From positions 1 to 64,000 of the forward strand of contig NZ_MLFR01000015.1 of assembly GCF_002095475.1 (NCBI RefSeq): a stretch of 64,000 nucleotides of DNA. Reading direction: 5' to 3'. The position numbers were made by a program, and so were the translations under genes. This document shows positions 1-64,000 of the stretch, one piece after another. The notes under the pieces were generated by a model. That model was not told the origin of the DNA. It worked only from the letters and a program-made list of their open reading frames with translations, and ran no database searches. This DNA is from Pantoea rwandensis (GTDB taxonomy: Bacteria > Pseudomonadota > Gammaproteobacteria > Enterobacterales > Enterobacteriaceae). How positions within the stretch are numbered: position 1 is the first letter of the stretch; every line of letters starts with the position of its first letter.

Positions 1-31
1 GCCAATTTAAAAACAATTTGAACAGTATTTT

Positions 32-106
32 TGGGGTGTCGCCAAGCGGTAAGGCTCTGGTTTCTGATACCAGCATTCCGGGGTTCGAATCCCTGCACCC
101 CAGCCA
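32..106 (+). tRNA. glnV: tRNA-Gln (anticodon CTG)
   Basis: Complete 75-nt cloverleaf. It starts TGGGGTGTC and ends in a genome-encoded CCA, with acceptor arms TGGGGTG/CACCCCA, a T-loop GGTTCGAATCC, and an anticodon stem CTGGT/ACCAG around the loop TTCTGAT. The anticodon CTG (positions 64-66) reads CAG glutamine codons. It matches E. coli tRNA-Gln2 closely, and the neighbouring ubiF/miaB agrees with the E. coli glutamine-tRNA cluster. Further tRNAs of the cluster would lie upstream, outside the window. Confidence 0.97.
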
Positions 107-111
107 AATTG

Positions 112-147
112 AACAATAAAGCCCGCTTCTGCGGGCTTTATTGTTTT
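112..147. terminator. Bidirectional rho-independent terminator
   Basis: AACAATAAAGCCCGC, loop TTCT, then GCGGGCTTTATTGTT with a T run. The stem is GC-rich at its tip and flanked by A and T runs, so it can end both the tRNA transcript (plus) and ubiF (minus). Confidence 0.9.
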
Positions 148-191
148 CTGCGTTCAGTCGTTAAGAGCGCCTGACGACGCTCCCAAAAATC

Positions 192-1364
192 TTATAATCC
201 CAAAGCGTACTTCAGTACCTTACGTTTCAGCGCTCCGGCATTCTCCGCCGCGATCAATCCCAGATTACGTGCAAAACGTAACGGCGAAAGCTTATTACTG
301 AATGCAAAGTAGAACAGATCCATTCCCCCCTGCATCAGCAAGTTATCCTTATAACGCTGGCGATGATAACGCTGGAGTACCGCACCCGATGACCACAGCT
401 GTGCTTCACTGCGCGCCTCAACCAGCGTTGAGATCAATGCATCCACATCACGGTACCCCAAGTTTACGCCCTGCCCCGCGAGGGGATTAATGGTATGCGC
501 CGCGTCGCCCACTAGCGCCAGCCCCGGCATCACATAGCGCGTAGCATGACGTCGCACCAGAGGAAACGATGCGGCTTGCTTCACATGAAAGCGTCCGACA
601 CGCGCTGGAAAATGTGCATGGATCTCTTTCTCCAACTGCGGCAGCGGCAAATTCTGCAGCTGGCGAATACGCGCTGGAGCGTCATACCACACCAACGAAG
701 CGTGACGTTCGAATAAGGGCAAGAAGGCACGAGGACCTTCTGGGGTGAATTGTTGCCAGGTTGAATCGCCAGCATCATGCTCACATTCCACGCTAATCAG
801 CATACAAGACTGCGCATAATTCCAGCCACGGACGCCAATGCCAGCCAGTTGGCGTACGCGCGAGTTGGCACCATCGGCACCCACGACAAGGCGTGCATCC
901 AGCTGGGTACCATTATCCAGTTGTACATGCCAGCCACCGCTATGTTGCTGAAGGTTCTGCAAGCTGGCGGGACAGATCAGTGTAATGCCCTCTTCCTGCA
1001 TTTTCTCCCACAGTGCGCGCTGTAACACACTGTTCTCCACCATATACCCCAACTCAGGCAAGCCCAGTGAAGCGGCATCGAACGTCACGTGCGCGCTCTG
1101 CCACTCCCAGGTTTCCAGCTTGCGGTAGGGGGCACAGCGCATCGCCTCAACACGTGACCAAACATTCAATTGTCGAAGTAGCGCCACTGACGAGGCGCCG
1201 ATGGCTGAAATACGCACATCAGGCGGGCTCGCAGCATCAAAACGGGCGGGTTCAGCGCGTTCTATCACCGCCACGCGAAACTGCTGCTGTGCCAGCCCAC
1301 AGGCCAATGCGGCACCGACCATGCCACCGCCCACTATCACCACATCAAAATGTGAATCCTGCAT
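192..1364 (-). CDS. ubiF: 3-demethoxyubiquinol 3-hydroxylase (UbiF-type flavin monooxygenase)
   Basis: 390-aa member of the UbiH/UbiF/VisC/COQ6 FAD monooxygenases, which hydroxylate the ubiquinone ring. The sequence shows an N-terminal dinucleotide fold GGGMVGAALACGLAQ (residues 12-26), the second FAD/NAD motif VVGADGANSRVRQLAG near residue 160, and the third FAD motif LVGDAAHTINPLAGQGVNLG near residue 285. Length is normal for the family. It is placed as UbiF rather than UbiH or UbiI by its position between the glutamine tRNA cluster and miaB, as in E. coli. It reads divergently from miaB. No membrane segment is evident; the enzyme works on a membrane-bound quinol in the Ubi complex. Confidence 0.93.
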   Translation of the reverse strand: MQDSHFDVVIVGGGMVGAALACGLAQQQFRVAVIERAEPARFDAASPPDVRISAIGASSVALLRQLNVWSRVEAMRCAPYRKLETWEWQSAHVTFDAASLGLPELGYMVENSVLQRALWEKMQEEGITLICPASLQNLQQHSGGWHVQLDNGTQLDARLVVGADGANSRVRQLAGIGVRGWNYAQSCMLISVECEHDAGDSTWQQFTPEGPRAFLPLFERHASLVWYDAPARIRQLQNLPLPQLEKEIHAHFPARVGRFHVKQAASFPLVRRHATRYVMPGLALVGDAAHTINPLAGQGVNLGYRDVDALISTLVEARSEAQLWSSGAVLQRYHRQRYKDNLLMQGGMDLFYFAFSNKLSPLRFARNLGLIAAENAGALKRKVLKYALGL

Positions 1365-1529
1365 TGACTCTAATCCTTCTGCTTGCCGTAATGCCTCACA
1401 GCATCACGCTGATAGATAAAGTTTACCGGAAATTGGCCGTACAATCTCAAGGCCTGCTGCTCTGGTCACAACAGCAGCAAAGCATTACACTACGCGCCCT
1501 GCACTTCGCTCTGATCAATGGCTAGTTCG

Positions 1530-2954
1530 ATGACCAAAAAACTGCATATCAAAACCTGGGGCTGTCAGATGAATGAGTATGATTCATCTAAGATGGCCGA
1601 CCTGCTGAACAGCACACACGGTTATACCCTGACCGATGAAGCCGAAGAGGCAGATGTCCTGCTGCTCAATACCTGCTCCATTCGTGAGAAGGCGCAGGAG
1701 AAGGTTTTCGCCCTGTTAGGACGCTGGAAGAAGCTGAAGGCGGATAATCCTGACGTGATCATTGGTGTCGGCGGTTGTGTTGCTTCACAAGAAGGTGAAC
1801 GCCTGCGCGAACGTGCGAATTGTGTTGATATCGTGTTTGGTCCACAAACCCTGCATCGTCTGCCTGAGATGCTCAATCAAGTGCGTGGCACCAAAAGCCC
1901 AGTGATTGATATCAGTTTCCCAGAAATCGAAAAGTTTGACCGCTTACCGGAACCGCGCGCTGAAGGCCCAACCGCCTTCGTGTCCATTATGGAAGGCTGC
2001 AACAAGTATTGTACTTTCTGTGTTGTGCCTTATACGCGCGGTGAGGAAGTGAGCCGTCCTTGCGACGATATTCTGCTGGAAATCGCGCAGCTTGCCGCGC
2101 AGGGCGTGCGAGAAGTGAATTTACTGGGTCAAAACGTCAACGCCTATCGCGGCACGACCTTTGATGACCAGATCTGCAGCTTCGCGGAACTATTGCGTCT
2201 GGTGGCAGCCATTGATGGCATTGACCGCATTCGCTTTACCACCAGCCATCCGATTGAATTCACCGATGACATTATCGATGTCTATCGCGATACGCCAGAA
2301 CTGGCGAGCTTCCTGCATTTACCAGTGCAGAGCGGTGCCGATCGTATCCTGACGCTGATGAAACGCGCGCACACCGCACTGGAATACAAAGCGATTGTCC
2401 GCAAGTTGCAGAAAGCGCGTCCTGATATTCAGATGAGCTCAGATTTTATCATCGGTTTCCCTGGTGAAACACAACAGGACTTCGAGCAAACCATGAAGTT
2501 AGTGGGTGAGGTCAATTTTGACGTCAGCTTTAGCTTTATCTACTCAGCACGTCCAGGTACCCCTGCCGCTGATTTGCCTGACGATGTGTCGGAAGAAGAG
2601 AAAAAGCAGCGTCTGTATATCCTGCAGGATCGCCTCAATCAGCAGGCAATGGCATGGAGCCGCCGTATGCTCGGCACCACGCAACGTGTGCTGGTGGAAG
2701 GCATATCGCGTAAGAATGTCATGGAGTTAATGGGACGTACTGATAATAACCGTGTGGTTAATTTCGAAGCTCCTGTCGAAATGATCGGTAAATTTGTTGA
2801 TGTTGAAATCGTCGATATTCATGCTAACTCACTGCGCGGTAAGCTGGTGCGTACCGAAGATGAAATGGCCCTGCGCTTGAATCAAAGTCCAGCAGCCGTC
2901 ATTGCCCGCACACGTCGTGAAAATGACATCGGCGTCGGTATTCACCAGCCTTGA
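1530..2954 (+). CDS. miaB: tRNA-2-methylthio-N6-dimethylallyladenosine synthase MiaB
   Basis: Radical-SAM methylthiotransferase that converts i6A37 to ms2i6A37 in tRNAs reading UNN codons. The N-terminal UPF0004 domain carries conserved cysteines (WGCQMN, NTCSIRE, GGCVA). The radical-SAM cluster motif is CNKYCTFC (CxxxCxxC) near residue 157, and a C-terminal TRAM domain follows. From the ATG at 1530 the protein is 474 aa and begins [15 protein letters not shown], as in E. coli. An in-frame ATG at 1518 would add four residues, and neither has a clear ribosome-binding site. Followed by a hairpin before the ybeZ operon. Confidence 0.96.
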
Positions 2955-2969
2955 TCTCACGATTTTTGA

Positions 2970-2994
2970 GCGACAGTGCACACCGCGCTGTCGC
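2970..2994 (+). terminator. Probable miaB terminator hairpin
   Basis: GCGACAG and CTGTCGC form a perfect 7-bp stem with an 11-nt loop, followed by GATTTTC. It sits 16 nt after the miaB stop. The U tract is weak, so termination may be partial. Confidence 0.55.
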
Positions 2995-3052
2995 GATTTT
3001 CAGTCGGTTACGCTTGCATTCCTTAAGCGGCGCCCAAATATCTCCTTTGCAA

Positions 3053-3077
3053 CTTGCACCTGGGCGTGACCCCATAA
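3053..3077 (+). promoter_or_regulatory. Candidate heat-shock (sigma-32) promoter for ybeZ-ybeY-ybeX-lnt
   Basis: CTTGCA at 3053-3058 and CCCCATAA at 3070-3077 resemble the sigma-32 boxes CTTGAA and CCCCATnT. The -10-like box is very good; the spacer (11 bp) is shorter than ideal. The E. coli ybeZYX-lnt operon is known to be heat-inducible, which supports the call. The gap 2955-3160 holds nothing else besides the miaB hairpin. Confidence 0.45.
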
Positions 3078-3160
3078 ATAATTCCGTAATGATGCTCATG
3101 TCGTTAATCAGAGCATCTGATACCCTTTTCAACTGGCCCTGAGCGACCCAAAGGATTCAT

Positions 3161-4234
3161 TTGAATATCGAAACTCGTGAAATCGCCCTTGAACCGGCAG
3201 ATAACCGTCGGCTGTTGAGCCTGTGCGGTCCGTTTGATGACAATGTGAAGCAACTTGAACGACGTCTGGGTATCGAAATCAACCGTCGTGACAACCAATT
3301 TAAACTGGTGGGCCGATCGCTGAGTGTGAACGCTGCGGTTAACATCCTGCGTGACTTGTATGTGGATACCGCGCCAGTCCGTGGTTTGATCCCTGACATA
3401 GAGCCGGACCAAATCCATCTGGCGATCAAAGAGAGCCGCGTGCTGGAGCAAACCGCGGAGAGCGTGCCGGAGTTTGGTAAAGCCATAAACATCAAAACCA
3501 AACGCGGTGTAATTAAACCGCGTACGCCTAATCAGGCTCAGTATGTGGCGAACATTCTCGACCATGACATTACCTTTGGCGTGGGCCCAGCCGGTACCGG
3601 TAAGACCTATCTGGCCGTTGCCGCAGCAGTAGATGCACTGGAGCGGCAGGAGATTCGTCGCATTCTGTTGACGCGTCCGGCCGTTGAGGCCGGTGAAAAA
3701 CTCGGCTTCCTGCCGGGTGATCTCAGCCAGAAAGTCGATCCTTACTTGCGTCCACTTTATGATGCCCTGTTCGAGATGCTGGGTTTTGAACGCGTAGAAA
3801 AGCTGATGGAGCGCAATGTGATTGAGGTGGCACCGTTGGCATACATGCGCGGTCGTACCCTCAATGACGCCTTTGTGATCCTTGATGAGAGCCAGAACAC
3901 CACCATCGAACAGATGAAGATGTTCCTGACGCGAATCGGCTTCAATTCAAAAGCGGTGATTACCGGTGACGTGACGCAGATTGACCTGCCACGCAGCACC
4001 AAGTCAGGCCTGCGCCACGCCATCGAGGTGTTAGCGGAAGTCGATGAAATTAGCTTTAACTTTTTCCACAGCGAAGACGTGGTGCGTCATCCGGTTGTCG
4101 CACGCATCGTGAATGCTTATGAAGCGTGGGAAGAAGCTGACCAAAAACGCCGAGACAAACTGGCTGAAGACCGCAAGCGTGAAGCGCTGGCAGCTCAGCT
4201 AGCGACCCAACCCAGCCCGCAGGAGCCTTCATGA
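3161..4234 (+). CDS. ybeZ: PhoH-family ATPase YbeZ
   Basis: 357-aa PhoH-like protein, partner of the endoribonuclease YbeY in ribosome maturation and quality control. Walker A is GPAGTGKT (about residues 139-146) and Walker B-like VILDESQN lies near residue 238. The start is a TTG with AAAGGA 8 nt upstream; the N-terminus [15 protein letters not shown] matches E. coli YbeZ from the same unusual codon. The C-terminus is lysine/arginine/glutamate rich ([14 protein letters not shown]). The stop overlaps the ybeY start (ATGA), which implies translational coupling. Confidence 0.95.
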
Positions 4235-4704
4235 GCGCGGTGATTTTAGATTTACAGTTGGCCTGTGCCGATGAAAATGGCCTGCCAGCCGAAACCGCCT
4301 TTCAACGCTGGTTGGAAGCGGCAGTCACGCCTTTCCAGCCTGAAAGTGAAGTGACCATTCGTTTGGTCGATGAAGCGGAAAGTCATGAGCTTAATCTGAC
4401 TTATCGTGGCAAAGACAAACCTACAAACGTGCTCTCTTTCCCTTTTGAAGCACCACCGGGAATTGAATTACCGCTGCTGGGCGATCTGATTATCTGTCGT
4501 CAGGTGGTTGAGCAAGAAGCGGAAGAACAAGGCAAAACCGTTGAAGCCCATTGGGCGCATATGGTGGTACACGGCACGCTGCATCTGCTGGGTTACGATC
4601 ATATTGAAGACGATGAAGCCGAAGAAATGGAGGCGCTGGAGACCGAGATAATGCTTGCTCTTGGATATCCTGACCCGTACATTTCGGAGAAAGAAGACGC
4701 CTGA
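4231..4704 (+). CDS. ybeY: Endoribonuclease YbeY (16S rRNA maturation)
   Basis: 157-aa UPF0054 metalloprotein involved in 16S rRNA 3'-end maturation and in 70S quality control with RNase R. The zinc motif [11 protein letters not shown] near residue 114 carries the three metal-binding histidines. The upstream [15 protein letters not shown] stretch is also typical of the family. The start overlaps the ybeZ stop. It is followed by an 82-nt gap containing a stem-loop before corC. Confidence 0.95.
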
Positions 4705-4726
4705 AACTCCGTTTCAGGTTATTGCG

Positions 4727-4748
4727 CTGCTGGCGAGGATGCCAGCAG
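4727..4748 (+). other. Intercistronic stem-loop between ybeY and corC
   Basis: CTGCTGGC and GCCAGCAG form a perfect 8-bp stem with a GAGGAT loop, followed by TTCCTTT. It may attenuate or protect the mRNA; it is not a clear terminator because the operon continues 38 nt later. Confidence 0.5.
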
Positions 4749-4786
4749 TTCCTTTCCCTCATTAGAGAGAACGAAATAAAAACGCC

Positions 4787-5668
4787 ATGAGCGACGACCA
4801 TTCTCAAAACAGCGACGCACCCAGTAGTAAAAAGGGGTTTTTCTCCCTGTTAATCAACCAACTGTTTCACGGTGAACCTAAAAACCGTGACGAACTGCTG
4901 GGGCTAATCCGCGATTCTGAGCAGAAAGAGCTGATCGACCAAGACACCCGCGACATGCTTGAAGGGGTGTTAGATATCGCCGAACAGCGTGTGCGTGACA
5001 TCATGATCCCGCGCTCCCAAATGATTACCCTCAAACGTAATCAAAGCCTTGAAGAGTGTCTGGCGGTCATCATTGATTCTGCCCACTCACGTTTTCCTGT
5101 GATTAGTGAAGACAAAGATCACGTCGAAGGCATTTTAATGGCCAAAGACTTGCTGCCGTTTATGAGCAGCGCGTCTGAGCCGTTCAGCATCGAAAAAGTG
5201 CTGCGTACTGCGGTAGTGGTACCCGAAAGTAAGCGTGTCGACCGCATGCTGAAAGAGTTTCGTTCCCAGCGATATCATATGGCCATTGTCATTGATGAGT
5301 TCGGCGGCGTTTCTGGGCTGGTTACCATCGAAGACATTCTCGAATTGATTGTCGGCGAAATTGAAGATGAATATGACGATGAAGAAGATCGTGATATCCG
5401 TCAGCTCAATCGCCACACCTATACCGTGCGTGCGCTGGCCCCCATCGAAGATTTTAATGAGATTTTTGGTACCAGCTTCAGCGATGACGAAGTAGACACC
5501 ATCGGCGGTCTGGTGATGCAGGCGTTCGGCCACCTTCCCGCACGCGGTGAAAGCATTGACATTGATGGTTACCAATTCAAAGTCGTTATGGCTGACAGCC
5601 GCCGTATCATCCAGGTGCATGTGAAAATTCCGGAAGATTCTCCACAACCGCAACTGGAAGACGAATAA
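4787..5668 (+). CDS. corC: CorC/YbeX, CBS-domain protein linked to Mg/Co efflux
   Basis: 293-aa cytosolic protein with two CBS domains (roughly residues 70-195) followed by a CorC/HlyC transporter-associated domain (about 205-285). The signature [11 protein letters not shown] sits at the start of the first CBS domain and [19 protein letters not shown] in the second. An acidic linker [13 protein letters not shown] joins the parts. In E. coli the gene (ybeX) lies between ybeY and lnt, as here. The lnt start is only 4 nt downstream of the stop. The exact biochemical role of CorC is still unclear. Confidence 0.93.
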
Positions 5669-5672
5669 TTCT

Positions 5673-7199
5673 ATGGCTCTAGCTTCACTTTACTCGCAGC
5701 AGCGGGTTCGCTTGCTGCTGGCGTTAATTACGGGTGCCGTTGGCACCCTTTCATTTTCTCCCTACGATTTCTGGCCTGCGGCATTAATTTCACTGGTCGG
5801 CCTGCAACTGCTATTGCTGGATCGTCGTAGCCCTCAGGCTGCAGCGATAGGTTTCGTTTGGGGCTTTGGTCTCTTCGGCAGCGGTATTAACTGGGTTTAC
5901 GTCAGCATCGCCACCTTTGGCGGCATGCCTGGCCCGGTGAACGTTTTCCTCGTCATTCTGCTCGCGGCGTACCTCGCTATCTACCCGATGCTGTTCGCGG
6001 CGGTACTGAATCGCCTGTGGCCACGCGCCACCTTGTGGCGTCTGGCGTTAGCGGCTCCCGCGTTGTGGCAGATCAGCGAATTCCTGCGCGGCTGGATCCT
6101 CACCGGGTTCCCGTGGTTGCAGTTCGGTTATAGCCAGATTGATGGCCCACTGAAAGGCATTGCCCCCCTGGCTGGTGTCGAAACCATCACCTTCCTGCTA
6201 ATGGTGATTGCGGGTTTAGGGGTACATGCGCTTTATCACCGCAGCGCAAAAAGCCTGGTCGCCGCCGCAGCCCTGCTATTACTGCCGTGGCCACTGCGCA
6301 TGGTGCAGTGGTATCAACCCCTGCCAGAACGCAGCGTTGATGTGGCAATGGTGCAAGGCAATATCCCGCAGTCAATGAAGTGGGACCCGCAAGAGTTACT
6401 GAATACGCTGCGTGTTTATACCTCTTACAGCCAACCTTACATGGGTAAAGCGCCCATTATTATCTGGCCGGAGTCTGCGATTACCGATCTGGAAAGTCGT
6501 CAGCAACCGTTCCTGAAGGCGCTGGATGAAGAATTACGTGCACGTGGCAGTTCACTGATAACCGGTATTGTCGATTCGCGTGTCGAAGGTGACAACCGCT
6601 ATCACGATTACAACTCGGTGATTGTGTTGGGCGGTGAACAGCCTTACAGCTATCAAAGCCAGAACCGTTACCAGAAAAACCATCTGGTCCCCTTTGGCGA
6701 ATTTGTGCCGTTGGAAGACTTGCTGCGTCCACTGGCGCCGTTCTTCGACCTGCCGATGTCATCGTTCAGTCGAGGCGCCTATGTGCAGCCGCAGTTGAAA
6801 GTGTCGGGCTATAACCTGACCAGCGCCATCTGCTATGAAATCGTCTTGGGTGAACAGGTGCGGGCAAACTTCCATTCGGATACCAACTTCCTGCTGACAG
6901 TCTCCAATGATGCCTGGTTTGGTCATTCCATTGGTCCCTGGCAGCACTTCCAGATGGCACGTATGCGTGCTCTGGAGTTGGGCCGACCGTTACTGCGATC
7001 CACCAACAACGGTGTCACTGCAGTAGTCAATGCCGATGGTGAAGTGGAAAAAGAGATCCCACAATTTACACGTGAAGTACTGGAAGCCAAAGTGACCCCC
7101 ACAACGGGTGAGACACCTTACGCGAAAGCAGGTATCTGGCCGGTGTGGATCCTGACGCTAATCGGTATCGTGCTGGCGATAATTCGTCGTCGTAACTGA
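5673..7199 (+). CDS. lnt: Apolipoprotein N-acyltransferase
   Basis: 508-aa inner-membrane enzyme that adds the third acyl chain to lipoproteins before Lol export. Several hydrophobic helices occupy residues 1-215, then a periplasmic nitrilase-like domain (about 220-480) and a last helix near the C-terminus ([16 protein letters not shown]). Catalytic residues of the Glu-Lys-Cys triad are visible as the E in IIWPESAIT, the K in [13 protein letters not shown] and the C in [11 protein letters not shown]. Last gene of the ybeZYX-lnt operon, followed by a strong terminator. Confidence 0.96.
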
Positions 7200-7220
7200 C
7201 ACCTTGCTCACACTCTGACA

Positions 7221-7247
7221 GGCGAAGTGCTCACTTCGCCTTTTTTT
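7221..7247 (+). terminator. Rho-independent terminator of the ybeZYX-lnt operon
   Basis: GGCGAAGT, loop GCTC, ACTTCGCC, then seven T; 21 nt after the lnt stop. Confidence 0.92.
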
Positions 7248-7637
7248 GCGCTGTTTTTCGCTCCCATCGGCTACGCTTTACCAGATTCTCTGCTGGCTTT
7301 TTTCCACTTTTCCTCGTGCTGGCACGATCATTGCTATTTATTTCAGTGGTTTTATTAACATCAGCGTTCTGTCAGCGTAATGCCATCTTTATGCACTACT
7401 ATCTGGCACTGATTCGCACCTTCATAGCGCAAAGGCATTTCTTTGCCTCTTATTGGTGCGGAGCGGCTCGCAAAAAAGGAACTTTTTTGTTTCATTGCGT
7501 TAACAATTCGCTATGTTAATCACTATCCTGCGCGCAGTTGCGCTAAGGGATAATAAGAAAAGCAGCAGGAAATACACACAACATCACAATCTGCGCAGTT
7601 TATGTTCTGCGCGACATTCATTCGAAGGAGTAGGAAC
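7248..7637 (+). promoter_or_regulatory. Upstream region of the gltIJKL operon
   Basis: This 390-bp stretch has no supportable gene. It must hold the glt promoter(s) and a 5' leader; I cannot pick a convincing -35/-10 pair or operator by eye. The ribosome-binding site GAAGGAG at 7624-7630 fixes the gltI start at 7638. Confidence 0.5.
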
Positions 7638-8531
7638 ATGCAGACACGCAAAGTGGCATTATCTCTTCTGCTGTTGGGAGCAGCAGCGGGAGCGGCCCAG
7701 GCGGAAGATCTCACCGGCACCCTGAAAAAAATTAATGATAACGGCGTTATCGTCGTTGGGCATCGTGAGTCATCAGTTCCCTTTTCTTACTACGACAACC
7801 AACAAAAAGTGGTTGGCTATTCTCAGGACTATTCCAACGCGATCGTAGCGGCTATCAAAGCCAAGCTGAATAAGCCGGATCTGCAGGTCAAAATGCTGCC
7901 GATCACTTCACAAAACCGTATCCCGCTGTTGCAGAACGGCACCTACGATTTTGAGTGTGGTTCTACCACCAACAACCTGGAACGCCAGAAGCAGGCCGCT
8001 TTCTCTGATACCGTGTTTATTATCGGCACCCGTTTGCTGGTTAAAAAAGGCGGCGACATCAAAGATTTCGCAGACCTGAAAGGTAAAACTGTTGTTGTCA
8101 CTTCAGGGACCACTTCTGAAGTACTGCTGCACAAGCTTAACGATGAGAAGAAAATGGACATGCGCATCATCAGCGCTAAAGACCATGGCGATTCTTTCCG
8201 TACGCTGGAAACCGGTCGTGCTGTGGCCTTTATGATGGATGACGCGCTGCTGGCGGGCGAACGTGCTAAAGCGAAGCAACCTGACAACTGGGAAATCATC
8301 GGCACGCCACAATCGAAAGAAGCTTACGGTTGCATGCTGCGTAACGAAGATCCTCAGTTCAAGCAGCTAATGGATGAAACCATTGCTAAAGCGCAGACCT
8401 CGGGTGAAGCGTCTAAGTGGTTTGAAACTTGGTTTAAACAGCCAATCCCACCGAAGAATCTGAACATGAACTTCGAGCTGTCACCTGACATGCAGGCGCT
8501 GTTCAAAGCACCAAACGACAAAGCACTCTGA
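7638..8531 (+). CDS. gltI: Glutamate/aspartate ABC transporter periplasmic binding protein
   Basis: 297-aa type-2 periplasmic binding protein (SBP_bac_3). The ATG at 7638 has a strong GAAGGAG site and begins a typical signal peptide MQTRKVALSLLLLG with cleavage after GAAQA; an in-frame ATG 36 nt upstream would spoil it. The mature part (VIVVGHRESSVPFSYYDNQQ, FECGSTTNNLERQ, SAKDHGDSFRTLE) is nearly the same as E. coli GltI. It captures L-glutamate and L-aspartate for GltJKL. A 161-nt spacer with an sRNA-like element separates it from gltJ. Confidence 0.96.
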   Translation: MQTRKVALSLLLLGAAAGAAQAEDLTGTLKKINDNGVIVVGHRESSVPFSYYDNQQKVVGYSQDYSNAIVAAIKAKLNKPDLQVKMLPITSQNRIPLLQNGTYDFECGSTTNNLERQKQAAFSDTVFIIGTRLLVKKGGDIKDFADLKGKTVVVTSGTTSEVLLHKLNDEKKMDMRIISAKDHGDSFRTLETGRAVAFMMDDALLAGERAKAKQPDNWEIIGTPQSKEAYGCMLRNEDPQFKQLMDETIAKAQTSGEASKWFETWFKQPIPPKNLNMNFELSPDMQALFKAPNDKAL

Positions 8532-8679
8532 ATTAACAACGAAAACAAGGGCAGTTAGGCTGCCCTCTCGATTGCTGAACACGCGGTGCGGACAGACAGA
8601 CTGCAACAGGCCGTTCCCCTGAAGCAGGATACAAGACACCGCTCAACAATCTTATGGGTAGCCTCGCTACCCTTTTTTT
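8532..8679 (+). ncRNA. sroC: SroC-like sRNA from the gltI-gltJ spacer
   Basis: In E. coli the gltI-gltJ spacer is processed into SroC, an Hfq-binding sponge that titrates GcvB. Here the spacer has the same place and similar size and ends in an intrinsic terminator (8656-8679). The 5' end, normally made by RNase E near the gltI stop, is not defined by sequence, so the start is approximate. Called from position, length and terminator, not from a full alignment. Confidence 0.7.
8656..8679 (+). terminator. Intercistronic terminator (SroC 3' end)
   Basis: GGGTAGC, loop CTC, GCTACCC, then seven T. It lies 13 nt before gltJ and should terminate part of the transcripts, giving more gltI than gltJKL. 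Confidence 0.9.
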
Positions 8680-8692
8680 ACCGGAGCTCGTT

Positions 8693-9433
8693 ATGGGTAT
8701 CGATTGGAACTGGGGCATCTTTTTACAACAGGCCCCGTTCGGCAATACGACTTACCTCGGCTGGCTGTGGTCCGGATTTCAGGTTACCGTTGCGGTGTCC
8801 TGCTGTGCCTGGATTATCGCCTTCCTGGTAGGTTCCTTCTTTGGCATTCTGCGTACCGCGCCCAACCGTCTACTGGCGGCCATAGGCACCTGCTACGTGG
8901 AATTGTTCCGTAACATCCCGCTGATCGTGCAGTTCTTCTTCTGGTATCTGGTCGCACCAGAACTGGTAGGAGAAAAACTGGGCATGTGGTTTAAGGCTGA
9001 ATTGGATCCTAATGTTCAATTCTTTGTCTCTTCGACCATTTGTCTGGGGCTGTTCACCGCGGCCCGTGTTTGTGAGCAGGTTCGCGCGGCCATTCAGTCG
9101 CTGCCACGTGGACAAAAAAATGCAGGCTTGGCCGTCGGTCTGACGCTGCCACAAACCTACCGCTACGTATTGTTACCCAATGCGTATCGCGTCATTGTGC
9201 CGCCGATGACCTCTGAAATGCTGAACCTGGTGAAAAACTCCGCTATCGCCTCCACCATTGGTCTGGTCGATATGGCGGCTCAGGCGGGCAAATTGCTCGA
9301 CTACTCAGCACATGCTTACGAGTCGTTCACTGCCATCACCTTGGCTTACGTCGGTATTAACCTGGTGATCATGCTGATTATGAGTCTGGTAGAACGCAAA
9401 ATTCGCCTGCCTGGCAACTTGGGAGGCAAATAA
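8693..9433 (+). CDS. gltJ: Glutamate/aspartate ABC transporter permease GltJ
   Basis: 246-aa inner-membrane permease of the HisM/GlnP type. The ATG at 8693 follows GGAG by 6 nt and gives [18 protein letters not shown], as in E. coli; the in-frame upstream ATG at 8654 lies inside the terminator hairpin and is unlikely. The EAA-like loop that contacts the ATPase is seen around [19 protein letters not shown]. The stop overlaps the gltK start (TAATG). Confidence 0.95.
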
Positions 9434-10110
9434 TGTACGAGTTTGACTGGAGTTCGATTCCACCCAGCCTGCCCTATTTATGGAATGGCTTGATCATCAC
9501 CTTCAAAATCACTGCCGTTGCCGTGGTATTCGGTATCGTTTGGGGCACGATTCTGGCGGTGATGCGCCTGTCTCCGTTTGCCCCGATTCGCTGGTTTGCC
9601 AAGCTGTACGTCAACTTGTTCCGCTCCGTGCCTTTGGTCATGGTGCTGTTGTGGTTCTATCTGGTAGTGCCTGCGTTCCTGCAACAGGTGCTGGGGCTTT
9701 CCCCCAAAGCCGATATTCGCCTGATTTCCGCCATGGTGGCCTTTGCGCTATTTGAAGCGGCCTATTATTCGGAAATTATTCGCGCCGGTATCCAAAGTAT
9801 TTCACGTGGGCAATCTCATGCTGCGCTGGCATTGGGTATGACGCACTGGCAATCGATGCAGCTGATCATCCTGCCACAGGCGTTCCGCGCCATGGTGCCG
9901 CTGCTGCTGACACAGGGCATCGTGCTGTTTCAGGATACGTCGTTGGTGTATGTCTTAAGCCTGGCTGACTTCTTCCGTACCGCCTCAACCATTGGTGAGC
10001 GTGACGGTACCCAAGTCGAGATGGTTCTGTTTGCCGGTCTGGTCTACTTCGTGATCAGCCTGAGCGCTTCGCTGTTGGTTAGCTATCTGAAAAGAAAAAG
10101 GACGGTTTAA
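9433..10110 (+). CDS. gltK: Glutamate/aspartate ABC transporter permease GltK
   Basis: 225-aa second permease subunit, pairing with GltJ. It has about five hydrophobic helices and the conserved cytoplasmic loop [20 protein letters not shown] near residues 110-130. The start codon shares a base with the gltJ stop, and the end abuts gltL directly, so gltJKL is one translationally coupled unit. Confidence 0.95.
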
Positions 10111-10836
10111 ATGATTAGCCTGAAAAATGTTTCTAAGTGGTATGGTCACTTTCAGGTGCTGACCGACTGCTCCACCGAAGTGAAAAAAGGTGAAGTGGTG
10201 GTGGTCTGCGGACCGTCCGGTTCGGGAAAATCAACGCTGATTAAGACGGTTAACGGTCTGGAGCCGGTACAGCAAGGCAGCATTCAGGTCAACGGTACCG
10301 AAGTGAACAACAAGAAAACCAACCTCGCGCAGCTGCGCAGCAAGGTGGGCATGGTGTTCCAGCACTTCGAACTGTTCCCGCATCTCAGCATTATCGATAA
10401 CCTGGTATTGGCGCAGGTTAAGGTATTGAAGCGTGACAAAGCCGCTTCACGTGAGAAAGCGTCGAAACTGCTGACGCGCGTAGGTCTGGCTGCACACGCT
10501 GAGAAATTCCCAGGGCAGCTTTCGGGTGGTCAACAACAGCGCGTGGCGATTGCCCGTGCATTGTGCATGGACCCGATTGCCATGCTGTTCGATGAGCCTA
10601 CTTCCGCACTCGATCCCGAAATGATCAATGAAGTGCTGGACGTGATGGTCGAGTTGGCGAATGAAGGCATGACGATGATGGTTGTGACGCATGAGATGGG
10701 CTTCGCACGTAAGGTGGCCAATCGCGTCATCTTTATGGATGAAGGAAAGATTGTCGAAGACACGAATAAAGATGACTTCTTCAACAATCCGCAGTCCGAT
10801 CGTGCAAAAGACTTCCTCGCGAAAATCCTGCACTAA
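10111..10836 (+). CDS. gltL: Glutamate/aspartate ABC transporter ATPase GltL
   Basis: 241-aa ABC ATPase. Walker A is GPSGSGKST (about residue 34), the Q-loop [11 protein letters not shown] follows, the signature is LSGGQQQR, Walker B is [13 protein letters not shown] and the switch histidine lies in VVTHEMG. Length is normal for polar amino-acid ATPases. Last gene of gltIJKL. Confidence 0.96.
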
Positions 10837-10859
10837 TCAATGTCGCGCAATAAATTGCA

Positions 10860-10920
10860 CCGCTACCGAAATGTGCAGGTGATGAGTTCCTCACTCATTC
10901 ACCGCATAAATCGGTAGCGG
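10860..10920. repeat. Nested inverted repeat between gltL and ybeL
   Basis: Outer arms CCGCTACCGA (10860-10869) and TCGGTAGCGG (10911-10920) are perfect complements. Inside lies a second imperfect pair, GGTGATGAG against CTCATTCACC. This long hairpin sits between the convergent gltL and ybeL genes, so it probably ends or protects both mRNAs. There is no classical U run on the plus strand. Confidence 0.6.
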
Positions 10921-10955
10921 CGCGGTTTATCGCGTTATTTTGCTCTCAAAGTAAT

Positions 10956-11438
10956 TTACGGCTCAAACGGCTGGCGTTGGAAATGATCGTGTCCGCACTC
11001 CGGGCAGCGCGTTAAGCTTTCTGGGGTATATATGGCTCGCGTAAAACCACATTGTTCACACACCAGATTCCCCAATCCGACCACTTCTCCACTTTGATAA
11101 ACCCCGTGGTGGCGCAAATCCTGAAAGACCTCACGCCACTCCAGCTGGCTCTTATCAGTAATATCGGCCAACTCCTTCCACAGACTTTCGCGAATAACCC
11201 GCATAAACACCGAGTCACCTAAGACATCTGAAGACTCTTGGTAGCTGAGGGCAAACTCATGTATGTCACGCCGTACGGCCCGCATCACCTCATTGACCTC
11301 AGAAGGGGACAATGTTTTTTTTGCCAGTAAATCCTGCCGCGCTTCGGCAACCAACGCATCAACATCACGCTCGCCACCCTCCAGCCGCTGGGTTAATACC
11401 GCAATCGTTGCACGATACTCCTGCGCCACGTTATTCAT
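10956..11438 (-). CDS. ybeL: DUF1451 family zinc-ribbon protein YbeL
   Basis: 160-aa protein with a helical N-terminal part (about residues 1-110, rich in E/R/Q) and a C-terminal zinc ribbon, CEQCG ... CPECG, near residues 127-150. E. coli YbeL has the same form and also neighbours leuS. Function is unknown. It runs against gltL and divergently from leuS. Confidence 0.9.
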   Translation of the reverse strand: MNNVAQEYRATIAVLTQRLEGGERDVDALVAEARQDLLAKKTLSPSEVNEVMRAVRRDIHEFALSYQESSDVLGDSVFMRVIRESLWKELADITDKSQLEWREVFQDLRHHGVYQSGEVVGLGNLVCEQCGFTRAIYTPESLTRCPECGHDHFQRQPFEP

Positions 11439-11531
11439 TTTGTTCTCCTTTCCGCCGGTATAGCTGCTTTTAAGTTTAGCTGTTCTGTCATATTTGCGGT
11501 GCAGTGAGCCGAGTAAATCGTAAAAGGGTGA

Positions 11532-14242
<2,711 letters not shown>

Positions 14243-14256
14243 GTTCAGGAGGAACT

Positions 14257-14856
14257 GTGCGACAACTGATTATCAGGCTGTTTGTCCTACTGGCGGTGTT
14301 GATCACCGCCGGCTGTGGTTTTCACCCGCGCGGCACCACACTGGTGCCGACCGAGATGAAAACGCTGATCGTCCAGAGTGGTGACCCCTACGGTCCACTG
14401 GCTCGTACCGTGCGTCAGCAGCTGCGTATCAATGATGTGACTATTGTTGATGACAGCAAAATGGCCAGTACGAAATACCCGACTCTGCGCTTAGGTGCTG
14501 AGATGCAGGGCCGAGATACCGCATCGGTGTTTATTAGTGGCACCACTGCGGAGTATTCACTGGTCATGACGGTCACCGCACAGGTTCTGATTCCGGGCAA
14601 AGGTATCTATCCGATCAGCACCACCGTGTATCGTTCTTTCTTCGACAACCCGAATGCCGCGCTGGCGAAGGATGCCGAGCAAGACATGATTGTGCAGGAG
14701 ATGCGTCAACGTGCCGCCGAGCAGTTGGTACGTAAACTGCTGGTAGTGCATGCTGCACAGGAAGCCAATAAAGTATCACTGCCGCAACCGGAGACGATTG
14801 CACCGGGTCAGAACTCACCGGAAGTGTCGTCTTCGTCAGCTACCAGTCTGCAATGA
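14257..14856 (+). CDS. lptE: LPS-assembly lipoprotein LptE
   Basis: 199-aa outer-membrane lipoprotein that plugs the LptD barrel and helps insert LPS. The GTG start is preceded by AGGAGG. A lipoprotein signal ends in the lipobox ITAGC (Cys at residue 21), then GFHPRGTT. The conserved stretch [22 protein letters not shown] matches the family. The C-terminal tail is rich in S, Q and P. Its end overlaps the holA start by 4 nt (ATGA). Confidence 0.94.
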
Positions 14857-15884
14857 TCAGGATTTATCCTGAACAACTGAGCGCGCAGCTTCGAGAGGGG
14901 CTGCGCGCCTGTTATTTTCTCACCGGTAATGAGCCCCTGCTGATTCAGGAGAGTGCGGATGCCATCCGTGCGATCTCGAGCGGGCAAGGTTTCGAAGAAC
15001 ACTTCAGCGTAACCCTTGATGCGCAAACCGATTGGGATGCCATCTTTGCCAGTTGTCAGGCGCTCAGCCTGTTTACCCAGCGCCAAACCTTGACCTTACA
15101 GTTGCCGGATAACGGTCCCAATGCTGCTATGGCGGAGCAACTGGTTAAATTGGCCAGCCTGCTCCACAGCGATATCCTGCTGGTGTTACGCATGGCAAAG
15201 CTGACCAAGGCCCAGGAAAACAGCGCCTGGTTTAAAGCGTTGAGTACCCATGCAGTGCTGGTTCCTTGCCAAACACCGGAACAGGCTCAACTGCCGCGTT
15301 GGGTTGCGACCCGCGCGAAAGCCATGAAACTGAGTGTCGATGACGCCGCCATCCAACTGCTTTGTTACTGTTACGAAGGCAACTTATTAGCCTTAGGACA
15401 AGCGCTGGAACGCCTTTCACTGCTCTGGCCGGATGGCAAATTAACCCTGCCACGCGTAGAAGCCGCAGTGAATGATGCCGCTCACTTTACGCCGTTCCAC
15501 TGGGTTGATGCGCTGCTGGCGGGAAAAAGTAAACGCGCCCTGCACATTCTGCATCAACTGGAAAAAGAAGATGCCGAAGTGGTGATCCTGCTGCGCTCGC
15601 TACAGCGTGATTTGCTCACCCTGTTGCATTTGCAGCGTAATCAGGCGAAACAGGCATTACGCACCTTGATGGATCAGCAACGTATTTGGCAAAATCGTCG
15701 TGCGCTGTTCACCGAGGCATTGCAGCGTCTTGATGCGCGCCGTTTACAACGTGCAGTCCATCTACTGGCTGAGTTGGAGCTGACCATGAAGCAAGATTAT
15801 GGTCAAAATCTCTGGCCGCAGTTAGAAACGCTGTCACTGCTCATCTGTCACCGCGATTTTCCCTTGAGTTTTACCGATGTCTAA
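14853..15884 (+). CDS. holA: DNA polymerase III delta subunit
   Basis: 343-aa delta subunit of the clamp loader, which opens the beta clamp. Begins [30 protein letters not shown], as in E. coli HolA, and keeps the AAA+-like fold without a functional Walker A. Length is typical. It overlaps lptE by 4 nt and nadD by 8 nt, which makes a tight leuS-lptE-holA-nadD operon. Confidence 0.95.
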
Positions 15885-16521
15885 ACTCCATGCGCTGTTT
15901 GGCGGCACCTTCGATCCTATCCATTACGGCCATTTACGCCCGGTAGAAGCGCTGGCGCAGCAGGTTGGCTTGAAAAAAGTGACGCTACTACCCAACAATG
16001 TGCCACCGCACCGCCCACAGCCCGAAGCGAGCGCGCAGCAGCGTGTCGCCATGCTGCGTTGTGCCATTGGGGATCGTCCTTTATTCGATATCGATACGCG
16101 TGAGTTGGAGCGTGAAACGCCTTCGTGGACCGTTGCCACACTCGAAGCATTGCGTGCGGAACGCGGCGCAGAACAGCCCCTTGGGTTTATCATCGGCCAG
16201 GATTCTCTGCTAACGTTAGCCAAATGGCATCGCTGGCAAGATTTGCTGTCCCTGTGTCATTTACTGGTCTGTCAGCGACCGGGTTATGCCACGCAGATGG
16301 AAACCGATGAAATGCAGCAGTGGCTGGACGCGCATCGAGCTCATACTCCGCAGCAGCTGCATCACTCACCGGCAGGTCACATCTGGTTGGCTGACACCCC
16401 ACTGTTTGACATCTCCGCCACGGAAATTCGTCAGCGCCGCCACAGCGGGCGCTCATGCGCCGATCTCTTGCCGGACGCTGTTATCGACTATATCGATCGC
16501 GCTGGCTTATATCGCGGTTGA
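15877..16521 (+). CDS. nadD: Nicotinate-mononucleotide adenylyltransferase
   Basis: 214-aa enzyme making deamido-NAD from nicotinate mononucleotide and ATP. The nucleotidyltransferase motif [14 protein letters not shown] is at residues 9-22 and the C-terminal [10 protein letters not shown] motif near residue 178. The cobC gene that follows nadD in E. coli is absent; rsfS comes next after 91 nt. Confidence 0.95.
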
Positions 16522-16612
16522 TCGTTGCGTGCTATACTGCGCCGCTTCATTTTCAGCTACGTTTTCCGGGCATTCCGCCTGCTCGTAATCACCTGTTTTT
16601 AAGGGGAACCTT

Positions 16613-16930
16613 TTGCAAGGTAAAGCACTCCAAGATTTCGTTATTGATAAGATTGATGATCTTAAAGGCCAGGACATCATTGCCGTCGATGTTCAGGGCA
16701 AATCTAGCATCACCGATTGCATGATTATCTGCACCGGTACATCGACGCGCCATGTCGTGTCTATTGCCGACCATGTCGTCCAAGAATCACGCCTCGCTGG
16801 CCTCAAACCGCTAGGTGTTGATGGTAAAGCTGCCGCAGATTGGGTGGTGGTTGACCTCGGTGAAGTGATTGTCCATGTGATGCAGGAAGAGAGCCGCCAG
16901 CTGTATGAGCTGGAAAAGCTCTGGAGCTAA
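16613..16930 (+). CDS. rsfS: Ribosome silencing factor RsfS
   Basis: 105-aa factor that binds ribosomal protein L14 and blocks subunit joining in starvation. The start is TTG, 7 nt after AAGGGGAA, giving [21 protein letters not shown] as in E. coli. The family core [18 protein letters not shown] and the end [15 protein letters not shown] are conserved. The rlmH start lies 3 nt after the stop. Confidence 0.95.
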
Positions 16931-16933
16931 GCG

Positions 16934-17404
16934 TTGAAACTTCAGCTTGTGGCCGTTGGCACCAAAATGCCCGACTGGGTTCAGACCGGCTTCATGGAGT
17001 ATCTGCGCCGTTTCCCTAAGGATATGCCGTTTGAACTGACCGAAGTCACGGCCGGTAAACGTGGTAAGAACGCGGATATCAAACGCATCCTGGAAAAAGA
17101 GGGCGAAGCGATGCTGGCTGCCGTGGGTAAAGGCAATCGTATCGTGACGCTTGATATTCCGGGGCAGCCATGGGAAACGCCTCAGTTGGCACAGCAGTTG
17201 GAACGCTGGAAGTTGGATGGCAGAGATGTCAGCTTGCTTATCGGTGGTCCAGAAGGACTGGCTCCGGCGTGTAAAGCCGCCGCTGAGCAAAGCTGGTCGC
17301 TGTCTGCGTTAACCTTGCCGCACCCTTTAGTGCGCGTGTTAGTGGCAGAAAGCCTGTATCGTGCCTGGAGCATCACCACGAATCATCCTTATCACCGTGA
17401 ATAA
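16934..17404 (+). CDS. rlmH: 23S rRNA (pseudouridine1915-N3)-methyltransferase
   Basis: 156-aa SPOUT methyltransferase acting on 70S ribosomes. It carries the SAM-binding knot [14 protein letters not shown] and the C-terminal [27 protein letters not shown] typical of RlmH. TTG start, coupled to rsfS. One residue longer than E. coli RlmH. Confidence 0.95.
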
Positions 17405-17438
17405 ACGCCTGACAACCTCCAGACAATAAACGCAGCGG

Positions 17439-19343
17439 ATGAAATTACAGAGCAACGCCTTTCGCGACTACAGTGCTGAACAGAAACTCTTTGTCCGCCG
17501 GGCTCTGGTAGCTTTTGTTGGCATTTTTTTGCTCTCCAGCGTATTGGTGGTCAATCTCTACCACCTCCAAATCCTGCGTTTCGACGATTACAGTACCCGT
17601 TCGAATGAAAACCGCATCAAGCTGGTGCCCGTCGCCCCCAGCCGCGGCATCATCTTTGACCGTAACGGCGTACCACTGGCACTGAACCGCACCATCTATC
17701 AGGCCGAACTGGTCCCCGAAAAAGTCGATGATCTAAAACAGACATTGCAGGACCTGCGACCGATACTGGATCTCACTGACGACGATATCGACGCCTTTGA
17801 AAAAGAGCGCAAGCGTTCACGCCGCTTTACTTCTATTCCGGTGAAGACTGCCCTCAACGATGTTCAGGTGGCAAGATTTGCGGTGAATCAGTACCGCTTC
17901 CCGGGCGTGGAAGTCAAAGGCTATCAGCGCCGTTACTACCCCTATGGTCAGACGTTGACGCATGTCGTGGGTTACGTTTCAAAAATCAATGACCGTGACG
18001 TCAAACGACTCGATGAAGAAGGCAAATGGCCAAACTATGCGGCCACGCATGACATTGGCAAACTCGGCATCGAAAACTTTTACGAAGACGTGCTGCACGG
18101 TAAGACCGGCTACGAAGAAGTTGAAGTGAACAACCGCGGTCGTGTCATTCGTCAATTGCACGAGCAATCACCTCAGGCCGGACGCGACATCTATCTGACT
18201 GTCGATCTCAAACTGCAGCAGTATATTGAAACCTTACTGACCGGCAGCCGTGCTGCTGTGGTAGTGAGCGATCCGCGCACCGGTGAGATTCTGGCGCTGG
18301 TTTCAACCCCCAGCTATGACCCCAATTTATTTGTGGATGGCATCTCCAGCAAAGATTACAAAGCCTTGCTGAGCGATGAAAACCGTCCACTGTATAACCG
18401 TGCGTTGCAGGCATCTTACCCGCCAGCATCAACGGTTAAACCCTATGTTGCCGTCTCCGCGCTGAGTGCAGGGGTGATTAACCGCAATACCAGCCTGTTT
18501 GATCCCGGCTGGTGGCAGTTACCGGGTTCTGAAAAACGCTATCGCGACTGGAAAAAGTGGGGACATGGTCGCCTGAACGTGACCAAATCACTGGAAGAGT
18601 CAGCCGATACCTTCTTCTATCAAGTGGCCTATGACATGGGGATCGATCGCCTGTCCGAATGGATGACCAAGTTTGGTTATGGCCATCGCACTGGCATCGA
18701 TCTGCCGCAAGAAAGTCCGGGTAATATGCCGACGCGTGAATGGAAACTGAAGCGCTTCAAGAAGCCGTGGTATCAGGGTGATACCATTCCGGTAGGCATT
18801 GGCCAGGGTTACTGGACAGCCACACCCGTGCAGATGAACAAAGCCATGATGATTCTGATTAATGACGGTGTGATTAAGGTCCCACATCTGATGCGCGCAA
18901 CTCGTGAAGGCCAGACGATGGTGCCGTATCGCCAGCCCCCTGATACCCCTATTGGCGATATTCACTCGGGATACTGGGAAATTGCCAAAGATGGCATGTA
19001 TGGCGTGGCGAACCGTGCTAATGGTACGGCACACAAAAGCTTTGCCGATGCGCCTTATAAAATCGCCGCGAAGTCAGGTACGGCACAGGTATTTGGCCTG
19101 AAAGAGAACGAAACCTACAACGCACACAAGATTGCAGAGCGGCTGCGTGACCACAAATTAATGACCGCTTTCGCGCCGTATGACAAACCGCGTGTGGCCG
19201 TCACGATGATTCTGGAAAACGGCGGAGCGGGCCCAGCGGTTGGCACCGTGATGCGCCAAATTCTCGACCATATTATGTTAGGCGACAACAACACGGTGCT
19301 GCCTGAAGCTGCACCGACGCCGCCTGGCTATGAAGGTGAATAA
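17439..19343 (+). CDS. mrdA: Penicillin-binding protein 2, elongasome transpeptidase
   Basis: 634-aa class B PBP for rod-shape peptidoglycan synthesis. It has a short cytosolic tail, one transmembrane helix (about residues 22-45), a dimerisation domain and a transpeptidase domain. The active-site serine is in PASTVK (about Ser331), the SxN-type motif is SAD near residue 387 and the KSGTAQ motif near residue 545. It is followed 2 nt later by mrdB, its glycosyltransferase partner. Confidence 0.96.
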
Positions 19344-19345
19344 AG

Positions 19346-20464
19346 ATGTCCATGAACGATAGCCCGCAGAAAAGATCGATCTGGACCCGAATCCATATCG
19401 ATCCCCTGTTTATGTTGATTATCCTGGCGCTGTTAGCCTACAGCGCCATCGTGATTTGGAGCGCCAGCGGTCAGGATCCTGGCATGATGGAGCGTAAACT
19501 CGGCCAGATTGCGATGGGCATTATCATCATGTTGGTGATGGCACAGGTGCCGCCGCGTGTCTATGAAAGCTGGGCGCCCTATCTCTATATTGTCTGCGTG
19601 ATACTGCTGATAGCGGTAGATGCCTTTGGTCATATCAGTAAAGGGGCGCAACGTTGGCTTGATCTGGGCTTTGTGCGTTTCCAGCCCTCGGAGATTGCCA
19701 AAATTGCGGTGCCGTTAATGGTCGCGCGCTTTATCAACCGCGATGTCTGCCCTCCCACTCTGAAGAACACCGGTATCGCGTTGGTATTGATTTTCATGCC
19801 GACGCTGTTAGTAGCCGCACAGCCTGACCTCGGCACCTCGATTTTGATCGCCGCATCCGGCCTGTTTGTGCTGTTCCTGTCGGGCATGAGCTGGAAGCTG
19901 ATTGCTGTGGCGGTCCTACTGGTCGCGGCGTTTATTCCGGTTCTGTGGTTCTTCCTGATGCACGACTATCAGCGCGACCGCGTCATGATGCTGCTTGACC
20001 CCGAAAGCGACCCACTCGGCGCGGGGTATCACATCATTCAGTCAAAAATTGCGATCGGTTCCGGAGGGCTGCGCGGAAAAGGCTGGCTGCATGGCACCCA
20101 GTCACAGCTGGAATTCCTGCCTGAACGCCATACTGACTTTATCTTCGCGGTGTTAGCAGAGGAACTCGGCCTGGTCGGCGTATTACTGCTGCTGGTACTC
20201 TATTTGCTGCTGATTTTGCGTGGTCTAATCGTAGCCGCGCGAGCGCAAACTACCTTTGGACGCGTGATGGCCGGTGGTTTGATGCTGATTTTATTCGTTT
20301 ATGTTTTCGTTAACATAGGCATGGTAAGTGGTATCTTACCGGTGGTTGGCGTACCGCTCCCGCTGGTGAGCTACGGCGGGTCGGCATTGATTGTGTTAAT
20401 GGCCGGATTTGGCATCGTGATGTCGATCCATACTCATCGAAAAATGTTATCTAAAAGCGTTTAA
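19346..20464 (+). CDS. mrdB: Rod-shape protein RodA, peptidoglycan glycosyltransferase
   Basis: 372-aa SEDS-family membrane enzyme with about ten hydrophobic helices. The SEDS signature [19 protein letters not shown] lies near residues 330-349. It polymerises lipid II together with PBP2 (mrdA). The rlpA start is 10 nt downstream. Confidence 0.95.
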
Positions 20465-20474
20465 GAGGCTGCAC

Positions 20475-21581
20475 ATGCGTAAGGATTGGCTTGGGGTTGC
20501 ACTGGCATCACTGGTACTGGCTGCCTGTTCTACACCAGAACAGCAGACTAACACGGCACCGCCACAACCGGCTTATAACGGCCCGGTGGTTGAAATTCCA
20601 GGCGTGGAGCCGCGCTATGAACCGATCAATCCTTCGACCAGTCAGGATTACAGCGTTAATGGTAAAAATTATCGCGTCATTAAAGACCCATCGAATTACA
20701 GCGAAGTGGGTCTGGCAACCTGGTATGGTGCTGAAGCGCAAGGCAATCGCACCGCCATTGGTGAAGCCTACGATCCCGATGCGATGACCGCCGCCCATCC
20801 TACGTTGCCGCTGCCAAGCTATGTGCGCGTCACCAACCTCGCGAATGGTCGTCAGATTGTGGTGCGTGTGAACGATCGCGGCCCCTACACGCCAGGACGT
20901 ATTATCGATCTGTCTCGTGCCGCGGGTGACCGTTTGAATATCTCCAATAACTCGCGCGTTCGCGTGGATTACATCAAAGTTGCGCCCGATGGGTCCGTAT
21001 CTGGCCCAGGCACCATTGGCACCACCGTGGCCAAACAGAGCTATGCCCTGCCCTCCCGTCCTGACTTAGGCGGCGGCATGGTGATGATGGGCGGCAGCAG
21101 CGCCAATACCACACCAGAACCCGCACCACAGGATGTCCGCGCCGTAGACAACAGCACGCTGCAAAGCAATGGTAACTTGGGCGCACCGGTTCAGAGTGGC
21201 GGTTTCCTCGGTGCACCACAGCCGTTAGCCAATGGCGTGCTGGAAGGCAGTCAGCCTACGCCAGCTCCTACAGCAACCCCGGTTAACGCGCCCGTCACAG
21301 CGCCTGTTGCTGCCGTTGCTGCGGCGCCAGTCAGCCAGACCGCCCATGCTGGCAGTGGCTATGTGGTTCAGGTTGGCGCGGTGAATGATGCTGCGCGTGC
21401 TCGCCAGTTGGCGAGCAGCCTTGGCAAACGCTTTGGCGTGCCTGGTAATGTTGAAGCGAACGGCAACGTTTACCGCATCCAACTCGGTGGTTTTAGTAGC
21501 CGTGCCGAAGCCGCCGCGCTGCAGCAGCGCCTGACGACAGAAGCTCAAATGAGTTCATTTATTACGACTGCCCGCCCGTAA
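20475..21581 (+). CDS. rlpA: Septal-ring lytic transglycosylase / lipoprotein RlpA
   Basis: 368-aa outer-membrane lipoprotein. Lipobox LAACS gives Cys18. A double-psi beta-barrel domain spans roughly residues 75-175 (GLATWYGAEAQGNRTAIGEAYDP, RVNDRGPYTPGRIIDLS), with the acidic and histidine residues expected of the lytic enzyme. A Pro/Ala/Gln-rich linker (about 190-285) leads to a C-terminal SPOR domain (about 290-365) that binds denuded septal glycan. Confidence 0.94.
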   Translation: MRKDWLGVALASLVLAACSTPEQQTNTAPPQPAYNGPVVEIPGVEPRYEPINPSTSQDYSVNGKNYRVIKDPSNYSEVGLATWYGAEAQGNRTAIGEAYDPDAMTAAHPTLPLPSYVRVTNLANGRQIVVRVNDRGPYTPGRIIDLSRAAGDRLNISNNSRVRVDYIKVAPDGSVSGPGTIGTTVAKQSYALPSRPDLGGGMVMMGGSSANTTPEPAPQDVRAVDNSTLQSNGNLGAPVQSGGFLGAPQPLANGVLEGSQPTPAPTATPVNAPVTAPVAAVAAAPVSQTAHAGSGYVVQVGAVNDAARARQLASSLGKRFGVPGNVEANGNVYRIQLGGFSSRAEAAALQQRLTTEAQMSSFITTARP

Positions 21582-21703
21582 TATCACGGGCAGTGACCTT
21601 TACCGCTGAAACTGATTTGCAAAGCAAGATGTCGCCTGATGGGGCGTTTGCTATAGTAAGGCACTTTTTTCACTCTTAGCCCACGGATGTTGTAGTCCTT
21701 AAC

Positions 21704-22915
21704 ATGAATACGCTGAAACCTTCTCGTTTTCTGAAACGCCTGACAGTGGGATCACTGGTCGCCCTTTCTCTCAGCCATGCCGCATTTGCGGACGATGTTA
21801 ATCTTAAGACGATGATCCCGGGCGTCCCGGAAATCGATGCTGAAGCTTATGTGCTGATCGATGCCAACTCCGGCAAAGTACTGGCCGAAAAGAACGCCGA
21901 TGCGCGCCGCGATCCCGCAAGCCTGACCAAAATGATGACCAGCTACGTGATTGGTCAGGCGGTCAAAGCGGGCAAAATCCATAACGACGATATCGTTACC
22001 GTAGGTAAAGATGCCTGGGCAACCGGTAACCCGGTGTTCAAAGGCTCTTCACTGATGTTCCTGAAGCCAGGCGATCGCGTACCCGTTTCTCAGCTGACGC
22101 GCGGTATCGTGTTGCAGTCAGGTAACGATGCCTGTGTGGCCATGGCCGATTACGTTGCCGGCAGCCAAGATGCGTTTGTTAGCCTGATGAACAACTACGT
22201 GGGTGCGTTAGGCCTGAAAAACACCCACTTCCAGACCGTGCACGGCCTGGATGCTGAAGGCCAATACAGCTCTGCGCGTGATATGGCGCTGATCGGCCAG
22301 GCGCTGATTCGTGACGTACCGGACGAATATTCGGTCTACCGTGAAAAAGAGTTCACCTTCAACAATATCAAACAGATGAACCGTAACGGCCTGCTGTGGG
22401 ATACCAGCCTGAATGTTGACGGTATCAAAACCGGTCACACCGATGCGGCGGGTTACAACCTGGTGGCTTCTGCGACTGAAGGCCAGATGCGTCTGATCTC
22501 AGCGGTCATGGGTGGCCACACCTACAAAGGTCGTGAAACTGAGAGCAAGAAACTCCTGACCTGGGGCTTCCGCTTCTTTGAAACCGTCGCACCACTGAAA
22601 GCCGGTAAAGAGTTTGCTTCTGAGCCGGTATGGTTTGGTAACAGCGATCGCGTACAGTTAGGTGTCGAAAAAGATGCTTATCTGACCATTCCACGTGGCC
22701 GTATGAAAGATTTGAAAGCCAGCTACGTGCTGAACAACACCGAACTGCATGCACCACTGCAGAAAAATCAGGTGGTGGGCAGCATCAACTTCCAGCTGGA
22801 TGGCAAAACCGTGGAACAGCGTCCACTGGTAGTGCTGAACGAAGTACAAGAAGGTGGCTTCTTCAGCCGCATCATCGATTACATTAAACTGATGTTCCAC
22901 CACTGGTTCGGCTAA
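21704..22915 (+). CDS. dacA: D-alanyl-D-alanine carboxypeptidase PBP5
   Basis: 403-aa low-molecular-mass PBP that trims pentapeptides. Signal peptide [16 protein letters not shown]...AFA is followed by SLTKMM (active-site Ser about residue 73), the SGN motif in QSGNDACV and IKTGHTD. The C-terminal amphipathic anchor [15 protein letters not shown] is present. It has its own 122-nt upstream region with a TATAGT box near 21651 and a strong terminator after it. Confidence 0.96.
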
Positions 22916-22964
22916 GGCGCGCTTGAAAAAACGCCACATGGCCCCCAAATAAGCTACTATATTT

Positions 22965-22992
22965 GCTCCCGCCTCGGCGGGAGCCTGTTTTT
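22965..22992 (+). terminator. dacA terminator
   Basis: GCTCCCGC and GCGGGAGC pair around CTCG, then CTGTTTTT. It lies 49 nt after dacA and just before ybeD. Confidence 0.85.
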
Positions 22993-23009
22993 AAGCACCG
23001 GAGTGAAAA

Positions 23010-23273
23010 ATGAAAACCAAATTGAATGAACTGCTCGAATTCCCTACCTCCTTCACTTACAAAGTGATGGGTCTGGCGCAACCGGAGCTGGTTGATCAAG
23101 TGGTTGAAGTGGTGCAGCGCCACGCGCCGGGCGACTACAAACCTGACGTGAAGCCAAGCAGCAAAGGCAACTACCATTCAGTGTCGATTACCATCATCGC
23201 CACCCATATCGAACAAGTGGAGACCCTGTACGAAGAGTTGGGCAACATCGATATCGTGCGCATGGTTCTGTAA
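23010..23273 (+). CDS. ybeD: UPF0250 protein YbeD
   Basis: 87-aa protein, same length as E. coli YbeD, which has a ferredoxin/ACT-like fold and is encoded next to lipB. Sequence [21 protein letters not shown] is characteristic. Function not established. Good ribosome site GGAG. Confidence 0.94.
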
Positions 23274-23279
23274 TACCCG

Positions 23280-23305
23280 CGCTGGCAAAGGCGGCTTTGC
23301 CAGCG
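23280..23305 (+). terminator. Hairpin after ybeD
   Basis: CGCTGGCAAAG, loop GCGG, CTTTGCCAGCG: a perfect 11-bp stem 6 nt after the ybeD stop, followed by TTATACT. Strong hairpin but poor U tract. Confidence 0.6.
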
Positions 23306-23342
23306 TTATACTCAAGCCTCCACTCTTTACCGGATCTTCGCT

Positions 23343-23993
23343 TTGTCAGCTAACACGCTACTTGTTCGTCAACTGGGACTGCGCGACTGGCAGCCCGTCT
23401 CCGATGCCATGCATCAGTTCACCGATCAACGTGACAGCCACACCGCCGATGAAATCTGGCTGGTGGAACATCAACCCGTTTTTACCCAAGGTCAAGCAGG
23501 TAAAGCAGAGCATCTGCTCATGCCTGGTGATATCCCCGTGGTGCAAAGCGATCGCGGTGGTCAGGTGACTTATCATGGGCCTGGGCAGCAAATCATGTAT
23601 GTGCTAATTGACGTTAAGCGCCGTAAAATGGGCGTCCGCGAATTGGTCACAGCGCTGGAAGAAACGGTAATCAGTACACTCGCTGACTATGGTATTGTTG
23701 CGCGCGCGCGCGCCGATGCACCTGGCGTTTATGTGGGTGATGACAAAATCTGTTCGCTTGGGTTGCGCATTCGTAAAGGGTGCTCCTTTCACGGCTTAGC
23801 CTTGAATATCGCCATGGACCTCACGCCCTTCTTGCGAATTAACCCCTGCGGCTATGCAGGCATGCAAATGACGCAGCTCAGCACATTACATGCTGGCGTC
23901 ACGCCAGCGGATGTCAGGCCGCGCCTGGTGCAACATTTCGCCCGATTGACCGGTTTTACCCAACTGGAATGGCAAAATGAGGCAAGGGTCTGA
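23343..23993 (+). CDS. lipB: Octanoyl-[ACP]:protein N-octanoyltransferase
   Basis: 216-aa first enzyme of lipoate synthesis, moving octanoate from ACP to lipoyl domains. The TTG at 23343 gives [13 protein letters not shown], which aligns without gaps to the E. coli N-terminus. Motifs: [12 protein letters not shown] (substrate pocket), the catalytic lysine in [11 protein letters not shown] and the catalytic cysteine in [10 protein letters not shown]. Confidence 0.95.
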
Positions 23994-24168
23994 CCTTGAC
24001 TGTCTGTGCGCATTTACAAAATTGTAACTTTCGTATGGGCTTATCGGCTGCTTATGGGCAGAGAGATGATATAATTTTTGCCATATTTTCAAAAAAAGTT
24101 GAAAGCCTGGTTCTCAGTTTGAGTGAGGAAGCTTTCAAATCGCAATCCCGACCGGAACCTGCAGATTT

Positions 24169-25134
24169 ATGAGTAAACCAATTCAGATGGAACGTGGCGT
24201 CAAGTATCGCGATGCCGACAAAATGGCGCTGATTCCGGTGAAAACCGTGATGGTCGAGCGTGAAGAGATCCTGCGTAAGCCGGAGTGGATGAAGATTAAA
24301 CTGCCTGCGGACTCTAGCCGCATTCAGGGTATCAAAGCCGCGATGCGCAAAAACGGCCTGCACTCGGTCTGTGAAGAGGCCTCCTGCCCTAACCTCGCTG
24401 AATGTTTCAACCACGGTACCGCCACCTTTATGATCCTCGGCGCGATTTGTACCCGTCGTTGCCCGTTCTGCGATGTCGCCCATGGCCGTCCGAATATGCC
24501 TGATGCCAACGAACCGCTGAAACTGGCACAAACCATTGCCGATATGGCGCTGCGTTATGTGGTCATTACCTCAGTGGACCGCGACGATCTGCGCGACGGC
24601 GGGGCTCAGCACTTTGCGGATTGCATCACTGCCATCCGTGAAAAAAGCCCAACCATCAAAATTGAAACTCTGGTGCCTGATTTCCGTGGTCGTATGGACC
24701 GCGCGCTGGAAATTCTCACCGCGACGCCGCCGGATGTGTTCAACCACAACATGGAAAACGTGCCGCGCGTGTACCGCCAGGTTCGTCCAGGTGCTAACTA
24801 TGACTGGTCACTGAAGCTGCTGGAGCGCTTTAAAGAAGCGCACCCAGATGTGCCGACCAAGTCTGGCCTGATGGTCGGTCTGGGTGAAACCAATGCTGAG
24901 ATTGTCGAAGTGATGCGCGATTTGCGTCGCCACGGCGTCACCATGTTAACGCTCGGTCAGTACCTGCAGCCAAGCCGTCATCACCTGCCCGTCCAGCGCT
25001 ATGTCAGCCCAGCCGAGTTTGACGAGATGAAAGAAGAAGCGATGGCGATGGGCTTTACGCACGCCGCTTGCGGCCCATTTGTGCGTTCTTCTTACCATGC
25101 CGATATGCAGGCGAAAGGGTTGGAAGTGAAATAA
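24169..25134 (+). CDS. lipA: Lipoyl synthase
   Basis: 321-aa radical-SAM enzyme inserting two sulfurs into octanoyl groups. The auxiliary cluster cysteines are in [12 protein letters not shown], the radical-SAM cluster in CTRRCPFC, and the C-terminal serine ligand in VRSSYHA. It follows lipB after 175 nt without the intervening ybeF of E. coli; nothing else is evident in that gap. Confidence 0.96.
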
Positions 25135-25196
25135 TCGGCTTAATTGGCTGCTTGATGTGCGGCAGCCAAATTTATCGGAAGCCAGAAAAACAAAAA

Positions 25197-25223
25197 CCAG
25201 ACTGGAAGCAGTCTGGTTTTTTT
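25197..25223. terminator. Rho-independent terminator between lipA and tatE
   Basis: CCAGACT, loop GGAAGC, AGTCTGG, then seven T; preceded by five A, so it may work in both directions for lipA (plus) and tatE (minus). Confidence 0.88.
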
Positions 25224-25268
25224 ATCGACGTCATAAATTTTTACATTTATTGACGTGAAGCGGTGATA

Positions 25269-25472
25269 TTACTCTTTGTGACTCACGCGTTCAGCAGGCG
25301 CTTCTTCAGCGGTGCTTTTGGCTGCGGTGGATTCATCGTCTTTCATGGCTTTCTTGAAGCCTTTGATTGCGGAACCCAGATCGCCACCCAGTGAACGTAA
25401 CTTGTTGGTACCAAACAGCAGCACAATCAGTGCACCGATGATCAGCAGTTTGGCAATGCTGAAACCTTCCAT
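25269..25472 (-). CDS. tatE: Sec-independent translocase component TatE
   Basis: 67-aa TatA/E family protein: one N-terminal transmembrane helix (about residues 5-22), then the hinge [24 protein letters not shown] and a charged tail. It is assigned TatE, not TatA, because it is a single gene next to lipA, as in E. coli. It supplements TatA in the twin-arginine pore. Confidence 0.93.
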
Positions 25473-25579
25473 ACTTTACCTTTCAACCTTAATGAAAAAC
25501 GAACATGACTATTAACGCGCAGTTTATCACCTGTCACAAGTGGAATCTGTAACAGATTACGATCAACATCCGCTTAACA

Positions 25580-26350
25580 TTAAATGAAGCGACTGAGAAA
25601 CGCCTGCGTGCGCGGATGTTGTGGATTGCCAATCACCTGCTCTGGACTGCCCTGCTCCACTACCACTCCGCCATCCATAAACACCACCCGATCGGCAGCC
25701 TCACGTGCAAAACCTATTTCATGCGTCACCACAATCATGGTTAATCCGCGGTCCGCCAGCGTACGCATCGTTGCCAACACTTCCCCCACCAACTCAGGGT
25801 CAAGTGCCGATGTCGGCTCATCGAACAGCATCAACGCAGGTTTGATTGCCAGCGCACGCGCAATCGCTACGCGCTGCTGTTGCCCGCCAGAAAGATGTCG
25901 CGGCCACGCATCGGCTTTATCACTCAATCCCACCGTTGAAAGCAGTTCTCGGGCATGTTGTAGCACCTCCTGGCGCGGGAACTTATGCACGCCAATTGGC
26001 GCTTCAATAATGTTCTGCAACACGGTCATGTGCGGATAAAGATTAAACTGCTGAAACACCATGCCGATTTTCTGGCGCTGATGGGCAATTTTGCGCGCCG
26101 ATAAGCGATGCAAAATGCCACGTTTCAGTTCATAGCCCACTTGGTCATCCCCGACCATAATCGAGCCGGCATTCATATCTTCTAAATGGTTAATACAACG
26201 TAGAAAAGTGGATTTCCCCGATCCCGAAGGACCTAAAATCACCACCACTTCTCCCGGAAACACATCCAGATCAATACCTTTCAGAACCTGATTATCGCCG
26301 TAACTTTTCTGGACATTACGGGCGCGTACTAGCGGCTGAACCTCACTCAT
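25580..26350 (-). CDS. Polar amino-acid ABC transporter ATPase
   Basis: 256-aa ATPase of the HisP/GlnQ type: Walker [10 protein letters not shown] near residue 40, signature [15 protein letters not shown], Walker [15 protein letters not shown], and the switch-histidine motif VVTHEIG. It has the short insertion ([15 protein letters not shown]) seen in HisP-like members. Last gene of a five-gene minus-strand operon; its start overlaps the permease stop by 4 nt. The substrate cannot be read from the ATPase. Confidence 0.9.
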
Positions 26351-27306
26351 ACATCCTCCTTCAAACGCGGGGTACTCGTCAGGTTCTGTTCTTCGCTGCC
26401 CGCTCGGCGCTTATTCACCACCGTACGTTTGGTGCCACGCGCGTAGTAACGTTCAATCGCGGATTGCCCAACATTAAGGATCGAGGTGATGAACAGATAC
26501 CAGATAACCGCCACCATCAGCATCGGGATGATTTCAAACGTACGGTTGTAGACTGCCTGCACTGAGTAGAGCAGATCACCCATCGCAATCACACTCACCA
26601 GCGATGTCGCCTTGATCATGCTGATCAACTGATTACCCGTGGGGGGAATAATCGAGCGCATCGCTTGTGGAATAATGATGCGACGCAGCGCACGACTGCG
26701 ACTCATACCAAAAGCCTGAGTGGTTTCCACCTGGCCATGATCCACCGATAACAATCCCGCACGGATGATCTCCGCCATATAGGCCGCTTCATTCAGCGCC
26801 AGACCGGCAATGGCTGCCGTTAACGGTGTGATCAGATCGTTGGTGTTCCAGCTGGCAAAGGTGATATCCGTCCAGGGCACGGTGATCGAAATGGCCGGGA
26901 ACAGCGTTGACATGTTGTACCAAAAGATCAGCTGGACCAGCAGTGGCGTGCCACGGAAAAACCAGATGTAGAGCGACGAGAGCCCACTCAATAATTTATT
27001 CTCTGATAAGCGCCACACCGCCAGAAGCAGGCCCAGTAGCGTACCGAGAATCATGGATACCACCGTCAGCCCTAGCGTGACCTGCAGTCCTTTCATCACC
27101 GAGCCTTCAGTGAACCACTGCAGTACCACTTTCCACTCAAAATTTGGGTTCGTCGCCACTAACCAAAGAAAATTCGCCCCGATCACCAGTACCACAATCC
27201 ATGAGATCCAGCGACCATAGGTAGGCGCACTGCGGGCGAAAGCCACATCGCGCTGTTGCACGTCGGCCTTATCCCTGGCTCGCGTATTGTGGGTTACCGG
27301 ATTCAT
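26347..27306 (-). CDS. Polar amino-acid ABC transporter permease
   Basis: 319-aa permease of the HisM/GlnP family with a long cytosolic N-terminal extension (about 35 residues) and several helices. The EAA loop [20 protein letters not shown] lies near residues 187-206. It is longer than most members because of both terminal extensions. Start ATGA overlaps the binding-protein stop once that gene's reading frame is corrected. Confidence 0.9.
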
Positions 27307-28189
27307 TTTGCTGTCCCCTGCGCCAGATTGCGCCCCGGTTGCTGCAACATGTTGCCGTCAAGTTTCCACTTTTTCATGATGGCCGCGTAAGTGCCATTGG
27401 CGAATAGCTCTTTGTAGGCATCCAACACCACGTTACCCAGTTCTGAGCCTTTAGGAACACGGTGCCTTGGAAAATATCACCAAAGCCGTTTTTCTGTCCC
27501 TTGCCTGACAACTCCAACTGACCATTCGCCTGATCGATGAAATAGGTCAGCGGTGCTTGTGATGAGAAGAAGGCATCAGAACGTTTGGATCGCACGGCCA
27601 GAATAGAGGAAGGTTGATCGGTAAAGGATTGTACCTGCACCGCCGGTTTGCCTGCGGCAACACAAGCATCGGACTGCTTGCGAATCACCTGCTCGGCCGA
27701 TCCTGCTGCCATCACGGCAATGCGTTTGCCACAGGTATCATCCAGACCATTAATCTTCGAGGGATTGCCCTTCTGCACACCAAACACCACGAACTCTTGT
27801 ACGAAGTCGATAAAATCAACCTTCTGCTGACGATCGGGATAATCACCAATCGGGCCGATAGCCATTTGGTAGCGTCCCGAATTGATACCGGCTAATACGC
27901 CAGACAATCCACTGACCGTGGCATGTTCGATCTTAACGCCCAGTAGCTGCGCCAGTGCCGTGGTCAAATCCGCAGAAGCGCCATCCATTGAGTGCGGGCC
28001 GCCCACAATCTCATAAGGAGGAAATGATCCGTTATTCACTGAGATCATTTTTCCCGCCGTTTTTATGTCGGTTGGCAGACGATCGTGCAAAGCCTGATCG
28101 ACTTTTTGTACTGGGATGGCATCCGCTGCCTGAACAACGCTGACGGTCAGGCCCAGAGCCAGTGCGATAGCGGTTGCAAGTGTTTTCAT
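27303..28189 (-). CDS. ABC transporter periplasmic binding protein, one-base frameshift near 27454
   Basis: Type-2 amino-acid binding protein (SBP_bac_3). A signal peptide (MKTLATAIALALGLTVSVVQA) is followed by a domain with NNGSFPPYEIVGG and GRYQMAIGPIGDYPDRQQKVDF. The frame is read correctly to QGTVF and then goes wrong. Adding one C to the CC at 27454-27455 (minus strand) gives QGTVFPKGSELGNVVLDAYK and a normal C-terminus, ending at a TGA at 27303-27305 that overlaps the permease ATG. Restored length is 295 aa. I treat this as a probable sequence error. The ligand is unknown; the residues resemble binders of polar amino acids. Confidence 0.88.
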
Positions 28190-28211
28190 TGGCCAGTTTC
28201 CCCAAAATCTA

Positions 28212-29006
28212 TCAAAGTGGTTTTAATTCAGGACGTGCAAAACGGCGGTTTTCCAGCACCGGTAAAACGCTACGCGCATAAGCAATACGTTGTGGATCGA
28301 GATCCGCGAACACCAGTGCAGCTGATTCCGGCGCCTTAGCAATCGCCACCCCCAGCGGGTCGACCACCAAGCTGTTGCCGATGTTACGTGGCCCGCACTC
28401 CCCGACCGCCACCATGTAGCAAGTGTTTTCCAATGCACGCGCACTGCACAACAGCTCCCAATGCATCTCTTTCAGCGGACCTTTAACCCATGCAGCAGGC
28501 AGCACCAGTACATCCGCACCGTCTAACACCAGGCGGCGCGCCAGCTCTGGGAAACGGACGTCGTAACAGGTCATCAGGCCCACTTTCATCCCCGCGACAT
28601 CCACCAGCGCAGGGACGTCATTCCCTGGGTTAACGCGCTGCGACTCTTGCATGGCAAAGGCATCATAGAGGTGCAGTTTTTCGTAGGCCGCGATAATCTC
28701 GCCATTCCGAATGGCAATCAGCACATTGAGCGCTTTGTTACCTTCAGTAGGCACGTGCACACTCATCATGGTGGTTAAATCGTTGCCCTTACTCACTGCC
28801 AGCAGCTGCGTGACAAACGGACCATCCAGGGGTTGTGCGGCTTTCAACACTAAATCAGGGTCGGCAATATCACGCGCCAGCACGCCTTCCGGCAGCACCA
28901 GCAGATCCGCACCTCCCGCCAGCGACTTGTTCATCAAATCGATGCAGATATCGGTGTTCTCTTGCCATTCACGGCTGACAGCAAATTGACCCATTGCAAC
29001 TTTCAT
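28212..29006 (-). CDS. ybeM: Nitrilase-superfamily amidase, YbeM (deaminated glutathione amidase) type
   Basis: 264-aa carbon-nitrogen hydrolase. The catalytic Glu-Lys-Cys triad is visible in VLPEGVL, YEKLHLYDAF and MTCYDVRFPE. It aligns along its length to E. coli YbeM, which is encoded beside tatE (and is disrupted in K-12). YbeM/Nit1 enzymes hydrolyse deaminated glutathione and related omega-amides. Three tandem ATGs are possible; the third (29006) starts MKVAMGQFAV as in YbeM and sits 6 nt from AAGGGGA. Here it is the second gene of an ABC-transporter operon, suggesting its substrate may be imported. Confidence 0.85.
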   Translation of the reverse strand: MKVAMGQFAVSREWQENTDICIDLMNKSLAGGADLLVLPEGVLARDIADPDLVLKAAQPLDGPFVTQLLAVSKGNDLTTMMSVHVPTEGNKALNVLIAIRNGEIIAAYEKLHLYDAFAMQESQRVNPGNDVPALVDVAGMKVGLMTCYDVRFPELARRLVLDGADVLVLPAAWVKGPLKEMHWELLCSARALENTCYMVAVGECGPRNIGNSLVVDPLGVAIAKAPESAALVFADLDPQRIAYARSVLPVLENRRFARPELKPL

Positions 29007-29008
29007 CA

Positions 29009-29968
29009 TCATTCCCCTTGTACCGCAGCCGGGAAAATCGCTTCCGGCGTCAGTAATGTTTTGGTTAAACCCTGCTGGAACAGCTCGTTGGCAAAATCGG
29101 CAATCATCTTTTTGTTAGCGGAGAATCCGTTCTGATTCCAGTCGGCCGGTAATTCCTGCGCGGTACGTCGCAAATCATCGAGCAACCATGGGGTCGTGTC
29201 GGCATACTTCTCGCGTTTCTGCATCCAGACCTGGTACGACCTATCGATAATTTCACTCAACGCCTGAGGTAACCATGGGTGCGCTTCCGCTAATGCAGGT
29301 TTCATCGCTAACAGATGGATGCCCGGCACATAGCCCACGCGGTTGAAGTAGTCACGCTCCGCGCTGACAAAGTCAGCCTGCAACTGACGTAAGCCAGAGT
29401 CTTTCAGGAAGAAGCCTTCTGGCATAAAGGGGGTGAACACGGCATCGAGTTCGCCGGTCTTGAGTAATTCAATCAGCGGGCGCTCACCCGGTGCGGTTTC
29501 AATGCGTCCCGGACGTCCAAAGCCGGCCAGGCGGTCCACAATTGGATGTTCTTCCGTCAGACGGCCCGCAAACCAGTAGGCATCGTCAATTTCCACACCC
29601 GCTTCGCGCAGCACGGTACGTGTCCAGGTGTTGCCCGAATCCTGCCAACCCGTTACACCAATTTTTTTGCCTTTCAGCTGTGCTGGCGTGGTAATGGGGC
29701 TGTCAGCGGTGGTGATAATGCAGCGCTGGCGAAAACCGCGCATCAGGAAGTGTGGCAGCCCCAACAGCCCGTTATCGCCTCTGGCACACGCCTGTGCATA
29801 ACGGCTGAAAGAAACCTCGCCTGCATCGTATTTATCGCTGGTAGCGAGGTTATCCACCAGGGTGCCCACGCGATCAATTTCAAGCGTAAAGCCTTCCGGT
29901 TTAATGTCGCCGAGTGCCAGCGGGGTGAAATAATCCCAGTCACGCACCGCCAGTCTGATGGTTACCAT
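29009..29968 (-). CDS. Cytosolic binding-protein-like / 4,5-dihydroxyphthalate decarboxylase-like protein
   Basis: 319-aa protein with the type-2 binding-protein fold of the NMT1/THI5 and dihydroxyphthalate-decarboxylase group: segments TPAQLKGKKIGVTGWQDSGNTWTR and LIELLKTGELDAVFTPFMPEGFF are typical. It has no signal peptide, so it is not an ordinary periplasmic receptor and may be an enzyme or sensor. First gene of the operon, divergent from the MocR regulator; its stop overlaps the first of three ybeM ATGs. Ribosome site GGGGAAAG. Reaction unknown. Confidence 0.7.
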   Translation of the reverse strand: MVTIRLAVRDWDYFTPLALGDIKPEGFTLEIDRVGTLVDNLATSDKYDAGEVSFSRYAQACARGDNGLLGLPHFLMRGFRQRCIITTADSPITTPAQLKGKKIGVTGWQDSGNTWTRTVLREAGVEIDDAYWFAGRLTEEHPIVDRLAGFGRPGRIETAPGERPLIELLKTGELDAVFTPFMPEGFFLKDSGLRQLQADFVSAERDYFNRVGYVPGIHLLAMKPALAEAHPWLPQALSEIIDRSYQVWMQKREKYADTTPWLLDDLRRTAQELPADWNQNGFSANKKMIADFANELFQQGLTKTLLTPEAIFPAAVQGE

Positions 29969-30065
29969 AATTGTACTTTCCCCGTTTGTTCAGCCCGCCG
30001 ATTGGGCTACGTCTATTTTTTCAGCAAATAGTGCTTGAATTTGAGTCTAAAACGCGAATACTAAT

Positions 30066-30095
30066 CTGAACAATAAATTCTTTGTTACTGAACAA
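30066..30095. promoter_or_regulatory. Direct repeat, candidate MocR operator
   Basis: CTGAACAA occurs at 30066-30073 and again at 30088-30095, 22 bp apart (two helical turns), with an inverted TTTGTTA half-site between them. It lies 11 nt before the regulator start and upstream of the divergent operon. MocR-type dimers often bind paired direct repeats. Confidence 0.5.
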
Positions 30096-30106
30096 ATGAT
30101 TTTCTT

Positions 30107-31462
30107 ATGACGCAAAATGTAGACGTAGAGTGGCTTAGCCAACAAATTGAGGATGCTTCGGTAAAAGGCATCGCCCACACCGCATCCAACCTGATTCATG
30201 ACGGACATATCGCTGTCGGCATGCAGATGCCTGCGGTGCGTGAGCTGGCGGAACGGCTGGGTGTGAGTCCGGCGACGGTATCGGCGGCTTGGGCACAGTT
30301 AAAAAAGCAGAAAGTCCTGGCGGGTAAAGGACGAAGCGGCGTCTGGGTCTGTGGTAACAGCGTGTTGCCCCGCCCGATTCGCTTCGAAAAGATTGGTAAC
30401 TATGGCGAGAACATCAAAGCGGCGCTGGCGATGGCTTCTCCCGATCCCGCGCTGCTGCCCGATCTCAAGCAGGCGATGCTGGCAGGTATCACTTCGCCAG
30501 ATTTGAACAGCTATCAGCGTGAGGCGATTTCGCCACAGTTAGAAGCCGCCATCAAACTGCGTTGGCCCTATCCTGCGCAGGCCTGGCTAGCCACCGATGG
30601 CGGTTTTGATGCCATGAATTTGATTGTGCAAACCTTGCTTTCACCAGGTGACCGGGTGGTTATCGAAGATCCCACCGCCACCCGCCTGTTAGACATGCTC
30701 GACAATATTGGGGCTGAAATTCTGCCTCTCCCTTGTGATGAGCAAGGACCTTTGCCAGGGGTACTGGCAACGCACCTGCAAAGATCGCCGGCCATGTTCA
30801 TCTATCAACCACGTACGCATTCGGCAACGGGACACAGCGTTAGCCAGCGCCGTAGCGCAGAACTGGCTCGGGTGTTGGCAAATAGCCAAACCATGATTGT
30901 TGAGGACGACGGCATTGGCGATCTGTCGCGTTGGCCTGTGTGGAGCCTCGGATACCACTTCCCGGATCGCGTCGTGCATGTCCACTCGTTCTCAAAAGCC
31001 TATGGTCCCGACCTGCGTTTGGCCGTGCTGTCCGGTACTGCGGAGATGGTAAAGCGCTTACAGTCCTGGCGTAACTTTGGCGTAAGCTGGACCAGCCGTA
31101 TCCTGCAAGATGCGGTGGCATGGATGCTGAAAGATGACACCACGCAGCAGTGTATTCAGCATGCGAAAACAGAGTACGCACACCGTCGTCAACGACTGCT
31201 CTCTGCACTGGCTCAACGCGGTTTGGTTCTGGAAGAGCGGGATGGATTGAGTGTCCTGATACCGGTGGAGTCAGAGCAATACGCCATGATCACTCTGGCC
31301 GCACGCGGCATAGCCGTGCTACCAGGCGAACGTTGCAGTATTAACAGCATCCAGTTTATTCGCGTCAGCGCGGCCTTACTGCCTTTTGAGCAGCTCGACA
31401 GCATTGCTGACGCGATTGTCATTGCATCAGGGCGAGAGCTGAATGTCAGCCCAGATCTTTAA
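30107..31462 (+). CDS. MocR/GntR-type regulator with aminotransferase domain
   Basis: 451-aa protein. An N-terminal winged helix of the GntR type (about residues 15-80: MPAVRELAERLGVSPATVSAAWAQLKKQKVL) is joined to a fold-type I aminotransferase domain (about 110-440). The PLP lysine is in VHSFSKAYGPDLRL and the aspartate in IVEDDGIGDLSRWP. These proteins sense PLP or amino-acid ligands. It probably controls the divergent ABC/ybeM operon. Its 3' end overlaps the convergent GNAT gene by 17 nt. Confidence 0.88.
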   Translation: MTQNVDVEWLSQQIEDASVKGIAHTASNLIHDGHIAVGMQMPAVRELAERLGVSPATVSAAWAQLKKQKVLAGKGRSGVWVCGNSVLPRPIRFEKIGNYGENIKAALAMASPDPALLPDLKQAMLAGITSPDLNSYQREAISPQLEAAIKLRWPYPAQAWLATDGGFDAMNLIVQTLLSPGDRVVIEDPTATRLLDMLDNIGAEILPLPCDEQGPLPGVLATHLQRSPAMFIYQPRTHSATGHSVSQRRSAELARVLANSQTMIVEDDGIGDLSRWPVWSLGYHFPDRVVHVHSFSKAYGPDLRLAVLSGTAEMVKRLQSWRNFGVSWTSRILQDAVAWMLKDDTTQQCIQHAKTEYAHRRQRLLSALAQRGLVLEERDGLSVLIPVESEQYAMITLAARGIAVLPGERCSINSIQFIRVSAALLPFEQLDSIADAIVIASGRELNVSPDL

Positions 31463-31871
31463 TGTGATAACGCGGTGATTCCACATACCCTTCGCGCGAA
31501 TAAAACTGGTTAGCTTTCAGGCGCGAAGAGTGACAATGCACTTCCATACGATCGCAACCTCGTTTTCTCGCCAACTGCTCAGCATGGCTAAGCAGTTGTT
31601 GCCCGCTGCCTTTACTGCGCTCACCTTCCGCGATGCAAAAATAGCTGATACGCGCAAAATCGCCAGCAAGCGCCAGTTGCGGAATAAAGTGTAAAGAGAG
31701 AAACCCCAACACCTGGCTGCCGTGTTCAGCCACCAATAATACTTCATCGGGATGACTGCTCAATTGCGCCAGACGCGCGTCTATAAATGTTTCTGTATCG
31801 CTGTAACCCAGTTCGGTTAACAGCGCACTCAAAGCAAAACTGTCTGTTGCGTGTGCCTGACGAATATTCAT
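31446..31871 (-). CDS. GNAT-family N-acetyltransferase
   Basis: 141-aa single GNAT domain. Acetyl-CoA binding is suggested by the pattern ERSKGSGQQLLSHAEQLARKRG (Q/RxxGxG/A-like), followed by a beta-strand CDRMEVHCHSSRLKANQFYSREGY typical of the C-terminal half. Substrate unknown. It converges on and slightly overlaps the MocR gene. Confidence 0.82.
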   Translation of the reverse strand: MNIRQAHATDSFALSALLTELGYSDTETFIDARLAQLSSHPDEVLLVAEHGSQVLGFLSLHFIPQLALAGDFARISYFCIAEGERSKGSGQQLLSHAEQLARKRGCDRMEVHCHSSRLKANQFYSREGYVESPRYHIKDLG

Positions 31872-32076
31872 CCTGCCTCCTTAAGAGTCCTCGCCAGCAT
31901 TTATATAGCGTTGCGCAGTAAAAAGCTGCAAGTAAGGATTGTTATGAGGATGTTACTGAAGTTATCTGTGAGATACGCCGCAGAATGCGCGTTGTCATGG
32001 GAATGTCATCACAGCTTAAGGTTGGCTTAACCTGGCTTTGCCATGCTGGCAGAAACGAACCGGTGAGGCCCATGAC

Positions 32077-32175
32077 ATGAAAAATTTAGTCCCGCGTACC
32101 TTCAATGAACTGCTCGCGGTGAGCGTTGCCATCGTGGCGGTAGTCGGCTATGCCCACACTTGGTGGCAGCTGTAA
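32077..32175 (+). CDS. Possible 32-aa single-helix membrane protein
   Basis: ATG at 32077 with GTGAGG 8 nt upstream; it begins MKNLVPRTFNELLAVS and continues as a hydrophobic helix (about residues 13-25) ending HTWWQL. Size, one helix and aromatic end are typical of small bacterial membrane proteins. I do not recognise a family. It stops 11 nt before the hairpin shared with cspE. The remaining part of the 31872-32229 gap shows nothing else. Confidence 0.5.
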   Translation: MKNLVPRTFNELLAVSVAIVAVVGYAHTWWQL

Positions 32176-32186
32176 AAAGGATAAAA

Positions 32187-32210
32187 AAAACCCGCCAGTA
32201 GGCGGGTTTT
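32187..32210. terminator. Bidirectional terminator for cspE and the small upstream ORF
   Basis: AAAACCCGCC, loop AGTA, GGCGGGTTTT with A/T runs on both sides. It lies 20 nt beyond the cspE stop. Confidence 0.92.
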
Positions 32211-32229
32211 CAGAATTCTAACTGTTAAC

Positions 32230-32439
32230 TTACAGAGCGATAACGTTAGCAGCAGATGGGCCTTTAGCACCGTCAGTGATTTCGAACTCTACGCGCTGAC
32301 CTTCAGCCAGAGTTTTGAAGCCATTGCTCATGATTGCAGAGAAGTGTACGAATACATCTTTGCTGCCATCTTCTGGAGTAATGAAACCGAAGCCTTTCGA
32401 CTCATTAAACCACTTAACGTTACCTTTGATCTTGGACAT
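32230..32439 (-). CDS. cspE: Cold-shock-like RNA chaperone CspE
   Basis: 69-aa cold-shock domain with RNP1 KGFGFITP and RNP2 VFVHF. It differs from E. coli CspE at only three positions that I can see (ITDGAK for ITNGAK; IMSNGF for IQTNGF). It acts as an RNA chaperone and transcription antiterminator. Confidence 0.96.
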
Positions 32440-32962
32440 CTATATTACCTTTACATGAAAAATGGACACTAAACTGTGTCGACGTCTAGTACAGCAATTG
32501 CGGTGACATTTGTCCAGTGCGAATTGATGAAAAAGTGATAAATATTGGTTTTTTCCATCTTCTTCACACTTTCTGGGTGTAATGATTGGTTCAAAACAAT
32601 CTCCCGCCTCCACTTCAGCTGTACTGAAATGATGCTAAGCCACTGGAAAATCAGTGGTTGCAAAATATTCAGACCGCATCTGCTTGATCCCATAACGAAT
32701 TTCGCCGTAAGGGGTCATTCACGTCATGTTGAACGCTTCGCTCCCCCTTCAAATATCATCGACACCGCGTCCAAAATCGAGAACCTGAGTACGAGGGAGG
32801 CGAATTTTTCTCGGTGGATCACGGGTAGTTATTGCCTAACATTCAGCGGGTTAAGTCAAATCATTTACTGTGTAAACAAATTAAATAAATTTATGAATTG
32901 AACTTGATCGTCGAATGAGATAAATCTCACTATTCCAGGATGGAGAGAGGGAGAGCGTTGAG
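32440..32962. other. Intergenic region: cspE leader and promoter region
   Basis: This 523-bp stretch holds the cspE 5' leader on the minus strand and the upstream region of a small plus-strand gene. One open frame (32545-32901) has no ribosome site and implausible composition. I see no tRNA, repeat or convincing promoter pair. Confidence 0.4.
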
Positions 32963-33148
32963 ATGACCATTCAATGTAGCACCTGTGGTAGCGCCAAATT
33001 TTTCTTTACGCTGCCAAAGCGAGATAAGAGCATCAAGCATTGCCATCATGGGGCGTATTGTGCCCGCTGTGGCAAGCCACTCAATTTACAAGACCTTAAT
33101 CCTCCTGTGGTCACACCGAACCTTTTCGCGACTCTCGATGCTGAATAA
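32963..33148 (+). CDS. 61-aa putative zinc-ribbon protein
   Basis: Two cysteine pairs, CSTCG near residue 5 and CARCG near residue 33, with a CHHG between them, form a likely zinc-binding ribbon. A purine-rich site AGGGAGAG lies upstream of the ATG. A hairpin follows at 33155-33174. I do not recognise the family. Confidence 0.72.
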   Translation: MTIQCSTCGSAKFFFTLPKRDKSIKHCHHGAYCARCGKPLNLQDLNPPVVTPNLFATLDAE

Positions 33149-33154
33149 CTGAAG

Positions 33155-33174
33155 CAGGCACCCTAAGGTGCCTG
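33155..33174. terminator. Hairpin between convergent small genes
   Basis: CAGGCACC, loop CTAA, GGTGCCTG; followed by TTCTTGTC. It separates the 61-aa gene from the yohP-like gene. Confidence 0.7.
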
Positions 33175-33180
33175 TTCTTG

Positions 33181-33264
33181 TCAGAAAATCAGCTTAAACA
33201 CGCCAGTAATAGTCAGCAATCCCACGATAAAGATAATGGCGATGATCCACAGGATTATTTTCAT
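33181..33264 (-). CDS. yohP: 27-aa membrane protein, YohP homologue
   Basis: Small ORF on the minus strand starting MKIILWIIAIIFIVGLL and ending GVFKLIF. It has 27 residues, the same as E. coli YohP, and differs from it at a handful of hydrophobic positions as I remember that sequence. AAGGAG lies 6 nt before the ATG. A single hydrophobic helix makes it an inner-membrane protein; its function is unknown. Such genes are usually missed by gene callers. Confidence 0.85.
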   Translation of the reverse strand: MKIILWIIAIIFIVGLLTITGVFKLIF

Positions 33265-33524
33265 TGTTCGCTCCTTCAGGTATGAAAAATAACGCGTCTC
33301 TTAGTCAGTATAGATGATCATTCTGTGTTCGCTGGGTAGTGCGAGCGCTGTCACGCATCATGATGGTTGTTACTTGCAGTTCAAGCTTATTTCTGCGAGA
33401 CGGGTCGCAGGCCGTGATTTTCCTTAATGTCACATGCCCAAGGAGGAGCTTGGCATTGTCTAAACTTATACCGCCTCCAGGAGGCCTCAATGGTTATCAA
33501 TGCCTACGTAACAAGGAGATTTCT

Positions 33525-33770
33525 ATGAGCACGATTAATACCAGCATGGGTCGTTACAGCCTTAAGGCAAAGGATTATGGCAACCACATCAGTGGCAGCA
33601 TTGCCATTAACGATGAGGGTGGCACGCAGCTCACCATGCAAGAGTTTGAAGAGCACTATCTTGACGATGTCGTCAACAATGTCATTTACCCGGTCACGGG
33701 TGGGAACCGTGAAATTACCCGCGCATTGCGTGAACAAATGGTCAAAGCGGGCTTCGAGCAGCCGCACTGA
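33525..33770 (+). CDS. 81-aa hypothetical protein
   Basis: Start at 33525 chosen for AAGGAG 7 nt upstream; it begins MSTINTSMGRYSLKAKD. A longer in-frame ORF upstream has no ribosome site. The protein is mixed alpha/beta and acidic in the middle (MQEFEEHYLDDVV). No known domain is recognised. A GCCTCC-A-GGAGGC palindrome at 33473-33485 precedes it, and a terminator follows. The gap 33265-33524 otherwise shows nothing definite. Confidence 0.68.
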   Translation: MSTINTSMGRYSLKAKDYGNHISGSIAINDEGGTQLTMQEFEEHYLDDVVNNVIYPVTGGNREITRALREQMVKAGFEQPH

Positions 33771-33776
33771 GTTTTT

Positions 33777-33795
33777 GGGCCACGATTTGTGGCCC
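33777..33795 (+). terminator. Terminator-like hairpin
   Basis: GGGCCAC, loop GATTT, GTGGCCC, 6 nt after the 81-aa gene; preceded by five T and followed by ATTCCTTCC. Confidence 0.7.
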
Positions 33796-33877
33796 ATTCC
33801 TTCCTAAACACTGACTTGCGGTTATTAATACTTTCGGCGCAGGATGGCTGCTTCAACATGATATGGAGATTGACCGC

Positions 33878-34960
33878 GTGAGTGCTTTTTATCGTATCCC
33901 CCCTTCACACCTGCATCAGTTTGTTCAGGCTATCTGGCTTCATGCTGGCAGCAGCGCTGAGGAGTCACGACTGGTCGCCGATCATCTGGTGGCGGCTAAT
34001 CTGGCTGGTCACGATTCACATGGTGTGGGCATGATTCCCAGTTACATGAACTCACTGGATCAGGGCTTCCTGCAATTGAACCAGCACCCTACCCTGGTGA
34101 AAGATGCCGGTGCCGTGATAACGCTGCATGGTCACAACGGCTTTGGTCAGGTTGCAGCTCATGAAGCCATGCAACAGGGTATTGAACGCGCCGCCAAGCT
34201 TGGCATCGCCGCGGTAGGTTTACACCACTCACACCACATTGGCCGTATCGGACACTGGGCAGAGCAGTGTGCGGCAGCCGGGTTTGTCTCTTTCCACTTC
34301 GTCAATGTGATGGGTGACCCGATGGTGGCCCCGTTTAATGGCAGTGACCGCCGCTTTGGCACCAATCCGTTCTGTGCGATTTTCCCACGTCGTGATGCCA
34401 AACCCCTGTTACTCGATTTCGCCACCAGCGGCATTGCCTTTGGTAAGACGCGTGTCGCCTGGAATAAAGGCCAGCAAGTCGCTCCCGGTTATTTAATTGA
34501 TCATCAGGGACAACCCACCACCGAACCCGGCGTGATGCATCAAGCGCCTTATGGCTCGCTGATGCCGTTCGGCTTGCATAAAGGCTATGCGCTGGCAACC
34601 ATGTGCGAAATCCTCGGCGGCGCACTGTCGGGCGGCCGTACCACGCACGATGCCACGCTGGTCAGCAGCCATGATGCTATTTTCAATTGCATGACCACGA
34701 TTATTGTCAATCCCGAGGCGTTTGATGCACCCGCCATGCAGGAGGAAGCCGAAGCCTTCCTTGAATGGGTGAAACGTTCGCCGCAAAGCGGTGATGCCCC
34801 TATCCAAGTGCCGGGCGAGTGGGAAGAGCAAAATCGACTGGAGCGTGACCGAGAGGGGATCCCACTCGACAGTAATAGCTGGGAGCAAATCTGTGCAGCT
34901 GCACGCAAAGCGGGCATGCCTGAAGAGGAGCTGGCGGCCTTCCGTGCACTGGCACAGTAG
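33878..34960 (+). CDS. hcxB: Hydroxycarboxylate dehydrogenase B (YbiC), Ldh2 family
   Basis: 360-aa NAD(P)-dependent dehydrogenase of the malate/L-sulfolactate (Ldh2) family; E. coli HcxB acts on 2-oxoacids such as phenylpyruvate-type compounds. Conserved stretches: AANLAGHDSHGVGMIPSY, HHSHHIGRIGHWAEQCAAAG and RRFGTNPFCAIFPR. The GTG at 33878 has GGAG 8 nt upstream and gives an N-terminus co-linear with E. coli YbiC; an in-frame ATG at 33863 overlaps that site. Confidence 0.88.
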   Translation: MSAFYRIPPSHLHQFVQAIWLHAGSSAEESRLVADHLVAANLAGHDSHGVGMIPSYMNSLDQGFLQLNQHPTLVKDAGAVITLHGHNGFGQVAAHEAMQQGIERAAKLGIAAVGLHHSHHIGRIGHWAEQCAAAGFVSFHFVNVMGDPMVAPFNGSDRRFGTNPFCAIFPRRDAKPLLLDFATSGIAFGKTRVAWNKGQQVAPGYLIDHQGQPTTEPGVMHQAPYGSLMPFGLHKGYALATMCEILGGALSGGRTTHDATLVSSHDAIFNCMTTIIVNPEAFDAPAMQEEAEAFLEWVKRSPQSGDAPIQVPGEWEEQNRLERDREGIPLDSNSWEQICAAARKAGMPEEELAAFRALAQ

Positions 34961-34973
34961 ACCGCAGCTGAGA

Positions 34974-34996
34974 GGCTGAGGCGTAGTGCCTCAGCC
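34974..34996. terminator. Hairpin between convergent hcxB and gntT
   Basis: GGCTGAGGC, loop GTAGT, GCCTCAGCC: a perfect 9-bp stem 13 nt after hcxB and 4 nt beyond the gntT stop. No strong U run on either side. Confidence 0.65.
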
Positions 34997-35000
34997 AGAC

Positions 35001-36317
35001 TTAGATCACGTTAGCAAGCAGCAGACAACCCACCAGGCCACACACCGAAATAATGGTTTCCAGTGCGGACCATGAGCGAATGGTTTCGCCAATGGTCAGA
35101 TTGAAGTACTCCTTGAACAGCCAGAAACCGGGATCGTTAACGTGCGAGAAAATTACGCTCCCCGATCCGACCGCAATCACCATCAGCTCCGGGCTGGCAC
35201 CGCTGGTCGCAATCAGAGGAGCCACAATGCCACCGGCAGTAATCGCCGCCACTGTAGCGGAACCCAATGCGATACGCAGTACAGCAGCGATTGACCACGC
35301 CATGAAGATAGGTGAGACATTGGTCTCATGCATCATGCTCGCGATATATTTGTCGACGCCGCTGTCAACCAACACCTGTTTAAAGGCCCCGCCACCGCCG
35401 ATGATCAACAGCATCATCGCAATGATTTTGATGGAGTCCGTGATGGTGCCCATCACTTCATCCATGCTGCGGCCCCGGTTCAGACCAAAAGTGAAGATGG
35501 CGATCAGTACCGCAATCAGTGTTGCCATGATCGGGTCACCAAAGAACTCTGCATACGGTAGTAACAGATGCCCTTTCGGCAACACCATTTCCGCTACCGC
35601 ACGCAGTGCCATCAGGATCACCGGCACCAACGCCGTTCCCACGCTGACACCAAAGCCAGGCATTTCCGCATCAGTAAAGGTTTTTGGGTTCCATAATCCT
35701 TCAGGAATCGGCTTGTCGATGCCTTTCAGGAAACGTGCATAGACCGGGCCCGCCAGAATAACCGTTGGGATACCCAACAGCGTGCCATATAGCAGCGTTT
35801 TGCCCATATCGGCATTAAACAAGGTCGCAATCGCGGTTGGGCCAGGATGCGGCGGCAGGAAACCGTGCGTCACAGACAAGGCTGCCGCCATCGGCACCCC
35901 GACAAACAGCAAAGGTACTCGTGCCGAGGCCGCGACACTGAACACCAATGGCAGCATCAAGACAAAGCCCACTTCATAGAACAGCGCGAAGCCGACGGTG
36001 AAACCCGTCAGGACTAACGCCCATTGAATATGTTTTTGGCCGAATTTAGCGATAAGCGTGGTGGCAATACGCTGTGCGCCCCCGCAATCTGCCAGCAGTT
36101 TGCCCAGCATGGCACCGAAGCCCATGATCAGCGCCAGACTACCTAGTGTGCCGCCAACGCCGGTTTTGATCGATCCGATCACTTTATTGACGGGCATGCC
36201 CTGCATCATTCCTACCGCCAGTGCTACAAGAATCAGTGCAATAAATCCGTTCAGTTTGAAACGAATCATCAGCAGCAGCAGTAAGGCTACGCCAATCGCC
36301 ACATAGAGTAATGGCAT
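35001..36317 (-). CDS. gntT: Gluconate:H+ symporter of the GntP family
   Basis: 438-aa inner-membrane carrier with about 12-14 helices. Very close to E. coli GntT: FKLNGFIALILVALAVGMMQ, MGFGAMLGKLLADCGGAQRI and the signature GFLPPHPGPTAIA. It imports gluconate for the Entner-Doudoroff or pentose phosphate routes. Two GntR-type operators lie about 110-140 bp upstream of its start. Confidence 0.92.
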   Translation of the reverse strand: MPLLYVAIGVALLLLLMIRFKLNGFIALILVALAVGMMQGMPVNKVIGSIKTGVGGTLGSLALIMGFGAMLGKLLADCGGAQRIATTLIAKFGQKHIQWALVLTGFTVGFALFYEVGFVLMLPLVFSVAASARVPLLFVGVPMAAALSVTHGFLPPHPGPTAIATLFNADMGKTLLYGTLLGIPTVILAGPVYARFLKGIDKPIPEGLWNPKTFTDAEMPGFGVSVGTALVPVILMALRAVAEMVLPKGHLLLPYAEFFGDPIMATLIAVLIAIFTFGLNRGRSMDEVMGTITDSIKIIAMMLLIIGGGGAFKQVLVDSGVDKYIASMMHETNVSPIFMAWSIAAVLRIALGSATVAAITAGGIVAPLIATSGASPELMVIAVGSGSVIFSHVNDPGFWLFKEYFNLTIGETIRSWSALETIISVCGLVGCLLLANVI

Positions 36318-36427
36318 AATTTTTCTCCACTTTTGCGTACGACAGTAGTCGGCAGCGGTTTATTTTTTGGTTTCCCAGAGGAATGGGGTTCAGCCACATA
36401 TGCAGAGGGGACACGCCTCCTCAAGCA

Positions 36428-36457
36428 ATGTTACGGGTATCATGTTAAGGGTAACAT
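36428..36457. promoter_or_regulatory. Tandem GntR-type operators
   Basis: ATGTTACGGGTATCAT (36428-36443) and ATGTTAAGGGTAACAT (36442-36457) both fit ATGTTA-N4-TAACAT, with one mismatch in the first. They share an AT and are centred 14 bp apart. They stand between divergent gntT and the iron-dependent dehydrogenase and could repress both in the absence of gluconate. Confidence 0.8.
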
Positions 36458-36606
36458 TGCGCACAAAGCATCAGGCACGCCCGGTGAATTTCTGTTTTGC
36501 GAAGGTGATCAACTTTTTGCCTGTGGGTTATCAGAATGTTTGCCGCGGGAGCGTCATGGCTTTTGGTTACACTAAGGGCTTAACGTCATTCAAAAAGGAC
36601 ATGCAG

Positions 36607-37752
36607 GTGAGTGAAAATCTGATCGAGTTGTACAGTAATCAACAAACCCTGTTTGGTCGCGGCAGCATTGATCGCCTTCTGCCGTTGCTGGCCGCGAACC
36701 CCCAACCTACGCTGCTGTTTTGCGGACGCTCATTCCTCAATGGTCCGGCCTTGCAACGACTGGGCAGCGCACTGAACGACCAGATTCTGGGATATGAGAT
36801 TGTCAGCCATGAGGCATCACCCGATGAAATTGATGCGTGGGTGAATCGCTGGCGCGGACATGTTGATCGCGTGGTAGCGATTGGCGGGGGCAGCGTGCTG
36901 GATGCCGCAAAAGCGTTCAGTGCAATGATGCAGCATCCGTTGAATACCGCACGCTATCTGGAAAAAGTCGGAGATACGCCGGTTCAGGCTGTCACCCTGC
37001 CGTTGATTGCCATTCCGACGACGGCGGGTACCGGCAGTGAGGCCACACAAAACGCCGTCGTAACCGATCAGCAGCATATTCATGTCAAAGCCTCGCTGCG
37101 TCATGCGGTGTTTGTCCCCCAAGTGGCAATTCTCGATCCGGATCTGCTTAAAGGTGCGCCCGATAGCGTACTGGCTACCTGCGCGATTGATGCGTTTACC
37201 CATCTGTTCGAAGCCTATCTGTCGCGCAAAGGGAATTTATTTACCCAACAAACCGCGCTGAATGGCCTGCAGTTATTCTTCAAAGCCTGGCCGAACCTGA
37301 ACCGAGACGATCAGCTTGGAGACGAAGCGCGAGAAGCGATGATGATGGCCTCCTGGCTTGGCGGCGTTTGTCTGAGCAGTGCGGGATTGGGCGTGATTCA
37401 TGGGATTGCGGGTGAACTCGGGGCGATTAAACCCTTCCATCATGGTGAGGTGTGTGGTCGCCTGCTGTTCCCGTTCCTGGAAGTCCTGGCAGAAAGTGAA
37501 CAGGCCGATCAACAGCGTCTGATGGCACAACTCGGTCAACGGTTGCTACCCGAGGACCCTGCCCCTCCAGCATTAGCACTCAAGGCCTGGATACAGCAGC
37601 ACGCCATTGCGCCATTCTGGCAGGATGGACCGACGCTGAACGCCACCGACATTGACTGGATTGTGGCACGCGCCAACAGCAAAAATGGTTGGGTGAATTA
37701 TGATGCCGCGACGATGACCGAAATGATCACCGCCGCGTGGCGAGTTGCCTGA
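36607..37752 (+). CDS. Iron-containing alcohol dehydrogenase
   Basis: 381-aa group III dehydrogenase. NAD(P)-binding GGGSVLDAAKAFSAM near residue 95; metal ligands expected in ATCAIDAFTHLFEAYLS (Asp and His) and GVIHGIAGELGAIKPFHHGEVCG (two His). The GTG at 36607 is preceded by AAGGA at a 7-nt spacing; an ATG at 36601 would be only 1 nt from it. Substrate unknown. The shared GntR operators suggest a role linked to sugar acids. Confidence 0.85.
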   Translation: MSENLIELYSNQQTLFGRGSIDRLLPLLAANPQPTLLFCGRSFLNGPALQRLGSALNDQILGYEIVSHEASPDEIDAWVNRWRGHVDRVVAIGGGSVLDAAKAFSAMMQHPLNTARYLEKVGDTPVQAVTLPLIAIPTTAGTGSEATQNAVVTDQQHIHVKASLRHAVFVPQVAILDPDLLKGAPDSVLATCAIDAFTHLFEAYLSRKGNLFTQQTALNGLQLFFKAWPNLNRDDQLGDEAREAMMMASWLGGVCLSSAGLGVIHGIAGELGAIKPFHHGEVCGRLLFPFLEVLAESEQADQQRLMAQLGQRLLPEDPAPPALALKAWIQQHAIAPFWQDGPTLNATDIDWIVARANSKNGWVNYDAATMTEMITAAWRVA

Positions 37753-37762
37753 CACGGCAAAG

Positions 37763-37785
37763 GAGGGCGTGCTCGCGCCGCCCTC
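37763..37785. terminator. Hairpin between convergent dehydrogenase and ybiV
   Basis: GAGGGCG and CGCCCTC pair around a 9-nt GC-rich loop. Poor U run; position 10 nt after the dehydrogenase stop. Confidence 0.55.
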
Positions 37786-37800
37786 AACCCAGGTTCTCTC

Positions 37801-38628
37801 TTAACCGGCAAAAGGCGGCTTGCCCGCCAGCATCTGTTCAATCACCTGCAGTACGCCCTCTTCATTGTTGCCTGGCGCTTCGAAGCGAGCAGCCTCTTTG
37901 ACCTTTTGCGGTGCATTGGCCATCGCAAAGCTGAAGCCGGATTGCTGCAACATCTCCAGATCGTTACCGCCATCGCCGAACACCAGAATTTCACTGCGAT
38001 CAATGCCCCAGCGCTTGCCGAGCAGGTCGAGTCCATGCCCCTTATGATTGCCGGGCACGATCAAGTCCACCGAGCCATGACCGCTTGAGGTCGCCGCCGC
38101 TGAACCTTTGTGCAGGCGTTCAATATCCGCCATTAATGGTTCGACATATTCATCAGACAGGTTCAGTGCGAACTTGAACAGCTTGTCATCGGCAACCTCA
38201 TCCAGACTGCGAATGGATTTCAGACGATGGCAATAGTGACGCATCTTCACCAGCCAGCGCTCGTCGAGGCCTTCAAAGTAGTAGGCGCTTTCGCGGCCGC
38301 ACAAAATGTAGCGCAGCTCAGGGTAGTGTCCGTTGTGCAGGGTATCGAGCACCGCATCAATGTCTTCACGCGAGAAGGCGCCGCAAAACAGCTCTTCATC
38401 ACGATCGATGATCCATGCACCGTTTTCGGCAACGAAGGCAATTTCACTGGAAATGTCAGGGAAGAAGGATTTGAGTTGGTAATACTGGTTGCCGCTCGCC
38501 ACGACAAATTTGATGCCGCGCCGTTTCATTTCCTCATAACAAGCCTGAAAACGTGCCCGGTTGTACTGTTTTTGATCATCAAGAAAGGTGCCGTCTTTAT
38601 CCACCGCCACCATTTTTACCACGGTCAT
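37801..38628 (-). CDS. ybiV: HAD-superfamily sugar phosphatase YbiV/SupH
   Basis: 275-aa Cof-type (subclass IIB) HAD phosphatase. The nucleophile motif VAVDKDGTFL (DxDGT) is near the N-terminus, motif II in KFVVASGNQYYQLKSFFPD, and motif IV in FGDGGNDLEML. The text around it (ASGNQYYQL, AFVAENGAWI) is shared with E. coli YbiV, which dephosphorylates sugar phosphates and some cofactors. The second of two adjacent ATGs (38628) is better spaced from AGGAG. Confidence 0.88.
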   Translation of the reverse strand: MTVVKMVAVDKDGTFLDDQKQYNRARFQACYEEMKRRGIKFVVASGNQYYQLKSFFPDISSEIAFVAENGAWIIDRDEELFCGAFSREDIDAVLDTLHNGHYPELRYILCGRESAYYFEGLDERWLVKMRHYCHRLKSIRSLDEVADDKLFKFALNLSDEYVEPLMADIERLHKGSAAATSSGHGSVDLIVPGNHKGHGLDLLGKRWGIDRSEILVFGDGGNDLEMLQQSGFSFAMANAPQKVKEAARFEAPGNNEEGVLQVIEQMLAGKPPFAG

Positions 38629-38704
38629 CATGACTCCTTAGCGCATCAATAGAACAACGTGTCGCGTAAAGAATAACCTGGTGAGCAAAGAAAGCAGAGA
38701 GAAA

Positions 38705-38728
38705 CACGGATGGCGATTGCCATCCGTG
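38705..38728 (-). terminator. Terminator of the rcnB-like gene
   Basis: CACGGATGGC, loop GATT, GCCATCCGTG: perfect 10-bp stem. Read on the minus strand it is followed by TTTCTCTCTGC. Confidence 0.8.
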
Positions 38729-38736
38729 GAGGGAGA

Positions 38737-39201
38737 TTAGTTGAAGGCGCCGTTTAGCAGCAGTGAGGTGATAACGCCTGTCGCCGCAGCAATCAGCACA
38801 TAGTTACCGTCGACGTAAGACCAGTACTCGCCACGTGGAGGTTCTGGTAAGCGACGTTCACGCCAGTCATCTACGCGATAGTGCGGACCGCGGAATTCGG
38901 GTGGCATTGGGTGTCCACGACGGAAATCGTGGCCGTTCCAGGCGAAGTGATCACCCTCACGTTGCCCATCCGACATGCGATGATCGGCATAGCCGCCGTG
39001 ATTATCGTGACCATGGTTGTCTGGACCGCGATTAGGACCACGATCGCCTCCGTGATCAGGCCCATGACCATGGTCCTGATGTTGGTCGCCGCCACGCGGC
39101 TGCCAGTGTTGATCGCCCGGACCATCGGCCCAGGAAGCGGCTGAAAACAGTGTGCTGCATGCAATAAGTGACGCAATAAGACTCAATGTTGTTTTTTTCA
39201 T
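38737..39201 (-). CDS. RcnB-family periplasmic protein, His/Asp/Gly-rich
   Basis: 154-aa protein. The ATG at 39201 follows GGAGGT and starts a signal peptide (MKKTTLSLIASLIACSTLFSAASWA). A low-complexity middle of H, D, G, R, P and N (about residues 25-80) could bind nickel or cobalt. The C-terminal RcnB domain has WRERRLPEPPRGEYWSYVDG and a final helix. E. coli RcnB controls Ni/Co efflux with RcnA; no rcnA is seen here. Confidence 0.85.
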   Translation of the reverse strand: MKKTTLSLIASLIACSTLFSAASWADGPGDQHWQPRGGDQHQDHGHGPDHGGDRGPNRGPDNHGHDNHGGYADHRMSDGQREGDHFAWNGHDFRRGHPMPPEFRGPHYRVDDWRERRLPEPPRGEYWSYVDGNYVLIAAATGVITSLLLNGAFN

Positions 39202-40046
39202 GATGTTACCTCCAATGATAACGGCAGTTATTGCACCGTCGAATATCACTATCGATGAAAAGGAGGCAAAAAAGCATTTCCAAAACTCTTAAAAACCGCT
39301 GACTTACAATAAATTACTCCGCATTATCGATTTCTTAACGGTTGTGTCTTTTCTGACATTATATGGTCTTAAAACAGACAAAGTGAGTTGAGGAAAGAGA
39401 AGGGAAAGAAACCCGATCGCGAGGATCGGGTGGATAATGCTAATTCCATAAATTGCATAAAGCGGGTAAACCCTGCAAAGGTGAGGGTAAAACTGAAGCA
39501 CACAACGCCACATCACTAGCATTGCCCGTTAACAATACCATCTTAAAATGCAAAATTCTTTTAAAAAAACCTGCTTTTCAGAAAAAACCGTAAAAATTAA
39601 AGGGCATAAGAAAATAATATTTTTTGGCAGGTTACTACCCTCTGAAATAAGGTCTGTGCTCTGACCAGAGCGCAAGAAAGATAAACTTGTAGTTTATCTT
39701 AAGAGCATTTTTTTGTGACACAAGGGAGGGCCCGGCAGTAAAATCATCATAAAAACATTACAAATCAATGCCTTTAATTCAAAAAAACATTATAAGGTTA
39801 TTTTTTGAGACTAAACTTCAAGCTAATTCATCATTTCCCTACACGCTAATCAGATAAAATACATATACAGCACCATTAATACACATCTGTGATTAATATC
39901 GCGCTTAATATTAATACCTATACGCAGTGCCGTTTTTGCTTAATTTCTGCTGAGCCTCTCCATTAACAGGTTCATTTTTAATCCCCACTGTGCACGACAA
40001 TAGAAGATTGTCCTTCAGGTTAGAATATTTTCAGGAAGAAGATGAG
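39202..40046. other. AT-rich intergenic region with several hairpins
   Basis: An 845-bp stretch of low GC with no convincing gene. It contains a CCCGATC/GATCGGG hairpin at 39411-39431 that, on the minus strand, is followed by TTTCTTTCCC, and a compound structure at 39657-39714 described separately. It could hold one or two small RNAs or simply be horizontally acquired or degraded DNA. Confidence 0.4.
39657..39714 (+). ncRNA. Candidate sRNA 3' end or attenuator
   Basis: GCTCTG (39658) can pair with CAGAGC (39666), or, starting one base earlier, TGCTCT (39657) with AGAGCA (39702-39707) just before seven T. Between them lies a perfect 10-bp hairpin AAGATAAACT/AGTTTATCTT (39678-39700). The two GCTCTG pairings exclude each other, as in terminator/antiterminator switches. 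No leader peptide was recognised; the next gene starts 333 nt downstream. Confidence 0.35.
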
Positions 40047-40559
40047 ATGGAGAATATATTAGTAAGTGCATGCCTGATGGGTTTTGCCGTCCGCTACAAT
40101 GGCAGCGACAAGTTACTCATCTCCCGTACTCTGGCGCGCTGGCGCGAAGAGAAGCGCCTGGTGATACATTGTCCTGAACTGGCCGCGGGCCTGCACACAC
40201 CGCGTTTACCTGCTGAAATCCACGGCGGCAGTGCTGAACAAGTGCTGTCCGGCAACGCACAGATTCTGGAATCAGATGGCCGTGACGTCACGCAACACTA
40301 TGTGCTGGCCGCTTGGCTGGCTTTGCGCGCTGCACAGGCAGGAAAGTGCCGCTTTGCCCTGCTCACCGATGGCAGCCCCACTTGCGGCAGCCAGAAAATC
40401 TATGACGGCAGCTTTAGCGGACAACAAACCTTTGGCAAGGGTGTCGCCGCCGCGCTGTTGCGTCAGCACGGTATTGCCGTTTTTGCCGAGGCTCAGTTAC
40501 ACGAGCTGATTCAGCGGGTAGACGCTGCCGACAAATGCCGTGTGGTGGACGCGGGGTGA
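40047..40559 (+). CDS. DUF523 family protein
   Basis: 170-aa protein of the DUF523 (YbbK-like) family: starts MENILVSACLMGFAVRYNG and carries HCPELAAGLHTPR and the motif LLTDGSPTCGSQKIYDGSFSG. The conserved cysteines (SACLMG, HCPE, SPTCGS) suggest a metal or cluster site. The ATG at 40047 fits the family N-terminus; an upstream start at 39990 is unlikely. Its end overlaps the convergent DUF1272 gene by 49 nt. Function unknown. Confidence 0.82.
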   Translation: MENILVSACLMGFAVRYNGSDKLLISRTLARWREEKRLVIHCPELAAGLHTPRLPAEIHGGSAEQVLSGNAQILESDGRDVTQHYVLAAWLALRAAQAGKCRFALLTDGSPTCGSQKIYDGSFSGQQTFGKGVAAALLRQHGIAVFAEAQLHELIQRVDAADKCRVVDAG

Positions 40560-40750
40560 CGGGCTAAGGCTGCGGCCGGTCTGATGGGGCGACGCACTAA
40601 TTCCCCACTACAATTCGGACAGCGATGATCGAGTCGGGTTTCCACACACTCGACACAAAAAGTGCACTCAAATGAACATATGCGCGCGTCGGATGAATCC
40701 GGTGGCAGGTCTTTATCACAACATTCACAGTTGGGGCGAAGTTCCAGCAT
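40511..40750 (-). CDS. DUF1272 zinc-ribbon protein
   Basis: 79-aa protein with eight cysteines in pairs: CECCDKDLPPDS, CSFECTFCVEC and HRCPNCSGELVRRP. This pattern defines DUF1272, a small predicted double zinc-binding protein. Function unknown. It converges on and overlaps the DUF523 gene. Confidence 0.85.
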   Translation of the reverse strand: MLELRPNCECCDKDLPPDSSDARICSFECTFCVECVETRLDHRCPNCSGELVRRPIRPAAALARHPASTTRHLSAASTR

Positions 40751-40930
40751 GGCAATCTCCTTTTAGGTTGAACCTATCATCATCCTGTTCTTAGCATTGC
40801 GCCAGCCTGCTGACAGACATCATTCGGACAGATCGAGACACACAATTTTCTGCACGTTTCGCTAAAAAAATTACATTCCCGTTTTCACGTTCTATAGTTC
40901 AATCGCCACATTTACTCTCGAGGCTTTTAA

Positions 40931-42034
40931 ATGAGAATCAAAGGACTTAACTTCGGTTTCTTTATTGTGATTTTGGCGATTGTAACTTTCGCCTTTTTTG
41001 ATGTGCTGACACCATACTTCTCTGCCATCTTCTGGGCTGCGATTCTGGCGGTAATCTTCCATCCGTTAAAATCACTGCTGCGCCGCAAAATGGGGGATCG
41101 CAACGGTCTGGCCGCATTCGCTACCCTGGCGATCATCTGCCTGATCGTCTTCACGCCCTTGGCAATCATCACCTCGTCGATGGTGGTGGAAGTCAACACG
41201 GTTTATACCAAGCTACAGAACAACTCCTCGCAGTTCCCCACGGTGTTTGCCGATTTGATCCAGCATCTGCCGGGTTGGGCGCAAAGTTATCTTAACGACC
41301 ATAACCTGAACAATGCCGGGCAACTTCAGCAGAAGCTGTCTGAATTTGCCTTAAAGGGTGGCCAGTACATGGCGGGCAGCGTGTTCCTGATAGGCAAAGG
41401 CACCTTCACTTTTACCGTGGGCTTTGGCGTCATGCTGTATCTGCTGTTCTTCTTGTTGAAGGATGGCGCATGGTTAGTGAACTTAATACTGGAAGCCCTG
41501 CCGCTCTCCACCTATGTTAAACATCATCTGATGGTGAAATTTGCGGCGGTTTCTCGCGCCACGGTGAAAGGCACGGTGGTGGTCGCGGTGGTACAGGGGA
41601 TCTTGGGCGGTATCGCCTTCTGGATCACCGGCATAGACGGCAGCCTGCTGTGGGGTGCACTGATGGCCTTCCTGTCGCTGATCCCAGCGGTAGGTTCCGC
41701 CATTGTTTGGGTGCCTGCGGCGATCTTCTTCTTCGCCACCAGCGCCTTGTGGAAAGGGTTGTTCCTTGTCGGTTTCTTCGTGGTGGTGGTCGGCCTGGTG
41801 GACAATATTTTGCGTCCCCTGCTGGTGGGTAAAGACACAAAAATGCCAGACTATTTGATCCTGATCGCCACGCTCGGCGGCATGGAAGTTTACGGTATCA
41901 ACGGTTTTGTTATCGGTCCGCTGATTGCTGCACTGTTTATTGCCTGCTGGAACCTGCTCTCCGGCCGCGATAACCGTGAAAATGCCGAAGAGATCGATGA
42001 AGAGTTTATCGAAGAGGGTAAATCGCGCGAGTAA
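40931..42034 (+). CDS. AI-2E family permease, copy 1
   Basis: 367-aa membrane protein of the AI-2 exporter superfamily (TqsA/YdiK/PerM-like). It has about eight hydrophobic helices and a soluble loop (about residues 90-140), with the conserved GALMAFLSLIPAVGSAIVWVP and VVGLVDNILRPLLVGK near residues 240-300. The C-terminus is acidic (ENAEEIDEEFIEEGKSRE). Substrate cannot be inferred. Another family member follows 62 nt later. Confidence 0.85.
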   Translation: MRIKGLNFGFFIVILAIVTFAFFDVLTPYFSAIFWAAILAVIFHPLKSLLRRKMGDRNGLAAFATLAIICLIVFTPLAIITSSMVVEVNTVYTKLQNNSSQFPTVFADLIQHLPGWAQSYLNDHNLNNAGQLQQKLSEFALKGGQYMAGSVFLIGKGTFTFTVGFGVMLYLLFFLLKDGAWLVNLILEALPLSTYVKHHLMVKFAAVSRATVKGTVVVAVVQGILGGIAFWITGIDGSLLWGALMAFLSLIPAVGSAIVWVPAAIFFFATSALWKGLFLVGFFVVVVGLVDNILRPLLVGKDTKMPDYLILIATLGGMEVYGINGFVIGPLIAALFIACWNLLSGRDNRENAEEIDEEFIEEGKSRE

Positions 42035-42096
42035 GTGGTTTCCCATCCGGCGGTTGCTGCGCGGTAGCAACCGTCCGTTTACCGGAGAAGGCACCG

Positions 42097-43098
42097 ATGT
42101 ACCAGGGTTGGTTAAAATCACTTTCCCCACTGGCGCAAGCGCTGTTACTGCTCGCGAGCCTCACCCTTGTTTTACTGGGGCTGCGGCTCGCCGCGCCGTT
42201 GATTAACCAGGTGCTGTTAGCCATCTTTCTCGCTGTCATGCTCGACCCGCTGATTAGCCGTCTGGCACAGCATCGCATACCACGCGTGCTCTCCTCTTTA
42301 CTGGTGATTGTGATTTTACTGACGCTCATCGTCATTACCATCATGTCGCTCAGTGCCTCAGCGCCCGACCTCATCAAATTGAGTCGCCAGGCCCCTAATC
42401 TCGTGGCTGCCAAGCTGCAATATCTCACGCAATCACTGAGCCAGATGGGAATCGTGCTCACCGCCGATGAGATGCTGAACTTTGTCGATGCCGGTGCAGT
42501 GGTGCGCTTCGTGACGACACAGCTCTCGATGATTCCGGGGTTGCTGTCATGGTGGCTTATGGTGTTTCTGATGCTGTTGTTTATGCTGGTTGAACTGCCA
42601 CTGCTTAAGCGGGTGCTTCGCGCTAGCGAGCAGCACGCCAAATTATTCAATGCGCTGGAGGAAGGGATTCAGAGTGTGATTGTCTATGCGCGGGTCAAGA
42701 CGTTAACGGGCCTGTTGGGCGGCGTGATTGTCTGGTCAGTGGCACACATGATTGGGCTGAAGTTCGCTTTTCTATGGGGCGTGCTGATGTTTATCTTCAA
42801 CTACATCCCGGTGCTGGGCTCGTTTCTGGCAGCGATTCCGCCCGTGATCCAGACCTTCATCCTGTTTGATATCAAAACCAGCCTGATGATGGTGGGATTT
42901 TTTGTCGCGCTCAATCTGATGTTAAGTTCGGTGCTCGAACCGCTAATGCTGGGAAAACGCCTGAACATGACGCTGACGGTTCAATTACTGGCCTTTTTGT
43001 TCTGGCAGGCTCTACTCGGCATGACCGGGGCCATTCTGGCGATCCCCCTCACCTTTCTGCTGAAAAAAGTCTGGCTGGCCTTACGCCAGCCCGCTTGA
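42097..43098 (+). CDS. AI-2E family permease, copy 2
   Basis: 333-aa second member of the same family with the equivalent motifs LMFIFNYIPVLGSFLAAIPP and LNLMLSSVLEPLMLGKRL. It diverges strongly from copy 1, so this is an old pair, not a recent duplication. Probably co-transcribed with copy 1. Confidence 0.85.
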   Translation: MYQGWLKSLSPLAQALLLLASLTLVLLGLRLAAPLINQVLLAIFLAVMLDPLISRLAQHRIPRVLSSLLVIVILLTLIVITIMSLSASAPDLIKLSRQAPNLVAAKLQYLTQSLSQMGIVLTADEMLNFVDAGAVVRFVTTQLSMIPGLLSWWLMVFLMLLFMLVELPLLKRVLRASEQHAKLFNALEEGIQSVIVYARVKTLTGLLGGVIVWSVAHMIGLKFAFLWGVLMFIFNYIPVLGSFLAAIPPVIQTFILFDIKTSLMMVGFFVALNLMLSSVLEPLMLGKRLNMTLTVQLLAFLFWQALLGMTGAILAIPLTFLLKKVWLALRQPA

Positions 43099-43499
43099 TC
43101 CATCGGGTGACGCGCCAGCTTTTTTCAATTCGCACCAGCATATCCCTTACACCGCGCTTCGATGAGAAGAATGCGCTAACTATCCCCATGCTGTCCTTCT
43201 CAAACAGGGGCAACGACGGTGATGATGATTTTTGCGCTGAAGCGGCACTCCGCACCTTAATAACAATCCTTCATCTTAACCCCGAAATATCATTAAAAAA
43301 CAAATCATGGAAAATATCATCGTGAATTAACGTTAATATATCTTATTTTAGATTAAGTTAAGTCAGGAGTAGATAATAATATTGTAAGGATCACCTTACC
43401 AAATTATTATTTGCACATGAAAAACTTTAACCATAAAATCCTTCAAAAATAAAACAACCGCGCATAAATACCCTACTCGATTACGCACAGGAATAATAT
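43099..43499 (+). promoter_or_regulatory. Upstream region of the EvgA/EvgS-like system
   Basis: This 401-bp AT-rich region has no convincing gene. It contains a 36-bp inverted repeat at 43374-43409 and a ribosome site AGGA just before the response regulator. The AT content suggests binding by H-NS, as for E. coli evgA. Confidence 0.45.
43374..43409. repeat. Interrupted inverted repeat upstream of the response regulator
   Basis: TAATAAT-N3-GTAAGG, loop ATCA, CCTTAC-N3-ATTATTA. It lies 90 bp before the start codon. It could be a dimer-binding site for a LuxR-type regulator or the terminator of an upstream transcript. Confidence 0.5.
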
Positions 43500-44123
43500 A
43501 TGAAGGACGTTCTTATTATTGATGATCATCCGGTGGTTCGGATGGCTTTAAAGCTGCTGCTTGAAACGGACAATATGACCGTTGTAGCGGAGACAGATGA
43601 CGGATATGAAGCCCTTAATCTCACCAAAAAACTCTCACCGGATTTAATTATCGTGGATATCGATATGCCCTCTTACAACGGCATCGATTTGGTCCAGCGG
43701 TTACGCAACAACGGCTTTGCAGGCGGCATCCTGGTGTTGACCGGTAAAGACGTTGACCATTACATCAAGCGGAGTGCCAACGCAGGTGCAGATGGGTTTA
43801 TTAGCAAACGCAATAATATGACGGAATTACATGACGCAATTCGCGCGATTAATGCGGGATACGGTTTTTTCCCACTGAACCGTAAACGTCATGGCATGCC
43901 AGAAGATGAACAGGAAGATAAAGTTAAAATTGCCACACTCTCCAGTAAGGAATTACAAGTACTGGTATTTTTAACCAAAGGAATGAAAGTGGTGGAGATG
44001 GCACAAAAAATGAAAATCAGTGATAAGACCGTCAGCACTTATAAACGCCGTCTGATGGAGAAACTCGATATTGATAATATGGTAGGGCTGTACGAGTTCG
44101 CTAAACGTAATAATATTTCCTGA
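43500..44123 (+). CDS. EvgA-like response regulator (REC + LuxR helix-turn-helix)
   Basis: 207-aa NarL/FixJ-type regulator. Receiver: DDHP at 8-11, phospho-acceptor Asp53 in VDIDMPSYNG, Thr in LVLTGKD, Lys in FISKRNN. The C-terminal LuxR-type domain (about 140-200) has the recognition region MKISDKTVSTYKRRLMEKLDI. The kinase gene starts 1 nt after its stop, so the two are one operon. It resembles EvgA/BvgA. Confidence 0.9.
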   Translation: MKDVLIIDDHPVVRMALKLLLETDNMTVVAETDDGYEALNLTKKLSPDLIIVDIDMPSYNGIDLVQRLRNNGFAGGILVLTGKDVDHYIKRSANAGADGFISKRNNMTELHDAIRAINAGYGFFPLNRKRHGMPEDEQEDKVKIATLSSKELQVLVFLTKGMKVVEMAQKMKISDKTVSTYKRRLMEKLDIDNMVGLYEFAKRNNIS

Positions 44124-44124
44124 T

Positions 44125-47100
44125 ATGATGATGTTAAGAATTCTCTGTCTGGCAGGCCTATTATTCGGTCTGCTAATCCTTCCCGCCAAGGCTGAAGAGC
44201 CGCGTTCGATGCAGCTTTTTAGCCGCGAACAACCTGCCTCCTTGACGTTTTTCTTACCTGATAGTGACTGGCGCTGGTTGGGTAAAAAACGTGAAATCAA
44301 CGTGGGATTTTATGCACCCGAAAATCCCCCTTTTGATCGCATCATCGATTCAAACACCCTCGAAGGTCTGTCACCCGATTATACGCTGCTGGTGTTGCAC
44401 TCGTTAGGTCTGCGCATTTCCGCTGGCTACTTCTCCAGCCGCAGCGCTGCCTTAGAAGCGCTGCAACAGGGCAGGATCGATATGCTGGTAGATGGCGCAG
44501 GTAGCCCGGAACCCCCGCCGGGCTTACTGGTCAGCCAATCGTTTATTGATGATTACCCTGTGATGGTATCGCGAGAAAACACGCTCTCTGTGATGCAGGA
44601 TCCCCCTGCACTGCTGCATATTGCTATGCCGCGTGGCTATCTCAGTGATGCGTGGGTAGAGAGCCGCTATCCCGAGGCCAAAATCACCCGCTATCCTTCC
44701 GCCCTCAGTGCGCTGGCTTCGGTGGCATTTGGTGAAAATGATGTGTTTATTGGCAACCTAACCTCAGCCAGCGATTTAATTGAGCGCAATTACGCGTCCA
44801 CACTCTCAGTGGTTCGTATTTTTGAGCCAACGGACTCTGGCCCTCGATTTGTCTTTCCAGGCACACATGCTCCGCTGCACCGTAGCGTCAATACCGTACT
44901 CGGTGCGATCCCCCAGCAGTTGCATACCGCCCTATTTTACCCGTGGGGACAAAGCCAGCCCGCCTCGCTGGCCGCCAAACCGCTCCTGCTCAACGAACAT
45001 GAACAGCGCTGGCTTCAGCAACATAAAACGTTGCGCGTCGCGATCAACCCCCTGGATGCTCCCTTTACCCTCAAGAACCGACAAGGGGCCTTTCACGGGA
45101 TGACAGCAGACTTGTTACGCTTAATTCATCTGCGCACCGGGCTTGCGTTCGAAATCGTCGAAGCTTCGTCGGTCAGTGACATGCTCGACAAGCTGAGTAA
45201 CCGCCAGGCGGAGTTGGTGGGTTCACTGACGTTTAGCCCACAGCGAGAAGCGCGGGCGCTGTTTTCCCGCCCCTACGTGTTACCGCCCTATGTGTTAGTG
45301 AGTAAGAATGCGCTGGGGGCACCCAACGCACTGAATGAGATCACAACGCTGGCGATCACTCCGCACCATGAACTCACCTCTTGGCTGGCAGAGAACTATC
45401 CACATATCAAATTGATCAACGTTGAGAACGCCAGCATCGCCCTGCAGATGGTCAATGATGGAGAAGTGGACAGTGCCGTCAATAATTTGATCGCAGCACG
45501 CTACCTGATCGATCGCTACTTCAGTCATTCGCTGCAAATTTCTGCACGTTTAGGGGAAAATCCCGCTCGTATTGCTTTTGCTGTTGGGCGCGACAATCCA
45601 GAACTCCAGAGCATATTGAATAAAGCGCTGGCGGCACTGCCTCCGCGCGATATTTCACTGCTGGCGATGAAATGGCAGGGAACGCCGGATGTCAAACTCG
45701 ATACCTGGCTTGCCTATCGCCAGGAGTTCTACTTGCTGGTGGGGATCTTTGGGCTATTGGTGATCACCTCGCTGTTCTGGAACTACCATTTGCATCGCGC
45801 AGTGCGCCAACGCAAAGAGGCCCAGGCCCGGCTTCAGGAGCAAGCCACCTTCCAGAACACCCTTTTTAACAGCACCCCAGTGCCGATATATGTCGTTAAC
45901 AGCATGGGCGTGATGACCAACAAAAATCCGGCATGGAGCCAATTTTTTGACGATGAGCACATTCCCGTCAGCCAACTGCCGCTCAGCGACACCGCCCATC
46001 CCTTGCATGCTATCTGTCAGGCACAAATGGCCTTACTCGCTGATCAAACATCCTTGGTGATGATGCCGCAGCGTGGCCAACTCCATAACGGTCGCGAAAT
46101 GCGCGAGGTGATCCATCAGGCTGAAGCTTTCCGCGATAATCAGGGCAACATCGCGGGGATCATCTGTAGCTGGCAAGATGTCACCGATCATGAAAGGCTG
46201 ACCACCGACCTCTCTCTGGCACGAGAGCGTGCCGAACAGGCTAACCGCACCAAAAGCACCTTTCTCGCCACCATGAGTCATGAGATCCGCACCCCGATCA
46301 GCGCCATTATTGGCTTGCTGGAGCTGGCCGTCACCGACCGTCAGCAGCAGCCCTGTGATAAGGAGTCAGTGCGCGTTGCCTATGAATCCGCACAGTCACT
46401 GATGGGGTTGATCGGCGATATTCTGGATATGGCCAAGATTGAGTCCGGCAAACTGGAATTCTCGGCAGAATGGGTGCGTTTCGAGACCCTCGCAGAACCT
46501 GTGGTGCGGGTCTTCGCCGGGCTGGCCCGACAGAAAGGATTATTGCTGCACTATCACGTTGATGTACTCCACCCGGACGAAATCCTGATTGATCCTATGC
46601 GCATGCGGCAGATTCTCTCCAACCTGATCAGCAATGCGATCAAGTTCACTCAACGGGGCTCAGTTGAGGTTCAGGTACGCAGCAAGCCCGCTGAAGGTGA
46701 CCAAATACAGCTGGAACTGATCGTACAGGACACCGGTATTGGCATCAGTGAGGCTGAACAGCAATTGATTTTCAATCCCTACGAACAATCCGCTTCCGGT
46801 AAAAAACAGAGCGGGACAGGCCTAGGATTAGCCATCTGTGAGCAGATGGTCGCGATGATGTCCGGCACGATTGAACTACACAGCCATCCAGGGCGTGGCA
46901 CCCGTATTTGCGTGCGCCTTCCTGTCTCCAGTCGCGAATCCGTGGAAGCCGCCGTCGAGAGTGTTCCCCAACAGGAGCGCTGTGATTTACCCCTGACGAT
47001 CTTGACGGTTGATGACCACCCCGCCAACCGTTTGTTACTCAAACGCCAGCTAAGCCGACTGGGCCACAACGTAATTGAGGCCGAAAATGGCGAGCAAGCG

Positions 47101-47733
47101 CTGTGGCTGTGGCAGGAAAACGCGATTGATTTGGTGATCACCGATTGCAGTATGCCGGTAATGGATGGCTTTGCGTTGACCCGGCAACTGCGTAAGAAAC
47201 AGCGCGGTCCGTTGATGATTATGGGACTGACCGCCAACGCACAACCGGAAGAGCGTTCACGCTGCCTGGAAGCGGGCATGGATGATTGCCTGTTTAAGCC
47301 GTTGCGCCTGCCACAACTGGACGCGCTACTACATAAAATTCCGCGTTCAGCCACCATCAGCAGCTTCAATTCAAAGCTGCACCAACTGCTTGATCTCAAT
47401 GCGCTACAAGAACTGGCTCAGCATGACGCAGAGATGTTGCAGCGTTTACTCAGCGCCACCTATGAAGAAAACCTGCGCGATATGCAGGTGGCCTGCTCCA
47501 GTTATGACAAACGCGATTGGCCAGCGCTGGAACGCAGCCTGCACCGGCTCACCGGATCGGTGCAGATTATTGGTGCGCTGGACGTCGCAGAGCAATGCCG
47601 TTCGCTGGAAGCGGCTTGTGGCTTACCGGTCGATGAAACCCAAATCAAACAACGGCTTGATGAGACGCTGGCTTGCGTGCAAACCCTGAATCAGGCCATT
47701 CAGGGATTTCTGCAGGACCCTGTTGGCGCTTAA
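44125..47733 (+). CDS. EvgS/BvgS-like unorthodox hybrid sensor kinase
   Basis: 1202-aa inner-membrane kinase. Signal segment (residues 1-24); two periplasmic Venus-flytrap SBP_bac_3 domains (about 45-275 and 290-520); one helix (about 533-553); PAS (about 570-690); HisKA with His719 in MSHEIRTP; HATPase with NLISNAIKFT, DTGIGIS and GTGLGLAI; receiver with Asp1007 in ITDCSMPVMDG; and an HPt domain with His1140 in SLHRLTGS. This is the full BvgS/EvgS His-Asp-His chain, feeding the regulators on either side. Signal unknown; E. coli EvgS responds to acid. Confidence 0.93.
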   Translation: MMMLRILCLAGLLFGLLILPAKAEEPRSMQLFSREQPASLTFFLPDSDWRWLGKKREINVGFYAPENPPFDRIIDSNTLEGLSPDYTLLVLHSLGLRISAGYFSSRSAALEALQQGRIDMLVDGAGSPEPPPGLLVSQSFIDDYPVMVSRENTLSVMQDPPALLHIAMPRGYLSDAWVESRYPEAKITRYPSALSALASVAFGENDVFIGNLTSASDLIERNYASTLSVVRIFEPTDSGPRFVFPGTHAPLHRSVNTVLGAIPQQLHTALFYPWGQSQPASLAAKPLLLNEHEQRWLQQHKTLRVAINPLDAPFTLKNRQGAFHGMTADLLRLIHLRTGLAFEIVEASSVSDMLDKLSNRQAELVGSLTFSPQREARALFSRPYVLPPYVLVSKNALGAPNALNEITTLAITPHHELTSWLAENYPHIKLINVENASIALQMVNDGEVDSAVNNLIAARYLIDRYFSHSLQISARLGENPARIAFAVGRDNPELQSILNKALAALPPRDISLLAMKWQGTPDVKLDTWLAYRQEFYLLVGIFGLLVITSLFWNYHLHRAVRQRKEAQARLQEQATFQNTLFNSTPVPIYVVNSMGVMTNKNPAWSQFFDDEHIPVSQLPLSDTAHPLHAICQAQMALLADQTSLVMMPQRGQLHNGREMREVIHQAEAFRDNQGNIAGIICSWQDVTDHERLTTDLSLARERAEQANRTKSTFLATMSHEIRTPISAIIGLLELAVTDRQQQPCDKESVRVAYESAQSLMGLIGDILDMAKIESGKLEFSAEWVRFETLAEPVVRVFAGLARQKGLLLHYHVDVLHPDEILIDPMRMRQILSNLISNAIKFTQRGSVEVQVRSKPAEGDQIQLELIVQDTGIGISEAEQQLIFNPYEQSASGKKQSGTGLGLAICEQMVAMMSGTIELHSHPGRGTRICVRLPVSSRESVEAAVESVPQQERCDLPLTILTVDDHPANRLLLKRQLSRLGHNVIEAENGEQALWLWQENAIDLVITDCSMPVMDGFALTRQLRKKQRGPLMIMGLTANAQPEERSRCLEAGMDDCLFKPLRLPQLDALLHKIPRSATISSFNSKLHQLLDLNALQELAQHDAEMLQRLLSATYEENLRDMQVACSSYDKRDWPALERSLHRLTGSVQIIGALDVAEQCRSLEAACGLPVDETQIKQRLDETLACVQTLNQAIQGFLQDPVGA

Positions 47734-47748
47734 AGGGGCTCATTATTT

Positions 47749-47772
47749 GCGAGGGGGATTTTCCGCCTCGCT
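47749..47772. terminator. Hairpin between the kinase and the second regulator
   Basis: GCGAGGgGGA, loop TTTT, TCCgCCTCGC: 9 of 10 pairs, with one G-G mismatch. It ends 10 nt before the convergent regulator's stop. Confidence 0.6.
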
Positions 47773-47781
47773 TATAGCCTG

Positions 47782-48408
47782 TTAATCCAGATTATGCCGC
47801 TGAGTGAAGTCGTAGAGATCAATCATATTTTTGAGTTCTAACTTCTCCATCATGCGGCATTTGTAGGTGCTGATGGTTTTATCGCTGACTTTCATGGCTT
47901 TGGCGATTTCGACAATCTTTAATCCTTGCGCCAGATAGCGCATGACATCGATTTCTCTGGCCGAGAGCGTGGCTATTTTATCCTGAACGCTGTTGTGCGC
48001 ATCGGCCATCATCAGCCGACGTGAACGTGATGCAGGAAAGTAACCGTAACCCCGACGCAGCGCCGTTAACGCATCCGCCAGCGCAGTCAAATCTTTGCGC
48101 TTGCTGATAAATCCATCGGCCCCGGCAGCGGCACAGCGCCTGACATAATGCTCACTGTCTTTGCCGGAGAGAATAAGAATGGCAATGTGAAAACCTTGAT
48201 GCCGGATACGCTGAACAACATCAATGCCATTTAAGGAAGGGATGTCGATATCAATGATCAGGAGATCGGGTTGCAGATTCTTGACCAATACCAATGCCCT
48301 CAGGCCGTCATTATCCTCGGCAATAACCGACATATTCTGCTTTTCGACCAACAGCTTGATAGCAAACCGCATCACGGGGTGATCATCCACAATCAGTACA
48401 TTTTTCAT
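47782..48408 (-). CDS. Second EvgA-like response regulator
   Basis: 208-aa paralogue of the regulator at 43500, similar over its full length (VLIVDDHPVMRFAIKLLVEKQNMSV; IDIDIPSLNGIDVVQRIR; KVSDKTISTYKCRMMEKLEL). All receiver residues are intact (Asp53-equivalent in IIDIDIP). It is transcribed towards the kinase from its own promoter. The gap 48409-48685 downstream of its start holds no gene. Confidence 0.9.
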   Translation of the reverse strand: MKNVLIVDDHPVMRFAIKLLVEKQNMSVIAEDNDGLRALVLVKNLQPDLLIIDIDIPSLNGIDVVQRIRHQGFHIAILILSGKDSEHYVRRCAAAGADGFISKRKDLTALADALTALRRGYGYFPASRSRRLMMADAHNSVQDKIATLSAREIDVMRYLAQGLKIVEIAKAMKVSDKTISTYKCRMMEKLELKNMIDLYDFTQRHNLD

Positions 48409-48685
48409 TCTTCACCTCGAGCAGAATACTGATCTCTTCATGTCATCGAGATACCCGCATTCGCTGGCTATCTCTCACCTCTGCATCGTTTCTCGTGGCA
48501 GCCACGTTGTTATTGGTTCTTGTAAAGGTTGTATCGGCATTAGAGCCGGACTTCCTAAAAAAACCTGAGATGAGATGATTGATAGCCAACGGAATCCTAC
48601 AAGAAATTCAGGAATTCCTTGGCTGGAGATTTTACGGCATTCATGAGAGACTCCCCGCCCATCTGAAGCAAAGGGAAACTGCTCC

Positions 48686-49123
48686 GTGCCGCATCCACAG
48701 GACATCTGCCTCTTCAATGAAGGCCACGTCAACCTACCGCCGGGATATCAGGATCGTACCGTTAATATCTTTACGGCACCCAACGCTCAAGCACCCGCTT
48801 TTAATATTTCTCGCGATACGCTGCAGGAAAATGAAACGCTTAGCGCCTATATCGATCGCCAGTTAGCCTTGATGAAACAGCATCTTAAAGGCTGGCAGCA
48901 GAGCACTCGTGAACATGCGGCACTGGGCGATAACCTGCTGGAGGGTGAAATCGTTCACGCGAGCTACCTGCGCGACAACAAGCGCGTCTGGCAGCAGCAG
49001 GCCGTCTTTACGCCCAGCGATCGTGACGTGTTGGTTTTCACCATGACGTCAAATACCACCCTCACTCCTGCTGATGGAACAGCACTCCAGACTCTTCTCA
49101 GGAGCTTCCACCCTCACGCTTAA
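48686..49123 (+). CDS. EagR/DcrB-like (DUF1795) chaperone for the Rhs effector
   Basis: 145-aa DUF1795 protein. Such chaperones bind the N-terminal transmembrane segments of PAAR-containing Rhs effectors and load them on VgrG of the type VI secretion system. GTG start with AGGGA upstream. It begins MPHPQDICLFNEGHVNLPPGYQDRT. The Rhs gene starts 17 nt after its stop, which fits the effector-chaperone pair. Confidence 0.88.
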   Translation: MPHPQDICLFNEGHVNLPPGYQDRTVNIFTAPNAQAPAFNISRDTLQENETLSAYIDRQLALMKQHLKGWQQSTREHAALGDNLLEGEIVHASYLRDNKRVWQQQAVFTPSDRDVLVFTMTSNTTLTPADGTALQTLLRSFHPHA

Positions 49124-49140
49124 CAATAAGGATTGTTGTT

Positions 49141-52100
49141 ATGTTTGAAGCCGCACGCGTCGGTGACGATATCGGACATTCGCATGCCCTGATGGGCATG
49201 ATTGCTGGCACCCTGGTGGGCGGCCTGATTGCAGCCGTAGGAGGCATTGCCGCTGGTGCACTGATGCTAGCTGGGCTTGGCGCTGCCTGCCTTGGCGTTG
49301 GCGTTTTGTTGATGGGTGCCAGTTTTGCAGTGGGATACCTGACTGGCGAGTTAGCCACCGCAGCCAGAGACAGCATTGCTGATGCCGGTGCTGCCAGCAT
49401 GACCAAAAAAGGCACCATCACCACCGGCTCCTGGAATGTTTTTATCAACGGCAAACCTGCCGCCATTGCCACGGAGAGCAGAGTGGCCTGCTCCGACGAT
49501 GGCTCGCAGCAAATGGCCGAAGGCTCCTCACGCGTATTTATCAACGGCCTACCCGCCGCCCGTATTGGTGATCAAACCACCTGCGGTGCAAAGGTAATGA
49601 GTGGTTCGGGGAACGTGATAATTGGCGGCGCGCCACAGCAAACCCTCCCTATTCAGTCCGAAGTGCCTGAATGGGTCTATAAGGCTTCTGACCTCACGCT
49701 GTTGTTTGCTGGCCTGTTTGGTGGATTCGGTGGTGCGGCCGGTAAAGCCGGAGCTATCGGTAAACTGCTGAGCAAAATTCCAGGCATCAATAAACTCGCC
49801 CGCATCGCCTGCCGTGCCGGGGCGCTCATAACCGGTGCAGTCGCCGTTGGCATCGTTGCCCGTCCGGTGGATATTGTCAGTGGTCAGAAATTCCTTAGCG
49901 GTGACGATGAGCTCGACTTTGTGCTGCCCTCACGGCTACCCGTACGCTGGCAACGCTACTGGCGCAGCGGTAATCCTGGCGATAGCGTGCTGGGACGCGG
50001 CTGGAACCTGTTCTGGGAAACCCGGTTAGAACCTTATCAAGATGGTTTGGTATGGCGCGCGCCTTCAGGTGATTACGTCTCGTTTCCACAAGTACCCAAG
50101 GGACAACGAACCTACTGCGAGGCAGAAAAATACTGGCTGGAACACCATCTTGACGATAGCTGGTCAGTGTATGACATCAGCGGTGAACGCTGGCAGTTCA
50201 GTCCACAAAGTGCTGACGCCCCCTCCCTGCCACAACGCCTAAGTGAACCTTGTGGCAACGACATTCTGTTTGAATGGAATCCTGACCACAACCTGCACGC
50301 GCTGACCGACAGCGCGGGCCAACGCGTGGTCTGTCGTTATGCAAACAACCGCCTGATCGGTGCATGGCTGGATGACGAGATTTGTCTGGTCCATTACGCT
50401 TACGACGACGCGGGGCAACTGATCACAGTGACGAGCCGGGGCGGCAGCGTGCGCCGCCGCTTCCAGTGGCGTGATGGCCTGATGTCGGCCCACGAGGACA
50501 GCAACGGCTTGCTGAGTGAATACCTCTGGCAAGAGATTGACGGTCTGCCGCGTGTGGTTGCCTTTCGCCACAGTGCAGGCGAGCAGCTTAACTTCAGCTA
50601 TGACTTCGAGAACGGCACCCGTCTCGCCACGCGCGATGACGGTGCGCAAGCGCACTGGCTGATAGACGATGACGATAACGTTGCCCGCTTTACTGATTTC
50701 GATGGCAGCCAGACCGCGTTTGTCTATCGTGATAATGAGCTGTGCGACGTTATTTTGCCCGGCGGTGCGATGCGCAGCAGCAATTGGGATCGCTATGGTC
50801 GTATGCTGCAGGAGACCGATCCGGCAGGACGTCGCACCCGCTACCACTGGTTCCGCCTCACCGACCGTATCACTCGCATCGACTATCCTGATCTCAGCGC
50901 AACGCGCAGTGCGTACGACCTGCATGGACGCCTGGCGTCAGAAACGGATGCCCTGAACAACATCACCCACTATCACTACCCGGATGCGGAAGAAACGCTG
51001 CCTGACAGCATCACCGATGCCCTTGGCGGCACCGTCACGCTTCAATGGAACCGTCAGGGGCTGCTGACGCAGCACACCGACTGCTCCGGCAACGTCAGCC
51101 AATACCGTTATGATCGTTTTGGCAATCTGATAAGCAGCGAAAATGCCGAAGGCAACATCACTCAGCGCGAGTGGAACGCCGCCGGGCAACTGTGCGCAGT
51201 CACTTATCCCAACGGCGATCGCGAAACCTTACAGTGGAATAGCCAAGGGCAGCTTAGCGCCTGGCGTGACTCACTGGAAAGTGAGGTGCGCTGGCATTAC
51301 AACGCGCTGGGATTACCGGTCAGCCAGATCGACCGCATCGGCCGCACTCGCCGTTTGCATTACGACCCGCGTGGAAACTTGCTGCGCCTGGAAAACGGCA
51401 ACGGCGGTGAATATCGTTTCAGCTACGATCCGGTCAACAGACCACTGAGTGAGATCCGGCCCGACGACACTTCGCGCCTGATGCAATGGGATGAACGCGG
51501 TTTCCTCAGCGGGCTGCAGGAAAATGGCCGCCCCGACGCCGATGGCGGCACAGCGCGCCGCTGGCAGCAGTTCAGTTATGACGCCAGCGGTATCATCACT
51601 GGCCGCACTTCCCGTCACGCAGTCTATAACTATGAGCGTAACCACGGTGGCGAGCTTGTTCGTTTGCAGCGCACGCCAACGGCAGAAGGCGTGGCGCTGG
51701 GGATTGCAGAAAATGACGTCACCTTCACCCGAGACGCCGCTGGGCAGCTGCTTAACGAATCTGGCAGCAACGGCACGCTGGAATATGAATACGATGCACT
51801 GGGCAACCTCACCGCGCTGACGTTGCCTGATGAGCAACAGCTGGCATGGCTGCACTATGGTTCTGGGCATGTCAGCGCTATCCGCTTCGGTCAGCAACTG
51901 GTCAGTGAATTCACTCGCGATCGCCTGCACCGCGAAGTTCAGCGCAGCCAGGGCGCTCGAGAACAACATCGTCAATACGACAACTTGGGCAGGCGCACGC
52001 TGCAGCGCAGTAAACGCAGCAGCCGCATGACACCGCCTGAACAGCAGATTCTGGAGCGCGCATTCCGATACACAGCGCGCAGTGAACTGGAGGGCGTCAG

Positions 52101-53307
52101 CGATACCCTGCGCGGCGACATTATCTACGGCTATGACGATGAAGGCCGACTGCTGAAGCACTACGAGGCGCGTCAGGGCCACCGCACGTCTCAGTTTGGC
52201 TACGATGCGGCGGATAATCTCAACGCCACAGATCATGATCTGCCCACGTCACCCATCACGGATAACCGGCTCGGTCAGTGGCAAAACTTGTTTATGAAGT
52301 ATGACTGGTGGGGAAACCTTGTCAGCCGCCGAAACGGGTTTAGCGAGCAGCATTACACCTATGATGCGGAAAACAGACTGGTTGCCGCAGAAGGCACCGG
52401 ACCGCAGGGACGTTTCACCGCCCGTTATCATTATGATGCCCTGGGCAGACGCATCCGCAAAAGCGTCACCACCCAACAGGGCACGACAGAAACCCGTTTT
52501 CTGTGGCAGGGTTATCGCCTATTACAGGAGCAGCAGGAAACCGGCGGCTGCCAGACCTATGTCTACGACCCAGTTGAAATCTGGAGTCCGCTGGCGCGCA
52601 TTGACCATCATGTCGGAGACAAGCAGGGAGAAATCCTGTGGTTCAACACCGACCTGAACGGCGCCCCGCTGGAGGTCACTGATGCAAGCGGCGCATTGCG
52701 CTGGAGTGGTCAGTACGGTAGTTTTGGCGAGGTCAGCAGGCAAACGGAAGGCTTCAGCCGCTTAGGGCAGCACCCTGCCCTGCATCATCAGCCACTGCGC
52801 TATGCCGGACAATACGCCGACAGCGAGACGGGCCTGCACTATAATTTGTTCCGATATTATGATCCGCAGGTCGGAAGATTTACGGTGCAGGATCCTGTGG
52901 GGATCGCGGGTGGGATCAATCTTTATCAGTATGCGGTAAATCCGTTGGGGTGGATTGATCCCCTAGGTTTAACAGCTGAAAATTGTGCAAACACTGTTCA
53001 AGTTAAAAATAGAAAGGCTGCCATAAGAGCAGCCAAAGAGCATGCTCAGGTGCCACGAGTTTCTCGGGGTGGTGAGCCTATTGATATTGATAAACTTCGC
53101 CCTAACAGTAGAGGCGAGACATGGGCAAATATGAAATCTGAAGGAGGGAAAAAGCTAGGGATGGAGAATCCAAAAGGAAAAAATGAATGGTTTGAACACC
53201 CTGATGGCCACCCTGATGCTGGTCAGCCCGGAATCCCTGCACATCACAGCAGCGGGCATATCCATGCTATAAGTCCAAAAGGCATAAAGAAAGTTTTCAC
53301 ATGGTGA
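49141..53307 (+). CDS. PAAR-Rhs type VI secretion effector with C-terminal toxin
   Basis: 1388-aa polymorphic toxin. Order: N-terminal transmembrane pair (about residues 17-70), PAAR domain (about 85-165, VFINGKPAA, VFINGLPAARIGD), second hydrophobic region (about 180-240), Rhs/YD-repeat cage (about 250-1265), and the cleavage core RYYDPQVGRFTVQDPVGIAGG...NPLGWIDPLGL. The last 112 residues (about 1277-1388) are the toxin, clearly lower in GC than the rest. The toxin carries HPDGHPDAGQ and HHSSGHIHAI, histidine-rich motifs that suggest a metal-dependent nuclease of the HNH/Endo VII kind, but I cannot name the family. It follows its EagR chaperone and precedes the presumed immunity gene. Confidence 0.93.
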   Translation: MFEAARVGDDIGHSHALMGMIAGTLVGGLIAAVGGIAAGALMLAGLGAACLGVGVLLMGASFAVGYLTGELATAARDSIADAGAASMTKKGTITTGSWNVFINGKPAAIATESRVACSDDGSQQMAEGSSRVFINGLPAARIGDQTTCGAKVMSGSGNVIIGGAPQQTLPIQSEVPEWVYKASDLTLLFAGLFGGFGGAAGKAGAIGKLLSKIPGINKLARIACRAGALITGAVAVGIVARPVDIVSGQKFLSGDDELDFVLPSRLPVRWQRYWRSGNPGDSVLGRGWNLFWETRLEPYQDGLVWRAPSGDYVSFPQVPKGQRTYCEAEKYWLEHHLDDSWSVYDISGERWQFSPQSADAPSLPQRLSEPCGNDILFEWNPDHNLHALTDSAGQRVVCRYANNRLIGAWLDDEICLVHYAYDDAGQLITVTSRGGSVRRRFQWRDGLMSAHEDSNGLLSEYLWQEIDGLPRVVAFRHSAGEQLNFSYDFENGTRLATRDDGAQAHWLIDDDDNVARFTDFDGSQTAFVYRDNELCDVILPGGAMRSSNWDRYGRMLQETDPAGRRTRYHWFRLTDRITRIDYPDLSATRSAYDLHGRLASETDALNNITHYHYPDAEETLPDSITDALGGTVTLQWNRQGLLTQHTDCSGNVSQYRYDRFGNLISSENAEGNITQREWNAAGQLCAVTYPNGDRETLQWNSQGQLSAWRDSLESEVRWHYNALGLPVSQIDRIGRTRRLHYDPRGNLLRLENGNGGEYRFSYDPVNRPLSEIRPDDTSRLMQWDERGFLSGLQENGRPDADGGTARRWQQFSYDASGIITGRTSRHAVYNYERNHGGELVRLQRTPTAEGVALGIAENDVTFTRDAAGQLLNESGSNGTLEYEYDALGNLTALTLPDEQQLAWLHYGSGHVSAIRFGQQLVSEFTRDRLHREVQRSQGAREQHRQYDNLGRRTLQRSKRSSRMTPPEQQILERAFRYTARSELEGVSDTLRGDIIYGYDDEGRLLKHYEARQGHRTSQFGYDAADNLNATDHDLPTSPITDNRLGQWQNLFMKYDWWGNLVSRRNGFSEQHYTYDAENRLVAAEGTGPQGRFTARYHYDALGRRIRKSVTTQQGTTETRFLWQGYRLLQEQQETGGCQTYVYDPVEIWSPLARIDHHVGDKQGEILWFNTDLNGAPLEVTDASGALRWSGQYGSFGEVSRQTEGFSRLGQHPALHHQPLRYAGQYADSETGLHYNLFRYYDPQVGRFTVQDPVGIAGGINLYQYAVNPLGWIDPLGLTAENCANTVQVKNRKAAIRAAKEHAQVPRVSRGGEPIDIDKLRPNSRGETWANMKSEGGKKLGMENPKGKNEWFEHPDGHPDAGQPGIPAHHSSGHIHAISPKGIKKVFTW

Positions 53308-53313
53308 CTTAAT

Positions 53314-53922
53314 ATGATTAAAAATAACAATATCGCTATTTTCCCTTATCCCGACTGGTCTAATCTGACCGATAGCGATTTAGCATTATTAAAAAAACCA
53401 TATTGCATTTCTTGGTATGAAATTAGTGAGGATGGGGACATCCACTATGGTTTTAAAACTGAAGATGCAAAAAAATTCTTGAAGGAAATGTTTTTTGAGG
53501 TGATGTTCGTTGACGAAATGGATTACAAAACGCAATCACCAGTAGGATTAGAGCGAGGAGTTTTATTTTTTTATGATAATAAATCCACCTACAGCACGCT
53601 TAAAGATACCACAAAAAAATATTTCTTAAGCAAAAAGAAAGAAAGTATTTTTTTAAGAAAGGGGATAACCAACTTTGTTAAAGCTACAAAGCCGAAATTT
53701 ATATCAAGTCAGAAAAAAAACTCATTATCCACCTCATTAATCAATGAACACCTAACTGATGAGTTACCAATAATATCAGCAACTTACTTTACACCCGAAG
53801 CTGGAGAAACTATTATTCTCTTCGACGAAAACCTAAAGGTAAAAGCTAAGGGAGTTTGCTTGTCAATGGGAATAAAAATTCATAATTTCAATAGCATCGA
53901 TCAACTCCCCAATCCAGGCTAA
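53314..53922 (+). CDS. Presumed immunity protein for the Rhs toxin
   Basis: 202-aa cytosolic protein starting 6 nt after the Rhs stop, AT-rich like the toxin tail, with no recognised domain. It begins MIKNNNIAIFPYPDWSNLTDSD and has many lysines. Position right behind a Rhs toxin is the classical place of the immunity gene; the function is inferred from that alone. Confidence 0.72.
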   Translation: MIKNNNIAIFPYPDWSNLTDSDLALLKKPYCISWYEISEDGDIHYGFKTEDAKKFLKEMFFEVMFVDEMDYKTQSPVGLERGVLFFYDNKSTYSTLKDTTKKYFLSKKKESIFLRKGITNFVKATKPKFISSQKKNSLSTSLINEHLTDELPIISATYFTPEAGETIILFDENLKVKAKGVCLSMGIKIHNFNSIDQLPNPG

Positions 53923-53958
53923 TTCAATAAAGTGCTATACATTTCAATCATCCATACA

Positions 53959-53990
53959 TTATTACACCATAATGAAAATAGGTGTAATAA
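53959..53990. repeat. Inverted repeat after the immunity gene
   Basis: TTATTACACC, 12-nt loop, GGTGTAATAA: perfect 10-bp arms, 36 nt after the immunity gene. Could be a weak terminator or a site left by recombination at the variable end of the rhs locus. Confidence 0.55.
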
Positions 53991-54098
53991 TTGCATAGAA
54001 AAACGGCTTATCTGAAGTGGAATTCAATTGGGCGTGTATAAGTGAGCACTACTGCCTCAATCCACAAAAATACTAGCCCAACATTTAACAATTTAAAC

Positions 54099-54983
54099 TC
54101 ACACATGCCGAATCATAAATGCCGCCGCAGCCTCTAACGCATGCCGTGTGGCATCCAACTGAACATCGCGCTGGAATACATGATGCATGCCCTCATAAAT
54201 ATCCAGTTGCACCACACCTCCCCTCTCCTCAACTTTAGTTGCATAGCGCGTTGCGTCACTCAACAACAGCTCCTCACTGCCGACCTGAATCAGCAAGGGT
54301 GGCAACGTATTCGTTTCAGCAAACAGCGGTGAAGCACGTTGATCTTTAGGATCAGCTCCCTGTAGATAGGCGCGAGCGGCATCCTGCAAAATCGCGGGCT
54401 GGAAAATGGGATCGCGCATGTTGGGATCGTTAAACGACTCGCCACTAAAGGTGAGATCGGTCCAGGGAGAAAACACCACCACTGAACGAATATGTGCTGC
54501 CAGCTGTGGATATTGCAGCGCCATCAGCGACAGCGCCCCACCTGCCGAATCACCTATCAGAGCGATGTCCGTAATGCCGTCTTCGATCAGCGCACTCAAC
54601 ACCTGAACAACTCTATCCGGCGCGGCAGGGAACGGATGCTCCGGTGCCAGCGGATAGTCCAGCACGAAGGTTGAATACCCGGTGCGCACTGCCAATTGGC
54701 TGGCGAATCCTCGGTACGCCTTTGCGCTGCCGAGCATATAGGCACCACCGTGAATAAACACAATGACGCGTTCGCTGCGAGTCGCTTGCGGGTGCAGCCA
54801 CCAACCCGAGGCATCGATTTGCTCTGCACGCACACCTTGCACCAGCGGTGTTTGTTCGGTCATCGCGTCATAGTATTCACGCATCGAGCCGTTGAAACTG
54901 CTGCGATGTGCCTGTTGTTCGGCCAGTGATTGTGCAACCTGCTCACGGTCATGCAGAGTTAAGGGATGTCGAGTTGGGTTCAT
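54099..54983 (-). CDS. Alpha/beta hydrolase of the hormone-sensitive lipase type
   Basis: 294-aa esterase/lipase. Oxyanion-hole motif VFIHGGAYMLGSAK, nucleophile elbow IGDSAGGALSL (catalytic Ser), acid residue expected near LLIQVGSEELLLSDA and catalytic His in YEGMHHVFQ. No signal peptide. It is divergent from a LysR regulator 102 bp away, which probably controls it. Physiological substrate unknown. Confidence 0.86.
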   Translation of the reverse strand: MNPTRHPLTLHDREQVAQSLAEQQAHRSSFNGSMREYYDAMTEQTPLVQGVRAEQIDASGWWLHPQATRSERVIVFIHGGAYMLGSAKAYRGFASQLAVRTGYSTFVLDYPLAPEHPFPAAPDRVVQVLSALIEDGITDIALIGDSAGGALSLMALQYPQLAAHIRSVVVFSPWTDLTFSGESFNDPNMRDPIFQPAILQDAARAYLQGADPKDQRASPLFAETNTLPPLLIQVGSEELLLSDATRYATKVEERGGVVQLDIYEGMHHVFQRDVQLDATRHALEAAAAFMIRHV

Positions 54984-55085
54984 GATGTTCTCCAGAGGTT
55001 ATGGGGGTGGAGCAACGTTAAGCCATTCCAATCCCTGCAACTAGCTGGCTTAATGGAATACCATCTATTCCTAATTGGACTATCT

Positions 55086-56018
55086 ATGGATCGTCTTGAT
55101 GCCATCCGACTGTTTCTGCGCGTAGTGGAGTGCGGCAGTTTTTCAGCTACCGCCAAAGAAGCGGGCGTCGGGCAATCTGCCGTCAGCAAACAGATCGCCG
55201 CTCTTGAGAGCCAGTTCAACCACCAACTCCTCAAGCGATCGTCACGCGGCATCGCCTTAACCGAGGCGGGCAAAGCTTTCTATGACGGAGCACAGCGGCT
55301 TCGCGACGAGTTCGAACAGCTGGAAACCCGCGTGAAATACGGCACAGATGAAGCCTCTGGAACGCTGCGCATCTCCGTCGCGCCGGTGTTTGGTCGCTTC
55401 TATATCATCCCCCGCTTGCCTGCCCTGCTGGAGCGGCATCCCGCATTGAATATCGAACTGCGGGTTTCCGAGCGGCATGTGGATTTAATTGGAGAGAATA
55501 TTGATGTCGCGATCCGCCATGGCGAACTGCAGGACTCCGCACTCACCCAACGCAAGCTCGCCGACAGCCCACTGATTACCGTAGCCAGCCCCGCGTATAT
55601 TGCGAGATGCGGTGAACCCACCTCGCCTGCCGAGTTGAGTGAACATCAGTGCATTGCATTCAACGGAGGACGCGGTGTGCATCCGTGGCATTTTATTGAT
55701 GGGCAAGGTAAGGCGCTCACTCTTATGCCGCAAGGACGTTTCCAGAGTAATGACGGTGAACAACAACGCGCCGCTGCGCTGGCGGGATTGGGAATTACGC
55801 AGATTCCGGCGTGGATCGCAGGAACGGATTTGGCGTCTGGGGCATTGGTGCCGGTGTTACGTGAGTTCGCAACGGGAACAGTGCCGGTAAGTGCGGTGTT
55901 TGCGACAAAGCAGATGGCGAATAGTAAGGTGAGAGTGTTTGTGGAGTATCTGATGGGGACGCTGCGGGAGGATTTGCCGCTGGTGGATGGGGGATTGAAG
56001 ATGGAGGGTGGAGAATGA
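55086..56018 (+). CDS. LysR-family transcriptional regulator
   Basis: 310-aa LysR protein. N-terminal winged helix in MDRLDAIRLFLRVVECGSFSATAKEAGVGQSAVSKQIAALE (only part of the first 60 residues) and a C-terminal effector-binding domain (about 90-295). The ATG at 55086 gives the usual family N-terminus; the frame is open 120 nt upstream but that part is not conserved. It belongs to the DsdC/CrgA-like one-gene regulators, and its probable target is the divergent hydrolase. Confidence 0.86.
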   Translation: MDRLDAIRLFLRVVECGSFSATAKEAGVGQSAVSKQIAALESQFNHQLLKRSSRGIALTEAGKAFYDGAQRLRDEFEQLETRVKYGTDEASGTLRISVAPVFGRFYIIPRLPALLERHPALNIELRVSERHVDLIGENIDVAIRHGELQDSALTQRKLADSPLITVASPAYIARCGEPTSPAELSEHQCIAFNGGRGVHPWHFIDGQGKALTLMPQGRFQSNDGEQQRAAALAGLGITQIPAWIAGTDLASGALVPVLREFATGTVPVSAVFATKQMANSKVRVFVEYLMGTLREDLPLVDGGLKMEGGE

Positions 56019-56245
56019 ATCGGGAGATGAGCGTGGAGCCCACATTGCAGCAGGTGATCGACTTTGTGCGTGAGTTTTCAGGGGATGTGAAGTCAGTGAT
56101 TACCGAGGAGACTCGGCTGGAAGCGGATTTGGGGATTACTGGTGATGATGGGATTGAGTTGCTGGAGCAAGCGGAGAAGCGGTTTGGGGTTTCGTTTTTT
56201 GGGTTACAGCGTTTTTCAGAGCGACTTATTGCGACATGTATGTGA
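56015..56245 (+). CDS. DUF1493 (acyl-carrier-like) protein, probably truncated
   Basis: 76-aa protein resembling the N-terminal part of DUF1493: a four-helix carrier-like start with LEADLGITGDDGIELLEQAEKRFGVSF. DUF1493 proteins usually run on past 100 residues with an FDF-type motif; here the frame ends in GLQRFSERLIATCM, unlike the family as I recall it. ATG overlaps the LysR stop, with GGAGGGTGGAG upstream. Its end coincides with the change to the AT-rich dnd island, so the island probably cut it. Confidence 0.65.
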   Translation: MNREMSVEPTLQQVIDFVREFSGDVKSVITEETRLEADLGITGDDGIELLEQAEKRFGVSFFGLQRFSERLIATCM

Positions 56246-56338
56246 GATTCCAAGACTCGCTTACTTACTCGAAAACGTAACATACCAATCTAACATCATG
56301 ATTTATAGTGAATATCCATTTATGTAAATTGAGAGTCA

Positions 56339-56358
56339 TTACGCAAAAAATTACGTAA
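56339..56358. promoter_or_regulatory. DndB-type operator 1
   Basis: TTACGC-N8-ACGTAA, with one mismatch in the outer palindrome; contains TACG-N10-CGTA exactly. It lies 77 bp before the dndB start and is the first of two such sites. Confidence 0.8.
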
Positions 56359-56383
56359 TAAAAGCTATAAATCTCGACTTTAG

Positions 56384-56403
56384 TTACGTAAAATATCACG
56401 TAA
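56384..56403. promoter_or_regulatory. DndB-type operator 2
   Basis: TTACGT-N8-ACGTAA, perfect; contains TACG-N10-CGTA. It is centred 45 bp from site 1 and 31 bp before the dndB start. Published work on Salmonella enterica (He and co-workers, 2015) reports two 5'-TACGN10CGTA-3' palindromes bound by DndB in its own promoter; the arrangement here is the same. Confidence 0.85.
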
Positions 56404-56434
56404 CCGAACTAACGTGATTTATGGGATTTCAAGC

Positions 56435-57520
56435 ATGGCTAATGTAGACGCAGATTACTGCTATTCGTTTCCAGCTATACGGGGCATACAGGCTGGCCGC
56501 CCTTTCTATATTGCAACCTGCCCAATGCGTATCATTCCCAAAATTTTTAGTTTTGATGGGAATGACGTCCCACCAGAACTACGTGCGCAGCGGACGTTGA
56601 ATAAATCGCGCATTCCGGAAATGGTTAGATATTTACTTGAAAATCCTAAAGATTACATATTTTCAGCATTAACGGCTTCTATAGCTGTTGATGTCCAATT
56701 TGATGAGTTTCCAGGTTCAAATAACCTGGGGACTTTAAGTGTTCCAATGGATGCACAGATCCTCATAAATGATGGACAGCACCGTCGCAAGGCGATCGAA
56801 GATGCTCTAGATGCCCGTCCAGAATTGGGACAGGACAACATCCCTGTGCTGTTTTTTGTTGATGAAGGTCTGAAACGCAGTCAACAAATGTTTGCTGACT
56901 TGAACAAATATGCTATCCGCCCTAGCCCATCACTGTCATCGCTTTACGATCACCGTGACATCAGTTCAAACTTGGCACGTTACTTGGCCATGTCTGTGGA
57001 ACCATTTTTGGGAATGACTGAGTTAGAAAAATCTGGAATTAGTCAACGCTCAAACAAGCTGTTTACATTGAGCAGTATTAAACAGGCAACTCGTGCTCTA
57101 TTAGGTAAAGAGCCAAAAGAGGACAATTTTGAAGAGTGTTCTCAAATTGCCACACGTTACTGGCAGGCTGTCTTTAACGCGATGCCGGACTGGCAGTTAG
57201 CTGCTAAGAAAGAAGTTTCTCCGGTCCAGTTAAGACAAGACTATGTTCACGCACATGGCATTGGTTTGCAGGCTCTAGGGCAGCTAGGATATACACTTCT
57301 GACGGATTACCCTGATCAGTGGCAGGAGAAAATTACTGATCTGAAAACATTTAACTGGCGAAGAAATAATCCAGATTTGATTAAACGTGCAATGCAGCAC
57401 GGTAAGCTGAGTAAAACCAGCACAGCTATCCAGTTAACTAGTAATGCTCTTAAAAATGCATTATCCCTTCCTCTCTCTCCTGAAGAACAGGAGCTCGAAG
57501 CTCAAATGGTTGCATCATGA
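56435..57520 (+). CDS. dndB: DndB, regulator of DNA phosphorothioation
   Basis: 361-aa DGQHR-domain protein. The motif NDGQHRRKAIEDAL is near residues 110-123. The start at ATG 56435 is preferred over a GTG at 56414 because it gives MANVDADYCYSFPAIRGIQAG and puts a cysteine at position 29 (IATCPMRI), the residue reported as important for DndB function in Salmonella. DndB represses the dnd operon by binding the two palindromes upstream. Its stop overlaps the dndC start (ATGA). First gene of dndBCDE. Confidence 0.92.
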   Translation: MANVDADYCYSFPAIRGIQAGRPFYIATCPMRIIPKIFSFDGNDVPPELRAQRTLNKSRIPEMVRYLLENPKDYIFSALTASIAVDVQFDEFPGSNNLGTLSVPMDAQILINDGQHRRKAIEDALDARPELGQDNIPVLFFVDEGLKRSQQMFADLNKYAIRPSPSLSSLYDHRDISSNLARYLAMSVEPFLGMTELEKSGISQRSNKLFTLSSIKQATRALLGKEPKEDNFEECSQIATRYWQAVFNAMPDWQLAAKKEVSPVQLRQDYVHAHGIGLQALGQLGYTLLTDYPDQWQEKITDLKTFNWRRNNPDLIKRAMQHGKLSKTSTAIQLTSNALKNALSLPLSPEEQELEAQMVAS

Positions 57521-59151
57521 GTAAACTAGTTCAGGCCTTTGATTTGGCTGAATACGAAGATTTTATTAATAACGAGCAATTTGCTGGACGCCCCTTATCT
57601 GAATATGTTTCTGAAGTTCAGAGAATTTACTGCGCTGATAGACGCCCTTGGGTAATTGGCTATAGTGGTGGTAAGGACTCATCAGCAGTTATCACCTTAG
57701 TATATTTGGCCTTGTTAGGTCTAACTCCAGAGATGCGCAACAAAGACGTTTTCTTAGTGTCATCAGACACATTGGTTGAAACACCAGTAGTAGTTGATTT
57801 AATCAAGAAAACCATGATGCAGATAGAGGCTGGTGCAAAACGCAATAACTTGCCAATAACCCAACATTCAGTCACACCAAAAACTAATGAAACTTTCTGG
57901 GTCAATCTGTTGGGCAAAGGATATCCCGCTCCAACTCGAAGTTTTCGCTGGTGTACTGAAAGAATGAAAATTAATCCGGTTAGTGATTTTATAAAAGATA
58001 AAGTCAGCCAGTTTGATGAAGTTATTGTTGTCTTAGGTTCACGAAGCAGCGAGAGCGCATCGCGCGCACAAGTGATCGCGAAGCACAAAATTGATGGCTC
58101 ACGCCTCGCAAGACATACCACATTGCCAAATGCATTTATCTATACCCCTATCGATAGCTGGGACGTAGATGACGTATGGAAATTGTTGCGCGGTGCGTTT
58201 CGCTATGCCCCTGATGATATCAATGAATGGGAAAGTCCTTGGGCAGGAAATAACCGTCCTCTTTGGACTCTATATATGGACTCCTCAGCACAGGGGGAGT
58301 GCCCATTAGTGATCGATGAGAGTACCCCGTCCTGTGGTAACTCCCGCTTTGGCTGCTGGACCTGTACCGTAGTCACCAAAGATAAAGCGATGGAAAGTCT
58401 GATCAAGAATGGCGAAGAGTGGATGTCCCCTTTGCTGAAATATCGCGATCTGCTGGCATTTACTACCGACCCCGTGAATAAAGACACGTTCCGCAACTAT
58501 AAGCGCCGTACCGGTAAAGTGAGTTATCAATATGCCAAGGACGGTGAAGAAATCAGTGCGGAACGTAAGCATGTTCCCGGCCCTTACTGGCTAAAATATC
58601 GCCAGAAGTGGCTTAAAGAATTGCTGGAAATAGAGCGCGATTTGAACGATCAGGGCCATACCATCACGTTAATTACGCAGCCGGAGCTACATGCTATTCG
58701 CCAGGAATGGCTGAAAGACCCTAATGAGCCGGACTGGTACGACATTTTGCCAGGTATTTATCGCGACGTTTACGGAAAAGACTTGGACTGGGTTATTGAC
58801 GACCAGTCACGTTTCAATGCTAGCGATGCGGAACTGCTTGAGCAGATCGCCCAAGGGTTTGAGGTGGTTCCTGAGATGGTTATGAAACTGATTGAGCTCG
58901 AGGTTTCTATGGAAGGACTCAGTCGCCGTCAGGGTATCTTCGACAAACTTGGCACTATCTTGAAACAAGACTGGGGCAGTCTCGAAGAAATAAAACAGCA
59001 GCAACAAGCCTTGCAGAAACGGAACGACCGAGATATTCATCAGGATGAAGTAGCAAAATTGGAGACCGAACTACAGATCTTGCAGCGCAGAATTGCCGAA
59101 GTGAGCGAGCCGACTCTGCTTACCAGTGAGGAAAATGAACGTGTTAATTAA
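57517..59151 (+). CDS. dndC: DndC, PAPS-reductase-like sulfurtransferase of the Dnd system
   Basis: 544-aa ATP-pyrophosphatase fold protein. PP-loop GYSGGKDSSAVI near residue 48; R-rich loop CTERMKINPVSDFIKD; four cysteines in SCGNSRFGCWTCTVV for a 4Fe-4S cluster; a C-terminal coiled coil (about 450-540). It activates the DNA phosphate for replacement of oxygen by sulfur. The first 200 codons are much more AT-rich than the following part, so the gene may be a recombinant. Overlaps dndD by 17 nt. Confidence 0.93.
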   Translation: MSKLVQAFDLAEYEDFINNEQFAGRPLSEYVSEVQRIYCADRRPWVIGYSGGKDSSAVITLVYLALLGLTPEMRNKDVFLVSSDTLVETPVVVDLIKKTMMQIEAGAKRNNLPITQHSVTPKTNETFWVNLLGKGYPAPTRSFRWCTERMKINPVSDFIKDKVSQFDEVIVVLGSRSSESASRAQVIAKHKIDGSRLARHTTLPNAFIYTPIDSWDVDDVWKLLRGAFRYAPDDINEWESPWAGNNRPLWTLYMDSSAQGECPLVIDESTPSCGNSRFGCWTCTVVTKDKAMESLIKNGEEWMSPLLKYRDLLAFTTDPVNKDTFRNYKRRTGKVSYQYAKDGEEISAERKHVPGPYWLKYRQKWLKELLEIERDLNDQGHTITLITQPELHAIRQEWLKDPNEPDWYDILPGIYRDVYGKDLDWVIDDQSRFNASDAELLEQIAQGFEVVPEMVMKLIELEVSMEGLSRRQGIFDKLGTILKQDWGSLEEIKQQQQALQKRNDRDIHQDEVAKLETELQILQRRIAEVSEPTLLTSEENERVN

Positions 59152-61140
59152 ACAGCTGGTATTGCGTAATTTCCGTGTATTCAATGGTACTCATGTCATT
59201 GATTTGGCCCCGAGAAAGCGCCGGAACAATGATAACCCGCGTCCGATAGTTCTTTTCGGTGGGCTTAACGGAGCAGGAAAAACATCAATTCTGTCTGCAA
59301 TACGCCTGGCACTGTATGGTCGGTTAGCGTTCGGCTCAGGAACTCAACAACAAGAGTATGTTGAAGAACTTAGCGCATTAATTCACAACGGATCAACGAC
59401 TGATGAACGGCCAAATGAAGCGTCGATTGAACTCGTTTTCACGTATAACAAAGGAGGGCATGAAGCTGAGTTTACCGTCACGCGCACATGGAAAAAAGGG
59501 AAAAAGGATCAACTATCCCTCCAGCAAGATGACCAACTCCTTGAAGAACTGGATTACGATCAATGCCAGGGGTTCTTGAATGAATTAATTCCGCATGGAA
59601 TTGCCGATTTGTTCTTCTTTGATGGTGAAAAAATTGCAGAGCTCGCTGAAGATGACTCTGGTAATGTTCTACGTACAGCCGTACGTCGCTTGTTAGGTTT
59701 AGATCTCATCGCGAAACTTCGTAATGATTTGATGATCTTTGTTAAGCGTCAGCAATCCAGTCAACTAGCAGACTCCCAACAACAAAAACTTGCTGAACTC
59801 GAAGAACAGGTTAAGCAGTTTGCTTTCCAGACAGAGCATATTTTAGAAAAAGCTGATTTTGCCAAAATAAGATTTGATTTGTTTTCAAAAGAAATCAACC
59901 GGTATGAAGCACTTCTGAATGCGCAAGGTGGTGCTTTTGCTCAGACAAAAGCACAGGAAAACAGAAAGTCGACACTCTGTTAAAAGAAAAAGATCGCCTT
60001 GAAAAAGCATTGCGCCATGAATGCGATAGCTCACTACCTTACGCTCTAGCACCTAAGACTCTAGGTCTTTTGCTTGAGCAAATTAGTGCAGAGATACAAA
60101 TTAAGCAGGCGAACAGTTTTGAAAAGGAATTAACTCAATTTCTTACGCAGCTGAAAAATGATATTTCATTCCGCTCAGGAACTACTGGCAAAATTGCTGC
60201 AGAATCAATTGAAGATAATCTGAAAGATTACCTGGCAGGAAAACCGAAAGGTGAGCTGTTATTTGACATATCCGAACGCGAAGCTGGGATGATCCAACAA
60301 TCGATCGAAAAGGACAGCAAGAAAGCGTGGCTGCGTTTTGATCTTTATCGTAACCAATTGGGTGAAGTTGAAGAGCAGCTTGAGCAAGCCGCGGCAAACA
60401 TTGCTCGTGCACCGGAAGATGATCAACTTATCGATCTATTTGAAAAAATTCGGGAACTTGACCGTAAACGAGAGAGTAAACGGCAGGAGTATCGCTCGCT
60501 GTTGGAAGAAGCAAAACAAACTAAACAGCTGCAACTGGACTGTGCTCGTCAGGTACAAAAAACACACGATCTGGCACGTAATCAACATAACTCCGATAGT
60601 GCATTTAATAATGCCCAAGAAACAATCAACCTGCTTGACCGCTACAGCGAGCTTTTAACTCAAGCAAGGGTGAAAACACTATCAGCGAATTTTGAAGGTG
60701 CTTACCGTAAATTAGCTCGTAAAGAAGATTTGCAGCTCAATGCACACATCAATCCAGAAACGTTTGATGTGGAATTAGTGGATGAAAACGGCTCAGTGAT
60801 CAATCGCAAACTACTCTCTGCCGGAGAGAAACAGATCTATGCGATTGCAATTCTTGAGGCCTTGGCAAAAACTTCTGGTCGTGATTTGCCGGTAATCATT
60901 GATACTCCATTGGGCCGTTTAGACTCTCAACATAGAGATAAATTGATTAACCACTACTTCCCGTTTGCCAGCCATCAGGTAGTGTTGCTGTCTACAGATA
61001 CGGAAGTGGATGAGCGTTATTTTGTCGATCAATTGCGTGATGATATCTCTCATGCTTATGAGATTGTGTTTAATGCGCATACAAAATCATCGGTGCTGAA
61101 ACCTGGCTATTTCTGGGAATTAACCAAGGAGGCACTCTGA
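59135..61140 (+). CDS. dndD: DndD, SMC-like ATPase of the Dnd system, broken by one missing A near 59960
   Basis: ATPase of the RecF/SMC type that works with DndC/E on DNA. Walker A is GGLNGAGKTSILSAIRL in the first part (ATG 59135), DLFFFDGEKIAELAEDD follows, then the coiled coil. The frame breaks after GAFAQTKAQE; adding one A to the AAAA at 59958-59961 gives QEKQKVDTLLKEKDRLEK and joins it to the second ORF, which holds the ABC signature LLSAGEKQIYAIAIL and Walker B PVIIDTPLGRLD. Restored length is 668 aa, normal for DndD. Probable sequencing error; if real, the system is dead. Confidence 0.9.
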
Positions 61141-61493
61141 TGCTCCCGAATCGAATGGTGCTTAGTCGTCAGACTGAAGAGCAGCTTAAAAAATTGAAAG
61201 GGTATACCGGGATCACTCCGAATATTGCCGCCCGGCTGGCTTTTTTCCGCTCGGTGGAGAGTGAGTTTCGTTATTCCCCTGTGCGTGATACCAATAAGCT
61301 AGATGGCTCGCTGGTGCTGGATAAAATTACGTGGCTGGGGGAAACACTACAAGCTACGGAACTGGTGCTGAAAATGCTTTATCCTCAACTAGAGCAGAAA
61401 GCGATGATTAAGGCATGGGCGGCGCATGTCGAAGATGGTATTGCGGCATTAAGGAATTATCGGAGCTTAAAAGATTTCGCCATAAACTTATAA
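61140..61493 (+). CDS. dndE: DndE, DNA-binding protein of the Dnd system
   Basis: 117-aa small basic protein, nearly identical in my memory to enterobacterial DndE (MLPNRMVLSRQTEEQLKKLKGYTGITPN...). DndE forms tetramers that bind nicked DNA. The ATG overlaps the dndD TGA. Last gene of dndBCDE; no dndA (cysteine desulfurase) is present. Confidence 0.93.
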   Translation: MLPNRMVLSRQTEEQLKKLKGYTGITPNIAARLAFFRSVESEFRYSPVRDTNKLDGSLVLDKITWLGETLQATELVLKMLYPQLEQKAMIKAWAAHVEDGIAALRNYRSLKDFAINL

Positions 61494-61505
61494 AAACCAA
61501 AAAAT

Positions 61506-61532
61506 GAATGCCGGAAAAACATTCCGGCATTC
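61506..61532. terminator. Hairpin between the convergent dnd and dpt operons
   Basis: GAATGCCGGAA, loop AAACA, TTCCGGCATTC: perfect 11-bp stem 12 nt after dndE. No clear U run, but the position between two convergent operons supports a terminator role. Confidence 0.65.
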
Positions 61533-61613
61533 AACTAGATTAACAGTTCTTATAATTTTTTCAGAAAAAACTAACCATATCTTTAAAAGATGGGTGTCTT
61601 AATTCAAGATCAA

Positions 61614-62760
61614 TTATAAACCTGCCAGAAACAGCATCCGTTTATAAGCATCATTCATCCCTTTTGTTGATGAAGGATAAAGGGTAGAGTCAGAGAAATC
61701 CTCTTTATTTTTTATTACATTTAGATAGTTTGTAAAATCATCACTTATAACCTTCCTAGAAACGCCATGTTTAAGCAAGACAGCTTTTAAAAATTTAAAT
61801 ATGCAGGCAATGCCAACTGTTTTTTGAGAAAGTTATCATCCCCCAGATCTTTCCAAAAAATTTCATCTGTGGCCTCCAACGCTAAAGACAGTACTTCTTG
61901 AATAGCTTTATCATTCCCTTGAATATATAATTTTCTTAAGGGATACTCTGCATCATCTTTAAGAATACTTCTTCCATATATAGTACTTTCGCCCGCATAT
62001 CGCTTTGAGTTCATCAAATATCGATCATCTTTAGGATTCTTACTTATCAGAGAAAGTATAGCTTCTACAATAGAGGCAGTAGAAACACGCCAAGAAGCTG
62101 CATTATTTTTTTATGTTCATCTGCTGTTCTATATTTGATCCTATTTAACAAAGGCTTTTCACTATTGAAAAGCCGAACAAGATAAACAGCTAGGGTTTCT
62201 GGCGGCCAATTTATTGGCTCTTCATTATCCAGTTCATAACCAAACAATTGATATGCTAGACTTTTATCAACTTTCCCTTGATTGTAATTTATCGTCGAAA
62301 ATAAAAAAGCTTGGTAGGGCATAGCCAAATCGATATAAATTGCACAAAGTAGATCCATTTGTGTTTCAGCATATTCAAAAGCATACAAGCGATGCTGCCC
62401 ATCAATAATAGAAAGAACTTCCGAATGTTTAGGCACCTTTATTGTGTATAGGTTCTCTGTAGTTGTTGGTTCAACTAAGCATCTTTCGTTTTCTCCAGCA
62501 TATCTACCTGATTTTAAAAAATTTGCCCCTAGAATTATTGAGTTAGGAAAAGCAGCAGACTCTCCATCAATAAACTTTGATATTTCGTGTAACCTTTTAT
62601 TATTCAGTAAACGCTGAACACCTTGGATAGTTCCATTTACATTCTCGGCCTTCAAGGAAAAACTTATTTCCTTTAGAGTGACAGAAGGTATAACACATGC
62701 ATAATAATCAGCAAATGGCTGGGATACTTTCATTGCTAAAAATTCATGATATCCACTCAT
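61614..62760 (-). CDS. Second DGQHR-family (DndB-like) protein, two one-base frameshifts
   Basis: Restored length is about 382 aa. The N-terminal part (MSGYHEFLAMKVSQPFADYY) carries IDGQHRLYAFEYAE near residue 118. The frame is lost at two A runs. At 62106-62112 (seven T on the plus strand) one extra base gives DEHKKNNAASWRVSTASIVEAIL. At 61820-61825 (six T) one extra base gives LKKTVGIACIFKFLKAVLLKHGVS and continues to a TAA at 61614-61616. Both joined segments read like the family. It is distinct from DndB, with little sequence in common outside the motif. Its start overlaps the membrane-protein stop. Role unknown. Confidence 0.82.
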
Positions 62761-63560
62761 TCTAAGCCATCTCCATTTAGTTGAGTAACGGGGTGTTCTG
62801 GAGAAATTGCCGCCTCATCGAGGCCCATACCTTGTAATTTATCACTATCCAATACTATGCCACCAACAAGATTGTTTGCATCCGTATTTACGATATATTC
62901 CTTTTTCCTAATATTTGTGAATATCCATAAAAAAATCGATAACACTCCTCCCCAGAAGACCTGAGGGGAATCGCCTGTTGGATTTTTCAATGCAAAGAAT
63001 GACAGTATAAATGCTACTACCCAAAGGAAAAATGCTGCATATTCCTTTACTCGGCTATCACTACCGTCATCATTTAATAAATCATCTGAGATAATATTTT
63101 TCTCGCACTCTGAACTATCTTTCTTTTGTATAAAAAACTCAGCAGCAATCCCACCCAACAACCCTAAGTTAAACATAAATAATGAAAAATTCTGAAAAAG
63201 AGTAATATCAAGAGATGAGATATACAAACAAACCACATTAACAGATTCAACTATTTTATCTGATTGTATAATCCCTCCCGATGTTGTTGTAATAATGGTA
63301 TTTGTTGGTACTATTGTTTCACAGACAGGGGAGAGGTCTAAAGAGTATAACCATGGAGCCCATATCCCTGCACTAGATATAAGCATAATAACTAAAAATG
63401 AAAATATAAATTTTGGATTTTGTACTACTTCATATATTACAGACAGAAGGAAATTCCATAATAAAAACCAATACTTAAAATATCCTTTTTCATCAATCTT
63501 TAGCCTATTGATTGATAAGTAATATTTTGTACAAGTAAGGAATTTTTCTATTTTATTCAT
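62757..63560 (-). CDS. Five-helix membrane protein between dptH and the DGQHR gene
   Basis: 267-aa protein without a recognised domain. Hydrophobic stretches: WFLLWNFLLSVIYEVV, FIFSFLVIMLISSAGIW, FSLFMFNLGLLGGIAAEFF, YAAFFLWVVAFILSFFAL and VFWGGVLSIFLWIFTNI. Between helices 2 and 3 is a loop with two cysteines (PVCETIV, NVVCLY); after helix 3 is an acidic loop. ATG 63560 is chosen because GGGAG lies 7 nt upstream and it overlaps the dptH stop (ATGA). Function unknown; its tight coupling to dptH and the DGQHR gene suggests one module. Confidence 0.8.
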   Translation of the reverse strand: MNKIEKFLTCTKYYLSINRLKIDEKGYFKYWFLLWNFLLSVIYEVVQNPKFIFSFLVIMLISSAGIWAPWLYSLDLSPVCETIVPTNTIITTTSGGIIQSDKIVESVNVVCLYISSLDITLFQNFSLFMFNLGLLGGIAAEFFIQKKDSSECEKNIISDDLLNDDGSDSRVKEYAAFFLWVVAFILSFFALKNPTGDSPQVFWGGVLSIFLWIFTNIRKKEYIVNTDANNLVGGIVLDSDKLQGMGLDEAAISPEHPVTQLNGDGLE

Positions 63561-64000
63561 ATAATTAACTCCCAAAATGCCTTGTCACGCATCTTCTTGA
63601 CCTTTTTATCTCCATCAATATACAAACTAAAATGCTTCTCAAGCTGCCGAATCTGTCCCATCAAAGACTCCTGCTCACCTTTATCATCGACGTTAAATAC
63701 CGCCTTGATATCCGCATTCTTAATTTCAGAAACACGATGGATCACCCACGTTAAAATATAGGAGGCGTAATTATTTTCACCAGTCTTAAAGTGGGTTATC
63801 TCCTGCGTTGACAGGATCGCACCAACACCATACTCACGACCTTCTTTAAGGATCTTCCTAAGGCTGGCAAAATCTTGGCGCATAAAGTTATCGGCTTCGT
63901 CCACCAGAATCATTTTGGTGAGTTGACGATAATCCCCTCGCACCACTGGTTTACCGCGCTTTTGCATCTGCGCGTAAAAAAGATCCAGTGTTAGCGCGAC
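63557..64000 (-). CDS. dptH: DptH (DndH), HerA-like ATPase of phosphorothioation-dependent restriction, C-terminal part
   Basis: The last 147 codons of the gene; the frame is open at the window edge. Walker B MILVDEADNFM is followed by LRKILKEGREYGVGAILSTQEITHF, the pattern of HerA/FtsK-like translocases. DptF, DptG and DptH restrict DNA that lacks phosphorothioate marks. dptF and dptG would be beyond the right edge. The stop overlaps the start of the membrane protein. Confidence 0.88.
   Translation of the reverse strand, partial: VALTLDLFYAQMQKRGKPVVRGDYRQLTKMILVDEADNFMRQDFASLRKILKEGREYGVGAILSTQEITHFKTGENNYASYILTWVIHRVSEIKNADIKAVFNVDDKGEQESLMGQIRQLEKHFSLYIDGDKKVKKMRDKAFWELII

Follow-up and report, generated by a model that had tools for sequence, protein, structure and literature searches.

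What do the two genes that lie between dptH and dndE in a phosphorothioation island of Pantoea rwandensis encode, and do they act together? In the window (the whole 64,000-nucleotide stretch of DNA that was analysed), a membrane-protein gene and a DGQHR gene follow dptH, and the dndBCDE operon (56414-61493) is convergent to these three genes:

63557..64000, minus strand: dptH (dndH), C-terminal 147 aa (PADLOC DndH, 5.1e-95)
62757..63560, minus strand: 4TM membrane protein of 267 aa, the proposed effector (predicted helices, family alignments and hhalign)
61614..62760, minus strand: DGQHR gene of TIGR04172 type with a DndB-like ParB/Srx fold, the proposed reader (profile matches, motifs and a ParB-fold model)
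61140..61493, plus strand: dndE, convergent, closing the end of the slot (Pfam DndE, 3.5e-29; 88% identity to annotated dndE)
56414..61140, plus strand: dndB, dndC and dndD, the phosphorothioate modification genes, with dndD as two ORFs (ORFs, TIGR03233 and identity to E. coli ET490)
56414..57520, plus strand: the true dndB (TIGR03233, 460.7 bits)

A sequence-only reading of this DNA had described dptH, the membrane gene and the DGQHR gene as consecutive on the minus strand with ATGA overlaps, and direct reading bears this out: the dptH stop and the membrane-gene start are joined at 63560-63557, and the membrane-gene stop and the DGQHR start at 62760-62757, with an alternative TTG start of the membrane gene possible upstream, at 63575. 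The dptH gene runs past the window edge and encodes 1696 aa in full (L002:3558-8648, contig G000:C15), with 90.6% identity to the annotated dptH of E. coli ET490. Beyond it on the contig lie dptG and dptF (dptF, dptG and dptH are 81-91% identical to the annotated ET490 genes), and identity to the same strain is 92.5% for dndB, 90.1% for dndC and 76-80% for dndD. The G+C content of the pair is 33-35%, as against 44-45% in the flanking dptH and dndBCDE, so that the pair looks like an inserted cassette. Three frame breaks fall within about 3 kb, two in the DGQHR gene and one in dndD (59126-59983 and 60010-61140). Since dndD is broken as well as the DGQHR gene, errors in the draft sequence are possible, and the breaks may represent either real decay or such errors. 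Two further features of the window were noted in passing. The PADLOC DndE models match DndE at 61140-61493 less well than does PDLC03334 (4.8e-74), a PADLOC model of 117 positions whose label, "Type II methyltransferase", may be wrong, and a large Rhs-repeat gene followed by a 202-aa ORF (49141-53922) resembles, by eye, a polymorphic Rhs effector with its immunity gene.

The DGQHR protein is a member of the DGQHR family (TIGR03187/PF14072) within the GmrS-like ParB/Srx superfamily. Its 231-aa ORF (62065-62760) exceeds the cut-offs of TIGR03187 (2.6e-33, 116 bits vs 58.85) and of Pfam DndB PF14072 (1.1e-9, 38.3 bits vs 29.1). It groups with TIGR04172 (DGQHR_dnd_1; 1.8e-70, 235.9-237.9 bits), though with scores under the 450-bit cut-off of that model, for the window pieces as for most relatives: the gene lies in three frames, in which 62116-62736, 61784-62125 and 61641-61829 correspond to successive parts of TIGR04172, the other two pieces reach 73.7 and 21.7 bits, the nearest intact relatives reach 356.7 and 366.3 bits, and the cut-off is passed in 3 of 392 Enterobacteriaceae genomes (G195, G108 and G369). 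Intact copies of the gene are present in relatives, among them Enterobacter sp. Bisph1 with an unbroken dndBCDE-4TM-DGQHR set, and in 23 aligned intact proteins Q49 R50, D120-R124, F154 and N158 are invariant; the QR, DGQHR and FxxxN motifs (motif list of PMC4619093) are present in the window piece too. The predicted structure of an intact relative matches the ParB fold, as befits the ParB/Srx superfamily, and hhalign relates the DGQHR protein to DndB (Prob 94). We rejected an identity with DndB itself, as TIGR03233 gives 22.5 bits vs a cut-off of 328 and the true dndB sits separately in the dndBCDE operon. A 2011 study described TIGR04172 (DGQHR protein 1) as a satellite of phosphorothioation, found in seven genomes, with DptFGH present beside some members and absent beside others (PMC3226654).

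The membrane protein is outside all curated families searched, as Pfam gave nothing over cut-off, NCBIfam and PADLOC nothing to E 1 and PHROG nothing to E 0.001, and we know of no activity for its family. Five helices had been read from the sequence, but the family alignment points to four likely TM helices after two N-terminal helices; a low-confidence AF2 model (pLDDT 59) places helices at 49-75, 116-155, 169-192 and 200-221, and a search with this model gave no clear PDB fold. The charge distribution suggests that both termini are inside (summed loops, 48 of 48; the test is weak and counts the tails too). The distances among 4TM proteins correlate with those among their DGQHR neighbours (Mantel r 0.71, 43 pairs), which indicates joint inheritance only. 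The name AgrB, which many E. coli 4TM proteins carry in RefSeq, is probably not apt: of eight membrane partners scanned with Pfam PF04647, that of E. coli 55989 is barely over the cut-off (24.0 bits vs 23.0), while the other seven and the window protein gave no match.

How regularly the two genes occupy this position was examined in 392 Enterobacteriaceae genomes, 21 of which match TIGR04172. We opened the eight strong loci together with G311, G281, G268 and G265. The order dptFGH, membrane-protein gene, DGQHR and convergent dndEDCB is found in the eight strong loci, the window and G311, and is identical in the ten opened loci (window included) that combine a strong or mid TIGR04172 match with a dptH neighbour. 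The pair occurs in G281 without dnd genes and is missing from the opened G268 locus, and the DGQHR neighbour in G265 is a 280-aa protein with three hydrophobic segments.

Starting from dptH instead, the DndH model PDLC02685 matches 35 of the 392 genomes; 30 loci were listed and 26 scored, 20 of which hold dptH and readable sequence after it. This count excludes loci at contig ends (L059, L067, L072 and L073) and those with a partial dptH (L075 and L076, the latter followed by a DUF262 protein), and weak hits (L016-L023 and L025), dptH-like loci (L077-L080) and the weaker genomes of a 398-genome sample likewise stand outside the counts. The 4TM-DGQHR pair fills 10 of the 20 readable slots between dptH and dndE, which is how the link to dptH across genomes, a comparison that the sequence-only reading had proposed, turned out. 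HARE-HTH-Mrr nucleases fill four slots (confirmed by Pfam in L056, by similarity in the rest), DUF262- or ParB-like proteins three (L061, with GmrSD_N below cut-off, and L064 and L062 by eye), another DGQHR protein one and a GHKL-like protein (by eye) one, and one slot is empty. The GHKL-ATPase-like protein (L071, in G177) has at least 490 aa and may be a further accessory defence candidate. The G311 partner joins a HARE-HTH and the 4TM domain in one protein: its residues 1-66 share 48-50% identity with the HARE-HTH of two of the Mrr proteins (the Pfam match is below cut-off, E 0.1), so that a front end of HARE-HTH-REase type appears to carry a membrane domain here.

Outside this sample, 140 of 5426 E. 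coli genomes match the L029 pair by DNA, 109 of them over at least 80%. A 2015 paper had reported that up to three hypothetical proteins, and at least one, separate dpt from dnd (PMC4373003), and the pair accounts for hypothetical proteins at this position in E. coli islands. A haplotype search gave 123 largely clonal records, and among the 60 matches listed the DGQHR name is full-length in 9 and in pieces in 51; the 4TM gene is annotated in 50 of these 51, again largely clonal. In the common haplotype (e.g. NC_011748.1) DGQHR appears as two annotated pieces beside an open 4TM gene ("accessory gene regulator B"). As the DGQHR gene is often broken while the 4TM gene is open, the module can evidently be lost; perhaps cells can often do without it, or the 4TM protein serves a different purpose.

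On plasmids, two overlapping searches gave 45 and 27 records, and we opened 18 DGQHR regions picked non-randomly from the listed hits. In eleven, a gene of 157-228 aa for which three or four TM segments are predicted lies upstream; eight of these regions have phosphorothioation genes or a close dnd-like set, and three have adenine methyltransferases. In two further regions, from lactic acid bacteria, the partner consists of a soluble domain and two TM segments, with no methyltransferase adjoining, and in one, from P. aeruginosa (L095), an HNH endonuclease occupies the 4TM position. The remaining four are without such a partner, not counting two candidates with two hydrophobic segments each, a 145-aa gene that lies 129 bp upstream in Leptospira and a 351-aa ORF in Novosphingobium. 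The lactic acid bacteria proteins (L088 and L094), in which the TM segments are C-terminal, are perhaps a Gram-positive counterpart.

In a 398-genome sample of Pseudomonadota 13 genomes match, and the 4TM gene is present in all four best hits besides the window: G1008 (with dptFGH and dndBCDE), G798 (with dndBCD), G1075 (with a Dam-type gene directly upstream) and G992.

Scanned with the DGQHR alignment, viral contigs yielded 48 loci, which we divided by tblastn ranking, after the neighbours had been seen, into the 29 closest (L102-L130, of which L120 and L130 repeat proteins of other loci) and 19 remoter ones. In 26 of the 29 the 4TM gene lies upstream on the same strand (167-258 aa, 2-5 hydrophobic segments); L105 and L124 have at this position a stop-free frame with three hydrophobic segments that the ORF rule missed, and L115 begins at a contig edge. 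None of the 19 remoter loci has a neighbour with at least two hydrophobic segments. A linked DNA modification enzyme, as in restriction-modification, is present in both settings, namely dndBCDE in the window and a DNA adenine methyltransferase in all 29 close loci (by blastp similarity). In 26 of these an adjacent D12 methyltransferase lies either upstream in the same direction (13) or convergent downstream (13), L105 and L110 have MT-A70 with a BglII-like nuclease, and L103 has a CcrM-like gene. Pfam MethyltransfD12 was confirmed in 4 of 4 viral methyltransferases scanned, and TIGR00571 (dam) matches 4 of 5 methyltransferases scanned, Acinetobacter L087 being the exception. Because of the Dam model match and the BglII/BstYI company, the methylated site is probably GATC.

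The membrane partners of the two settings appear to be one family: profiles of 19 dnd-linked and 29 other 4TM proteins, prophage ones included, align over 122 columns and all four helices (hhalign Prob 93.4, E 2.4e-7; reversed control 1.1, ten block-shuffled controls <=1.0). In the DGQHR tree the phosphorothioate loci separate from those with adenine methylation, except for L035, a phosphorothioate island with an adenine-clade reader; the tree was built by a quick method, its branches are long, and its placement of the HNH locus L095 is unreliable.

Thus the pair is conserved over Gamma- and Alphaproteobacteria and prophage contigs, and its copies in E. coli, other Enterobacteriaceae, plasmids and viral sequences rule out that it is confined to one strain. 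It is not specific to dpt either, as had been thought possible: R. leguminosarum, R. phaseoli and Aureimonas have it with dndBCDE or dnd-like genes and no dptFGH in the opened region, and elsewhere it accompanies adenine methyltransferases with no dnd genes in the opened regions (by annotation and blastp). The alternative that it is equally common away from dpt genes holds in part, but the steady link is to DNA-modification genes. Among the 4TM-DGQHR loci examined, G992 aside, a mark-writing enzyme lies near all except L036, which lacks an adjacent methyltransferase in a genome with dam genes, one of them about 15 kb away.

Based on these findings, we propose, with a probability of about 0.5, that the pair is a mobile module of a reader and an effector, gated by DNA marks and restriction-like, in which a membrane effector replaces the nuclease. 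A reader of the DndB/DndI superfamily, a nearby mark writer and a partner that is either a nuclease or a 4TM protein together lead us to mark-gated immunity with an exchangeable effector, and the notion, raised from the sequence alone, that the genes form a functional module whose effector arm is anchored in the membrane gains support from the wide conservation and from the nucleases that replace the 4TM gene in situ. We advance more tentatively, as falling somewhat short of an even chance, that these loci form a new class of restriction-like immunity composed of a modification enzyme, a DGQHR reader and a 4TM protein, in which a missing self mark would lead to membrane disruption, branches of the reader clade would each have become adapted to one kind of mark, and a membrane effector and a nuclease could take each other's place at the same position.

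In such a mechanism the DGQHR protein would be an NTPase-like protein of ParB/sulfiredoxin fold, with DndB as a relative and the DUF262 half of DndI, SspE and GmrSD as a more distant one. This protein probably reads the self mark of its cell, which would be phosphorothioate in Dnd islands and N6-methyladenine in the prophage, plasmid and chromosomal versions, and may use a DndI-like switch in which the mark stimulates the ATPase and releases the protein from self DNA. On unmarked invading DNA it would switch on the inner-membrane 4TM protein, the probable effector, which most likely opens or disrupts the membrane so that the infected cell halts before phage release. Gene content and homology suggest a defence that checks DNA marks and may act on the membrane rather than cut DNA; from them we infer the probable defence function, the direction of sensing, a two-protein complex and membrane damage, and membrane disruption by the 4TM protein is the least certain step. 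The target may be unmarked or wrongly marked DNA, both of which are compatible with the sequence.

CBASS with 2TM or 4TM effectors is a defence that joins a sensor to a membrane effector, and it would act similarly, through a cytosolic sensor and an effector in the membrane; PADLOC 2TM effector models gave no clear match among seven membrane partners, with a weak match in L084 alone (E 0.009). DndI and SspE resemble the pair in coupling a mark-reading NTPase domain of ParB/DUF262 type to an effector beside phosphorothioate modification, but unite reader and HNH nuclease in one polypeptide, whereas here the DGQHR protein and its 4TM partner are separate. DndI of Salmonella Cerro 87, from the IscS-DndBCDE-DndI system, consists of DUF262 and a DUF1524 HNH (structure 9JFL), has the DGQxR motif D83GQQR87, and is an ATPase that the phosphorothioate mark stimulates, freeing the enzyme from self DNA (PMC11662687). 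A separate DndI-like gene lies upstream of dptF beyond the window (L002:12494-14251, contig C15 about 72493-74250; 32.5% G+C); its 585-aa DUF262-DUF1524 product (GmrSD_N and GmrSD_C) matches 9jfl_B at 7.7e-16, and a profile comparison with the DGQHR protein aligned the motif alone (Prob 6). The island may therefore hold three restriction arms: DptFGH, the DndI-like protein and 4TM-DGQHR. DndFGH and DndI are set free to act when phosphorothioation is lost. HARE-HTH-REase proteins of Dnd loci, proposed by Rakesh et al. to discriminate modified DNA (PMC10853773), are likewise modification-discriminating accessory genes in this slot, and G311 has a HARE-HTH. The Dnd-linked accessory genes listed in passages of that paper are nucleases only; the whole words membrane, 2TM and 4TM are absent from its main text, and transmembrane occurs once, in the references. 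Passages of PMC3226654 place TIGR04172 in phosphorothioation islands, as in the window, but describe DPT-linked members only and name no membrane partner there, whereas we also find a large adenine-methylation branch. In the open-licence literature (titles, abstract starts and passages, with preprints and most subscription journals outside), neither the pair nor its membrane partner is named.

The main rival, or variant, which we consider unlikely, is a guard of DNA entry, in which the 4TM protein anchors the DGQHR protein at the inner membrane as a docking site or gate and is no killer, and incoming phage or conjugative DNA is checked and its entry blocked. Phage-exclusion genes commonly sit near the repressor gene of a prophage, and the pair adjoins the repressor gene in prophage contigs such as L117 (neighbours: repressor, primase and tail genes); moreover, the 4TM gene is open where the reader is broken, so its product is perhaps harmless alone. 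However, the HNH or Mrr nucleases that replace the 4TM protein in situ suit an effector better than an anchor.

It is less probable still that a DndB-like DGQHR protein and its membrane partner regulate the expression or activity of the dpt or methyltransferase genes, although its superfamily relative DndB controls DndCDE levels and phosphorothioation (PMC4507180). A dndB is already present in the window and several opened phosphorothioation loci, the pair accompanies unrelated modification enzymes, and a conserved membrane partner with four helices would be unusual for a regulator. The earlier suggestion that the pair tunes Dnd restriction fits poorly with its occurrence without dptFGH, and with methyltransferases without dnd genes.

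We give little credence to an addiction system that stabilises the island or prophage, in which the 4TM protein is a constitutive membrane toxin and the DGQHR protein or the mark its antidote. An overlapping two-gene operon on mobile elements with the small membrane protein first would suit it, but the 4TM gene is open with DGQHR broken in the window and in 50 of the 60 E. coli matches listed, which argues against DGQHR as an antidote, if less strongly given clonal spread and sequence errors. Finally, that one of the pair is already named DndI, or that the pair is another described Dnd component, for which the co-transcription of DndI with dndFGH in Salmonella Cerro 87 (PMC11662687) might speak, is excluded by domain content, as neither DUF262 nor HNH is found in the membrane protein, the 231-aa DGQHR piece or the intact relative L034, and a DUF262 and DUF1524 HNH protein is encoded elsewhere in the genome, upstream of dptF.

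If the mark-gated reader and membrane effector are as we propose, DNA self-marking would govern a membrane effector and so reach beyond nucleases, and the same pair of reader and effector would work with two very different kinds of DNA mark. The orphan family TIGR04172, known since 2011, has gained a partner, and the prophage arrangement of methyltransferase, 4TM and DGQHR genes offers compact three-gene cassettes for direct tests of mark-gated immunity. Other arrangements also occur around DGQHR genes. Seven viral loci (L132, L134, L135, L137, L139, L142 and L145) encode DGQHR proteins of ~760-810 aa that adjoin D12 adenine methyltransferases; with a long N-terminal part and no TM partner, these are possibly one-chain effector-reader relatives. 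In the filamentous Pseudomonas phage PfAC19 (L150), a DGQHR gene is followed by a partner of ~324 aa beside the repressor, and plasmids of Providencia and Leptospira have pairs of DGQHR and ~300-aa proteins that resemble this arrangement.
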